NCBI RefSeq assembly: GCF_000719335.1
Contig: NZ_JOGB01000053.1
Location: forward strand, 1 to 46,133
Direction of reading: 5' to 3'
From: Streptomyces sp. NRRL S-87
GTDB lineage: Bacteria > Actinomycetota > Actinomycetes > Streptomycetales > Streptomycetaceae
DNA: 46,133 nucleotides
The number at the start of each line of letters is the position of its first letter. Position 1 is the stretch's first letter. Made by a program: the position numbers and the translations under genes. This document shows positions 1-46,133 of the stretch, piece after piece. The notes beneath the pieces were generated by a model. The model saw only the letters and a program-made list of their open reading frames with translations, made no database searches and was not told where the DNA came from.

Positions 1-15
1 GTGGGTCCCCTCGGC

Positions 16-170
16 GCTTGACAGGGGAGGCCTGCAGGCCTCCCCCAGCTACCGCTGGGAGGTACCCCCAGCGGCAGGCCCACCCCAGGGGCTTTGGGGG
101 CTCCGCCCCTGGCCTTCGGCCACCCTCGGCCCGGGCCTGCCTCCGGACCAGCCTGCCACCCCTGTCAAGC
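16..170. repeat. MITE-like or REP-like palindromic intergenic element
   Basis: The left end reads GCTTGACAGGGGAGGC (16-31). The right end (155-170) is its reverse complement with one mismatch in 16. Inside are a perfect 22-bp palindrome at 24-45 (arm GGGGAGGCCTG), a second dyad with arms CCGCTGGG/CCCAGCGG at about 52-74, and a third with arms CCAGGGG/CCCCTGG at about 85-114. No transposase and no clear target-site duplication are visible. Hairpin-dense intergenic repeats of this kind are common in Streptomyces; whether this one is mobile is inference. Confidence 0.6.
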
Positions 171-188
171 ACCTCCCCCACACACCAC

Positions 189-275
189 GGGGCGGCACTC
201 TCGTGAGACGGTGACCCGGGGCTGCGCTGACGAGTGGGTGTCGGGGTGGCACTCCCGCGAGTTCGTTGACCCGGG
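189..275. repeat. imperfect direct repeat, two copies
   Basis: Copy 1 (189-220) and copy 2 (243-275) share the pattern GGGGYGGCACTC, then YCGYGAG, then GTGACCCGGG or TTGACCCGGG. Each carries a short dyad, CTC-nCGn-GAG. The period is about 54 bp. Function is unknown. The GGCACTC start recalls the CIRCE heat-shock operator but the second CIRCE half-site is absent. Confidence 0.4.
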
Positions 276-323
276 TCCTGGGCCGCGCCCGTCGGCCGGC
301 GGTTCACGGCCGGGCGCTCCGCG

Positions 324-1190
324 TCACGCGTCGTAGGCCGTGGAACGGCTGACGTCCTCCCAGGCGTTCAACTCCGCGCGCTCCGCGTCCGCGTGGGCGC
401 GGATCGCGTCCACGGCGTCGTCGCCCAGCGCCAGGCGCAGCGGGGTGTGGTCGGCGTCCAGCGCGGTCAGGATGGCCTCGGCGGCCCGGACCGGGTCGCC
501 GGGCTGGGTGCCGTCGGAGTCCGCCAGACCCGTGCGGACGCCGCCGACCGTGTCCTCGTACGCCGGCAGGACCGTGGCGGTGCTCCGGAGCGCGCCGGCT
601 CCGGCGAAGCCGGTGCGGAAGGCGCCCGGTTCGACGATGAGGCACGTGATGCCGTGCGCGGCGACCTCGCCGGCCAGCGCCTCGGTCAGTCCTTCGAGGG
701 CGAACTTGGTGGCCGAGTACGCGCCCACGCCCGGGAACGACAACCGCCCGCCCATGCTGCTCATCTGCACCACCGCACCCGACTTCTGCGCCCGCATGTG
801 CGGCAGCACGGCCCGCACCAGGGCGGCCGGGCCGAAGAAGTGCAGGTCCATCAGGTCGCGCAGTTCGGCGTCCGAGGTCTCCTCGACCGCGCCGACCAGG
901 CCCCGGCCGGCGTTGTTGACCAGTACGTCGATCCGCCCGAAGCGGTCGACGACCTCGGCGACCACCTCCGCGGCGCGGGCCGTGTCGGCGACGTCCAGGG
1001 CCACCGGCACCAGCCGTCCGGCGTGTGCGGCGGCGTCGTCCGCGAGGGCGGCGGGGCGGCGCACCGCCGCGACGACGGTGTCGCCGGCGGCGAGGGCGGC
1101 CTCGGCGAGCGTGCGGCCGAAGCCGGACGAGGCGCCGGTGATCAGCCAGATCCGGTCGCCGGGCGTCGTCGGCGTGTCCTGCGCGGGCAT
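324..1190 (-). CDS. SDR family NAD(P)-dependent oxidoreductase
   Basis: A 288-residue short-chain dehydrogenase/reductase, the usual length for a classical SDR. The cofactor motif TGASSGFG is at residues 18-25, the structural NNAG at 92-95, a conserved Ser near 144, and the catalytic pair YSATK at 158-162. The Arg-containing beta2 region (AAVRRP) suggests NADP(H), an inference. The start at 1190 is preferred over an in-frame start 42 nt upstream because CCAGGAGG lies at ideal spacing before 1190. The gene stands alone, with a GNAT gene upstream on the same strand about 130 nt away. The substrate cannot be read from the sequence; relatives are usually annotated only as oxidoreductase/SDR. Confidence 0.9.
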   Translation of the reverse strand: MPAQDTPTTPGDRIWLITGASSGFGRTLAEAALAAGDTVVAAVRRPAALADDAAAHAGRLVPVALDVADTARAAEVVAEVVDRFGRIDVLVNNAGRGLVGAVEETSDAELRDLMDLHFFGPAALVRAVLPHMRAQKSGAVVQMSSMGGRLSFPGVGAYSATKFALEGLTEALAGEVAAHGITCLIVEPGAFRTGFAGAGALRSTATVLPAYEDTVGGVRTGLADSDGTQPGDPVRAAEAILTALDADHTPLRLALGDDAVDAIRAHADAERAELNAWEDVSRSTAYDA

Positions 1191-1317
1191 GGGTGTCCTC
1201 CTGGGTCGGCCGGGTCGCGCCTGTGCGGGCATTGTCGGTCACCGCGGGGGCGCCGGCGGGTTTCTCCGTGCACAGTCAGGAGCCCCTCGGAGTACGAGAT
1301 TGCCCGGCGGGCGCGGC

Positions 1318-1869
1318 TCAGGGCGGGGCGAGGAGCATCAGGACCTCGTCCCGGGTGTCGTCCGGGGCGAGCCGGAGCGCCGCGGGCCAGCGCCCGGCCT
1401 CGCGCCAGCCGAGGCGCCCGTAGAACGACTCCAGCCCCTCACCGCCGCGGGCCGCGAGTCGGAGTTGCTCCAGGCCGAGTTCGTCCCTGGCCAGCCTGCG
1501 CAGCTCGGTCATGAGCGCCGTGCCGATGCCGCGGCCGCGGTGGGCGGGGCGGGTCTGGAGGTGGTGCACCGTCCCCCAGTGCCCGACGAGCCGGTACGGA
1601 TCGCGACGCAGCAGCACCCAGCCCGCGAGCTCCCCGCCGACCCTCGCGGTGACGAGGTGCCCGCGGCCGGGCGCGAGTCCGCCGATGATCCCGTCCGCGA
1701 CCGGACCCACCTCGTCGGCCGAGACCGGCGGGAACGGGAAGCCTGCGGCCCCGCCCGCGTTGGTGACGGCCACCCAGCAGTCCACGAGCTCCCCGCGCAG
1801 CCGCGCCCCGACCTGCTCCGGGTCGCTCACCCGGGCCAGCGCGGGCGGGCCCGTCCGTGCGTACGTCAT
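1318..1869 (-). CDS. GNAT family N-acetyltransferase
   Basis: A 183-residue GNAT fold protein. The acetyl-CoA pyrophosphate-binding motif A is at residues 107-120 (RPAHRGRGIGTALM), preceded by the beta4 strand HWGTVHHLQT and followed by a C-terminal FYGRLGW segment typical of the family (motif B region). The ATG is 4 nt after the stop of the upstream WXG100-like gene, so the two are probably co-transcribed and translationally coupled. The acceptor substrate is unknown. The first ~70 residues are less typical and may shape acceptor specificity. Confidence 0.87.
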   Translation of the reverse strand: MTYARTGPPALARVSDPEQVGARLRGELVDCWVAVTNAGGAAGFPFPPVSADEVGPVADGIIGGLAPGRGHLVTARVGGELAGWVLLRRDPYRLVGHWGTVHHLQTRPAHRGRGIGTALMTELRRLARDELGLEQLRLAARGGEGLESFYGRLGWREAGRWPAALRLAPDDTRDEVLMLLAPP

Positions 1870-1873
1870 GCGG

Positions 1874-2425
1874 TCAGTTGCCGCCGGTCTGCTCGACGAG
1901 GTCGTTCAGGGACCCGATCCGCCCCGTGGTCTTGAGCTTCTCGCCCGTGTCCGACCAGGTCCGCCCGATGTCCTTGGCGGCCTTCTCGGCGGACTCCGTG
2001 CTGTAGTCGGGCTTGTACGCGTCGGCCGAGAAGATGTCGCCCCAGGACTTCTGCTCGATGTCGTCCTCGTTCGCGTGCGGGTTGCCGTACAGCGCGTTGG
2101 CGCCGACCTTCAGGGCCCCCGGGATGTACTGGTCCTCCTCCCACAGCGCTCCGGCGGCGATGCCGAGTTCCGCGGCGAGTACGCCGGCGTCCTGGACCAG
2201 GGCCCGTACGCCCCACTCCCACCGCTCGCAGAAGTCCTCGAACGCACCGGCCACGTCCGCGTGCCCGGCCTCCATGCCGGTCATCGCCAGGGACGAGAAG
2301 CCGGCGCCCATCGACGCGCCGCCGGCCGTGCCGGTCTCACGCAGCCCGGCCACCGCGCCGCGCAGGCCCGTGGTGATGTTCCGGACCGCCTCCGGGTCCA
2401 TGGCCAGGTCCTTGTCGCGGCCCAC
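1874..2425 (-). CDS. WXG100/ESX-like hypothetical protein
   Basis: 183 residues with no signal peptide or membrane helix. The N-terminal half is predicted helical and carries FEDFCERWEWGVRALVQD near residues 62-79, a segment I recognise from a Streptomyces family found near type VII secretion (WXG100-like) proteins. The C-terminal half is polar, with DDIEQKSWGDIFSADAYKPDYS, followed by a helical AEKAAKDIGRTWSD segment. GTG start with GGAGG 6 nt upstream. It overlaps no other gene and sits immediately before the GNAT gene. No other ESX components are in the window, so secretion is inference. The 275 nt between this gene and the next gene on the plus strand show no convincing further CDS. Confidence 0.75.
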   Translation of the reverse strand: MGRDKDLAMDPEAVRNITTGLRGAVAGLRETGTAGGASMGAGFSSLAMTGMEAGHADVAGAFEDFCERWEWGVRALVQDAGVLAAELGIAAGALWEEDQYIPGALKVGANALYGNPHANEDDIEQKSWGDIFSADAYKPDYSTESAEKAAKDIGRTWSDTGEKLKTTGRIGSLNDLVEQTGGN

Positions 2426-2700
2426 CGGTCACCTCCGCAATGTCGAGATCGGGATCCCCCGCACCGCGGGCCACGTTGTCCGCCGCCGCCGACGGGGCCG
2501 CCGGGCGGGTGCGGGGCGAGAGGCAGCCCGCAGGCGCCGGGCGCACAATCGAAGGACGAACGCAATGACCACGGCCGCCGCGCGGACGTGCCCGTCGCCC
2601 CGACGCCCCGTCGCGCCGACGCACCCGTCACTCCGGCGGCGCGGGGCACCGGAACGGCCGGTACCGGCCTTCCCCCGCCCCTCAGTCCTTGGGGGACGCC

Positions 2701-3849
2701 ATGGATCTCGGCTTCCTGAAACCGCTCTTCACCCGGCAGGGCCCCTGGGCCTCCGTGTACATCGAGACCACCCGCGCGACCGAGGACGCGCAGAAGATCC
2801 AGCAGTTGCGCGAGCGCGCCCTCGCCTCCCAGCTGATCGACGCGGACGTGGACGGCTACACGGTCCGGGCGATCATGAACCACCTCCTGCAGGAGCCGGT
2901 CTCCGGCGCCCCGCCCGGCCGGGCCCTGTTCGCCGCCGGCGCCGAGGTGGTGCTGGACGTCCCGCTGGCCCGGCCGCCGGCAGCGACCGACGCGAGCTGG
3001 TCGATCCTGCCGCACGTGGCGCCGTTGGCCGTCCTGAAGGGCGACCAACCGGACTGTCTGATCGCCTTCATCGACCGCACGGGAGCCGACCTGGAACTGT
3101 GCGACGACCGGCAGCGGCGGCGCCTCGGCGAGGCCCGGGGCCGGGCCTGGCAGGACCGCGGCCACCGCGGCACGCCCGAGGACCGCCACGAGTGGCACTA
3201 CCGGCACAAGGTGGAGAACGCCTGGGAGGAGACCGCCGGCATCATCGCCGCCGAGCTCGCCCGCCGGATGCCCGAGACCGGCGCCGGGCTGATCGTCCTG
3301 GCCGGCGACGCGCGCGAGCGCCACGCCGTGCACCACCGGCTTCCCGAGCGGGTGCGGGCGGTGACGGTGGAGATCGACGGCGGCGGCCGTGCCCGCGGCA
3401 CCTCGGAGGACGTCCTGGACCGGCAGATCCGACAGGCCCGCGAGAAGTTCGCCCGGGACCGCCTCGACAGCGCCCTGGACCGGTTCCGCACCGGTCGCGG
3501 CCGCCCCGGCGAGCACCGTGAGTCCACCGTCGACACCGGCCCCGGGGAGGCGGCCGAGGGCATGCCGGCCGTGCTGGACGCCGTCCGCACCCACCAGGCG
3601 GCCACCCTGCTGCTCACCCCGGGCGGTGCCGACGCCGGACGCGAGGTGTGGATCGGCCCGGGGGCCGACGAGGTCGCCGTGCAACGCGGCCAGGCCAAGG
3701 CCATGGGCGTCGCCAAGCCCGAGCGGGCGCGGGCGGACGACGCCCTGCTGCGTTCGGCCGCGGCGGCCGGCTGCGAGGTGCTCGTGGTCCCCGAGGGTGT
3801 CGCGGGTCCCGCCGGTGGCCTGGGCGCCGTACTCCGCTGGACCATGTGA
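2701..3849 (+). CDS. Vms1/Rv2629-like protein (bacterial eRF1-fold family 2)
   Basis: 382 residues, soluble. The opening MDLGFLKPLFTRQGPWASVYIET matches in style the actinobacterial Rv2629-like family, now grouped as bacterial archaeo-eukaryotic release factor (baeRF) family 2 or Vms1/Ankzf1-type peptidyl-tRNA hydrolase-like proteins. Further family-like segments are LPHVAPLAVLKGDQPDCLIAF, the basic NAWEETAGIIAAEL region and a C-terminal release-factor-like domain ending in CEVLVVPEGVAGPAGGLGAVLRW. In mycobacteria Rv2629 is linked to dormancy; ribosome rescue is plausible but unproven for this subfamily. ATG at 2701 has GGGGGA just upstream and is preferred to an in-frame TTG at 2689. Confidence 0.8.
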   Translation: MDLGFLKPLFTRQGPWASVYIETTRATEDAQKIQQLRERALASQLIDADVDGYTVRAIMNHLLQEPVSGAPPGRALFAAGAEVVLDVPLARPPAATDASWSILPHVAPLAVLKGDQPDCLIAFIDRTGADLELCDDRQRRRLGEARGRAWQDRGHRGTPEDRHEWHYRHKVENAWEETAGIIAAELARRMPETGAGLIVLAGDARERHAVHHRLPERVRAVTVEIDGGGRARGTSEDVLDRQIRQAREKFARDRLDSALDRFRTGRGRPGEHRESTVDTGPGEAAEGMPAVLDAVRTHQAATLLLTPGGADAGREVWIGPGADEVAVQRGQAKAMGVAKPERARADDALLRSAAAAGCEVLVVPEGVAGPAGGLGAVLRWTM

Positions 3850-3881
3850 GGGACTGGGCCGGGCGCATCGCGCCGCGCCCG

Positions 3882-3911
3882 CGGATGCGCCACCCGTCGG
3901 TTGCGCATCCG
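3882..3911. terminator. hairpin between convergent genes
   Basis: A 9-bp perfect inverted repeat (CGGATGCGC at 3882-3890, GCGCATCCG at 3903-3911) with a 12-nt loop. It lies between the stop of the Vms1-like gene (3849) and the stop of the LysE gene (4010), which converge, so it probably terminates both. No U-tract is seen, which is usual for streptomycetes. Confidence 0.55.
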
Positions 3912-4009
3912 GGGGCGCCCGCCTCTCGATCGCGCGTCGCCGAGGTGCCCGACTCCGAGGTGCGCGACGCCGGTGCCCCCGATCCCGAGGCCGCCCCGCC
4001 GGAACGGCC

Positions 4010-4705
4010 CTAGGTGGCGGCGGCCGTGCGCAGGCCCAGGGTGACGAGCACGGCCGCGGTGCCGCGGGCCAGGGCCACCCTCGCGCGCGGGCGGCGCAGC
4101 AGGGCGGTCGCCGGCCCCACCAGGCCCGCCCAGAGGCCCAGCCACGCGACCATGAGGGCGGCGTGCGCGGAGGCCAGCACCAGCGCCTGGCCGGCGAACG
4201 GCCGCCCGGGTGCCACGAACTGGGGCACCAGCGTCAGGTAGATCGAGGCCGCCTTGGGGTTGAGGACGTTCCCCAACAGCGCCTGTGCGTAAGGTGAGTT
4301 CCCGCCCCGCACCGGTCGCGGGAGGCGCGGGTGCCGGGACCGGGCCCGGGCGGGTGCCGGCGCCTGGGCGCAGGCCCGGGCGGATCCGACGGCGTGCGCC
4401 GCGCGGGTGGCGCCGTACCAGGTCCACAGGCCCAGCCCGACCAGGTAGCAGGCGCCCGCCAGCCGTACCGCCGCGAAGGCCCGGCCGGAGCTCGCCACCA
4501 GGGCGGACAGACCGGCCGCGGCCAGGCCCGCGTGCACGTACAGGCCCGTCACCGTCCCCAGCGCCACCGGTACGGCCCGCCGCCGCCCGCCCTCCGACAC
4601 GTGCCGGACCAGGAGGGCGAGGCTCGCGCCGGGCGTGGCGACCAGGGGCAGGAGTGCGGCCAGGAACCCCGCGACCGCGTACGGGTCCGCGCCCGCCGCG
4701 CTCAC
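4010..4705 (-). CDS. LysE/RhtB family exporter
   Basis: A 231-residue integral membrane protein with about six hydrophobic segments. The N-terminal block ALLPLVATPGASLALLVRHVSEGGRR matches the LysE signature (PGP/PGA-x-L), and LLGNVLNPKAASIYLTLVPQFVAPG at mid-length is the conserved NPK segment of LysE/RhtB amino-acid and metabolite exporters. The loop before it (Ala/Pro/Arg-rich) is longer than usual. GTG start at 4705 overlaps the stop of the upstream phosphoesterase by 4 nt (GTGA), so translation should be coupled. The substrate is unknown; the family exports amino acids such as lysine, homoserine or threonine. Confidence 0.88.
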   Translation of the reverse strand: MSAAGADPYAVAGFLAALLPLVATPGASLALLVRHVSEGGRRRAVPVALGTVTGLYVHAGLAAAGLSALVASSGRAFAAVRLAGACYLVGLGLWTWYGATRAAHAVGSARACAQAPAPARARSRHPRLPRPVRGGNSPYAQALLGNVLNPKAASIYLTLVPQFVAPGRPFAGQALVLASAHAALMVAWLGLWAGLVGPATALLRRPRARVALARGTAAVLVTLGLRTAAAT

Positions 4706-5451
4706 GGCACCACGCGGTAGTGCGTGGTCAGCCGGCCCTCCTCGTCCAGGACGTGGTACGCGAGGCCGGGTGGCTGCTCGCGGTCGGCCACCCCTTGGCC
4801 CGCGTCCTCCCACGGCAGCCGCAGGGTCCACGTGACGGCGGGGCCGACCAGCAGCGGGCGGCCGGCGAAGGTCGACGCGGCGGCCGTGTGCGCGTGGCCC
4901 GTCAGGACGGCGGCCACCGCCGGGTGGCCGTCGAGCAGGCCGGCCAGCCGCTCGGGCCGTTCGAGCAGGTAGCGGTCCGGGAGCGGGTGGTGCAGGAGCA
5001 CCGGCGGCTGGTGGAAGGCGAGCAGCGCACGGGTGCCCCGGGCGAGTCCGCCGAGCGTCGCGTCGATCCAGGCGACGGTCTCGTCGTCGAGCAGGCCGTG
5101 GTCCTCGCCGGGCACGGTGCTGTCGACCATCAGGACGGCGGTGTCGCCGATCCGGTGCACGCGGTTGACCGGCCCCCCGGCGGGCTCCTCGCCCAGCAGG
5201 GCCTTGCGGTACGCCGACCGCGCGTCGTGGTTGCCGGGACAGGTCAGCACGGGGAACGGGGCGTCCAGCAGCCGGGCCGCCTCCTCGTACTCCGCCTCGG
5301 CGCCGTGGTCCGCGATGTCGCCGGTGACCAGCAGCGCGTCGACCGGTCGGGGCAGGGCCCGCAGGTGGTCCATGACGCGCGCGGTCCGCTCGGTGGCCCG
5401 TGCGGTGCCGTCCAGGTGCAGGTCGCTGATCTGAGCGAGCAGCAGAGACAA
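4702..5451 (-). CDS. metallophosphoesterase, class III cyclic nucleotide phosphodiesterase-like
   Basis: 249 residues with the complete calcineurin-like metal set: D10-x-H12 (ISDLHLDG), GD at 44-45 (TGDIADHG), GNHD at 73-76, H147 (LAFHQPP) and GHAH at 185-188. The order and spacing fit CpdA/Rv0805-type cAMP phosphodiesterases; substrate is inferred. The start is probably TTG at 5451: the DLH motif begins at residue 10, and no in-frame ATG or GTG lies upstream. GGGGGAG sits only 2 nt before it, so a CTG a few codons on or leaderless translation is possible. The operator-like dyad at 5461-5486 lies directly upstream, and the LysE gene follows in the same operon. Confidence 0.85.
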   Translation of the reverse strand: MSLLLAQISDLHLDGTARATERTARVMDHLRALPRPVDALLVTGDIADHGAEAEYEEAARLLDAPFPVLTCPGNHDARSAYRKALLGEEPAGGPVNRVHRIGDTAVLMVDSTVPGEDHGLLDDETVAWIDATLGGLARGTRALLAFHQPPVLLHHPLPDRYLLERPERLAGLLDGHPAVAAVLTGHAHTAAASTFAGRPLLVGPAVTWTLRLPWEDAGQGVADREQPPGLAYHVLDEEGRLTTHYRVVP

Positions 5452-5460
5452 CTCTCCCCC

Positions 5461-5486
5461 TAATGGAAAACAAGTGTTTACCGTTA
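5461..5486. promoter_or_regulatory. 26-bp dyad, candidate operator in divergent promoter region
   Basis: Left half TAATGGAAAACA (5461-5472), centre AG, right half TGTTTACCGTTA (5475-5486); 10 of 12 positions are complementary. It is a rare A/T-rich patch in very GC-rich surroundings, 10 nt from the phosphoesterase start and about 120 nt from the CGNR regulator start. A plus-strand -10-like TAGACT is at 5501-5506. Divergent placement next to a regulator suggests autoregulation and control of the phosphoesterase-LysE operon; this is inference. Confidence 0.6.
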
Positions 5487-5606
5487 GCGATCACGACCCT
5501 AGACTGATCACCCGGGCGGCCGCAAGGAAGGGCCGGCCCGCCCGGCGGGTGCCGGGAGCGAGCGGGGCGGCCCCGGAGGGCCGCGGGAGAGGTGGGGTGA
5601 GGGGCC

Positions 5607-6281
5607 GTGGAGCGGTGGCTGGCACTGGAGCTGGCGGGTACGGTCCGCCACGACGGCGACGGCGGGGTGGCCGACGACCTGGACACGGTCGAGGGCCTGG
5701 CCCTCTGGCTCGCCGGCCGGCCCGAACTCGCCGCCGCCGCACCGGCGGCGGACGAGCGGCTGCGCTCCGAGGTCGTCGCCCTGCGGCAGGCGGTACGGGC
5801 CCTGTTCGCGCGCGCGGTCCAGCCGGCCCCGCCGAGCCGCGCGGACGCCCACCGGCTGCTGCCGCTCGGGGAGGCGCTGGACCGGCTCAACGCGGCGGCC
5901 GCCAGGGAACCCGTCGTCCCCCGGTTGAGCTGGCCCGCCGAGGCGCCGCCCGAGGCGCGCCTCGTACCCGTGCACGCCGCCCCGGAGGCGGCGGGGCCGG
6001 GGGTTCCGGCGGGCGCGACGGCGCCGGGCGGGTCGGGGCGGGCGGTCGGCGCGGCGCACGCCGCGGACTCCGGCGCGGTGGTCGCCGAGCTGGCCCGCGC
6101 GGCGATCGCGTTCCTCTCCGGCCCCCGGAGCGGACAGCTGCGGTCCTGCCAGGCGCCCCGCTGCGTGCGCTACTTCCTCCAGAGCCACGGCCGGCAGGCC
6201 TGGTGCAAGCCCTCGTGCGGCAACCGGGCCCGGGTCGCCCGGCACGCCGAACGCCGGCGCTCGGGCCAGCCTCCGACGTGA
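5607..6281 (+). CDS. CGNR zinc finger / ABATE domain transcriptional regulator
   Basis: 224 residues. The N-terminal part (about 1-110) resembles the ABATE putative ligand-binding domain (DTVEGLALWLAGRPEL, then LRSEVVALRQAVRALF). The C-terminal ~45 residues form the CGNR zinc finger: LRSCQAPRC, then the YFLQSHGRQAWC segment, then CGNRARVARHAERRR, giving four Cys ligands and a basic DNA-binding helix. The middle (about 125-150) is an Ala/Gly/Pro linker. GTG start at 5607 with a GGTGAGG-like site. Divergent from the phosphoesterase-LysE pair with a dyad between them, so those genes are its likely targets. The stop codon lies inside a 14-bp tandem repeat. Confidence 0.85.
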   Translation: MERWLALELAGTVRHDGDGGVADDLDTVEGLALWLAGRPELAAAAPAADERLRSEVVALRQAVRALFARAVQPAPPSRADAHRLLPLGEALDRLNAAAAREPVVPRLSWPAEAPPEARLVPVHAAPEAAGPGVPAGATAPGGSGRAVGAAHAADSGAVVAELARAAIAFLSGPRSGQLRSCQAPRCVRYFLQSHGRQAWCKPSCGNRARVARHAERRRSGQPPT

Positions 6282-6329
6282 CGGCTTCGACGTGACGGCT
6301 GCGACGTGACGCCGTCGACGTGACGCGAC
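6274..6329. repeat. 14-bp tandem repeat over the CGNR gene stop codon
   Basis: Four head-to-tail copies of CGACGTGACGGCTN begin at 6274, 6288, 6302 and 6316; the third and fourth have diverged at the 3' end. Each contains TGA. Since 14 is not a multiple of three, the copies put stop codons in all three plus-strand frames. The first copy supplies the real stop of the CGNR gene (6279-6281). Confidence 0.8.
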
Positions 6330-6433
6330 GTTCCGGCGGCCCGCCCGCGCGGTGGGGCCGGGGGTGCGGCCCGCGGACGCGTTCCCGGCGCGCCACGGCG
6401 CGCGGAGCGGGTGCCACCGGGATACTCCCGCTC

Positions 6434-6688
6434 ATGGCAGAGACGTTTGAGCACAGGCCCGCGGTGTGGACCGCGGCCCGGCTGCGCGAAGCACTGGCGG
6501 AGCTCCCCGCGGACACCCCGATCCACATCGGCGTCGCCGACGCCCCCGGTGACTTCGACGAGTACGGCGACTACGTGCTCGTGGCCGCCGAACCCGTCGA
6601 GATCGACCTCGCGGACGAGGCGACGGAGGTCCGGTTCACCCTCTTCGCCGACGCCCGGGCCGGCGTCTACTTCGCCGACCTGGACTGA
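6434..6688 (+). CDS. DUF6225-like small protein
   Basis: 84 residues, acidic, no signal or membrane segment. The sequence VWTAARLREALAELPADTPIHIGVADAPGDFDEYGDYVLVAA resembles a small actinobacterial family of unknown function that I recall as DUF6225. ATG at 6434 is chosen because the upstream in-frame extension is Arg/Gly-rich and lacks coding character. No strong Shine-Dalgarno is seen. Its last 22 nt overlap the 3' end of the convergent hydrolase gene. Family assignment is from memory. Confidence 0.7.
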   Translation: MAETFEHRPAVWTAARLREALAELPADTPIHIGVADAPGDFDEYGDYVLVAAEPVEIDLADEATEVRFTLFADARAGVYFADLD

Positions 6689-7722
6689 CCGAACAGCGCG
6701 CGGGCCGCGGCGACGACCACGTCGGGCCGCTCCTCGTGCAGGTAGTGGCCGGCTCCCGGGACCACCTCGACCCGCAGGTCGTCCGCGTACCGCTCGCCGC
6801 CGGCCAGCACCCCGGGCGGCAGGACGAAGTCCTCGGCCCCGGCGAGGATCACCGTCGGCACGGTCAGCCGCGCCGCCTTGTCCCGGCCCCGCAGGAGCGC
6901 CGGCACGTCCCGCAACGCGTAGGCCCGGTGCAGCAGTTCGCCGGCCCGGGCCCGCGCCGGCTCGGCACCGGAGCGCAGGTACTCGGCCACCGCCGCCGGG
7001 TCCCATCCGCGCCGGTCGACGTACCCCTTGCGCAGCAGGAACCGGGTGAAGCCGGGCCGGCGGCGCAGCACCCACCGGCCGAGGCCCGGGAACTCCAGCA
7101 CCGAGGTGTACCAGTACCGCCAGGCCTGCGGCGCCAGCCGGCGGTGCAGCGGCCAGGGGTGCACCATGTTCAGGGCGAGGTAGGCGCTGATCCGCTCCGG
7201 CGCGCGCAGGCACAGCCGGAAGCCCGCCCACGCGCCCCACTCGTGCCCGATCAGGCCCACCCGCTCCAGGCCCAGCGCGTCCAGCAGCGCCAGTACGTCG
7301 GCGACGCGGGTGTCGGTGTCGTACCCCGAGGCCGGAGCCTGCGACCAGCCGAAGCCGCGCAGGTCCACGCAGATCAGGCGGTGCTCGCGGGACAGTTCGG
7401 GGACCAGGTGCCGCCACGCGTACCAGTGCTGGGGGAAGCCGTGCAGGAGGACGAGCGGATCGCCCGTCCCCGCCTCGGCGACGTGCAGGGTGACGTCCCC
7501 GACCTCCACCCACCGGTGCGTGACGCCCGGCACCTCGGGCAGCGGCGCGGCCCCGGCGGGGGCCGGGACCTCGGGCCCCGCGTCGCCGGCGGGGGCCTCC
7601 GGATCGGCGGACGCCGGGCCGTGCCCGGGGCCTTCGTGCCCGGGGCCTTCGTGCGTCGGTCCGGCGTGTGACGGTCCCTCATGGGCCGGTCGTCCGTGGG
7701 TCGTGGTGGTGCGGTGGTCCAT
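6667..7722 (-). CDS. alpha/beta hydrolase, epoxide hydrolase-like, with Glu at nucleophile site
   Basis: 351 residues. The core (from about 68) has the epoxide-hydrolase layout: oxyanion HGFP at 94-97, the GHxWG elbow at 159-163, a cap region with paired Tyr/Trp (YWYTSVLEF), acid candidate D298 (AGAEDFVLPPG) and H326 (GAGHYLHEE). At the elbow the sequence is GHEWGAW, so residue 161 is Glu where epoxide hydrolases and haloalkane dehalogenases have Asp. Residues 1-65 are a disordered His/Gly/Pro extension with HEGP-type repeats. Start at 7722 has AGGAGGAG at good spacing; a longer in-frame ORF upstream lacks this. Divergent from the sigma factor gene. Confidence 0.85.
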   Translation of the reverse strand: MDHRTTTTHGRPAHEGPSHAGPTHEGPGHEGPGHGPASADPEAPAGDAGPEVPAPAGAAPLPEVPGVTHRWVEVGDVTLHVAEAGTGDPLVLLHGFPQHWYAWRHLVPELSREHRLICVDLRGFGWSQAPASGYDTDTRVADVLALLDALGLERVGLIGHEWGAWAGFRLCLRAPERISAYLALNMVHPWPLHRRLAPQAWRYWYTSVLEFPGLGRWVLRRRPGFTRFLLRKGYVDRRGWDPAAVAEYLRSGAEPARARAGELLHRAYALRDVPALLRGRDKAARLTVPTVILAGAEDFVLPPGVLAGGERYADDLRVEVVPGAGHYLHEERPDVVVAAARALFGQSRSAK

Positions 7723-7982
7723 GCGACTCCTCCTGCCTGGTGCGGCTGCCGTGCGGCGGCCGCGAAGGGGCGGTGGGCCCCTCGCCGCTACGTCAGGAGG
7801 CGCCGAACCCGGCAGACGTTCCCCGGGATCTTCCGCGGACGTGCCGGCGTCCCTTCGGCCGTCCCGTCCGCGAGCCGGTCGGCCGGACCCGCCGGCGGAC
7901 TTTCCCGGGGTCCCGGGGGAGTACGGACACCCCGTCGCGCCCTCTGAGGGGTGAAGCCCGCACACGACGGAGGAGAACCGCG

Positions 7983-8588
7983 ATGCCCGCGCCGACCCCG
8001 ACAGCCCCCACCCTGCCCCGCGACCGGCACGTCCCGGCCCCCCGCGCCGGCGCCCGGTCCGCCGCCGGACCCCCCGTGGCCGATGCCCGGTTCGGCCGGG
8101 CCGGTGCGCTCGTGCGCGCCGCGCGGGAGGGGGACGTCCTGGCCCTGGACGAGCTCATCGACCTCATGACCCCGTACATCACACGGGTGTGCCGCCCCAT
8201 CGCGCTCGACGAGACGCCCGACGCGGTGCAGGAGACCCTGATCGCGCTCTTCCGCGGGCTGGACCGGCTGGCCGACCCCGACGCCTGCTACGCCTGGGTC
8301 CGTACCGTCGCGGTACGGGAGGCCGTACGGGTGCAGCGGCGGGCCCGGCGCGCCGAGCCGGTCGCCGACCCGGCCGACGTACCCAGCCCGGAGGACCACG
8401 AACTCGTCGTGCACGTCCACGACGTCCTGCGCCGGCTGCCCGCGGCGCACCGCGAGGTCCTCGTGCTGAGGGAGCTCGCGGGGTTGGGCGAGCGGGCCGC
8501 GGGCGAGCTCCTGGACCTGCCGGGCGGCACGGTCAAGTCCCGGCTGCACCGCGCCCGGGCCGGGTTCAGAGAGGCGTGGCGGGCTTGA
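7983..8588 (+). CDS. RNA polymerase sigma factor, sigma-70 family (ECF-like)
   Basis: 201 residues with a Pro/Ala-rich N-terminal tail (1-35). Sigma region 2 lies at about 40-120: GALVRAAREGDVLALDELIDL, then DETPDAVQETLIALFRGLDRL and the -10-binding helix ACYAWVRTVAVREAVRVQRR. Region 4 is at about 142-200: VLRRLPAAHREVLVLRELAG and the HTH ending TVKSRLHRARAGF. No region 3 is present and the length fits group 4 (ECF). ATG at 7983 is preceded by GGAGGAG. No anti-sigma gene adjoins it: upstream is the divergent hydrolase, downstream a GNAT beyond a G-rich repeat. How it is controlled is unclear. Confidence 0.88.
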   Translation: MPAPTPTAPTLPRDRHVPAPRAGARSAAGPPVADARFGRAGALVRAAREGDVLALDELIDLMTPYITRVCRPIALDETPDAVQETLIALFRGLDRLADPDACYAWVRTVAVREAVRVQRRARRAEPVADPADVPSPEDHELVVHVHDVLRRLPAAHREVLVLRELAGLGERAAGELLDLPGGTVKSRLHRARAGFREAWRA

Positions 8589-8593
8589 TGCTG

Positions 8594-8640
8594 CGGGGCG
8601 GGGCGGGGCGGGGCGGGGCCGGGCCGGGCGAGGCGGGGCG
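8594..8640 (+). repeat. G-rich tandem repeat with G-quadruplex potential
   Basis: Directly after the sigma factor stop the plus strand carries four consecutive GGGGC units (8594-8613 region), followed by degenerate GGGCC/GGGCG units to 8640. Four runs of four G with single-C loops meet the strictest G-quadruplex pattern. The repeat lies between two co-directional genes, so it would be transcribed as a G-rich RNA. Confidence 0.7.
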
Positions 8641-8700
8641 GCGGTCTCGGGGCCGCCGCGCCAGGCGCACGCCCCGTGCGAGCGGGCGGGTGCGGATAGC

Positions 8701-9162
8701 ATGCGCGCCATGACCAAGATCACCATACGGGCCGCCCGGCGCGAGGACCTCCCGGAGATCGTCGCCATGCTCGCGGACGACGAACTCGGCGCGACCCGCG
8801 AGTCGCCCGACGACCTCACGCCGTACGAGACCGCGTACGAGCGCCTGGCCGTCGACCCGAACCAGCTGCTGGTCGTCGCCGACCGCGGGGGAGAGGTCGT
8901 CGGCACGCTGCAGCTGACCATCGTCCCCGGCCTGTCCCGCAAGGGCGCCACCCGCTCGATCATCGAGGGGGTGCGGGTGCACCGCAGCGAGCGCGGCCGG
9001 GGTCTGGGTGCCCAGCTCGTCGAGTGGGCCGTCGAGGAGTCCCGCCGGCAGGGGTGCCGGCTCGTGCAGCTGACCTCGGACCTGACCCGCACCGACGCCC
9101 ACCGCTTCTACGAGCGCCTCGGTTTCACCGGCTCCCACCTGGGCTTCAAGCTCCAGCTCTGA
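8701..9162 (+). CDS. GNAT family N-acetyltransferase
   Basis: 153 residues, near-minimal GNAT. The N-terminal TIRAARREDLPEIVAML leads to VVGTLQLTIVPGLSRKGATRSIIEGVRV (beta4), then motif A HRSERGRGLGAQLVEWAVEESRR, and ends with DAHRFYERLGFTGSHLGFKLQL. The start may be ATG 8701 or ATG 8710. Neither has a good ribosome-binding site, and TAGCAT at 8697-8702 sits where a -10 box would for a leaderless transcript starting at 8710. Substrate unknown; similar streptomycete proteins are labelled only GNAT. Confidence 0.87.
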   Translation: MRAMTKITIRAARREDLPEIVAMLADDELGATRESPDDLTPYETAYERLAVDPNQLLVVADRGGEVVGTLQLTIVPGLSRKGATRSIIEGVRVHRSERGRGLGAQLVEWAVEESRRQGCRLVQLTSDLTRTDAHRFYERLGFTGSHLGFKLQL

Positions 9163-9167
9163 CCGCC

Positions 9168-9201
9168 GGCGCCGGACCGCCCGCGGGCGGATCCCGGCGC
9201 C
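9168..9201. terminator. strong hairpin after GNAT gene
   Basis: Nested dyads: outer arms GGCGCCGG and CGGCGCC around an inner perfect 14-bp palindrome CCGCCCGCGGGCGG (9177-9190). It begins 5 nt after the GNAT stop and fits a factor-independent terminator. Confidence 0.55.
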
Positions 9202-9449
9202 GCTCCCGCTCGGGCGTCCAGGCGTTCGGGCACGGGACCGCGCCGCGGCTCGCCGCCCGCCCGCCCGGCGGGCCCCGGAGCGGCCGTTCGCCGGGGCGGG
9301 AGCCCGCACGGGTGGTCGGGGAGCGAACGGTTCCGGCCGTCCGGGGTGCGGACCGGGCCACGCGCGCCCGCCTGCCCCCGGCGGGGGCGCGGCAGGTGCC
9401 AGACTGGGTCGGTCGGTTCGGTGGCGTACGTTCCCGGAGGTGTCACGGC

Positions 9450-10292
9450 GTGGCATTCGGTGCCCAGGAGTCCTTCCCCGTCATGCGCCCCGCGGTGCGG
9501 GAGACCTACGGTCCGTCGGACCTGAGCAGGGAGCCGGTCTTCGCCGGCGGGTTCATCAACTTCGGCTACTGGAGCGCCGTCGACCTGACGGCTCCGCTCG
9601 GCGAAGCGGAGCGCGTCCGCAGCCAGCAGGACCTCTACCGGCACGTCCTGGACGCCGCCGGACCGCTCGGCGGGCAGCGCGTCCTCGAGGTCGGCTGCGG
9701 GCTCGGCATGGGCTGCGCCCTGGCCCTGCGCGAGCGCGGGCCGGCCGCCGTCACCGGCATGGACATCCACCCCGCCCAGCTGGAGCGGGCCCGCGACGCC
9801 CACGCCGGCCTCCTGGAGGAGGCGCCGGGGCGGCTGCGGTTCGTCAGGGGAGCGGCCGAGGGGATGCCCTTCGGGGACGACGAGTTCGACGCGGTCGTCA
9901 GCGTCGAGGCCGCCCAGCACTTCCCGGACCTGACCGCCTTCGCGGCGGAGACGGCCCGGGTGCTGCGCCCGGGCGGACGGGTCGCGGTCGCCAGCTTCTT
10001 CGCCGCGGACGACGGGGCCGGCCGGGCCGCGGAGCTCGCCCAACTGCTGGACACCTTCGCGAACGGGCTGGACATCGCCCGCCCCGTGACGGCCCTCACC
10101 GGCGCGCTGACCGCGGCCGGCCTCGCCGACGCCCGGGCGGAGTCCATCGGCCCACAGGTGTGGGCGGGTTGGGACGTCTGGCTGGCCCGGCTGTGGGCGC
10201 CGGACACCTGGCCGCGGAACTTCCTACGGGCCTACGAGCGGGGGATCCTCGACTACCACCTCGTCACGGCCCACCGACCGCCGACTCCCTGA
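9450..10292 (+). CDS. class I SAM-dependent methyltransferase
   Basis: 280 residues. Motif I VLEVGCGLGMG is at 78-88, the acidic end of beta2 is D105 (GMDIHP), then the motif II region FDAVVSVEAAQHFPD, motif III VLRPGGRVAVASFF and a C-terminal part rich in Trp. The early segment GGFINFGYW near 33-41 is a pattern seen in small-molecule methyltransferases of natural-product pathways, which suggests O- or C-methylation of a metabolite; no biosynthetic cluster surrounds it. GTG at 9450 has GGAGG 9 nt upstream; an in-frame ATG at 9483 is an alternative. Confidence 0.87.
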   Translation: MAFGAQESFPVMRPAVRETYGPSDLSREPVFAGGFINFGYWSAVDLTAPLGEAERVRSQQDLYRHVLDAAGPLGGQRVLEVGCGLGMGCALALRERGPAAVTGMDIHPAQLERARDAHAGLLEEAPGRLRFVRGAAEGMPFGDDEFDAVVSVEAAQHFPDLTAFAAETARVLRPGGRVAVASFFAADDGAGRAAELAQLLDTFANGLDIARPVTALTGALTAAGLADARAESIGPQVWAGWDVWLARLWAPDTWPRNFLRAYERGILDYHLVTAHRPPTP

Positions 10293-10328
10293 GCCGCTGC
10301 CCTGTCGACCGCCGGCTCCCTGAGCCGC
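10275..10328. repeat. 23-bp direct repeat duplicating the methyltransferase stop
   Basis: Units at 10275-10297 and 10306-10328 are identical but for one base and include CTCCCTGAGCCGC. The first copy contains the methyltransferase stop TGA (10290-10292) and the second duplicates it. It looks like a recent short tandem duplication with an 8-bp spacer. Confidence 0.65.
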
Positions 10329-10422
10329 CGACGGCGACCCCGCCCTGGCGCCGCCGCGCCACCGTCGACGTCCGCGGCCGGCCGTCGCCGACGGGCCCGG
10401 TCGGGTCCGGTCCGGGCGCGGC

Positions 10423-11091
10423 TCACCCGCGCGGAGCGCCCTGCCAGCGCCACCGCGTCACGCGCTCCCGCCCGGGCAGATCGCCCCGGCCGGTCGCCCA
10501 CAGCAGGGTGGCCCAGGGGTCGGCGTCGGCCGGGGCGTCGGGGAAGAGCCGCGCCAGCACGCGGGCGCACACCGCCGCCGGGGCCCGCCAGTCGAGCCCG
10601 AGACCCAGGGCGAGGTCCTCGGCGTGCACGAACAGCTCCACGAGGCCCATGGCCGCCGAGCCCTCGGCGTCCACCGTCCCGAACACGTGGTGGGCGCGCG
10701 CCTGCGGCGTCGCCGTCCGCACCATCGCCACGTGCAGCGCGCCGCAGGCCTCGAGCACCTGCACCACGCCGGCGGGTCCGCCGTCGCGTTCGGCGAAGAC
10801 GACGTTCGCCGGCTTGCCCGGAGCGGTGCTGCGGTACACGAACGGTACGTCGGAGGCGGCGTGCGGGGCCTGCGGGCCCAACTGGGCGGCGTACGCGAAG
10901 AGGTCGTCGGCCAGGTGCTCGGCGGTCTCCCAGCAGGTCCACTCCAGGGTGCCGGCGGGCCGGTCCCAGTCCGCGGCGAGCGCGGCGGGCGCGCGGAGCA
11001 GCGCGACGACCAGCCGGACCCCCTCGGCCAGGTCGTCGGCCGTCACGGGCCCCGGAGCGGGGGGTCGCAGCGCAAGATCATGATCGGACAC
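10423..11091 (-). CDS. DinB/mycothiol-dependent maleylpyruvate isomerase-like protein
   Basis: 222 residues, helical, no membrane segment. The segments WTCWETAEHLADDLFAYAAQL and GLVELFVHAEDLALGLGLDW carry His and Asp residues at positions typical of the DinB/MDMPI-N metal-binding bundle (Exx-H and H-xx-D). Many actinobacterial members are mycothiol- or bacillithiol-linked transferases/isomerases; catalysis is not shown here. It starts with ATG at 11091. Downstream on the same strand there is no gene, as the methyltransferase converges on it. Confidence 0.75.
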   Translation of the reverse strand: MSDHDLALRPPAPGPVTADDLAEGVRLVVALLRAPAALAADWDRPAGTLEWTCWETAEHLADDLFAYAAQLGPQAPHAASDVPFVYRSTAPGKPANVVFAERDGGPAGVVQVLEACGALHVAMVRTATPQARAHHVFGTVDAEGSAAMGLVELFVHAEDLALGLGLDWRAPAAVCARVLARLFPDAPADADPWATLLWATGRGDLPGRERVTRWRWQGAPRG

Positions 11092-11220
11092 CCGGCCGAG
11101 CCTAGGGCCTTCGGTCCGCGGACGGCCACCCGCTTTTCGGCGCGACCCGCTGCCGTCGGCCGTCCCCGGCCGGGCGCCCGGGCGCGGTCCGCCCCTGCCC
11201 GTCCGTGGGACCGGGGGATG

Positions 11221-11628
11221 TCAGCTCTGACGGCGGATCAGCTCCTCCAGCGAGCCCTCCGGTACGGTCCCTTCGGGGGTGAGCTTGTCGACGGCCGCGG
11301 GGAGCGTGCGGGCCAGTTCGTCGGCGGCCTCCTCGGGGGAGACGCCCGCCTGCTGTGCCACGTGGTCGAGCGCCTGGTAGGGCAGCGCCTGCGCGACCTC
11401 GGGGCCGGTGACCTCCTGGTTGGCGCCCGTGCCGATCCACGAGTCGGCCTGTGCGCCCAACCCGCCCTCCTTCAGAGTGTCCAGCAGCGCCCCCAGCGGG
11501 TTGCTGCCCGCCCCGTGCGTACCGGCTCCGCCGAGGGAGGTGAGCAGCGCCCCCAGCAGTGCACCCCCGCCCTTGCCGCCCTGCCCGCCGAGCAGTCCGC
11601 CGAGCAGACTTCCCAGGTCGTTGCCCAT
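11221..11628 (-). CDS. YidB-like (DUF937) protein
   Basis: 135 residues. A Gly/Leu-rich start (LGSLLGGLLGGQGGKGG) leads to LGALLDTLKEGGLGAQADSWIGTGANQEVTG and then QALDHVAQQAGVSPEEAADELARTLPAAVDKLTPEG. That order of segments (GLG-xx-xSW-GxGxN followed by a helical domain and VDKLTPxG) is diagnostic of the YidB/DUF937 family, whose function is unknown. ATG at 11628. It is monocistronic as far as can be seen. Confidence 0.88.
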   Translation of the reverse strand: MGNDLGSLLGGLLGGQGGKGGGALLGALLTSLGGAGTHGAGSNPLGALLDTLKEGGLGAQADSWIGTGANQEVTGPEVAQALPYQALDHVAQQAGVSPEEAADELARTLPAAVDKLTPEGTVPEGSLEELIRRQS

Positions 11629-11755
11629 CGCCGTCGCCTTCCCTCGCGTCCTGACGTCCTGACGTCCACCCCGTTATACGAGCCGCTCCCCGCCACCCCG
11701 TCCCGGCGAGGCCCCTCGCCCCGGCGCGTTCACCCGTCAGGGCGTGGCGGGTCGG

Positions 11756-12420
11756 TCAGGCCGTCGACGCGGCCGCGGCCGTGGCGGCGACCGGCAGGGT
11801 CGGGCCCGGGGAGGCGGCCGTAGGGGGGCGGCGGAAGCCCTTGACCATCAGGTGGCCGGCCAGGGCCAGTTCCCACGCGAAGACCGGGACGGCGGCCAGG
11901 GAGCCCCACGGGGACAGCTGCGGGTAGGCCCGAACAGGACCGCGGTCGCGGAGGCGAGGATCAGCGGGCCGCCGACCAGCCCGAGGACTGCGACGGGGCG
12001 CGGGACCAGCCGCGACCGGTACATCAGCAGGGCGGCCAGCACCGTGTTGGCGCCGAGGACGAAGTTCGGTCCGAGCAGGAACGTCCAGTCGTGCACCGCC
12101 ACCAGGGCACCGCCGACCGTCCGCAGCGCGTCCGCGTCCGGACCGGCCGCCCCCGACCCGTCGCGGCGCAGCGTCACCACCGCCAGCAGGCTCACGATCC
12201 CGACGCAGATGGCGGCCGCCTCCAGCGTGCGCAGCGCCGCGTAGCCGAGCGCGAGGCCCTCGCCGTGGCGGCGGACCACGGGGAAGAGGGTGACCGCGGT
12301 GCCGACGACCGCCAGGGCGGGGCCCACCTCGAAGAGGGCGCCCAGCAGGACGGGGGCGTCCGGGCCGCGTCCGGTGACGTACTCCGCGTGCGCGAGCACC
12401 GGCTCGTACAGGGCGAGGGC
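11756..12420 (-). pseudogene. DUF4386 family membrane protein, 5'-truncated and frameshifted
   Basis: Remnant of a multi-helix DUF4386 protein. The readable part starts abruptly at ALYEPVLAHAEYV near 12420 and continues through VLLGALFEVGPALAVVGTAV, LALGYAALRTLEAA, TFLLGPNFVLGANTVLAALLMYRSRLVPR and GLVGGPLILASATAVLFG. The first helix and start are missing. Near 11930 the frame shifts: one added base in GGGCC would restore FG-x-YPQLSPWGSLAAVPVFAWELALAGHLMVKGF to a stop at 11756. Upstream in the same frame is antisense of the TetR remnant, so no start was simply overlooked. The truncation point coincides with that of the TetR remnant. Confidence 0.8.
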
Positions 12421-13099
12421 GCGGAACTGGGCGTCGTACCCATGGCGCTCTACAAGCACGTGGCCTACAAGGAGGAGCTCCTCGACGGCCCGGTCGACGC
12501 GGTGCTCGCCGAGATCGCCCCGCCGGCCGCGGAGGGGACCTGGAAGGCGGCGGTCCGGGAACGGATCCTGTCGGCCCGTCAGGTGCTGCTGCGGCACCCC
12601 TGGGCCGCCCGGGTCATCACCTCGCGCGCCGCTCCCACCCCCGGGGCGCTGGCCTACCTCGACTCCGTCATCGGCACCCTGCGCGGCGGCGCTGTCCGTG
12701 GACCTCGCCCACCACGCCATGCACGCCCTCGGCAGTCGCGTCCTGGGCTTCACGCAGGATCTGGTCCCCACCGGGGTGGGGGCGACTCCGGGCGCGGAGA
12801 CCGGTGCCGGTGCCGGTGCCGGCGGCGCGGCCGGTCCCGGCGGCGGGCTCGCCGGCGACCTCGGCGGCGGGACCGACCCCGCGGCGGCCGGGACGTCCGA
12901 ACTCGCGGCCCGGTACCCGCACATCGCCGCCGTCGTCGCCGACCGCGCCCACGACGGTGCCTCGGTGGTGGGGGCGGGCTGCGACGACCAGTTCGAGTTC
13001 GAGTTCGAGTTCGCCCTCGACCTCCTCCTGGACGGGATCGAACGCCTCCACCGCCGGGGTTGGGCCTCCGGCACCGCCGGCACCGCCGGCCGCGCCTGA
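12421..13099 (+). pseudogene. TetR family regulator, HTH lost, frameshifted
   Basis: Begins at AELGVVPMALYKHVAYKEELLDG, the last part of a TetR HTH, with the preceding helices missing. It continues VDAVLAEIAPP, the QVLLRHPWAARVITSRAAPTPGALAYLDSVIGTLR segment typical of the TetR C-terminal domain, shifts frame near 12690, and goes on LSVDLAHHAMHALGSRVLGFTQ to YPHIAAVVADRAHDGASVVG and FALDLLLDGIERL, stopping at 13099. Without the DNA-binding helices it cannot act as a normal repressor. It was presumably divergent from the DUF4386 gene and its regulator, a common pairing. Confidence 0.82.
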
Positions 13100-13182
13100 G
13101 GGGCGCGCCCCGGGCGGGTTCGGACGCCGTCTGAGTACCCGTACGGATGCGGCCCGCGGCCGGGCCGCGCCACGATGCCCGC

Positions 13183-13554
13183 ATGACGAACTCCCCCGCA
13201 GGGGCGGGCGGTCGGACCCGCTCCGCCGTCCCCGTCCTCGTCGTCCTGACCGGGCTGCTGCTCACGCCGCTGTGCGCCGCCTTCTGGTGGGCCGTCAACA
13301 ACGCGATCGAGCACAAGAGCGGCACCGACTGGGCCGGCAACCACGAGACGAAGGTCGGACTCGAGCACGCCGCCGTGCTGCTCGCCGGACTGCCGCTGTT
13401 CGGCCTCGCCGCCGGCTGGACCGGCGCCACCGTACTCGGGCGCCGCCCGGCGGTCGGGGCCGCGGCCGGGGCGCTGCTCGGCACGGCCGGGGTGTGGGTC
13501 GTCGGCATCGGCGCGGTCTTCAGCGCCCTGAGCAACTGGACCTTCGAGTTCTGA
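13183..13554 (+). CDS. small integral membrane protein
   Basis: 123 residues with three hydrophobic stretches: about 16-40 (VPVLVVLTGLLLTPLCAAFWW), 65-85 (AAVLLAGLPLFGLAAGW) and 95-117 (AAAGALLGTAGVWVVGIGAVF). A polar loop with IEHKSGTDWAGNHETKVGLEH separates the first two. I do not recognise a named family. ATG at 13183 is chosen over an in-frame ATG at 13147 because the extra residues are Pro/Arg-rich. No Shine-Dalgarno is obvious, so leaderless translation is possible. Confidence 0.72.
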   Translation: MTNSPAGAGGRTRSAVPVLVVLTGLLLTPLCAAFWWAVNNAIEHKSGTDWAGNHETKVGLEHAAVLLAGLPLFGLAAGWTGATVLGRRPAVGAAAGALLGTAGVWVVGIGAVFSALSNWTFEF

Positions 13555-13897
13555 CGCCGCGGGGGCCGCGCCGGACGACCGGAGCCGGTCCGCGGCGGTC
13601 CGCCGCACGCGCCGGCCGGACCAGGGGGTGTCGTACGACGGGCCGGAGCAGGGGGCACGGTCCGGTGCCGTGCACCGCACGGCGGAGGAGCGGAGCCACG
13701 CGGTCAGGCACCTCCCGGCGGTACCGGGGGGCGTCGGCGACCGAGGACGACGCGGCGAGGCGGGGTGTCCTACGGACCCGGCGAGCCCGGCTTGGTCCGT
13801 AGGACACCCCCAGGGGGCGGGGGCGGTGGTCCGCGGGCGTCGGTCGCCGGCGGCGACACCCGTCCGGTGGCCCGGGCCCGTCCGCGACAATGGGCGG
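13555..13897. other. gene-free region before the AfsR-like gene
   Basis: 343 nt with no credible CDS; the long in-frame upstream extension of the AfsR-like ORF is low-quality sequence. The region contains the large inverted repeat at 13762-13810. No clear sigma-70 promoter stands out. Confidence 0.6.
13762..13810. repeat. 17-bp perfect inverted repeat
   Basis: Left arm GGGGTGTCCTACGGACC (13762-13778) and right arm GGTCCGTAGGACACCCC (13794-13810) are perfectly complementary, with a 15-nt spacer. It lies 87 nt before the AfsR-like start and about 210 nt after the preceding gene. It could be a terminator for the upstream membrane protein gene, a transcript-leader hairpin, or paired operator half-sites; the perfect length favours a structural role or a recent repeat insertion. 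Confidence 0.7.
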
Positions 13898-16800
13898 ATG
13901 CGATACGCGATTCTCGGCAGTGCCCAGGTGGTACGGGACGACGGCAGCCCGGTCGCCCTCGGCGGCGCACGGCTGCGCGCACTCGTCACCGCGCTGGCCC
14001 TGCGGCCCGGTCGGGCCGTGCCCGCCGGGACGCTGGTCGCCGAGATCTGGGACGGCGCGGAGCCCGCGGACGCCGTGGCCGCGCTCCAGGCGCTGGTCGG
14101 CCGGCTCCGCCGCGCCCTCGGCCACCACCACGTGCTGTCCGACGCCGGGGGCTACCGGCTCGCCGCGGACCGGGAGGCCGTGGACGCGTACCGCCTCGAC
14201 CGGCTCGCCCGCGAGGCCGCCGCCGAGCTGGCCGCCGGGCATCCGGACCGGGCCGCCGCGCTCTACGACGAGGCCCTCGCCCTCTGGCGCGGCCCCGCCC
14301 TGGCGGACCTGCCCGAACCGGGCGCCGAAGCGGCCCGGTTGGAGGCGGTGCGCCGCGATGCCCGCCGCGGCCGGATCACCGCCGCGCTCGCGCTCGGCGA
14401 GGCGGACCGGGCCCTGCCCGAGCTGACCGCGCTGTGCGCCGACCACCCGTTCGACGAGCCGCTGCAGGCCCTGCGGATCCGCGCGCTGCGGGCCGCGGGA
14501 CGGCCCGCCGAGGCCCTGGTCGCGTACGAGGACGTGCGCCGCGGCCTCGCCGACCGGCTCGGCACGGACCCCGGCCCGGAACTCCGGGCGCTGCACGGCG
14601 AACTCCTCGCCCCCGACCGGGCACCGCGGCCGACGTCCCCCACGACCCGCCCCGGATCCACCCGGACGCCCGACACCGGAACCGCGACGGCACCCGACAC
14701 CCGGAGCGTGCCCGCATCGGGTGCCGCGGCGGCGGATGCCCGGGCGGTCGCGGCGCCCGGGACCGGGACCGGGACGGCGCAGACCGCCGCCGGGGCCTCC
14801 GGTGGCTCCGGCGGCCCGGAGCGGACCGGGTCCGCAACCGCTCCGACCCGCCCCGCCGGCAACCTGCGGGCCCGCCTGACCACGTTCGTCGGGCGCGAGG
14901 AGGACATCCGGGTCGTCACCGAGGACCTCGGTGCCGCACGGCTCGTCACGCTGCTCGGACCCGGCGGCTCGGGCAAGACGCGGCTTTCCCTCGAAGCGGC
15001 CGAGGCCCTCGGCCGCAGTGCCGGCCGCGACGGCACGTGGCTCGTCGAACTCGCGCCCGTGGAGGCCCCCGAGGACGTGCCCGAGGCGGTCCTGGGCGCC
15101 CTCGGCGCCCGCGAGACCAAGCTGCGCGGCGCCGCCGCCGAGGAACTGCGCGCCATGACGGACCGCACCGGCGGTGACCCGCTGGCCCGGCTGATCGACC
15201 ACTGCGCCCCGCTCGAACTCCTGATCGTGCTCGACAACTGCGAGCACCTCGTCGCGGCCGCCGCCGACCTCGCCGAGGCCCTGCTCACGCACTGTCCGGG
15301 CGTGCGCGTCCTGGCCACCAGCCGTGAGCCCCTCGGCGTTCCGGGCGAGGTCACCCGCCCGGTCGAACCGCTGCCGGACCCGGTCGCCCTCCGCCTGCTG
15401 CAGGACCGGGGGGCCGCCGCCCGCCCCGGCTTCCGCACCGACGACGACCCCGACGCGGCCGCCGAGATCTGCCGCCGCCTCGACGGCCTGCCCCTCGCCA
15501 TCGAACTCGCCGCGGCCCGGCTCCGGATGCTCTCACCGCGCCAGATCGCCGACCGGCTCGACGACCGCTTCCGCCTCCTCACCAGCGGCGCCCGCACCGC
15601 GCTGCCCCGCCAGCAGACGCTGCGCGCGGTCGTCGACTGGTCGTGGGAGCTCCTCGACGAGCCCGAACGCACCGTCCTGCGCCGGCTGTCCGTGTTCGCC
15701 GGCGGCTGCGACCTCGCCGCCGCGGAGGCCGTCTGCGCCACGCCGGGGGACCGCTTCGACGTACCGCACGTGGTGGGCTCCCTCGTCGACAAGTCCCTGG
15801 TGGTGGTCGCCCCCGCGGACGACGGCCAGATGCGCTACCGCCTGCTGGAGACCGTGGCCGAGTACGCCGCGGAGCGCCTCACGGCGGCCACGTCCGAAGC
15901 CGCCCCCGCTTCCGGTCCCGCCCCCGCTTCCGGTCCCGCCCCCGCTTCCGGTCCCGCCCCCGCTTCCGGTCCCGCCCCCGCTTCCGGTCCCGCCACCGCC
16001 TCCGGTCCCGCCACCGCTTCCGCAGCCGCCACCGTCCCCCAAGCCGGCCCCGCTTCCGGCCACGTCCCCGACCGGGCTGCCACCGAGGCCCGTCACCTCG
16101 TCCACTACCGTGAACTGGCCCGGACCACCGAGCCCCTGCTGCGCAGCCGCCACCAGCGTGCCGCCGACGCCCGGTTCACCACCGAGTACGAGAACCTGCG
16201 CACCGCCCTGCGCCGTGCCGCCGCGGCCGGACAGGCCGACGAGGTGCTGTGCCTGGTGCACAGCCTCTCCTGGTACTGGCTGATGCACGACCTGCGCACC
16301 GAGGCCCGCCACTGGTCCGACGCGGCCGCCGCCCTCGGCCCCGACCCGTTCGCGCCGCCCGTCGTCCCCGCCGTGCCCGTGTACGAGAGGCTGCTCGACA
16401 CGCCTCCGCCGTACCACGGCGAGATACGGACCGAAGGCTGGCGCGGCGTCCAGATGATCCGGTTCGCCGCCCGCAGCGACCAGGGCGGCGGCGAGTGGTG
16501 GACCGAGGACTGGCCCGCCCGGGTCGAGGGCGTGCTCGCCGCCTACAGCCCCGGTCTGCCGCAGCTCAGCCGCCACCCGGGCGGCCTGTGGGTGTACGCC
16601 GTGATGCTGACCGGCGACGGCGAACTGCTGCGCCGCCACGTGGACGCCGCCGTCGAGACCTGCCGGGCGGGCGACCACCCGTGGGAGCTGGCGGCCGCCC
16701 TCCAGCTGCGCGCCAACATCCTCGCCAACCGGGCCGACTGGGCGCAGGGCGCGGCCCGCGACGCCGAGGAGAGCCTGGCCCTCTTCCGCCGGCTCGGCGA

Positions 16801-17560
16801 CGACTGGGGGTGCGCCGAGGCCCTCTCCGCCCGCGCCGAGTCGCTCGAGAAGCACGGGGAGTTCGCCCTGGCCGCGGCGGACTACCGGGCGGCCGTCCGG
16901 CACGCGCGGCGGCTCGGCGCGCACGCCCAGGTGACCGTCCTGGAGGTCCGGCTGGCCGGCACCCTCTCCGAACAGGGCCCCGCCGAGCAGGAGGAGGGCG
17001 AGCGGATGCTGCAGCGCATCCTGCAGGACCCCCCGCGGTTCGGCAACGAGGCCCTGCCGGCCGCCCGCATCTTCCTCGCCGTGCGCCTGGGCCGGACCGG
17101 CCGGCACGCCGAGGCGCGCGCCCAACTGGAGACCCTCCAGAGCGAGTTCCCGATCGGCTCGTACGCGGTCTTCGACGGTTTCCTGCTCGGCGCCCTCGCC
17201 TGGCTGGAGAACCTCGAAGGCCGGTACGAGGAGGCCCTCGCCGTGGTGCGCCGCGCGCTCGGCACGGTCCACGACAGCCTCTTGCGGATGGTCATTCCGC
17301 AGATGGCCGCGGTCTACTTCATGACCGCCGCGGAGGCCCTCGCCGGTCTCGGCGGCCCCGACCGGTCCCTCACGGCGGCCCGGCTGCTCGGTGCCTACGA
17401 GGCCCAACTCCCCGCCGGGCACGTGCCCGTGACCACGGAGCGGCAGAGCGCCGCCCGGACGGAGGCGCTGCTCAGGGCCGCCCTCGGGGACGCGGCGTAC
17501 GAGGCCGCCCACGCGGAGGGCACCGCGCTCGACCAGGACCGGGCCACCGCGCTCGTGTGA
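13898..17560 (+). CDS. AfsR/BTAD family ATPase transcriptional regulator
   Basis: 1220 residues. Order: OmpR-type winged helix (about 1-90, RYAILGSAQVVRDDG then LRRALGHHHVLSDAGGYRL), bacterial transcriptional activator domain BTAD (about 95-240), Thr/Ala/Pro linker (about 240-325), NB-ARC/STAND ATPase with P-loop GPGGSGKTRL near 353-362 and Walker B LIVLDNCEHL near 441-450, a 42-residue APASGP repeat (about 669-710), then helical TPR-like sequence to the end. This is the AfsR architecture of STAND activators that control secondary metabolism, where ATP binding gates activation. ATG at 13898. No biosynthetic cluster adjoins, so targets are unknown. Longer than AfsR itself (about 993 residues). 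Confidence 0.88.
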   Translation: MRYAILGSAQVVRDDGSPVALGGARLRALVTALALRPGRAVPAGTLVAEIWDGAEPADAVAALQALVGRLRRALGHHHVLSDAGGYRLAADREAVDAYRLDRLAREAAAELAAGHPDRAAALYDEALALWRGPALADLPEPGAEAARLEAVRRDARRGRITAALALGEADRALPELTALCADHPFDEPLQALRIRALRAAGRPAEALVAYEDVRRGLADRLGTDPGPELRALHGELLAPDRAPRPTSPTTRPGSTRTPDTGTATAPDTRSVPASGAAAADARAVAAPGTGTGTAQTAAGASGGSGGPERTGSATAPTRPAGNLRARLTTFVGREEDIRVVTEDLGAARLVTLLGPGGSGKTRLSLEAAEALGRSAGRDGTWLVELAPVEAPEDVPEAVLGALGARETKLRGAAAEELRAMTDRTGGDPLARLIDHCAPLELLIVLDNCEHLVAAAADLAEALLTHCPGVRVLATSREPLGVPGEVTRPVEPLPDPVALRLLQDRGAAARPGFRTDDDPDAAAEICRRLDGLPLAIELAAARLRMLSPRQIADRLDDRFRLLTSGARTALPRQQTLRAVVDWSWELLDEPERTVLRRLSVFAGGCDLAAAEAVCATPGDRFDVPHVVGSLVDKSLVVVAPADDGQMRYRLLETVAEYAAERLTAATSEAAPASGPAPASGPAPASGPAPASGPAPASGPATASGPATASAAATVPQAGPASGHVPDRAATEARHLVHYRELARTTEPLLRSRHQRAADARFTTEYENLRTALRRAAAAGQADEVLCLVHSLSWYWLMHDLRTEARHWSDAAAALGPDPFAPPVVPAVPVYERLLDTPPPYHGEIRTEGWRGVQMIRFAARSDQGGGEWWTEDWPARVEGVLAAYSPGLPQLSRHPGGLWVYAVMLTGDGELLRRHVDAAVETCRAGDHPWELAAALQLRANILANRADWAQGAARDAEESLALFRRLGDDWGCAEALSARAESLEKHGEFALAAADYRAAVRHARRLGAHAQVTVLEVRLAGTLSEQGPAEQEEGERMLQRILQDPPRFGNEALPAARIFLAVRLGRTGRHAEARAQLETLQSEFPIGSYAVFDGFLLGALAWLENLEGRYEEALAVVRRALGTVHDSLLRMVIPQMAAVYFMTAAEALAGLGGPDRSLTAARLLGAYEAQLPAGHVPVTTERQSAARTEALLRAALGDAAYEAAHAEGTALDQDRATALV
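15902..16027 (+). repeat. 18-bp in-frame minisatellite in AfsR-like gene
   Basis: Five identical units GCCCCCGCTTCCGGTCCC (15902-15991) are followed by two variants (15992-16027). Each encodes APASGP or ATASGP/ATASAA. Because 18 is a multiple of three, gain or loss of units keeps the frame and only changes the linker between the ATPase and TPR parts. Confidence 0.9.
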
Positions 17561-17579
17561 CGCGCGGGGGCGGCCGCGA

Positions 17580-17876
17580 TCAGCCCCGGCCCTTGGGGGG
17601 CCAGTAGTTGTGGACGGGGAAGACCCGGACCGCGGCCTTCTCGGGGTCGCTGGGCCAGCCCAGTTCGACGGCGAGCGGCATCATGCGCTCGGTGAACGCG
17701 TTCATCTGCTCCTCGGTCTCCCAGACGTCGAAGACCTCCAGGCCCTCGCCGGTGGGTACGCACGTGTGGGACACGCAGCCTTCGAAGATCTCCGGTGTCT
17801 CCTGGAGCTTCGCGTTGAGGGCGTCGTACTGGTCGGTGCTGATGCCGGGGAGCGCGGCGTGGACGAGGACCGCCAT
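17580..17876 (-). CDS. ABM-like (dimeric alpha-beta barrel) protein
   Basis: 98 residues. The pattern VLVHAALPGISTDQYDALNAKL, then GCVSHTCVPTGEGLEVFDVWETEEQMNAFTERMMPLAVELGW, is that of antibiotic-biosynthesis-monooxygenase-like small barrels, many of which are of unknown function. There is a strong GAGGAGGGAAAGG site before ATG 17876. It converges with the AfsR-like gene, with only 19 nt between the stops. No neighbour suggests a substrate. Confidence 0.78.
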   Translation of the reverse strand: MAVLVHAALPGISTDQYDALNAKLQETPEIFEGCVSHTCVPTGEGLEVFDVWETEEQMNAFTERMMPLAVELGWPSDPEKAAVRVFPVHNYWPPKGRG

Positions 17877-17969
17877 GGCCTTTCCCTCCTCGTGAGGTCG
17901 GACGTGGGGGCCGGCCCGGTCGCCCGGTGGCGGGCCGGGGCCCCGTCGCCCAGGACACCACGCCCCGGA

Positions 17970-18013
17970 CCGGACGGCATCCGGACGGCATCGGGACGGC
18001 GTCCGGACGGTGC
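17970..18013. repeat. 11-bp tandem repeat, four copies
   Basis: Copies of CCGGACGGCAT start at 17970 and 17981, with variants at 17992 and 18003. Period 11 is one helical turn. It lies upstream of the ABM-like gene and downstream of the hydrolase gene, both on the minus strand, so it could affect the ABM-like promoter. Confidence 0.55.
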
Positions 18014-18074
18014 CCTCACGACTGCCCGGCGGCGGCCGGGCCGGGGCCGGTCGGCAGCCCCGCGGCCCCGGACC

Positions 18075-18935
18075 TCACCTCGGTGCCGGGCCGCCACCCG
18101 CTCCGCCCAGGAAGTCGGCGATCAGCCGGTTCGTGGGCTCGGGCAACGCGGTGGGGAGCGCGAAGTGGGTCAGGCCGGGCAGGACCTCGACCCGGGCGTG
18201 CGGGACGGCCGCCCGGGCGCGGACGGCGATCCGCGCCGCGTCGTGCACGGCGCTGTGCTCGGCGAACAGCACCAGCAGCGGGGCCCGCAGCCCCGCCGGG
18301 TCCACCCGCCGCCCCGTGACCGGCCGCCGGCCGGCGAAGGCCTCGGCGGCCAGGGCGTACAGGCGCTGCCACTGCGGGTCGGTGCGGGTACCCGCCGTCT
18401 CCCGTGCCACGAAGCGCAGCGCGCGGGCCCGCGTCGGCCGCGCCAGCAGCGGCAGCGAGCGCAGCAGGAACCCGGCCCGGAAGCCCCCGAAGCACTGCGT
18501 CGGGTCCAGCAGCACGAGCCGGTCCACCCGGCCGGGCGCGTGCAGGGCGTACGAGGCGGCGAGCCAGGCCCCGTACGAGTGCCCCAGCAGGTGCGCCCGT
18601 GCGACGCCCAGGCCGTCGAGCACGGCGTCGAGCCAGGCCGTCAGGTCGGCGGGGCCGCCCAGCGGGCGGCCGGCCGGGACGCTGCGTCCGGCGTCCCGGA
18701 GGACGTCGACGGCCAGCACGCGGTGGCGTGCCCCCAGCGCCCGGGCGTTGCCGAACCAGACGGTGCCGGTGGCACCGCCGCCGTGCAGCAGGACCAGCGG
18801 GGGCGCGTCGGGCGGCCCGTAGACGTGGACGCGGGTGCTGCCGTACGGCGTGGGCACGTCCAGCTCGCGCGTGCCGTCCGGCCAGCGGGCGAGCAGGGCG
18901 TCGTAGGCGGCGGAGAACTCCTCTTGGGCGGACAC
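18075..18935 (-). CDS. alpha/beta hydrolase (serine hydrolase type)
   Basis: 286 residues with a complete-looking catalytic set: oxyanion HGGG at 51-54, nucleophile S120 in GHSYG, and His in the C-terminal GLTHFALP. The acid is probably the Asp/Glu near FAEHSAVHD. The N-terminal half has the beta-strand VLAVDVLRDAGRS. GTG start at 18935 with a weak GGGGG site. Substrate unknown; esterase, lipase or C-C hydrolase activity are all possible. Upstream on the same strand is the MFS gene about 200 nt away. Confidence 0.83.
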   Translation of the reverse strand: MSAQEEFSAAYDALLARWPDGTRELDVPTPYGSTRVHVYGPPDAPPLVLLHGGGATGTVWFGNARALGARHRVLAVDVLRDAGRSVPAGRPLGGPADLTAWLDAVLDGLGVARAHLLGHSYGAWLAASYALHAPGRVDRLVLLDPTQCFGGFRAGFLLRSLPLLARPTRARALRFVARETAGTRTDPQWQRLYALAAEAFAGRRPVTGRRVDPAGLRAPLLVLFAEHSAVHDAARIAVRARAAVPHARVEVLPGLTHFALPTALPEPTNRLIADFLGGAGGGPAPR

Positions 18936-19135
18936 GCGAACCCCCGTCTGCGGTCGTTGCCCCGCCCGTACCCGATCACGTGCGGGCGGATAGGCGCCGA
19001 CCCTATCCGGCCCCGCGCGCGAAGATCACGCCGCCCCCGGCCGACTCTCCACCGCGCGGACGGAGTTGCGGCGGTGGCGCGGCGGTTGGACCGCGAGGGA
19101 CGGGCCCTCGGCCGCCCCGTCGGCCCGGTGCGCGG

Positions 19136-20389
19136 TCACGCCGGCCGGTGCCCGGCCGCATCCGACGCCTGCTTCGGGGCGGCCGCCGGGGCGGCCGGAC
19201 CGGCGCCGACCGCCTCCCGGTCCCGTCCGGCCGGGACCAGGTGCCGTACCAGGGCGGTGCCGGCGAGCAGGCCGACCAGCGCGCACACGGCCGGCCAACC
19301 GAAGGCGGCGTACGCCCGGACGCCGAGCCACGAGCCGACGGTGCCGCCCGAGTACGCACAGGTCATGTAGGCCGTGTTCAGGCGGCTGCGGGCGTCCGCG
19401 CGCAGGGCGTACATCCGCGACTGGTTGGCGACCGCGCCGGACTGCATGGCGACGTCCAGGAGCAGGATGCCCGCGGTCAGGGCGACGAGACCGACCGTCC
19501 CGCCCAGGGCTCCGGCCGCGAGGACCACGGCCGCGGAGAGGATCCCGAGCAGCGTCACCAGGTTCACCGGGCCGGGGCCGTACCGGTCCACCAGGCGTCC
19601 GGCGTACGGAGTGCACAGCATCGTGGCGGCGCCGACCAGGGCGAGGACGCCGACGGCCGAGGTGCCGTACCCGTACTCGGGGCCGGTCAGGAGCAGCGCC
19701 ACACAGGTCCAGGCCGCCGAGAAGCCGCCGAACGCGGCGGCCTGGTACAGGCAGGAGCGGCGCAGCTCCGGCTCGGTGCGCAGCAGGCGCAGGGGTTCGG
19801 CCAGGAAGCGGACGTACGGGAGGCGGGCGGCGTCGGGGGCCGGGGTGGTGGCCGGCGCCGCGTACGCCATGACCCCGGCCAGTACCAGGGTGACCGCCGC
19901 AGCCACCAGGTAGGGTGCCCGCCAGCCCAGCCACTCGCCCAGCGTCCCGCTGAACGCACGGGCCAGCAGCATGCCGCCCGTCGAGCCGCTCAACAGCGTG
20001 CCGAGCACCGCGCCCCGGCGCTCGGGCGCCACCAGCCCGGCCGCCAGCGGGCCGATGATCTGCGCGGCCACCGTGGTGAGTCCGACCAGGACGCTCGCCG
20101 CGACCAGGGGCGGCAGCGACGGGGCGCAGCCCGCGCCGAGCAGGGCCAGGCCGGCCAGGGCGAGCAGCACGACCAGCAGCGTGCGGTGCCGGAACCGGTC
20201 GCCGAGCGGCACCAGGAAGACCATGCCCGCCGTGTAGCCGATCTGGGTGGCCGTCACCACCACGGTGGCGGTGTCGGGGGAGACGCCCAGGCCGGTGGCG
20301 ATGAGCGGGCCCACGGCCTGCGGGAAGTAGAGGTTGCCCACGGCCACGGCGCAGGTCACGGCCAGGATCAGCACGAGTCGACGGCTCAT
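19136..20389 (-). CDS. MFS transporter
   Basis: 417 residues with twelve predicted membrane helices. The first helix region reads LILAVTCAVAVGNLYFPQAVGPLIATGLGVSPDTA, and the cytoplasmic loop 2-3 motif is present as GDRFRHR. The central loop includes RTEPELRRS, and the C-terminal tail is Ala/Pro-rich. The NLYFPQAVGPLIA segment is that of a family often annotated as an MFS drug/arabinose-efflux-type transporter. ATG at 20389 is preferred over an in-frame GTG at 20407. No divergent regulator is adjacent; substrate unknown. Confidence 0.87.
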   Translation of the reverse strand: MSRRLVLILAVTCAVAVGNLYFPQAVGPLIATGLGVSPDTATVVVTATQIGYTAGMVFLVPLGDRFRHRTLLVVLLALAGLALLGAGCAPSLPPLVAASVLVGLTTVAAQIIGPLAAGLVAPERRGAVLGTLLSGSTGGMLLARAFSGTLGEWLGWRAPYLVAAAVTLVLAGVMAYAAPATTPAPDAARLPYVRFLAEPLRLLRTEPELRRSCLYQAAAFGGFSAAWTCVALLLTGPEYGYGTSAVGVLALVGAATMLCTPYAGRLVDRYGPGPVNLVTLLGILSAAVVLAAGALGGTVGLVALTAGILLLDVAMQSGAVANQSRMYALRADARSRLNTAYMTCAYSGGTVGSWLGVRAYAAFGWPAVCALVGLLAGTALVRHLVPAGRDREAVGAGPAAPAAAPKQASDAAGHRPA

Positions 20390-20453
20390 ACCCGAAGTCC
20401 ACGCCACCGACCGCGCCCTGCCAAACGATGTAGCCCTGGGCTAAACGGTCCGG

Positions 20454-20495
20454 CCTCCCGGACGCCCGCCGCGCGGTCGGTGGGCGTCCGGGAGG
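20454..20495. terminator. hairpin after the M15-like gene
   Basis: Perfect 14-bp stem CCTCCCGGACGCCC (20454-20467) and GGGCGTCCGGGAGG (20482-20495) with a 14-nt loop. It starts 12 nt past the stop of the secreted M15-like gene at 20507, as expected for its terminator, and lies 65 nt upstream of the MFS start. Confidence 0.7.
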
Positions 20496-20506
20496 GAACG
20501 TCGGGT

Positions 20507-21016
20507 TCAGCAGCCGCCGCAGTTGAAGTACGTGACGTCCCAGTGGTTGCCCTCGTCGGCGTACAGGTTGCCGGCGCCGGACTTCCACTGGGGTGCCCCG
20601 TCGCCGCGCAGGCCGACGTAGGCGAAGGTGTTCTTGATGTAGGTGCCGATGCACGTGTACTTGGCGAAGTCCAGCTTGTAGCCGTTCCAGTGCGAGTACG
20701 TGCCGGACGCGTGCCCGGTCTCGGTCCCGCCGGTGATGTTGAGGGCGCAGCCGCTCGCGCCCTTGAGGGTCTGGGCGCCCTGGGCAGTCGCGAGGTTGAG
20801 CTGCTCGAAGGAGGTACAGGTGGGGTTGTTGCGGTCGGAGCAGCCGCCGGACGAGGACCAGGTGATGCCCGAACTCCGGAACATCGAGGTCGCGGTGGCG
20901 TGACTGATCTTGGTGGCGGCGTGGGCGTCCGTCGCGCCCGTGAGCACGCCGACACCGGGGGCGAAAAGGGCGCCGAGGACGAGGGCGAGTGCGCTGAGGA
21001 CCGGGCGAACCTTCAT
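20507..21016 (-). CDS. secreted M15-like metallopeptidase domain protein
   Basis: 169 residues with a Sec signal peptide cleaved near DAHA-A (about 33). The mature part has the zinc-site pattern of M15 D-Ala-D-Ala carboxypeptidases: SHWNGYKLDF with H109 and D116 (H-x6-D) and DEGNHWD with E155 and H158. Cys59, 67, 90, 122, 166 and 169 could form three disulfides. Length fits one catalytic domain with no cell-wall-binding repeats. It is predicted to act on peptidoglycan crosspeptides outside the cell; family by motif only. A good GGAGAGA site precedes ATG 21016. Confidence 0.77.
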   Translation of the reverse strand: MKVRPVLSALALVLGALFAPGVGVLTGATDAHAATKISHATATSMFRSSGITWSSSGGCSDRNNPTCTSFEQLNLATAQGAQTLKGASGCALNITGGTETGHASGTYSHWNGYKLDFAKYTCIGTYIKNTFAYVGLRGDGAPQWKSGAGNLYADEGNHWDVTYFNCGGC

Positions 21017-21275
21017 GGCGTGTCTCTCCTGCGGGTCACCGTGCGGAATGGGACGGGCGTGCAGGTGGGGCCCGGAGTGCCGACCGGGCACACCGATGGT
21101 GCCCGACCGCCCGGCGCCCCCGCCAGGGGGCCGGGCCCGCGGCGGAGGACCGTGCCCCCGCCGGGGTGCGGGGCCGCTGTCGCCGGCCGTCGCCCCGGGC
21201 CGGACGTGCGCCGCGGCAGGATGTGACAGAAGCCCGTCATTGTGGTCGTGCGGGGTGCGCGGCGAGGATGGGCGC

Positions 21276-22268
21276 ATGTCCACCACGTCCACCACCCGCC
21301 GCGTCGTCATCGCGGTCTTCCCCGATGTCGACCTCCTCGACGTCACCGGTCCGGCCGAGGTGTTCGCGCTGGCCGACCGCGAGACGGGCGGCCGGGCGGG
21401 CTACGAGGTGCTGCTGGCCGCACCGGGGGCCGGGACCGTCACCACCTCGGCGGGGGTGCGGCTCGTCGCCGACCTGTCGTTCGCCGAGGTCGACGGGGTC
21501 ATGGACACCCTGCTGGTGCCGGGGGCGGTGGACGTGCACCCGGACGGACCGGTCGCCCGGATCGACCGGGACGTGGTGGCGTGGCTCGGGAGGGTCGCGC
21601 CGCTGGCCCGCCGGGTGGCCTCGGTGTGCGTGGGCGCGCACCTGCTGGCCGCCGCGGGGCTGCTGGACGGCAGGACGGCCACCACCCACTGGTCGACCGC
21701 CGCCCAACTGGCCGCCGACCACCCGGCGGTGACGGTGGACCCCGACCCGATCTTCGTACGGTCCGGCAACGTGTGGACCGGCGCCGGGATCAGCGCCTGC
21801 ATGGACCTCGCGCTGGCGCTGGTCGCCGACGACCTGGGGGAGGAGGTGGCGCTGGCCGTGGCCCGGCAACTGGTCATGTACCTCAAGAGGCAGGGCGGAC
21901 AGAGCCAGTTCTCGGTCCCGCTGAGCCGGCCGCCGGCCGCCCGAAGGGACATCGACGAGCTGCGCGTGTTCATCGCCGAGCACCTCGACGACGACCTGTC
22001 GGCGGCCGCGCTGGCGGCGCGGATGTGTCTGAGCGAGCGCCATTTCGCCCGGGTCTTCCGCCAGGAGACCGGCACGACGCCGGCGGCGTACGTCGAGGCC
22101 GCCCGGGTGGAGGCGGTCCGCCGGCTGCTGGAGAGCACCGACGAGCCGCTGGACCGGGTGGCCGCGGACAGCGGGCTGGGCTCGGTGGAGACCCTGCACC
22201 GCGCGCTGCGCAAACAGATCGGGACCACCCCGGCGGCCTACCGGCGCCGCTTCCGCACCACGGGCTGA
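21276..22268 (+). CDS. GlxA family AraC-type transcriptional regulator
   Basis: 330 residues. An N-terminal DJ-1/PfpI-like domain (about 9-190: VVIAVFPDVDLLDVTGPAEVFALA, nucleophile-elbow-like SVCVGAHLLAAAGLLDGRTATTHW) is joined to a C-terminal AraC HTH (about 230-328: MCLSERHFARVFRQETGTTPAAYVEAARVEAVRRLL, then GSVETLHRALRKQIGTTPAAYRRRF). This is the GlxA arrangement. The isochorismatase-family gene follows 130 nt downstream on the same strand and is its probable target or operon partner. ATG at 21276. Confidence 0.9.
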   Translation: MSTTSTTRRVVIAVFPDVDLLDVTGPAEVFALADRETGGRAGYEVLLAAPGAGTVTTSAGVRLVADLSFAEVDGVMDTLLVPGAVDVHPDGPVARIDRDVVAWLGRVAPLARRVASVCVGAHLLAAAGLLDGRTATTHWSTAAQLAADHPAVTVDPDPIFVRSGNVWTGAGISACMDLALALVADDLGEEVALAVARQLVMYLKRQGGQSQFSVPLSRPPAARRDIDELRVFIAEHLDDDLSAAALAARMCLSERHFARVFRQETGTTPAAYVEAARVEAVRRLLESTDEPLDRVAADSGLGSVETLHRALRKQIGTTPAAYRRRFRTTG

Positions 22269-22397
22269 GGCCTTCCCCCCTCCCGTACCCGTTTCGTCCG
22301 CCCCGGGCGGGCGCCGGCGTGCGGTCCCTCCGGGGCCGCCCGGCGGAGCCCGCCGCATCACTTCACTTCACTTCACTCGAACAGGAGTTCCCTACCC

Positions 22398-23066
22398 ATG
22401 TCCTCGTCCACGTCCTCGTCCCCGTCCACGCCCGAGTTCACGTCCACGCCCCCGTCCCCGTCCCCGTCCAAGACGCTGCGCGACGTCATCGGCCTCGACG
22501 ACCGCCTCCCCCGGCTCGCCGACAGCACCGTCGTCCTGATCGACTTCCAGAACACCTACCGCACCGGCGTGATGGCCCTCGAAGGCGCCGAAGAGGCCCT
22601 GGCGGCCGGGGCCCGCCTGCTGGCCGCCGCCCGTGCCGCCGGGGCCCGCGTCGTCCACGTCGTCAACGACGGCGGCGCGGACACCCCGTACGACATCCGC
22701 GCCGAGATCGGCGCCATCAGCGCCGAGGTGGCCCCGGCCGACGGGGAGCCGGTGGTCGTCAAGGCGGTGCCCAACGCCTTCCACGGCACCGACCTGGAGA
22801 AGACCCTGCGCGACCTGGGTGCAGGCGAGGACCTGGTGCTCGCCGGCTTCATGACCCACATGTGCGTCGCCTTCACCGCGCAGGGGGCCTTCAACCTCGG
22901 TTTCCGCCCCACCGTCGTCGCCGAGGCCACCGCCACCCGGCCGCTCACCGCCCCCGACGGCACCGTCGTGTCCGCGGCCGCGCTCCGGACGGCGGCGCTG
23001 ACCACCGTGGCCGACCTGTTCGGCGTCGTGGCCGCAACGGTCGCCGACCTCACCGCCCGCCCCTGA
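22398..23066 (+). CDS. isochorismatase family cysteine hydrolase
   Basis: 222 residues with the catalytic triad of the family: D49 (LIDFQNTY), K122 (VVKAVPNAFHG) and C156 (GFMTHMCVAFT, with the usual cis-peptide region before Cys). Known members hydrolyse isochorismate, nicotinamide or N-carbamoyl amines; which one applies cannot be told. Residues 1-24 are a Ser/Thr/Pro low-complexity extension coded by a CGTCC-rich repeat, unusual for the family. Clear GGAG site before ATG 22398. Short CTTCA repeats precede it at about 22356-22377. It pairs with the GlxA-type regulator upstream. Confidence 0.88.
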   Translation: MSSSTSSSPSTPEFTSTPPSPSPSKTLRDVIGLDDRLPRLADSTVVLIDFQNTYRTGVMALEGAEEALAAGARLLAAARAAGARVVHVVNDGGADTPYDIRAEIGAISAEVAPADGEPVVVKAVPNAFHGTDLEKTLRDLGAGEDLVLAGFMTHMCVAFTAQGAFNLGFRPTVVAEATATRPLTAPDGTVVSAAALRTAALTTVADLFGVVAATVADLTARP

Positions 23067-23106
23067 CGTCGCCGTACCGGCGATCCGGCGCCGGTGGTGG
23101 CGCAGG

Positions 23107-23631
23107 TCAGTACCAGGTCTGGTTCTTGCCCCAGTGGCAGTCCCACTGGGTGGCGGGGGCGCCGTTGTCCTTGGACCAGCCGCCTATCTCCAGGCACTTG
23201 CCGCTGTTCACGTTGACGAGGACGGAGGTCATGTCCTGGTCGCCCACCTCGTAGACGTTCCACTGCTGGTTGGCGCCTCCGTGGCAGTCCCACTGGCCGA
23301 TGGCGGCGCCGTTGTCCTTGGACCAGCCCTTGACCTCCAGGCACTTGCCGCTGTTCTTGTTGTAGATGAGCTGGCCGGAGCCGTAGGGCACGCCCATCCA
23401 CAGCTGGTTGTCGCCGATGTGGCAGGCCCACTGATTGACGCCGGCTCCGTTGTCCTTGGACCAGCCGCCCACTTCGAGGCACTTGCTGCTGTTGCGGTTG
23501 GACAACGGGTTCCACCGGGACAGATCGACCGCGGCCGATGCGGGCGAGGCGGGCAGGCCCAGTGTGATCAGCAGGGCGCCGCCGGCGGCTCCCAGGGTGC
23601 GGCGGAGGTTCTTGGGCGTGGTGAATCGCAT
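23107..23631 (-). CDS. secreted ricin B-type (CBM13) lectin, tandem copy 4
   Basis: 174 residues; signal peptide MRFTTPKNLRRTLG to ASA (about 33). The mature ~140 residues are one beta-trefoil of three repeats, each SGKCLEV-GGWS-DNGA-QWDCH-NQ-W; the first repeat has QWACH. There is no catalytic domain, so it should be a free secreted sugar-binding protein. Last of four tandem paralogues; 30 nt after the previous gene with its own AAGGAG site. The signal peptide is nearly identical to those of copies 2 and 3, pointing to recent duplication. Confidence 0.9.
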   Translation of the reverse strand: MRFTTPKNLRRTLGAAGGALLITLGLPASPASAAVDLSRWNPLSNRNSSKCLEVGGWSKDNGAGVNQWACHIGDNQLWMGVPYGSGQLIYNKNSGKCLEVKGWSKDNGAAIGQWDCHGGANQQWNVYEVGDQDMTSVLVNVNSGKCLEIGGWSKDNGAPATQWDCHWGKNQTWY

Positions 23632-23661
23632 GGTGGTCTCCTTGAGGCTGTCGGGTGTGGA

Positions 23662-24180
23662 CTAGTACCAGTCCTGGTTCAGGCCGCCGTGGCAGTCCCA
23701 CTGGGTGGCGGGCGCGCCGTTGTCGGTGCGCCAGTCACCCATCTCCAGGCACTTGCCGCTGTTCACGTTGACCAGGGTCGCCGTGTCGCTGAAGCCTTCG
23801 AAGCGCACCATCCACTGCTGGTTGGCGCCGCCGTGGCAGTCCCACTGGCCGATGGCGGCCCCGTTGGCCCTGGACCAGCCCTTGACTTCAAGGCACTTGC
23901 CGCTGTTCTTGTTGTAGATGAGGTAGCCGCTGCCGGAGGGGGTCCCCGCCCAGTACTGGTTGGCACCGGCGTGGCAGTCCCACTGGTTGACGGCGGCGCC
24001 GTTGTCGGTGGACCAGCCGCCCACCTCCAGGCACTTGCTGCTGTTGAGGTTGGACAGCCAACGCCACTGGGACAGGTCGACGGCGGCCGCGGGAGAGGTG
24101 GGCAGGGCGAGGGAGACGAGCAGGGCGCCCACGGCTGCACCCAGGGTGCGGCGGAGGTTCCCGGCCGGCTTGGATCGCAT
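23662..24180 (-). CDS. secreted ricin B-type (CBM13) lectin, tandem copy 3
   Basis: 172 residues. Signal peptide MRSKPAGNLRRTLG to AAA (about 33), then three trefoil repeats ending ANQYW, ANQQW and LNQDW. Variation among repeats is in the GW-x4-NG loop (GGWSTDNGA, KGWSRANGA, GDWRTDNGA), which in CBM13 lies near the sugar pocket. ATG at 24180 has CCAAGGAG upstream; a longer in-frame ORF is rejected because the signal peptide would be buried. 29 nt separate it from copy 2. Confidence 0.9.
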   Translation of the reverse strand: MRSKPAGNLRRTLGAAVGALLVSLALPTSPAAAVDLSQWRWLSNLNSSKCLEVGGWSTDNGAAVNQWDCHAGANQYWAGTPSGSGYLIYNKNSGKCLEVKGWSRANGAAIGQWDCHGGANQQWMVRFEGFSDTATLVNVNSGKCLEMGDWRTDNGAPATQWDCHGGLNQDWY

Positions 24181-24209
24181 GGTGTTCTCCTTGGAGGACG
24201 GCGGTGTGG

Positions 24210-24722
24210 TCAGACCCACCACTGGTTCTCACCCCAGTGGCAGTCCCATTGGGTGGCCGGGGCGCCGTTGTCGTAACTCCAGCCGGCGATCTCCAGGCAC
24301 TTGCCGCTGTTCACGTTGATCAGGGCGAACGTGTAGGAGGTGCTCTGGCGCACCTTCCACTGCTGGTTGGCGCCTCCGTGGCAGTCCCACTGGCCGATGG
24401 CGGCACCGTTGTCCTTGGACCAGCCCTTGACTTCAAGGCACTTGCCGCTGTTCCTGTTGCGGAGGAGGTAGCCGCTCCCGGAGGGGGTGCCCTCCCAGAA
24501 CTGGTTGTCGCCGCCGTGGCAGTCCCACTGGTTGACGGCGGCGCCGTTGTCGGTGGACCAGCCGCCCACCTCCAGGCACTTGTTGCCGTTGAGGTTGACC
24601 ACGGTGCCCCAGGGCATGTCGAGGGCGGCCGCGGGAGAGGCGGGGAGGGCGAGGAGGGCGAGCAGGGCGCCGCCGGCCGCTCCCAGGGTGCGGCGGAGGT
24701 TCTTGGCTGTTTCGAATCGCAT
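24210..24722 (-). CDS. secreted ricin B-type (CBM13) lectin, tandem copy 2
   Basis: 170 residues. Signal peptide MRFETAKNLRRTLG to AAA (about 33), then three repeats with DNQFW, ANQQW and ENQWW. The first repeat opens with LNGNKCLEV rather than NSGKCLEV. ATG at 24722 with CCAGGAG. It lies 34 nt after copy 1 and in the same direction, so the four copies are probably one transcript. Confidence 0.9.
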   Translation of the reverse strand: MRFETAKNLRRTLGAAGGALLALLALPASPAAALDMPWGTVVNLNGNKCLEVGGWSTDNGAAVNQWDCHGGDNQFWEGTPSGSGYLLRNRNSGKCLEVKGWSKDNGAAIGQWDCHGGANQQWKVRQSTSYTFALINVNSGKCLEIAGWSYDNGAPATQWDCHWGENQWWV

Positions 24723-24756
24723 GGTGTTCTCCTGGAGGGCGGGGTGTCGGACGGGA

Positions 24757-25272
24757 TCAGGCCCAGACCTGGTTGTCGCCCCGGTGGCAGTCCCACTGCG
24801 TGGCAGGGGCACCGTTGTCGATGCGCCAGCCGCCGATCTCCAGGCACTTGCCGCTGTTCACGTTGGTCAGGAGCAGGATGCCTTCGCCCAGGACCTCCGT
24901 CTTCCACTGCTGGTTGGCGCCGCCGTGGCAGTCCCACTGGTCGATCTGGGCCCCGTTGTCCTTGGACCAGCCCTTGACCTCCAGGCACTTGCCGCTGTGC
25001 GCGTTGACGATGAGCCGGCCCTCGCCGTAGCGGATGCCCTTCCACCTCTGGTTGTCGCCGTCGTGGCAGTCCCACTGGTCGACGCCGGCGCCGTTGTCGG
25101 TGGACCAGCCGCCCACCTCCAGGCACTTGGCGCTCTTCCAGTTGGCGAGGAAGTACCACTCGTTCAGGTCGGCGGCGGTGGCCGGCGCTGAGGGCAGGGC
25201 CAGCGAGATGAGCAGCGCGCCGCCGGCGGCACTCAGCACGCGGCGGACGGACGTGGCGATGTTCAGGTGCAC
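24757..25272 (-). CDS. secreted ricin B-type (CBM13) lectin, tandem copy 1
   Basis: 171 residues, first gene of the tandem set. Signal peptide differs from the others (MHLNIATSVRRVLSAAGG to ATA, about 33). Three repeats follow: WKSAKCLEVGGWSTDNGAGVDQWDCH, then AHSGKCLEV and VNSGKCLEI repeats ending NQQW and NQVW. GTG start at 25272 with GAGGGGA upstream. Its promoter must lie in the 372-nt region shared with the divergent secreted protein genes. Confidence 0.88.
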   Translation of the reverse strand: MHLNIATSVRRVLSAAGGALLISLALPSAPATAADLNEWYFLANWKSAKCLEVGGWSTDNGAGVDQWDCHDGDNQRWKGIRYGEGRLIVNAHSGKCLEVKGWSKDNGAQIDQWDCHGGANQQWKTEVLGEGILLLTNVNSGKCLEIGGWRIDNGAPATQWDCHRGDNQVWA

Positions 25273-25644
25273 GGAAATATCCCCTCATGCGACCAGTGAA
25301 GGTCGACTTTCAGCCCGCAGCGGGCGAATGGTGTGTGACCGCGTCAGCCCTGTCGAGAGGGCGTCGGTCGTCAGGGCCGGAACCAGGCCTGGCGTCAGGG
25401 GAGTTTTCCCCGGTCGCGGTGCTTGACGTACTGCTGCCGGCCGGCCGACACCCGATTAAACCTTTCCGGGCACGGAGACAACTGCGCGATCCGTGCAGCG
25501 TTGTTCGATGTTCCGTGCAGGGTCCGGTTTGTCCCTCCGTACTCCCGTTAGCGTTCAGGTCGCCTCGGGGGGAGGCTCCGCACCACGTCTCCTCCCTCCC
25601 GCACGCCCTCACGCAGGGCCGACGAGTAGGGAAAGGGGAAACCG
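25273..25644. other. divergent intergenic region between lectins and secreted pair
   Basis: 372 nt without a CDS, serving two divergent secreted-protein operons. It is less GC-rich than its flanks near 25450-25530 (CCCGATTAAACC, TTGTTCGATG). TTGACG is at 25422-25427 but lacks a -10 at standard spacing. The direct repeats at 25491-25520 are listed separately. Confidence 0.6.
25491..25520. promoter_or_regulatory. direct repeats CCGTGCAG spaced 22 bp, candidate AraC-type operator
   Basis: CCGTGCAG occurs at 25491-25498 and 25513-25520, each followed by a G/C then GT. A 22-bp period is about two helical turns, the arrangement used by AraC/XylS activators. An AraC-family regulator gene (29933-30991) is linked to a lectin gene nearby. 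Binding is inference. Confidence 0.4.
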
Positions 25645-26067
25645 ATGAGTACCCGGCGCAGGAAGGCGGCCGGCCTGCTGGCAGGTGTTGCGCTCCTCGG
25701 CTTCGGCGGCATCACGCCGGCGAACGCGGGCGTCACCGCGGAAGGCCAGTTCGAGTCGGAAATCAAGTGGTGGACGGCTCCGACGGAGTCCCGCCGCTGG
25801 TCGGACAACAACGACACCTGGGACTACACCGGCATCTACTTCGCGGGATGCCGGTCGGACGACGACTACCGGGGCTACGACTACGCGTCACTGCGCCTGT
25901 GGAAGTACGTCTCCTACGCCCCGGACCGCAACAAGGGCACCCGGGACAACCACTGCGGGTGGGTGGACTACGGCGATCCGGACGACGCGGGCACCTACTA
26001 CTTCTCGCTGGTGGACGTCGGGAACGGCGACTACATCGAGATCGACTACGTCAAGGTCGCCTGGTAG
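25645..26067 (+). CDS. small secreted protein of unknown family, paralogue A
   Basis: 140 residues; Sec signal peptide to ANA (about 28). The mature 112 residues are acidic and aromatic-rich, with NDTWDYTGIYFAGC, LRLWKYVSYAPDRNKG, HCGWVDYGDPDDAGTYYFSLVDVGNGDY and a terminal DYVKVAW. C69 and C104 could pair. GGGAAAGGGGAAACC precedes ATG 25645. I do not recognise the family; the all-beta look and lone disulfide suggest a small extracellular binding or inhibitor-like fold. Paralogue B follows 85 nt downstream. Confidence 0.82.
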   Translation: MSTRRRKAAGLLAGVALLGFGGITPANAGVTAEGQFESEIKWWTAPTESRRWSDNNDTWDYTGIYFAGCRSDDDYRGYDYASLRLWKYVSYAPDRNKGTRDNHCGWVDYGDPDDAGTYYFSLVDVGNGDYIEIDYVKVAW

Positions 26068-26152
26068 CCGCCGGCCGGATCAGGGTCGGGTCTCCGATCC
26101 GCGAGGGTGCCGTCCGCTGGGGGCGGCGCCGGACACATGGAAGAGGTATCAA

Positions 26153-26563
26153 GTGAAGATCGGTTCGAAGTCGTTGGCCGGGGCGGTGGCCGGTGCCGCG
26201 CTCCTGGGTGCGGTGTCGGTGATTCCGGCGCACGCCGCAGAGGGGTGGTTCGAGTCCAGCATCGGCTCGTGGCACGTGGACAACGAGTCGCGTCGCTGGT
26301 GGGACAACAACGACACCTGGGACTACACCGGCATCTACTTCGCGGACTGCGTCACGGACGGCGGTGACGGGTTCCGGTTCGCCGACCTCCGGCTGTGGAA
26401 GGTCGTCGACGGCGCTCCGGACCGCGACAAGGGGAACAAGAGGAACTACTGCGGGTGGGTGGACTACGGCGACCCCAACTCGCGGGGCAACTACTACTTC
26501 GAGCTGACGGACGTGTCCAGCGGCTCGTACCTCTCCGTCGACTACGTGAAGGTCGCCTGGTAG
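26153..26563 (+). CDS. small secreted protein of unknown family, paralogue B
   Basis: 136 residues; signal peptide to AHA (about 28). It aligns end to end with paralogue A: SRRWWDNNDTWDYTGIYFADC, LRLWKVVDGAPDRDKG, YCGWVDYGDPNSRGNYYFELTDVSSGSY and identical VKVAW at the C-terminus. C66 and C100 match the Cys pair of A. GTG start at 26153 with GGAAGAGG upstream. The short gap between the genes and the shared direction suggest one operon. Function unknown. Confidence 0.8.
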   Translation: MKIGSKSLAGAVAGAALLGAVSVIPAHAAEGWFESSIGSWHVDNESRRWWDNNDTWDYTGIYFADCVTDGGDGFRFADLRLWKVVDGAPDRDKGNKRNYCGWVDYGDPNSRGNYYFELTDVSSGSYLSVDYVKVAW

Positions 26564-26586
26564 TGCGCGTGCTGACCACGTAGGGG

Positions 26587-26619
26587 GAGGGTCCCGGTGG
26601 GTTCAGCACCGGGACCCTC
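26587..26619 (+). terminator. strong hairpin after secreted pair
   Basis: Perfect 13-bp stem GAGGGTCCCGGTG (26587-26599) and CACCGGGACCCTC (26607-26619), 7-nt loop, 24 nt after the stop of paralogue B. It separates the secreted pair from the ABC transporter operon that starts at 26687. Confidence 0.75.
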
Positions 26620-26686
26620 GCCCGTCCACTGTCCCACGACCACAGCCGTCCCGCCGGCAGCGGGGTGGCGGATTGCGCGTTCCTCC

Positions 26687-27427
26687 ATGTCTCTGGTTTT
26701 TGATCGTGTGTCGTTCCGGTACGGGCGCAAGACGCCTGTTTTCAGCGAGTTCAGTCTCCGGATCGATGCGCGGGCCACGGTCCTCCTCGGCCCGAACGGA
26801 GCCGGCAAGTCCACGCTGATGGCCCTCGCCGCCTCCCACCTGTCCCCCTCCGCCGGGTCGGTCACCTTCGACGGAGGCACCGCGAAGGGCCGCCATCTGG
26901 CCGCCTACCGCGAGCGCGTGGCGTGGATCCCCCAGCAGATCACCCCCATGCCCGGGCTGACCGTACGGGAACAGGTCGCCTATGCGGGATGGCTCAAGGG
27001 CATGCCGAAGGCCCTCGCGTGGAAGGCGTCCGAGGACGCGCTGCGCCGCGTCGACCTCACCCGTCTCGCGGACCGCAGGAGCCACCAGGTGTCCGGCGGG
27101 CAGCTCCGCCGCATGGGGATCGCGGGGGCGCTGACCCACCGCAGTGGGCTGATCCTGATGGACGAGCCGACCGCCGGCCTCGACCCCACGCAGCGCCAGG
27201 TGTTCCGTGAGCTCGTCGACGACCTCGCCGGCAGCGTGCAGGTGATCGTCTCCACACACCAGACCGAGGACCTCGCGGACCTGTACACGCACGTGGCCGT
27301 CCTCGCCCACGGCGAGATCTGCTTCCAGGGCGACCCCGCCGACTTCCACGCCCTGGCACCGGCCGACACCGGCGGACGCCGGCAGGCCGAAGCCGCCTAC
27401 GTGAAGCTCGTCGGACGGGAGATCTGA
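26687..27427 (+). CDS. ABC transporter ATP-binding protein
   Basis: 246 residues. Walker A GPNGAGKST at 35-43, Q-loop near IPQQ (81-84), signature VSGGQLRRM at 135-143, Walker B LILMDEP at 155-161, D-loop AGLDP and switch H191 (STHQTEDL). This is the daughter type of exporter-style ATPases (CcmA/DrrA-like). ATG at 26687 with a weak ribosome site. The next gene begins 3 nt after its stop, so it forms an operon with two membrane proteins. Direction of transport is inferred as export since no binding protein is present. Confidence 0.92.
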   Translation: MSLVFDRVSFRYGRKTPVFSEFSLRIDARATVLLGPNGAGKSTLMALAASHLSPSAGSVTFDGGTAKGRHLAAYRERVAWIPQQITPMPGLTVREQVAYAGWLKGMPKALAWKASEDALRRVDLTRLADRRSHQVSGGQLRRMGIAGALTHRSGLILMDEPTAGLDPTQRQVFRELVDDLAGSVQVIVSTHQTEDLADLYTHVAVLAHGEICFQGDPADFHALAPADTGGRRQAEAAYVKLVGREI

Positions 27428-27430
27428 CCG

Positions 27431-28690
27431 ATGCGCGTCTCCACTCTCCTGCGGTCCTCCTCGGCCGGAACCATGCTCGTCTTCCTGGCCGGCTACGTCC
27501 TGCTGCTCCTGTCGGAGGCGATCACCTCGTCCGCCGTTCCCGGATACGGGCCGTCCGTCCTCGGCAGCGCCTCCTACACGATCCCCTTCGCCGCGGCCGC
27601 CTGCGCGGCGAGCGGAGCATGGGAGGGCGCACGCCTGCGCCGGGGCAACGTCTTCGGGCAGACCCCTGCCCGCGGCCGGCTCGCCGTCGCGCTGCCGCTG
27701 CTGGTCCCGGTGTGGGCCATGGGCGTCGCCGGGATGCTCGTCGCGGTCGGTGTCGCGGTCTCGGCCGCGGGAACGCTCCCGTCCCTTTCCCACCTGGGCA
27801 TGTTCGCGGTGTACGCGCTGCTGATGGCGGCCGCCACGCTGGCCGGACACCTCCTGGGCGGCCGACTTCCGCAGCTTGCGGCCGCACCGTTGGCCATGGT
27901 CGCCGGGTTCTGCCTGACCGCGTTCCCCGGATCCTGGGACACCCCGTGGCCCCGCCACCTGGTCGCCGGCGCGTACGACAGCTGCTGCTCGGTCGGATCG
28001 GTCATCGACCCCGTGGCCGTGTGGGCGCCGCTCCTGTTCACCGGCGGCATCACCACCGCATGCCTCCTCGCGATCGCCCGGGCCGGCCGCTGGAAGCCCC
28101 TGGCCGCCCTGGTCGCCGCGTCCGCGGCCTCGGTGCTCCTGGTCATCGACATGGACTACGAGCCGGTCGCCGACCGGAACCCCGAGGCCTTGGTCTGCGA
28201 CACCGCCGGCGTCCCCGAGGTGTGCCTGTGGCCCGAGACCCCGGGACGCGCCCGGATCGCGGCGATCACCCGCACCTACAGCGGCCGCCTGAAGGGCGCC
28301 GGGCTCCCCGTGCCCTCCTCCCTCACCCAGAACCGGGACCTCAAGCCCGGGCAGGCCGGCTTCGGAGGCAGCGGTCAGGTCCGCGAGCAGGACATCGCCG
28401 CCAACCTCGCCCACACCCTCCTTCCCCGCATCCCCGAATGCGCCCGAACCAGCCACAGGTACCCGGCGTTTCCCGCGCGGGGACCGCTCACCGCCTGGCT
28501 GACCGCCATCGCCGAACAAGCCCCCCCGGCGCCGGTCCGGGGCCGCGTCTCCCCCGACGACGCCAGACTCACCGAGAAGGTCCTCGCGCTGCCGTCCGAC
28601 CGGCAGCGCGCCTGGTACGAGACGAACCGGGCGGCGCTCACCGGCTGCGACCAGGGGCCGGCCCTGAACCCCGAAGGGGCGGGCCGGTGA
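27431..28690 (+). CDS. ABC transporter-associated membrane protein with C-terminal soluble domain
   Basis: 419 residues. Six hydrophobic segments lie in roughly the first 240 residues (VFLAGYVLLLLSEAI, IPFAAAACAASGA, LPLLVPVWAMGVAGMLVAVGVAVSAAG, MFAVYALLMAAATLAG, LLFTGGITTACLLAIARA, ALVAASAASVLLVI). The remaining ~180 residues look soluble and extracytoplasmic, with two close Cys (VCDTAGVPEVCLWP), later Cys in PECARTS and GCDQGP. I do not recognise the soluble domain. It is translationally linked to the ATPase (3-nt gap) and to the next gene (GTGA overlap), so it is probably the permease or part of it. Confidence 0.82.
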   Translation: MRVSTLLRSSSAGTMLVFLAGYVLLLLSEAITSSAVPGYGPSVLGSASYTIPFAAAACAASGAWEGARLRRGNVFGQTPARGRLAVALPLLVPVWAMGVAGMLVAVGVAVSAAGTLPSLSHLGMFAVYALLMAAATLAGHLLGGRLPQLAAAPLAMVAGFCLTAFPGSWDTPWPRHLVAGAYDSCCSVGSVIDPVAVWAPLLFTGGITTACLLAIARAGRWKPLAALVAASAASVLLVIDMDYEPVADRNPEALVCDTAGVPEVCLWPETPGRARIAAITRTYSGRLKGAGLPVPSSLTQNRDLKPGQAGFGGSGQVREQDIAANLAHTLLPRIPECARTSHRYPAFPARGPLTAWLTAIAEQAPPAPVRGRVSPDDARLTEKVLALPSDRQRAWYETNRAALTGCDQGPALNPEGAGR

Positions 28691-29277
28691 ACTGGTGGGC
28701 CGCATCCCGGAACGTCCCCACCCTCGCCGCCGTCACCGCCGTGACGGTCGGCGCGGGCATGGCGTTCGGACAGAGCCGCATCCCCGTACCCGCGATGGTC
28801 GGCGGGGCCGGACGCTTCCTCCTCGCCGCGCTGATCACCGTCGTCCCCGCCGTGGCGTGGCTCGCCTCCACCGGCCGCGCCCGGGACGCCACCGAAGCGG
28901 TGGCCGTGCGGGCCGTGCACCGCTTCGACACCGCCCTCGCCGCCGCCTGCGCAACCCTCGCCCTGAACATGGCCGTCCTCGGACACGTCGCGGGCGCCGA
29001 CCCCGTGGCCCTGGCGATCGGCCGGAACACCGCCTTCTACCTCGGCCTGGCGCTCGTCCTCAACCCCCTCGCCGGCGCCCGGATCGCCGCCCCGCTCCTC
29101 ACCGCCGTACCCCTGGTCCTCGCCGTCGGAGGGTGGCGGAGCGGCGGCCGCGGACCGCAGCCGTGGGCCGTCGTCCTGCACCCGGCAACCAGCATGCCCG
29201 CCCTCCTGGCGGGCGTCGCGGTCCTGGTCGCCGGGGCGGCGTTCAGCAGCCTCAAGCCGCCGCGCGGAACGTTCTGA
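28687..29277 (+). CDS. membrane protein, third gene of ABC operon
   Basis: 196 residues, about five to six hydrophobic segments (LAAVTAVTVGAGMAFG, FLLAALITVVPAVAWLAS, LAAACATLALNMAVLGHV, TAFYLGLALVLNPLAG, ALLAGVAVLVAGAAF). GTG at 28687 overlaps the previous stop as GTGA. No family recognised. It may be the second permease half of the transporter. Confidence 0.82.
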   Translation: MNWWAASRNVPTLAAVTAVTVGAGMAFGQSRIPVPAMVGGAGRFLLAALITVVPAVAWLASTGRARDATEAVAVRAVHRFDTALAAACATLALNMAVLGHVAGADPVALAIGRNTAFYLGLALVLNPLAGARIAAPLLTAVPLVLAVGGWRSGGRGPQPWAVVLHPATSMPALLAGVAVLVAGAAFSSLKPPRGTF

Positions 29278-29297
29278 CCGTGGGCTCCGACGGTGAG

Positions 29298-29340
29298 GCC
29301 CCTGGGCGTGCGCGTGAGCGCGGCTCCTCCGCCCAGGGGC
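29298..29340. terminator. hairpin between ABC operon and lectin 5
   Basis: Perfect 11-bp arms GCCCCTGGGCG (29298-29308) and CGCCCAGGGGC (29330-29340). It lies between convergent genes ending at 29277 (plus) and 29383 (minus) and so can serve both. Confidence 0.65.
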
Positions 29341-29382
29341 ACGAGCCGCCCGGCGTGGGCCGCGCCGGCCCGGAGCATGGTG

Positions 29383-29931
29383 TCACGACGCGTCGGCAGC
29401 GAAGAACAGCTGGTTTCCCCCGTAGTGGCAGTCCCATTGGCGGGCCGGAGCGCCGTCGTCCGTACGCCAGTCCGCGATTTCGAGGCACTTGCCGCTGTGC
29501 ACGTTCTGAAGGACCACGTAGTCGGTCCCGTCAACAGTGGTACCCATCCAGTTCCACTGCTGGCTGGCCCCTCCGTGGCAGTCCCACTGCCGTACCGCGG
29601 CACCGTTCGTGCGGCTCCAGTCGGCGACCTCGAGGCACTTGCCGCTGTGGCCGTTGTACAGCAGGTCTCCTGCACCGCCCTTGTCCCAGAACCACCACAG
29701 CTGGTTGTTCCCCGGATGGCAGTCCCACTGCCCGACCGCACCACCGTTGGCGGTGCTCCACCCGGCGACCTCGAGGCACTTGACGCTGTTGTGGTTGCTG
29801 AGCCTCTGCCAGTTGCTGCCGATGCTCGCGGACGCGGGCGGCGCGGGGAGGCACAGGGTCACGAACGCACCCGCCGCAACCGTCCCTACGGCGCGGCGAA
29901 CGAACGTGGCTGTTTTGTCTGTCATGGACAT
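29383..29931 (-). CDS. secreted ricin B-type lectin, copy 5, coupled to AraC regulator
   Basis: 182 residues; signal peptide to ASA (about 36), then three CBM13 repeats: HNSVKCLEVAGWSTANGG, GHSGKCLEVADWSRTNGA and VHSGKCLEIADWRTDDGA. The third QxW is NQLF, a departure from the tandem set. More diverged than copies 1-4. ATG at 29931 follows the regulator's TGA by one nucleotide (TGAGATG), so translation is coupled to that of the AraC gene. An in-frame N-terminal extension into the regulator is rejected. Confidence 0.87.
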   Translation of the reverse strand: MSMTDKTATFVRRAVGTVAAGAFVTLCLPAPPASASIGSNWQRLSNHNSVKCLEVAGWSTANGGAVGQWDCHPGNNQLWWFWDKGGAGDLLYNGHSGKCLEVADWSRTNGAAVRQWDCHGGASQQWNWMGTTVDGTDYVVLQNVHSGKCLEIADWRTDDGAPARQWDCHYGGNQLFFAADAS

Positions 29932-29932
29932 C

Positions 29933-30991
29933 TCATTCTCTTGGGGCGGTGTCTCCGGACGAGAATGTAGGCGGGCGCAGCGCGCGCAGGTGTGCGTGGC
30001 GTGCAGGGATTCCGTCCTCTGCGTGCCGTGGGGCGGCCTGGGAGAGCGCACGGTGTTCGGTCGGGGTGATCCCGTAGGCCTCGCGGAACGCCCGGCTGAA
30101 GGCGGTGGCGCTCGAGAAGCCCCAGCGAGCCGCGATCGCCTGGACGGGCTGACCGCTCAGTTCCCCGCCCGCGAGGTCGGTGTGGGCGCGCTCCAGCCGG
30201 CTTCGGCGGATGTGTGCCGCGATGGTCAGGGGCTGGTCGCCGAAGAGGACGTAGAGGCGCCGCAGGGACATGTTGTGCCGATCGGCGATCATCTGGGGAG
30301 TCAGGCCCGGGTCGCCGAGGTTGTTCTCGATGAAGCGGTGGATCCGCTGCAGTGTCTCCTGCGCACGGGCCTCGGTGGGCGCCTGGCCGGGGTCACCGAG
30401 CTGCCGGGCGAGGAACGCGGTGGCCAGGTCGAGTGCGACGGACCCCATCCCGCGCCGCTCCTCCGAGCGGCAGTCCGGGCCGTACGCGAGCAGCGTCCTC
30501 AGGAAGTCGGCGAGGACTGCCCCCGACCCCGTGTCTGCGGCCAAGCCCGTCGCGAGGAGGCGGTCCACACGGTCGGGGCGCAACGCCACGGCCTGACGGG
30601 GGATCTGCATGACCACCGACTCGATCTGCCCGCCTATGCACGCCCCCTCACTCGGCCGTGAGGTGTCCGTCAGCACGAGTCCCCCCGCGACCACCGACTC
30701 GTTGCGTCGCTGGGAGATCCTCAAAGACCCTCGGGTGACGAGCGCCAGCTGCAGGTGCTCGGGATCGCCGCGCCGGACATGGGACAAGGTGCGGCGCGAA
30801 AGCACCGGTGAGCAAGCCACTACGGACAGCCGCACCACGCCGAGATCCAGGTCCGTGATGCTCGCCCGGAAGTCGGCCGCATGGCGTGTGCTGAGCGATA
30901 CGGGCATCACATCGGTGGACACTGCCTCGCAGAACCAGTCGAACGTGCTCTCGCTCGCCCCGACAGCATCCGGCGCAACCGGCGACTCCAT
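29933..30991 (-). CDS. AraC family transcriptional regulator
   Basis: 352 residues. The N-terminal domain (about 10-210) is of the AraC-binding-like type: STFDWFCEAVSTDVMPVSLSTRHAADFRASITDLDLGVVRLSVVACSP, with a basic SHVRRGDPEHLQLALVTRGSLRISQ. The C-terminal HTH (about 235-330) has RIHRFIENNLGDPGLTPQMIADRHNMSLRRLYVLFG and the second helix-turn-helix IAARWGFSSATAFSRAFREAYGITPTEHR. ATG at 30991 with GGGGGAT. Followed with no gap by lectin 5. It is the only transcription factor inside the lectin region apart from the HTH/lectin membrane protein, so it is the prime candidate for controlling lectin genes. Confidence 0.9.
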   Translation of the reverse strand: MESPVAPDAVGASESTFDWFCEAVSTDVMPVSLSTRHAADFRASITDLDLGVVRLSVVACSPVLSRRTLSHVRRGDPEHLQLALVTRGSLRISQRRNESVVAGGLVLTDTSRPSEGACIGGQIESVVMQIPRQAVALRPDRVDRLLATGLAADTGSGAVLADFLRTLLAYGPDCRSEERRGMGSVALDLATAFLARQLGDPGQAPTEARAQETLQRIHRFIENNLGDPGLTPQMIADRHNMSLRRLYVLFGDQPLTIAAHIRRSRLERAHTDLAGGELSGQPVQAIAARWGFSSATAFSRAFREAYGITPTEHRALSQAAPRHAEDGIPARHAHLRALRPPTFSSGDTAPRE

Positions 30992-31453
30992 GCGATCCCC
31001 CAACCTCGACGTGGCCGCGCTCCGGCCCTTCACCGGCCGTCGCACCGCCGTGCTCCACCCCACCGCTGCCTTGATCATTATCGGGCACCTGCTGCTGGCG
31101 GGGCCCAGCGGCGCGCGTCAGCCGGGAACGGACGGTCCGCGCTCACGCCGTGACCGGGCTGCCGCACCGTCCCCCCGACCCCGGTTGTCCGCGGACAACC
31201 GGGGTTGTCCGGCCACCTCGACGCCCTGACCTGCGCCGTCGCTCCCCGCGGGGACGGTCAGCCCAGACCGCCCCCCAGAGTGGTGCACGGCCCGTCGCCC
31301 CGGCCCCCTGGGGCGGCCGCACGCCGCGGTTGCCCCGGTCCCCGTGGCGGCCGCGCCGCGGACCACGCCCCGCGTCCCGGCAGGCGCGCCCCGTCGCTCG
31401 GGTCGCGGCCGATCGCCCCGAATCCCCCGTACGCCCGACCCTGGAGGTTAGCG
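30992..31453. other. divergent intergenic region with palindrome
   Basis: 462 nt between the AraC gene (minus) and the secreted Cys protein gene (plus). It contains the 26-bp palindrome at 31179-31204, listed separately, and an A/T-richer patch TTGATCATTATCGGG near 31073-31087. On the minus strand this patch reads GATAAT, a possible -10 for the regulator. No CDS has coding character here. Confidence 0.6.
31179..31204. promoter_or_regulatory. perfect 26-bp palindrome plus a third half-site
   Basis: CCCCGGTTGTCCG followed by its exact reverse complement (31179-31204), with no loop, then a third GTTGTCC at 31204-31210. The core half-site is GTTGTCC/GGACAAC. A loopless palindrome with an extra half-site looks more like a dimer binding site than a terminator. 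It lies about 188 nt upstream of the AraC start and 250 nt upstream of the divergent gene. Confidence 0.6.
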
Positions 31454-32380
31454 TTGTCCCGACTGCGCAACGTGGTCCCGGCGGCCGTGCTGTCGCTCGC
31501 CGTACTCGGTACCGGAGCGGCAGTCCTCCGTCCCGGACCGGCCGGAACCACCGCGACCGCCGCGCCGGTCCCCGACCGCCCGGGTCCCGCCCGCCGGTCC
31601 GCGGCACCGGCGCCCCGCCCGCCGACCGAGGCCGAGCTGGACCTGCTGCACGACGCCCGCGAGCTCCTGTTGCGCGACTGCATGCGGGCCGAGGGCTTCG
31701 TGTACCGGCCCGTACCGCGCCGGCCGCTCGCCGACGCCCGGGACTTCCCGCTGGTCGTCACCGACGTCGCCTGGGCCCGGCGGCACGGCTACGGCGGTGA
31801 CCTGCGGCGCGCCGCCGAGCGCCTGGCCCGCGACGACCCCAACCAGCGCTACTTCCGCGGTCTCGACCCCGCCCGCCGGGCCCGGGCCCTGGTCGCGGCG
31901 AACGGGGCCCGCCCGGACGGGCCCACCGTCCGTACCCCCGACGGCGCCCGGCTCGGGCGGAGCGCGGACGGCTGCCAGTCCGATGCGGACCGCCGGCTGT
32001 ACGGGGACCTGGCCCGCTGGTTCCGGGCCCGGTCCACCCTCACCTCCCTGACCGCCCTCACCGACGACCGCGTGGCCGCCGACCCGGACTACGCCCGGGC
32101 CCTGCAGCCCTGGTCGGCGTGCATGCGGGACAGGGGACACGCGTTCGCCGGTCCCGCCGCCGTCCGCGACACGTTCCCCCTGCCACGCGGCGCCGAGCTC
32201 CCGCTGGCCGTCGACGAGGCGGTCTGCGCCCGGTCCTCCGGGCTGGCCGGCACCGTCGAGCGGCTGCACCGGACGCACGAGCTCCGGCTGCACCGGCAGT
32301 ACCGGGCCGACGTGGCCGACGCGTACCGGCTCCAGTCGGCCGCGCTGCCCCGGGCCCGCGCGGTGGTCGCGGCCGGCTGA
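31454..32380 (+). CDS. secreted or membrane-anchored hypothetical protein with CM-x-EGF motif
   Basis: 308 residues. N-terminal hydrophobic segment (about 8-25, VVPAAVLSLAVLGTGAAVL) followed by a Pro/Ala-rich stretch. The mature part has four Cys: RDCMRAEGF, DGCQSD, WSACMRDRGH and AVCARSS. The paired C-M-x(2)-x-G motifs recur in a large family of Streptomyces envelope proteins of unknown function. TTG start at 31454 with GGAGG 5 nt upstream decides the start. No lipobox is visible, so it is either secreted or anchored by an uncleaved signal. Confidence 0.8.
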   Translation: MSRLRNVVPAAVLSLAVLGTGAAVLRPGPAGTTATAAPVPDRPGPARRSAAPAPRPPTEAELDLLHDARELLLRDCMRAEGFVYRPVPRRPLADARDFPLVVTDVAWARRHGYGGDLRRAAERLARDDPNQRYFRGLDPARRARALVAANGARPDGPTVRTPDGARLGRSADGCQSDADRRLYGDLARWFRARSTLTSLTALTDDRVAADPDYARALQPWSACMRDRGHAFAGPAAVRDTFPLPRGAELPLAVDEAVCARSSGLAGTVERLHRTHELRLHRQYRADVADAYRLQSAALPRARAVVAAG

Positions 32381-32467
32381 ACCCGAGCCGCACCGACCAC
32401 CCCCGATACCGCACCACCCCATGCAACGACAGTCCAGTCCCTGACCTCCGACACCAGGAGAACCAGC

Positions 32468-32929
32468 ATGCGTTCGTTACGGACCCTCACCGCCGCCACC
32501 GCCCTGGCCACGGCCGCGCTCCTCGCCACGCCGCTCGCCGCGGAGGCGGCCGCCGCGCCGGCCTCCGTCCCCACCACCGCGACGGCGGCCGCCCGGCCGG
32601 CGCCGCAGGTGGCGGACCCCAACGGCTACGTCTACGCCTGGTACGACGTCAACTTCCAGAACCTGTGCGGCTGGTGGACCGGCAACGCCGCCAACTGGGG
32701 CGACTGCTGGAACCGCGCGAGCTCGCTGTGGAACAACCGCTACCCGGGCGCCAACGACGACATCTTCGTCTACTGGGGGCTGAACTGCAGCAAGGCCCGC
32801 CGCGGCGTGTACAACGGCGTCTACCTCGCGGACCTCACCCAGTGGCCGTTCGACTGGGGCACCGGCCAGGGCTCCGGTACGTCCCTCAACGACAACATCG
32901 CCTCCCACTGCGTGACCAACCTCCCCTAG
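32468..32929 (+). CDS. peptidase inhibitor family I36-like secreted protein
   Basis: 153 residues; signal peptide ending in the AAEAAAAPA region (about 25-32), then a disordered Ala/Pro/Thr stretch to about 48. The mature domain has YAWYDVNFQNLCGWWTGNAANWGDCWNRASSLWNN, the F/Y-x-x-x-NF-x-G/N pattern of I36 (SMI-like) inhibitors, with Cys67, 80, 107 and 148 able to form two disulfides. Known I36 members inhibit metalloproteases; activity here is inference. ACCAGGAGAACC precedes ATG 32468. Confidence 0.78.
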   Translation: MRSLRTLTAATALATAALLATPLAAEAAAAPASVPTTATAAARPAPQVADPNGYVYAWYDVNFQNLCGWWTGNAANWGDCWNRASSLWNNRYPGANDDIFVYWGLNCSKARRGVYNGVYLADLTQWPFDWGTGQGSGTSLNDNIASHCVTNLP

Positions 32930-32960
32930 CCTTCCGCGAACGGGGGACCGCGGGAGCGGT

Positions 32961-32999
32961 CGGCCCCGCCCCGGCCCCCATCGGGTGGGAGCGGGGCCG
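32961..32999. terminator. hairpin between convergent I36-like and lectin/HTH genes
   Basis: Outer arms CGGCCCCGC (32961-32969) and GCGGGGCCG (32991-32999), with an inner CCCA/TGGG stem. It lies 32 nt after the I36-like stop and 23 nt before the stop of the minus-strand gene, so it is probably bidirectional. Confidence 0.6.
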
Positions 33000-33021
33000 G
33001 CCGGCGTCGTCGGGAGCCCGG

Positions 33022-34977
33022 TCAGGCGCGCCACAGCACCCAGGGCTCCTCGACGCACCCGCCCTGGCGGGCCTGCTCCGACTCCCCGCCCCCGGAGCGG
33101 ACGGTCACGCACTTCCCGCTGTTCCGGCTGGCCAGGTGCCAGGCGCGGAACCGCGGACTGTAGCGGAAGGTCCAGAACTGGTCGCGGAACAGACCCCCCT
33201 CGTCACCGCAGAGGAACTGGGTGACGACGGCGTCGTCCGCCGTGCTCGCGGCGTCGACGGACAGGCACAGGCCGTTGTGCCGGTTGCGCACCGCGTACAC
33301 CGGTCCGGAAGGGCCCGTCGCCTCCAGCGTGAGCTGCCAGAACTGCTCGGCACCGGCTCCGCAGTGGTTCTGCACGACACCGACCGACGGTACGTCGTTC
33401 CCGCGCGGCGCCGACAGGCACATGTCACTCGCGGCGTTGGTCAGCCGCAGTGGGCCCGTCGGCAGCGGGGGCGTGCCGTCCGTCGGGCTCGGCGTCGGGG
33501 ACGGGGACGCGCTGGGGGAGGCGCTGGGCCGGGGCGGGGTCGAGGCGCCGGACGGCGGTACGGGCCCCGGCGACCGCGGTGCGGCCGGGGTCGGAGGCAG
33601 GGCCCCGGTGGTCGGGCGGCCCGTCGTCGGGGCGGCGGCCGTCGGCGTCGGGCCGGGAACGGTCGACGGACCCGTCGCGGTCGGCGGCGGCGTGCCCGGT
33701 GCGGGGCCGCCGGATCCGACCCCCGGTCCGCCGGTCGCCACGGGCGCGGCCGACTGGCCCCGCCCGGTGAGCAGCCCGCCCACCAGGGCTCCGCCGAGCG
33801 CGGCCGCGACGAGCAGGAGGGCGCCGGTCACCGCGAGCAGGGCGACCGGTGCCGTCGACCGCCGGTCGGCCCCCGGCCGTCCGGCGCCGGATATCGCGAC
33901 GGCGCCGCCCGGGTGTACGGGGGCGAGCTCCGCGGCCGGACCGCCGCGGCCCACGGCGGCGGGCGGCGCCGCGGCCGGTGCGTGGTCCATGCGCTCCAGG
34001 ACGACCCCCTCGAGCACCTCCTCGTCCCAGCCGTCCGGCACCTGCCGCCCGTCCCACCGGTCCGGAACCGGGCCGTGGCCGGCCGCCCCCGCCCGGTCCC
34101 CGAGCGGGTCCGCGCCCCGGTCCCCGAGCGGGTCCGCACCCCGGTCCCCGGTACGGATCCCGCGCCGGGCCACGGCGTGCAACCGCCGCACGCCCTCGCG
34201 GTGCAGCTCCAGTTCGCTGCCCACCCGGACCAGGGCCAGGGTGAGTTCGGGACCGGCGCCGGCGTCGTGCCCGTGATCGGCGGCGCGCAGATGGGCCTGG
34301 GCGAGGGCCTCGCGGGCAGCCGCCCGTACCGCACACGCCGACCCCAACTCGCCCACGGCGGCGGCCAGATCGACGGTGACGGGCACCGGCTCCGCCGGCC
34401 GCCCGGCGTCGGAGCCGGTGCCGGTGCCGGAGTCCGGGTCCTCACGAACACCGGCGTGCGGGCCCGCCGGCGCCGTGGCGTCATGACCCGCCGCAGCACC
34501 CCCGTCCGGAGCGTTCGGAGCCACCGGGACCTCGCCGTCCGGGACCGGTCCGGCCGGCTGCCCGGCGCCGGTCCGGTCGTGGAGCACGGTGATGACCGCC
34601 AGCAGGGTCTTCACCAGCCGCGCCGACTCCGCGAGGTCGGCCTCGGCCTGCCGCAACGCCGCGTCGACGCTGGGCTCCGGCGCACTCGCGGCCTCCGCCG
34701 CGAGTGCTGCGTCGTGCAGTCGACGGGCCCGCTCCAGCACGGTGTCCCTGCCCCGCGCGTCGCGCACCCGGTCCCTGATGACGGTGCCGAGCCGGCCGAA
34801 GGGGACGATCCGGGCCCCCGACCGGTACTCGCTCCACAGCGTCCGGCCGCCCCCGTACCGGCCGGCGAGCTCGCGGACGGTGAGCCCGTCGGTCATCTCC
34901 AGGAGGAAGGCGGCCAGTTCGTTGGCCGCGCTGGTGGCCCCCTTCATCGCGCCCTGGGGACGCCCGGTTCTCGCCAT
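33022..34977 (-). CDS. transmembrane protein: cytoplasmic HTH-like domain, one TM, external ricin lectin domain
   Basis: 651 residues. Residues about 1-95 hold an HTH-like domain (ELAAFLLEMTDGLTVRELAGRYGGGRTLWSEYRSGARIVP) followed by helical, coiled-coil-like sequence with repeated Ala/Glu/Arg and Pro/Gly linkers to about 375. One strong membrane helix is at about 377-400 (VALLAVTGALLLVAAALGGALVGGLL). A Pro/Thr/Ser-rich extracytoplasmic linker runs to about 500, then a ricin B domain (about 502-651) with three repeats carrying DMCLSA, GLCLSV and GKCVTV and QFW, QFW and the last W motifs. ATG at 34977 with CAGGAG. The membrane topology (N-in, C-out) fits a sensor that could carry an external glycan signal to DNA or a protein partner; that role is inference. 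Confidence 0.85.
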   Translation of the reverse strand: MARTGRPQGAMKGATSAANELAAFLLEMTDGLTVRELAGRYGGGRTLWSEYRSGARIVPFGRLGTVIRDRVRDARGRDTVLERARRLHDAALAAEAASAPEPSVDAALRQAEADLAESARLVKTLLAVITVLHDRTGAGQPAGPVPDGEVPVAPNAPDGGAAAGHDATAPAGPHAGVREDPDSGTGTGSDAGRPAEPVPVTVDLAAAVGELGSACAVRAAAREALAQAHLRAADHGHDAGAGPELTLALVRVGSELELHREGVRRLHAVARRGIRTGDRGADPLGDRGADPLGDRAGAAGHGPVPDRWDGRQVPDGWDEEVLEGVVLERMDHAPAAAPPAAVGRGGPAAELAPVHPGGAVAISGAGRPGADRRSTAPVALLAVTGALLLVAAALGGALVGGLLTGRGQSAAPVATGGPGVGSGGPAPGTPPPTATGPSTVPGPTPTAAAPTTGRPTTGALPPTPAAPRSPGPVPPSGASTPPRPSASPSASPSPTPSPTDGTPPLPTGPLRLTNAASDMCLSAPRGNDVPSVGVVQNHCGAGAEQFWQLTLEATGPSGPVYAVRNRHNGLCLSVDAASTADDAVVTQFLCGDEGGLFRDQFWTFRYSPRFRAWHLASRNSGKCVTVRSGGGESEQARQGGCVEEPWVLWRA

Positions 34978-35244
34978 GCCCGACTCCTGTCGTCCGTCCG
35001 CGCCCCGGGTCCGGGGCCCGAACAGGGAACACGGGCCGATCACAGGTGTCCACGTTCCGCCGTCGCCTCGACCCGAAACGGGCAGGAAGCGTCTGAAAGA
35101 GGTAGGCGCATGATGCCCGGAACCCCGACGACCCGGTACTCCCCACTGCGCCGGCCCTCGGCCGGAACACACCGCCAGGTCCCCGATGCGCCGCCGCCCC
35201 CGAGCCACCGCCCGCTGCGCCCGACCACCCCCGGTCCGCCCCGC

Positions 35245-37371
35245 TCAGCCCCGTGCCGCCCCGCCCCCGGCACGGCCCGTGCGGTGCACCCGGGCCAGCA
35301 TCAACACCGTGTCGTCGGTGGGGGCTTCAGGCAGGAGGCGGGCCAGGATCCGGTCGGCGGCCGCCTCCAGGCCCTCGGCCGAGCCCGCCCGCGCGCTGCC
35401 CGCCTCCTCCGAGAGCGCCCGGTGCAGCCCGGCCAGCCCGACGTCGAGGTCCCGGCCGCGGGCCTCGACCAGCCCGTCCGTGTACAGGGCGAGGACGGAC
35501 CCCTCGGGCAGCTCGACCCCGGTCGACCGGAACGGTACGCCCCCCACGCCGAGCGGCACGCCGAGCACGTCCCCGAGCGGGCGAACCGAGCCGTCCGGGT
35601 GCCGCGCGAGCGGCGGCGGATGGCCGGCGTTCCCGATGCGCGCCCGCCCCGTGTCCGGGTCGTACACGAGGTACAGGCAGGTGGCGAGCTCGATTCCGGC
35701 CTCCCGCGCGCACACGTCGAGCTCCGCGAGTACCTCCTCGGGCCGCTCGGTGTAGCGGGCGACCGCCTTGGCCGTGGTGTGCAGCCGCCCCATCGCCGCG
35801 GCGGCCGGCACGCCGTGGCCCATGACGTCCCCGACGACCAGCGCGATCCGGCCCCCGGCCAGGGACAGCACGTCGTACCAGTCGCCGCCGACCTCGGTGA
35901 CGCGGCCGCCGGGGAGGTAGCGGTGGGCGACGTCGACGTACGGGCTGGTGGCCGGTGCGCTCGGCAGCAGGGCCCGCTGCAGCGTGAGGGCGATGTCCTG
36001 GACCCGGCTGTAGAGGAGGGCGTTGTCCAGGGAGAGCGCCGCCCGGGAGGCGAGCTCGCCCGCTAGCTGCAGGTCGGCCTCGGTGAAGGCGGGCCGGGCG
36101 GTGCCGCGGCCGAACATCGTGATGCCCTGGACCGTGCCGCGGGCGACGAGCGGGGCGATCACGAGGGACGCCAGTCCGCTGTGGAGGAGCCGCCCGGCCC
36201 GCTCCTTGTGCACCACGGTACGGGCGGCGAAGTCCGCGTCCACCTGCACGGCGATCGGGCGGCCGGTGCGCAGCATGTCGTGGATGGCGGAGGCGGGCGG
36301 ATAGGTCACCGTGTCCAGTTCGGCGAGCATCTCGGGTGCGGGTGGCGGCAGTACGGTGTGCGCGGCGATGCGGCGCGTGACCAGGGGCCGCGCCGGGTCG
36401 AACGGGACCGCCTCGTCTGCCCACTGGACGAGCTCCACGACCGAGCCGTCGCAGAACTCCGGCACAACCGCCCCGACCAGCTCCCCGGCGGTCACCCGGA
36501 CGTCGAGGGTCGTGCCGATGCGCGCCGAGGCGCGGTCGAGCAGCTCGAGCCGCCGCCGCGCCGCCGCGGCCTCCACGATGGCCCGCTCGCGGTCCGTGAC
36601 GTCCAGCAGCACCCCGCCGCAGCCGCGCCGGGAGTCCCCGGCCCCGCTGAGCGGGAAGAAGCTGACCGAGCGCACCTGCTCGACGTCCCCGGCGGTGCGC
36701 ACGGCGACGAGGGCGCCGACCACCGGCGGTCCGCCGGCCGCGACCCGGCGCAGCATCCTCAGGTACGCGCCCCGGTCGTGGACCGGGGTGACCTCGTCCA
36801 CGCGCCGGCCGAAGTGCTCGGCCAGCGGTACGCCGTCCATGTCGGCCAGGGCCTGGTTGAGATGGACGTACCGCAGCTCCTCGTCGAGCATCGCCAGCCC
36901 GATGGGGCAGCTCTCGAAGAGGGAGTCGAGGAAGGACAGGTTCGTCTTGACGCGGTCGAGGTCCACCCCGTTGCTGGCCAGCACCATGACGTCGGAGCCG
37001 CCGGTGCCGGTGACGGGGAAGCCGCGGAAGCCGCAGTCGAACACCGTGCCGTCGCGGTGCAGGGCGGGCATGCGGACCCGCCAGTAGCCGAGGGTCCGGG
37101 CCCGCTCGGCGAGCAGGGCGCCGGGATCGGGCGCACCGGGGTCCGGGGTGGGGAAGAGCACGGTCGACGGGCGGCCCAGCACGTCGCGGGCGGGGTGTCC
37201 GAAGAGCTCCCGCGCGCCCGGCCCCCACGAGCAGACCCGGTCGTCTTCGTCGAGGCCGAAGACGGCGACCGCGACCTGTTCCAGCAGCGAGCCCGCCTCG
37301 GACCGGATCGGGCTGCTCCACGACCGCTCCGCTCCCGCGGCAGGTTCCTCCCCCGGCAGGCGCGATGCCAT
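35245..37371 (-). CDS. SpoIIE/RsbU-type PP2C phosphatase with PAS and GAF domains
   Basis: 708 residues. PAS 1 at about 27-130 (EQVAVAVFGLDEDDRVCSWGPGARELFG), PAS 2 at about 145-260 (LFESCPIGLAMLDEELRYVHLNQALADMDG), GAF at about 270-450 (DRASARIGTTLDVRVTAGEL to RAALSLDNALLYSR), and the SpoIIE catalytic domain at about 470-695 with EVGGDWYDVL, VVGDVMGHG, GNAGHPPP, LYTDGLVEARG and PTDDTVLMLARV, all the metal-binding Asp positions. Such enzymes dephosphorylate anti-anti-sigma factors in response to PAS/GAF signals. No HATPase kinase domain and no STAS partner are in the window. ATG at 37371 with GGGGGT. Confidence 0.92.
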   Translation of the reverse strand: MASRLPGEEPAAGAERSWSSPIRSEAGSLLEQVAVAVFGLDEDDRVCSWGPGARELFGHPARDVLGRPSTVLFPTPDPGAPDPGALLAERARTLGYWRVRMPALHRDGTVFDCGFRGFPVTGTGGSDVMVLASNGVDLDRVKTNLSFLDSLFESCPIGLAMLDEELRYVHLNQALADMDGVPLAEHFGRRVDEVTPVHDRGAYLRMLRRVAAGGPPVVGALVAVRTAGDVEQVRSVSFFPLSGAGDSRRGCGGVLLDVTDRERAIVEAAAARRRLELLDRASARIGTTLDVRVTAGELVGAVVPEFCDGSVVELVQWADEAVPFDPARPLVTRRIAAHTVLPPPAPEMLAELDTVTYPPASAIHDMLRTGRPIAVQVDADFAARTVVHKERAGRLLHSGLASLVIAPLVARGTVQGITMFGRGTARPAFTEADLQLAGELASRAALSLDNALLYSRVQDIALTLQRALLPSAPATSPYVDVAHRYLPGGRVTEVGGDWYDVLSLAGGRIALVVGDVMGHGVPAAAAMGRLHTTAKAVARYTERPEEVLAELDVCAREAGIELATCLYLVYDPDTGRARIGNAGHPPPLARHPDGSVRPLGDVLGVPLGVGGVPFRSTGVELPEGSVLALYTDGLVEARGRDLDVGLAGLHRALSEEAGSARAGSAEGLEAAADRILARLLPEAPTDDTVLMLARVHRTGRAGGGAARG

Positions 37372-37711
37372 CGGACCCCCTTCGGGTGCGGCGCCCCGGT
37401 CGGCTCCCTCAATTCTGCGCAGCGGACGACGGGCGTGCGAACGCTGGGGCTCGGCGGTGGTCCGGCGGCCGTGCGGGCCCGGGACGGGGCGCGCACCGCA
37501 CGTCGGCGCGTGCACCGCGCGTCGGCGGGCGGGCCCTTTCGGAGGTGCTGCGCTGACTGCGCCGAAGAATTACCTGCATGAAAGAAGAGATCGGGCGAAC
37601 GGAACGATCGGGAGGTGGACCCGGCCGGGTCGAGCCCGCACCCCCCGACTACGCTCCGCCTACACCCGTCGGTAACCGGCCCTTGCCGGCCACGACCCTC
37701 CGATCTCGACG
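37372..37711. other. divergent intergenic region, phosphatase and P450
   Basis: 340 nt without a credible CDS; an ORF at 37578-37766 is Pro/Arg-rich and lacks coding character. It contains two 19-bp tandem near-copies of GCACCGCRCGTCGGCG at 37493-37530 and an A/T-richer patch GAAGAATTACCTGCATGAAAG near 37563-37583, with GATCGGG repeated downstream. The patch is the best place for promoters of either gene; no exact consensus is seen. Confidence 0.55.
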
Positions 37712-39031
37712 ATGCGAGCCCCACTCATGCTCATGTCCCTCCGCTCCTGGGCCACAACGTGGTTGACCCGCCTCCTGCTGGTGCGCCTGCGCAAGCAGGG
37801 CGGCCTCGACCTGTCCGTGCTCAGGAGGCTCCCCGACGCCGCGCTGATGCCGCTGCACCGGGACGGCCTCGATCCCGTCGCACCGCTCGGCGAGCTCCGC
37901 GACCGCGAACCGGTCAGCCGGCTGCCGATACCCGGAGCGACGGTCTGGCTGGTGTCGGGGTACGCGGAGGCGAAGCAGGTCCTGGGCGACGCGGGGGCGT
38001 TCAGCAACGACTTCCGGCACCTGGTGGGCACCGCCGCGTCGGAGGCGGACGAGAACCCCGGAGGACTCGGCTTCTGCGACCCGCCGGACCACACCCGGCT
38101 GCGCCGCCTGCTCACGCCCGAGTTCACGATGCGCCGGCTGAACCGGCTCACGCCCCGCATCCACGCCATCGTCGAGGAGCAGCTCGCCCAGCTGGAGAAG
38201 GCGGCCCAGGCCGACCCGGACGGCCGGGCCGACTTCGTCGAGCACTTCGCGATGCCCGTCCCCGCCCTCGTCATCTGCGAACTGCTCGGCATACCGTACG
38301 AGGAGCGCGACGCGTTCCAGGAGTTCTCCGTGGCCCGCTTCGACGTGGTCGGCGGCACCGCCGCCTCGTTCGGTGCCGTCGCCCAGTCCCTCGAGTACCT
38401 GCGCGGCGTCGTGGCCGCGCAGCGCCGCGACCCGGGCGACGGCCTGCTCGGCATGCTCATACGCGAGCACGGTGACGCGGTCACCGACGAGGAGCTGGCC
38501 GGACTCGCCGACGGGGTCCTGACCGGGGGCCTGGAGACCACCGCCAGCATGCTGGCCCTCGGTACGCTCATCATGCTCCAGGACCGCGAGCACTTCGACG
38601 CCCTGCAGCGGGCCGAGGACCCGGCCGCCGTCGCGGCCCCGTTCGTCGAGGAGCTGCTGCGCTACCTGACCGTGGTCCAGACCGCCTTCCCGCGCTTCGC
38701 CCGCGAGGACGTCGAGGTCGGCGGCGTACCGATCGCGAGCGGCGACATCGTGATCGTCTCGCTCAGCGCCGCGGACCGCGACCCGCGCCTCGGGGAGGAC
38801 ATGGAGGCCTTCGACCCGTCGCGCCCGCCCACCCCCTCGCACCTGGCCTTCGGCCACGGCATCCACCGGTGCATAGGCGCCGAACTCGGCAAGATGGAGC
38901 TGCGCGCCGCCTTCCCGCAGCTGGTCGCGCGCTTCCCCGGGCTGCGGCTGGCCGTGCCGTCGGCCGAGCTGGAGTTCCGAAGGCTCTCGATCGTCTACGG
39001 CGTCGACACCCTGCCCGTACACGTGGACTGA
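37712..39031 (+). CDS. cytochrome P450
   Basis: 439 residues, somewhat long for a bacterial class I P450 because of an N-terminal extension (about 1-45) rich in Leu/Arg. I-helix GGLETTAS at about 273-280 has Glu where AGxD/ETT is usual (Glu is accepted). K-helix EELLR near 313-317, and heme loop FGHGIHRCIGAEL with Cys387. It needs a ferredoxin and reductase supplied from elsewhere, as none adjoins. ATGs at 37712, 37727 and 37733 are all in frame and none has a Shine-Dalgarno, so the start is uncertain. The substrate is unknown; the sequence is CYP105/107-like by feel only. Confidence 0.9.
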   Translation: MRAPLMLMSLRSWATTWLTRLLLVRLRKQGGLDLSVLRRLPDAALMPLHRDGLDPVAPLGELRDREPVSRLPIPGATVWLVSGYAEAKQVLGDAGAFSNDFRHLVGTAASEADENPGGLGFCDPPDHTRLRRLLTPEFTMRRLNRLTPRIHAIVEEQLAQLEKAAQADPDGRADFVEHFAMPVPALVICELLGIPYEERDAFQEFSVARFDVVGGTAASFGAVAQSLEYLRGVVAAQRRDPGDGLLGMLIREHGDAVTDEELAGLADGVLTGGLETTASMLALGTLIMLQDREHFDALQRAEDPAAVAAPFVEELLRYLTVVQTAFPRFAREDVEVGGVPIASGDIVIVSLSAADRDPRLGEDMEAFDPSRPPTPSHLAFGHGIHRCIGAELGKMELRAAFPQLVARFPGLRLAVPSAELEFRRLSIVYGVDTLPVHVD

Positions 39032-39066
39032 CGAGCCGTCGTCACCCTCCCGCGCCGCCCGTGCGT

Positions 39067-39101
39067 CCGCGCCGCCCCCGCAGGACGCGGGGGCGGCGCG
39101 G
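39067..39101. terminator. 15-bp hairpin between P450 and polyamine operon
   Basis: Perfect 15-bp stem CCGCGCCGCCCCCGC (39067-39081) and its complement (39087-39101) with a 5-nt loop AGGAC. It starts 36 nt after the P450 stop and 97 nt beyond the ALDH stop, so it is probably a bidirectional terminator. Confidence 0.75.
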
Positions 39102-39197
39102 GACGGCGGGCGGCAGGGCTCGCGCCGGGGCCGGGGCCCGGGGTGGGAGGCCCGGGATCGGAGGGCCGGGCCCAGACCGCCGGGGTCAGGCCCGGGG

Positions 39198-40709
39198 TCA
39201 GAGCATCACGTGCTTGACCTGCGTGTACTCCAGCAGTCCGGCCAGGGACAGGTCGCTGCCGTACCCCGAGTGCCGCACGCCGCCGTGCGGCATCTCCGAC
39301 ACGGTCGTCCCGTGCGTGTTCACCCACACGATGCCCGTGCGCAGCGCCCGGGTGGCCCGCAGCGCGCGGTCCAGGTCCCGCGTCCACACGCTGGCCGCGA
39401 GCCCGTACCGGACCCCGTCCGCCAGCCGCAGGGCCTCCTCCTCGCTGCGGAACGGCTGCACCGTCACCACCGGGCCGAAGACCTCCTCCTGCACGATCTC
39501 GTCCTCCTGCCGCACTCCCGCGACCACCGTCGGGCGGTGGAAGAAGCCGGGCCGGTCCAGGGGCCGCCCGCCGGTGAGGACCTCCGCCCGGTCGGGCAGC
39601 CGGGCGAGCAGCCCGCGTACGGAGGCCAGTTGGGCCGCGTTGTTCAGCGGACCGAAGTCCGCCGACGCATCGCCCGGCGGGCCGGTGCGCAGTGCGGCCG
39701 CGGCCGTGGCGAAGGCCTCGGTGAACTCCTCGTACACCCGGTCGTGCACCAGCAGGCGCGCGGCCGCCGTGCAGTCCTGCCCGGCGTTGTAGAACGCGAC
39801 GGCGGCCAGTTCGGCCGCCACCGCCCGCACGTCCACGTCCTCGTGCACGATCACGGGCGCGTTCCCGCCCAGCTCCAGGTGGACGCGCTTGAGGTCGTCG
39901 GCCGCGGCCGACGCGATCTCCCGGCCCGCCCGCACGCTCCCGGTCACCGCGACCATCCGGACCGCCGGGTGGCCGACGAGCGCGCGCCCGGTGTCCCGGT
40001 CACCGCACACCACGTTCAGCACCCCGGGCGGCAGGTGCGCGGCGGCGATCCGGGCCAGGAGCACCGCGGAACCCGGCGTGGTGTCCGCGGGTTTGAGCAC
40101 CACGGTGTTCCCCGCCGCCAGGGCGGGCGCCACCTTCCACACCGCCATCATCAGAGGGTAGTTCCACGGTGTGATCTGCGCGCACACCCCGACCGGCTCC
40201 CGGCGCAGCAGCGAGGTGCGCCCGGCCGCGTACTCGGCGGCCGCCGTGCCGGGCAGGCCCCGTGCCGCCCCCGCGAAGAACCGTACGACGTCCACGACGG
40301 CAGGCAGTTCGTCGGTGCGGAACAGCAGCGGCGGCTTGCCGGTGTCCGCGACCTCCGCCGCGGTCAGCCGGCCGGCGTGCCCCTCCAGGGCGTCGGCCAG
40401 GTCCAACAGGGCCCGCTGCCGCGCGGCGGGGGTGCGCCCCGCCCACGGGCCCCCGGCCGCCTCCGCCGCCGCACAGGCGGCGGCGACGTCGGCCGGTCCC
40501 GAGCGCGGGGCCCGGCGGACCGGGCCGACGCCGGCCGGGTCGGCCAGTTCCATCCACGCCCCGGACACAGCGGGCCGGTCGACGCCGCCGATGTGGTTGG
40601 CGAGTTCGGGATCCGGTGCCGGTGCCGGTGCCGGTGCCGGTGCCGGTGCCGGTGCGGGGGCCGGCCCCGGGACCGCGCCCGGGCGGTGTCCCGCATCGAG
40701 TTCAGCCAC
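39198..40709 (-). CDS. aldehyde dehydrogenase, probably 4-aminobutyraldehyde dehydrogenase
   Basis: 503 residues. ALDH motifs: ITPWNYPLMMAVWKVAPALAAGNTVVLKPAD, TGSVRAGREI, general base Glu in LELGGNAP (about 277) and nucleophile Cys in NAGQDCTAAARLL (about 309), followed by EEVFGPVVTVQPF. Residues 10-33 are an Ala-Pro repeat coded by tandem GGTGCC units, odd for the family. GTG at 40709 overlaps the preceding amine-oxidase stop by 8 nt. Placement after an amine oxidase and polyamine uptake genes points to oxidation of 4-aminobutanal to GABA. Confidence 0.88.
   Translation of the reverse strand: MAELDAGHRPGAVPGPAPAPAPAPAPAPAPAPDPELANHIGGVDRPAVSGAWMELADPAGVGPVRRAPRSGPADVAAACAAAEAAGGPWAGRTPAARQRALLDLADALEGHAGRLTAAEVADTGKPPLLFRTDELPAVVDVVRFFAGAARGLPGTAAAEYAAGRTSLLRREPVGVCAQITPWNYPLMMAVWKVAPALAAGNTVVLKPADTTPGSAVLLARIAAAHLPPGVLNVVCGDRDTGRALVGHPAVRMVAVTGSVRAGREIASAAADDLKRVHLELGGNAPVIVHEDVDVRAVAAELAAVAFYNAGQDCTAAARLLVHDRVYEEFTEAFATAAAALRTGPPGDASADFGPLNNAAQLASVRGLLARLPDRAEVLTGGRPLDRPGFFHRPTVVAGVRQEDEIVQEEVFGPVVTVQPFRSEEEALRLADGVRYGLAASVWTRDLDRALRATRALRTGIVWVNTHGTTVSEMPHGGVRHSGYGSDLSLAGLLEYTQVKHVML
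40615..40658. repeat. GGTGCC tandem hexamer in ALDH gene
   Basis: Seven or so consecutive GGTGCC units (minus-strand codons for Ala-Pro) encode the AP-rich N-terminus of the ALDH. Slippage here changes length by two residues at a time. Confidence 0.75.
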
Positions 40710-42021
40710 GGCGCAGCGCCTCCTTCGCGGCGGCCCGGCCCGTACGCACCGCGCCTTCCATGTATCCGGCCACCCACTGGTCGGATCCGCAGACGTAGAA
40801 GGGCGGTTCGTGGGTTCCGTGCCGGGGCCCCACCGCCATCACGTCCCCCGGGACCCACTGCGTGACGTACCCCTGCGTCCACGGGTCGGTGCCCCATCGG
40901 CGCAGGAACACCGCCACCGGATCCAGCGCCCCGGGCCCGAACAACCGGGCGATCTCACCCAGGAGTTCGCCCTCGCGCAGCTCGTCGGGCATTCCCGCCA
41001 GCACGCCGTACCGCTCCGGCGGCACCAGCGCGGACAGGACGCCCTCGCCCTGCGGCCAGGTGCTCCCCAGCACGCCCTCGTTCTCCGACAGGCCGCTGCA
41101 CCCCGTCTCGCGCCAGAACGGTCTCTCGTACGCGGCGACGAACTTGGCGGCGTGGGCCTGCCGTTGGCGGCGCAGCGAGGCGAGCCGCTCCTCGGCCACC
41201 CCGCGCACGGTCACCCGGCGCAGCGGTCCGACCGGCAGTGCGCACACCACGGCCCCGGCGGTGAGCCGCTCCCCGTGCACGAGCTCCACCGTGCAGCCGG
41301 CGGCGGGAGACACGTCGACCGCCCGGACCGGGGCGCCGAGCCGGATCCGGTCGGCGCCGAGTCCGTCCGCCGTGCGCAGGGCCACCGTGGCCGAGCCCTC
41401 CGCGACCCGCAGGCCCTCCCAGTCCTCGTACCCGTACGCCTCCCCGCCCGGCACGGCCGCGTGCTTGCGCAGAGCCGACAGCAGGGACGTCCGCTCGTAC
41501 GAGCCGCTCGCCAGACCCAGTTGGCCGACCTCCCACAACCGGACCACGGCCGGGGACGCCCCCTCGGCCCGCAGCCAGTCGCCGACCGAGAGCCGGTCGA
41601 GTTCGGCGGCCCGCGGGTGGGACCACGGGTCGGCCGGGTCGACCGTACCGGCCAGGGCGACGAACGCCGCCGTGACCCGCTCGTGGCCCCTCCCGTCACC
41701 CGGGCCGAACCAGTGCGGCCGGTCTCCCGTCGAGACCGCCTCGGGCGTGGCCCGGGCGATCACCCCCGGCTCGGCGGTGTAGCTGGGCACCAGGGTCAGC
41801 CCCAGCTCGCCCGCCAGCTCCAGGTAGGCCGTGTGCGCCCGGCCCACCACCTCGCCGCCCAGCTGGACGAGCCGGCCGTCCGGCAGCCGGGTCTGCTCGA
41901 CCCGGCCGCCGACCCGGTCGCGGGCCTCGACGACGAGGACGTCGGCCCCGCCGGCGGCCAGGTCGCGGGCGGCGCTGAGGCCGGCCAGCCCGGCCCCGAG
42001 CACGATGACGTCGTACCCCAC
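40702..42021 (-). CDS. FAD-dependent amine oxidase, probably putrescine/polyamine oxidase
   Basis: 439 residues. Dinucleotide motif VIVLGAGLAGLSAARDLAAGG (GAGLAG at 9-14), then E33 and the second FAD motif ARDRVGGRVEQTRLPDG, LGGEVVG, and a C-terminal CGSDQWVAGYMEGAVRTGRAAA that closes the FAD site. This is the flavin monoamine-oxidase/putrescine-oxidase group; the exact amine is inferred from the operon. The SGGC covalent-FAD motif of mammalian MAO is not seen, so FAD is probably non-covalent. GTG at 42021 with GAGGGGGA. It lies 13 nt after potA and overlaps the ALDH gene. Confidence 0.87.
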   Translation of the reverse strand: MGYDVIVLGAGLAGLSAARDLAAGGADVLVVEARDRVGGRVEQTRLPDGRLVQLGGEVVGRAHTAYLELAGELGLTLVPSYTAEPGVIARATPEAVSTGDRPHWFGPGDGRGHERVTAAFVALAGTVDPADPWSHPRAAELDRLSVGDWLRAEGASPAVVRLWEVGQLGLASGSYERTSLLSALRKHAAVPGGEAYGYEDWEGLRVAEGSATVALRTADGLGADRIRLGAPVRAVDVSPAAGCTVELVHGERLTAGAVVCALPVGPLRRVTVRGVAEERLASLRRQRQAHAAKFVAAYERPFWRETGCSGLSENEGVLGSTWPQGEGVLSALVPPERYGVLAGMPDELREGELLGEIARLFGPGALDPVAVFLRRWGTDPWTQGYVTQWVPGDVMAVGPRHGTHEPPFYVCGSDQWVAGYMEGAVRTGRAAAKEALRRG

Positions 42022-42034
42022 GTGACCGTCCCCC

Positions 42035-43168
42035 TCAGTCCAGGACCAGGCAGTGCTCGGGCCGCCAGCCCACCGTGACCGGCTCGCCGCCGATCCACCG
42101 GTCCTCCCGGCGGGACCGGTCGGTGTTCTGCTCCAGGGCCGCGACGCTCACCCCGGGGGCCAGCTCGACGAGGTACGTGGTGGTGGCGCCCGAGTAGACG
42201 GTCTCGCGGACCACGCCGTCGGCGAGGGTCATGCCCGGCTCGAAGTCGGACAGCCAGATCTTCTCGGGACGCACCGCCAGGTGCACCCGGCCGCCCTCGG
42301 CGATGTCGGGCCGCTCCCCGACGGGCAGCACCGGTCCGCCGTCGACGTGCACCCGGCCGTCCCGGAACACGCCCGGCACCAGGTTGGAGGTGCCCATGAA
42401 GGAGGCGACGAAGCCGTTCGCCGGCCGCTCGTACACGTCCTCGGGCGTACCGCACTGCGCGATCCGGCCCTCCTCCATGACGGCCACCCGGTCGGACATC
42501 GTCAGCGCCTCGTCCTGGTCGTGGGTGACGAACACGAACGTGATGCCGATCTCCCGCTGGATCTGCTTCAGCTCGACCTGCATGCGCCGCCGCAGCCGCA
42601 GGTCCAGCGCGGCCAACGGCTCGTCCAGCAGCAGCACCTGGGGACGGTTGACCAGCGCCCGGGCCAGCGCGACGCGCTGCCGCTGACCTCCGGAGAGGGT
42701 GCGCGGCCTGCGGTCGGCGAGCCCGTCCAACTGCACCAGGTCGAGCATGTCCGCGACGCGGGAGCGGATCTCGGCGCGGCCGACGCCCTTGCGCCGGAGG
42801 CCGAAGGCCACGTTGTCCGCGATCGAGAGGTGGTCGAAGAGCGCGTAGCTCTGGAAGACCGTGTTGACGTCGCGCAGGTGCGGGGGCAGGCCGGTGACGT
42901 CCTGGCCGCCGAGCAGCACCGCGCCGTCGGTGGGATCGGCGAAGCCGCCGATCATCCGCAGGGTGGTGGTCTTGCCGCAGCCCGAGGGGCCGAGCAGGGA
43001 GAAGAACTCGCCGGGGGCGATGTCGAGGCTGAGGTCACGGACGGCGTACGCGTCCCCGTAGCGCCGGCTGACCCGGTCGAGCCGGACGGCGGGCGGGTCC
43101 TCGGGACCGGGTGCGGCGGGACGGGGTGCGGCGGGACCGGTGGGCGGCTGGACGGGCGCGGAGGTCAT
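42035..43168 (-). CDS. potA: spermidine/putrescine ABC transporter ATP-binding protein
   Basis: 377 residues. Walker A GPSGCGKTT at 60-68, Q-loop VFQSYALFDH (104-113), signature LSGGQRQR at 158-165, Walker B QVLLLDEP at 177-184, D-loop and H216 (VTHDQDEA). A C-terminal TOBE-like part follows (about 245-377, SNLVPG, LAVRPEKIWLS). The N-terminus is Pro/Ala-rich. Its stop is 13 nt before the amine oxidase gene, and its start is 3 nt past the potC stop, so all are one operon. Polyamine specificity is from family likeness and context. Confidence 0.9.
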   Translation of the reverse strand: MTSAPVQPPTGPAAPRPAAPGPEDPPAVRLDRVSRRYGDAYAVRDLSLDIAPGEFFSLLGPSGCGKTTTLRMIGGFADPTDGAVLLGGQDVTGLPPHLRDVNTVFQSYALFDHLSIADNVAFGLRRKGVGRAEIRSRVADMLDLVQLDGLADRRPRTLSGGQRQRVALARALVNRPQVLLLDEPLAALDLRLRRRMQVELKQIQREIGITFVFVTHDQDEALTMSDRVAVMEEGRIAQCGTPEDVYERPANGFVASFMGTSNLVPGVFRDGRVHVDGGPVLPVGERPDIAEGGRVHLAVRPEKIWLSDFEPGMTLADGVVRETVYSGATTTYLVELAPGVSVAALEQNTDRSRREDRWIGGEPVTVGWRPEHCLVLD

Positions 43169-43171
43169 GGA

Positions 43172-44074
43172 TCACTTCCCGGAGAGCAGGTCGAGGCCGC
43201 CGCGGCGGCCGAAGAGACGCGGGATCGCGAGGGCCAGCGCGATCAGCGCCACGGAGCCGGCCAGCATGAGCGTGCCGACGGCGTTGATGGTGGGCTGGAC
43301 CCCGAACCGGATGGCCGAGTAGATGCGCACCGAGAGCGGCTGGGGGTCGACGCCCGTGGTGAAGTAGGCGAGCACGAAGTCGTCGAAGACGAGGGCGAAC
43401 ACGAGCACCGCGCAGGCCAGGATGCCGGGCAGCAGCGCCGGCAGGGTCACCAGCCGCAGCGCCTGCCAGCGGGTGGCCCCGAGGTCCATGGCGGCCTCCT
43501 CCACCTCGGGATTGAGGGCCGCGACGCGCGACCGCATGATCACCGTGACGTAGCTGATGGAGAAGGTGACCTCGGAGAGCATCACGGTCGCGGTGGACAG
43601 CGGTACGGCCACGCCCTTGAAGAGCAGCATCGCCGCGACGCCCGTCACGATCTCCGGAGTGATCAGCGGGACCAGCATGATCAGGCCGGCCAGCGAGCCG
43701 AGCCGGTTGCGCGAGCGGACCAGCCCGAGCGCCAGCGTCACCCCGAGCACGATCGAACCCGCGGTCGCCACCAGCGAGATGCGCAGCGACGTGCCCAGCG
43801 AGCCCAGCAGCAGGTCGTCGTGGGCGAACGCCTCGTACCACCGCAGGCTGAACCCCTTGAACACGGTCAGGGACTTCTGCGCGTTGAACGAGAACAGCGC
43901 GACGACCCCGATCGGCAGGTAGAGCAGGGCGAAGAAGCAGACGGTGACGGCGATCGCGAACCGGGGCCGGCGCTCCGCCCGCCGGCGACGCTTCCGGCGC
44001 ACGGTCGCGCCCTTCGCGGCGGGACGCGCGGCGGCGGTCGGGGCCGTCGGTACGGTGGTGGACTCCGCGTTCAT
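43172..44074 (-). CDS. potC: polyamine ABC transporter permease PotC
   Basis: 300 residues. A basic N-terminal tail (RRKRRRRAERR) precedes six helices. The EAA-like coupling loop reads EEAAMDLGATRWQALRLVTLPALLPGILA, the hallmark of the type I importer permeases. LLYLPIGVVALFSFNAQKSLTVFKGFSLRWYEA matches PotC-type permeases. ATG at 44074 overlaps the potB stop by 4 nt (ATGA). Confidence 0.9.
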   Translation of the reverse strand: MNAESTTVPTAPTAAARPAAKGATVRRKRRRRAERRPRFAIAVTVCFFALLYLPIGVVALFSFNAQKSLTVFKGFSLRWYEAFAHDDLLLGSLGTSLRISLVATAGSIVLGVTLALGLVRSRNRLGSLAGLIMLVPLITPEIVTGVAAMLLFKGVAVPLSTATVMLSEVTFSISYVTVIMRSRVAALNPEVEEAAMDLGATRWQALRLVTLPALLPGILACAVLVFALVFDDFVLAYFTTGVDPQPLSVRIYSAIRFGVQPTINAVGTLMLAGSVALIALALAIPRLFGRRGGLDLLSGK

Positions 44075-45003
44075 CGGACCGCCTCCGCCTCGTCGCGGCG
44101 GGCCCGGCGCAGGTAGCCCAGCAGGGCCACGAACAGCACCGCCATCAGCAGCATCGTCAGGGCCGAACCGAGCGGCCAGTCCTGGCCCTGGAAGAACTTG
44201 TCCTGGATCAGGTTGCCGATCATGATCTGGTCCGGTCCTCCCATGAGTTGGGCGCTGACGAAGTCGCCCATGGCGGGCAGGAACACGAGCACGCAGCCGG
44301 CCGTCGCCCCCTGCCGGGTGGCCGGCACGGTGACGAAGAGGAACGTGCGCAGCGGCCCCGCGTACAGGTCGCGGCCGGCCTCGATGAGCGAGACGTCCAT
44401 CCGCTCCAGCGCCGCGTAGAGCGGGATGACCATGAAGACCACGAACCCGTAGACGAGTCCGGCGATCACCCCGGGACCGGTCTGCAGGATGGCGGTGCCG
44501 TCGCCGGCGACGCCCAGGGCGCGCAGCGCCCGCAGCACCGGTCCGTCGTCGGAGAGCACCACCGACCAGCCGTACATCCGCACCAGGTAGTTGGCGAAGA
44601 ACGGGACCACGATCGCGGCGATGAGGAGGTTCTTGAACCTGCCGCCGTGCAGGGCGATGGCGTACGCCACCGGGTAGGCGACCAGCAGGCAGACGAGGCA
44701 GGCCAGCAGCGCGTACCCGAGGGACCGCAGCAGCACCACCCGGTAGGCGGGGTCGACCAGGGCCGCCAGGCTGCTCGGGTCGAGACCGAAGCGGGGGTTG
44801 CCGAGCGGGTCGGTGGTGCCGACGGAGAGCGCGGCGACCAGCAGGAGGGAGGCGAGGAGGAAGGCGCTCATCCAGACGGTGCCGGGGAGCATCAGCCACG
44901 TCCAGAGGCGGGTGCGGGTGCGGGTGCGGGTGGGGCGGGCAGGGCCCGTGGCGCGGGTGGGGTCCGTGGTGCCCGGGCGTGCCGCGCGTGTGCGTCGTGC
45001 CAT
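44071..45003 (-). CDS. potB: polyamine ABC transporter permease PotB
   Basis: 310 residues. The tail RTRTRTRLW (Thr-Arg repeats) precedes the first helix LMLPGTVWMSAFLLASLLLVAAL. The EAA-like loop is MDVSLIEAGRDLYAGPLRTFLFVTVPATRQG, and the segment PAMGDFVSAQLMGGPDQIMIGNLIQDKFFQGQDWPLGSAL is strongly PotB-like. ATG at 45003, one nucleotide after the potD stop. Confidence 0.9.
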   Translation of the reverse strand: MARRTRAARPGTTDPTRATGPARPTRTRTRTRLWTWLMLPGTVWMSAFLLASLLLVAALSVGTTDPLGNPRFGLDPSSLAALVDPAYRVVLLRSLGYALLACLVCLLVAYPVAYAIALHGGRFKNLLIAAIVVPFFANYLVRMYGWSVVLSDDGPVLRALRALGVAGDGTAILQTGPGVIAGLVYGFVVFMVIPLYAALERMDVSLIEAGRDLYAGPLRTFLFVTVPATRQGATAGCVLVFLPAMGDFVSAQLMGGPDQIMIGNLIQDKFFQGQDWPLGSALTMLLMAVLFVALLGYLRRARRDEAEAVR

Positions 45004-45004
45004 G

Positions 45005-46133
45005 TCAGCCGGCCTTCACTTCGGTCCAGGCGCGGTCGCGGGCCCGTTCGCCCGGGCCGTCCGTGCCCCGGAAGAACAGGTCGTCCCGCAGGTCGTCGGT
45101 GCTCACCACGCAGGCCTCGAACGGGCCGACCACGGAGCGGTACGTGTCCTCGGTCCCGGCGACGGGCATCGGGTAGCCGATGTAGCGGATGTTCCGCTTC
45201 ACGTTCTCCGGGCGCAGCATGTAGTCGATGAACAGCATCGCGGTGCCGGGGTGGGGGGCGTCGACGGGGATGGCGTAGCAGTCGGAGTTCACGGGGGCGC
45301 CCTCCTTCGCGGTCTCGAACCCGAACACGTCGGGGTCCTTGGCCTGGGCCAGCATCGCGGCCATGTCCCCGCTCCACGCCTGGGTCATCAGGGCGTTGCC
45401 GTTGAGCAGGTTGTTGTAGCTGTCGCTGGAGAAGCCGCGCAGGTGCGGGCGCAGCGACTTCAACGTGGCCGTGATGCGGCGCAGTTCACCCGGATCCGCG
45501 GTGCACAGGTCCACGCCCAGCTTGAGGGCGGCGAGCCCGAGCACCTCGTCACGGTCGTCGAGGACGAACACCTTGCCGCGGGCCCCCGGGTTCCACAGGT
45601 CGTCCCACGAGCCGGTCAGTTCGTCGCCGAGCCGGTCCCGGCGCCAGCCGATGCCGGTCTTGTACATCGTGAAGGGCACGGTGTGCGCGGACCTGGCGTC
45701 GTACCAGGGGTCGGCGAAGTAGTCGTACGCGTCGAACACCGCGCCCGCGTTGGTCAGTTGGGAGTGGTCGATACGGTGCAGCCGGCCGCCGGCGGCGAGT
45801 CGTTGCGCCCATTTGGCGTTCGGGAAGACGACGTCGTAGCGGTTGCCGGCGTTGAGCTTGGCCGCCATGCCCTCCATCGAGTCGTAGTTGGACTGGATGA
45901 CCTTGACCTTGTACTCGTCCTCGAAGCCCGCGAAGACCGCCGGGTCGACGAAGTCGGCCCAGTTGAAGTAGACGAGGTCGCCGTCGGGCTTCATCTCGAT
46001 CGGCCGCTCGGCCGCCGCGCCGGTGGACCCGCTCGCCATGAATCCGCAGCCGGCGGTGGTCAGGGCGAGGGCGGCGGACCCGCCGGCGCGGAGGAAGGAG
46101 CGCCGGGACGGGGACGGGGAGGGGGAGGGGGAG
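45005..46133 (-). CDS. potD: polyamine-binding lipoprotein PotD, 5' end beyond window
   Basis: At least 375 residues are visible. The mature part reads LVYFNWADFVDPAVFAGFEDEYKVKVIQSNYDSMEGMAAKLNAGNRYDVVFPN, characteristic of spermidine/putrescine-binding proteins, ending with MLFIDYMLRPENVKRNIRYIGYPMPV. Reading upstream of ATG 46039 in frame gives a Ser/Pro repeat, then RRSFLRAGG and LTTAGC-G, i.e. a twin-arginine motif and a lipobox, so the protein is probably a Tat-exported lipoprotein and the true start is past 46133. Partial at the 5' end. Confidence 0.9.
   Translation of the reverse strand, partial: SPSPSPSPSRRSFLRAGGSAALALTTAGCGFMASGSTGAAAERPIEMKPDGDLVYFNWADFVDPAVFAGFEDEYKVKVIQSNYDSMEGMAAKLNAGNRYDVVFPNAKWAQRLAAGGRLHRIDHSQLTNAGAVFDAYDYFADPWYDARSAHTVPFTMYKTGIGWRRDRLGDELTGSWDDLWNPGARGKVFVLDDRDEVLGLAALKLGVDLCTADPGELRRITATLKSLRPHLRGFSSDSYNNLLNGNALMTQAWSGDMAAMLAQAKDPDVFGFETAKEGAPVNSDCYAIPVDAPHPGTAMLFIDYMLRPENVKRNIRYIGYPMPVAGTEDTYRSVVGPFEACVVSTDDLRDDLFFRGTDGPGERARDRAWTEVKAG

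Follow-up and report, generated by a model that had tools for sequence, protein, structure and literature searches.

Remnants of a divergent TetR–DUF4386 gene pair in Streptomyces sp. NRRL S-87 and the predicted operator and promoter missing from between them

The available text of PMC3511530 describes tetR/tetA as a divergent repressor–target pair with two operators, and it reports that Streptomyces TetR-family regulators encoded less than 200 bp from a divergent neighbor, ActR included, repressed that neighbor in five of five cases tested. The pair considered here, a gene for a TetR-family regulator beside one for a DUF4386 membrane protein, was not encountered in that available text, and the literature searched, outside which most subscription papers fall, contained no mention of DUF4386, with or without TetR, nor of the palindromic motif described below in the spellings tried. 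When intact, this pair resembles tetR/tetA in that the genes for repressor and membrane protein diverge from a gap containing two palindromic sites and the regulator matches PF02909, and its gap is below 200 bp, like those of the divergent regulators in the same available text (PMC3511530). It differs from tetR/tetA in its 17-bp site, GGTGTACGNCGTACACC, in its target, DUF4386, and in being broken in the window, the 46,133-nucleotide stretch of DNA analyzed here, which is part of one contig (NZ_JOGB01000053.1) of a 255-contig, 8.15-Mb draft genome. Pseudogenes form in bacterial genomes by internal deletion and frameshifts, with loss of function, and the scar itself is ordinary gene decay of this kind, with no function kept; what sets it apart from ordinary pseudogene scars is that the control region and both starts were lost together. 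What is new is the operator predicted for an uncharacterized TetR-family regulator paired with DUF4386, with the promoter that it would cover, and the repeated loss of both; reading the missing DNA in this way yields a concrete, testable operator and promoter prediction for the unit.

The initial annotation described two divergent remnants without their 5' parts, and profile matches and tblastn bear this out: each remnant keeps its 3' part, and the two abut at about 12418–12423 in DNA of about 77% GC. The features are as follows.

11756 to 12417, minus strand: DUF4386 remnant, start codon and first ~26 residues missing (PF14329, E 4.7e-38)
11926 to 11932, minus strand: DUF4386 frameshift, approximate; tblastn frame change at 11929, and the coding-frame profile switches in the area
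12418 to 12423, no strand: deletion junction, where DUF4386 and TetR homologies abut head to head (alignment with 19 relatives)
12421 to 13099, plus strand: TetR-family remnant, start codon and first ~42 residues missing (PF02909, E 4.4e-6)
12436 to 12462, plus strand: retained DNA-recognition helix region VPMALYKHV (orthologue alignment; homology to ActR/TetR)
12690 to 12697, plus strand: TetR frameshift, approximate; tblastn frame change at 12692–12696
12790 to 12900, plus strand: TetR remnant linker rich in Gly/Ala, longer than its counterpart in 18 aligned orthologues

The DUF4386 remnant matches PF14329 over profile positions 18–182 of 210 with 131.7 bits, above the curated cut-off of 27.6. 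In the own-genome profile search the match is G000:C53:11926-12417(-), again at positions 18–182, and this search found no second DUF4386 in the window's genome. The coding sequence is incomplete, with profile positions 1–17 and the start gone; by tblastn the window matches residues 27–180 and 181–212 of the orthologue, the frame changing at residue 180/181. The first frame of the TetR remnant scores 27 bits against a cut-off of 21 for PF02909, the TetR_C_1 ligand domain. Residues 43–136 of an intact TetR orthologue correspond to 12418–12699 (70% identity), and residues 134–170 and 158–226 correspond to 12689–12796 (56%) and 12860–13072 (61%), both in a frame other than the first, with the change at residue 135. 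The two frame changes are also visible in the coding-frame profile, in agreement with the single frameshift per remnant first proposed. The N-terminal helix-turn-helix domain is incomplete, residues 1–42 being absent. The initial annotation had the TetR recognition helices removed, and this holds in part: helix 1 and the larger part of helix 2 have been lost (borders taken from TetR structures), whereas the recognition helix is still encoded. No close second TetR occurs in the genome, the next-best by E-value being 38% identical. At 12790–12900 and 13000–13015 the TetR remnant shows short-repeat expansion relative to 18 orthologues, in the Gly/Ala-rich linker and as one extra Phe-Glu unit.

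Intact relatives were sought in 61 genomes with window DNA as the query, and in 392 genomes of the same genus (that of the window among them) with DNA, TetR and DUF4386 as queries. TetR orthologues were accepted at E <= 1.8e-85, a cut-off chosen in a gap that reaches down to 7.3e-49, and DUF4386 at E <= 1e-28; up to seven candidates per genome were scored in the TetR and DUF4386 surveys, and these E-value thresholds miss small remnants, which means that broken copies may be undercounted. A close TetR orthologue was present in 48 of the 392 genomes, and the next matches (E 7.3e-49 and weaker) were other TetR genes. DUF4386 was found in 40, with TetR divergent and adjacent in 35 of them. The five without a full TetR orthologue comprise two with remnants (the window's genome, G000, and G198) and three with distant DUF4386 sequences, 47–50% identical to the query (G111, G119, G266); the 13 other genomes with a TetR orthologue had no DUF4386 at E <= 1e-28. 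Start codons stand head to head 96–138 bp apart in 30 of 32 intact pairs; the distance is 54 bp in L146 and 77 bp in L152, two pairs with an uncertain choice of TetR start. Same-genus genomes thus show the intact divergent pair, with contiguous DNA where the window has its junction. Homologues naturally starting at the remnant residues were ruled out, the intact pairs starting upstream. The unit is widespread among actinobacteria: besides Streptomyces, the named loci place it in Kitasatospora, Nocardia, Micromonospora, Geodermatophilus and others; a DUF4386 relative was found in 8 of 72,556 plasmid records (best identity 61.8%). By sequence, the solved-structure relatives of the regulator include ActR, SimR and TetR class D.

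Compared with G012, about 320 bp are missing from the window (323 bp from tblastn coordinates), comprising DUF4386 residues 1–26, the intergenic DNA and TetR residues 1–42. The size depends on the reference, gap length differing among relatives, and the deletion is put at about 300–325 bp. DUF4386 homology stops at 12417 and TetR homology starts at 12418–12423; in one tblastn run the TetR match reaches weakly back as far as residue 35 (12376), within DUF4386 homology, and the junction is placed at 12418–12423 because the HMM-scored search and the 19-locus alignment do not extend TetR that far. In that alignment the gap with its sites is present in 17 loci (among them L086, which has an insertion toward DUF4386) and deleted in L080 and L088. 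The best relatives of the window are 71% (DUF4386) and 74% (TetR) identical, in a search that may omit records very near the window's genome; since no close relative was found, the breakpoints are uncertain by several bases. Within 12250–12600 there is no direct repeat of at least 12 bases. A 71-base stretch across the junction is unique in the genome, its best other match being 30 bases at 93% in contig C25. This match ends at the junction and sits in an unrelated long gene, presumably for a glutamate dehydrogenase judging by its translation, in which no TetR or DUF4386 homology was found; exchange with that locus was rejected and the match taken as chance.

At this position intact copies carry a pair of palindromes of 17 bp each, GGTGTACGNCGTACACC and in most cases GGTGTACGNCGTACACT. 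Of the 35 divergent pairs, 33 have one palindrome that is exact and another that deviates by no more than two mismatches; the exceptions are G095 and G130, whose centers are deleted. The second, TetR-side palindrome (of the GGTGTACGNCGTACACT type) fills the spacer of a TTGAC/TAnnnT promoter-like sequence facing DUF4386, and the other lies between this sequence and the DUF4386 start. The TTGAC–TAnnnT arrangement surrounds the TetR-side palindrome in 32 of 32 pairs (the 35 less G095, G130 and G310, whose second site falls outside the search pattern); the spacer measures 17 bp in 31 of them and 18 bp in the remaining one. A palindrome in the promoter spacer is the layout that would be expected of a repressor blocking that promoter, and the TetR repressor probably binds the two conserved predicted sites. 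The window contains no palindromic site within three mismatches and no TTGAC on either strand of 12201–12700, and its 8.15-Mb genome contains no exact site. Among the matches listed for a 15-base form of the operator in the same genome, none is exact, 6 have one mismatch and 82 have up to two, against 15 for the reversed control, an excess that could reflect codon composition. The proposal that the operator was lost together with its reader is upheld, since the lost stretch includes the two conserved palindromes as well as the probable promoter of DUF4386. Relocation of the missing piece to another contig was considered and rejected, the genome having no other DUF4386, no close TetR and no exact operator.

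The site is closely associated with the regulator. It occurs in 54 of the 392 genomes, namely in 46 of the 48 with a TetR orthologue versus 8 of the 344 others; the Fisher p of 5e-49 for this difference is only indicative because the genomes are related. The reversed pattern is absent from all 392. The two TetR-orthologue genomes without it are G095 and G130. The eight with an exact site and no close TetR orthologue are G107, G120, G168, G204, G258, G348, G380 and G415, so another regulator may read the site. TetR genomes without this DUF4386 (L149–L151, L153–L161 and L171) carry at least one exact site in 13 of 13 loci, and in the same loci a site pair (up to one mismatch) lies past the 3' end of the TetR gene; there, TetR and its sites may control other genes. 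Among the best 80 of 267 named loci, which overlap with the same-genus genome set, 67 have a site with up to one mismatch close to the start of DUF4386; a control stretch 1.2 kb downstream has it in none of the 80. The other 13 are two with deletions (L191, L247), two with a two-mismatch site, and nine with no site, which also have no TetR match.

It is very probable that the locus is a decayed divergent two-gene unit under TetR control from which one deletion took the promoter, both sites and both starts. A single deletion, as first suggested, is the simplest reading because the intact genes stand head to head and the window misses exactly the contiguous center; the single-event claim rests on comparison with other species, and two successive deletions may have occurred instead. 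In the intact unit, a TetR-family repressor gene and a DUF4386 membrane protein gene share a common gap (mostly 96–138 bp) with the two 17-bp sites; a TetR dimer would bind both, block RNA polymerase at the DUF4386 promoter and probably at its own, and be released on meeting a ligand. In the window's lineage one deletion of about 300–325 bp would have taken away the promoter, the two sites, the start and ~26 residues of DUF4386 and ~42 TetR residues. Both genes are now dead, with starts and promoter gone and one frameshift each; the frameshifts, which the initial annotation placed after the deletion, may have come before or after it. Decay seems recent, since the codon-position ratios of the remnants, a rough measure, lie within the range of 35 orthologues (TetR 0.52 in 0.37–0.53; DUF4386 0.55 in 0.47–0.66, the two highest of which belong to the damaged G130 and G095).

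Other copies of the unit are damaged as well. G095 (L080, L191) has lost ~42–55 N-terminal residues of DUF4386, the number varying by tool, and both sites, with a full TetR frame kept; G130 (L088; S. anandii, L247) has lost both sites and ~20 TetR residues relative to G012, leaving an open frame; in G198 the last ~20 TetR residues abut DUF4386 residue ~108 at L174:3171, with no site. The breakpoints of these three and of the window are all different. Having lost the site while retaining a long TetR frame, G095 and G130 offer natural test cases for the way in which regulators of this kind are orphaned. In G310 (L086; S. hygroscopicus, L249) both sites are kept and an insertion lies near the DUF4386 start. 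By eye this insertion, near 5823 of L086 in the 5' part of DUF4386, is ~160 bp; its ends resemble inverted repeats (GGGCTGTCGTAATCCCCGG / CCGGGGATTACGGGACAGCCC), and it is possibly a small mobile element.

Four gap-and-site deletions and the G310 insertion among 37 genomes with a pair or remnant could mean that the loss is recurrent and targeted, loss of the repressor being tolerated only if the DUF4386 promoter goes too, as unrepressed DUF4386 would be harmful; natural scars of this kind would, on that view, be traces left by a costly membrane protein that has lost its signal. We regard this as unlikely. A tree built from 46 selected DUF4386 sequences places the window, G130 and G310 together in a clade (support 0.99) with the intact L212, L218, L223, L239 and G264; as support next to the window is only 0.46–0.54, their full independence is uncertain. 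G095 and G198 branch elsewhere in the tree. Four events make a small sample, and a long deletion within a 1.5-kb unit will often strike its center by chance. Lesions also occur elsewhere: in L195 (Micromonospora phytophila, 1831–2900) TetR homology ends after about residue 54, most of TetR being lost with both sites kept, and L203, L216 and L251 have DUF4386 with operator-like sites upstream and no TetR match alongside, apparently targets that retain their sites without a neighboring reader. With these four loci as counter-examples, a deletion hotspot at the center of the unit is suggestive only. The L195 TetR fragment adjoins a same-strand gene that looks by eye like a membrane transporter.

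An assembly or sequencing artefact, in which the real pair is intact and the assembler dropped ~320 bp and introduced two frameshifts, is considerably less likely still. Such errors are known in GC-rich drafts, and the 255 contigs and high GC of this one speak for it; against it stand the lack of repeats and the uniqueness of sequence at the junction, the absence of an exact operator and of another DUF4386 from the genome, and similar scars with other breakpoints in other assemblies, that of G198 on a contig of 7,623,788 bases. Three long genes in the window (35248–37344, 37685–39028 and 39201–40610) moreover keep one frame, although other frame changes on the same strand appear in the coding-frame profile, such as that at 1877–1902, which may be gene overlaps or errors. 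That the locus was rearranged and still works, the TetR remnant being made from an upstream start, is hardly credible: the recognition helix and much of the ligand domain are kept, a frame is open through the junction (ORF 12091–13134) and the codon-position ratios are ordinary, but the remnant lacks helix 1 and the greater part of helix 2, its ligand domain is split by the frameshift, there is neither promoter-like TTGAC nor operator, and recent decay explains the ratios equally well.

A YidB-like gene lies at 11221–11737, and this side of the locus matches G386 at 84% up to window position 11737 and G265 and G084 at 81%; G274 matches 10450–11049 at 79%. In 17–19 kb of each of these four genomes there was no further window match, and neither an empty nor an intact site was recovered there. 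G386 has its own TetR/DUF4386 pair elsewhere in its genome, and the pair may be an accessory insertion in the window's genome, as the G386 match stops at 11737.
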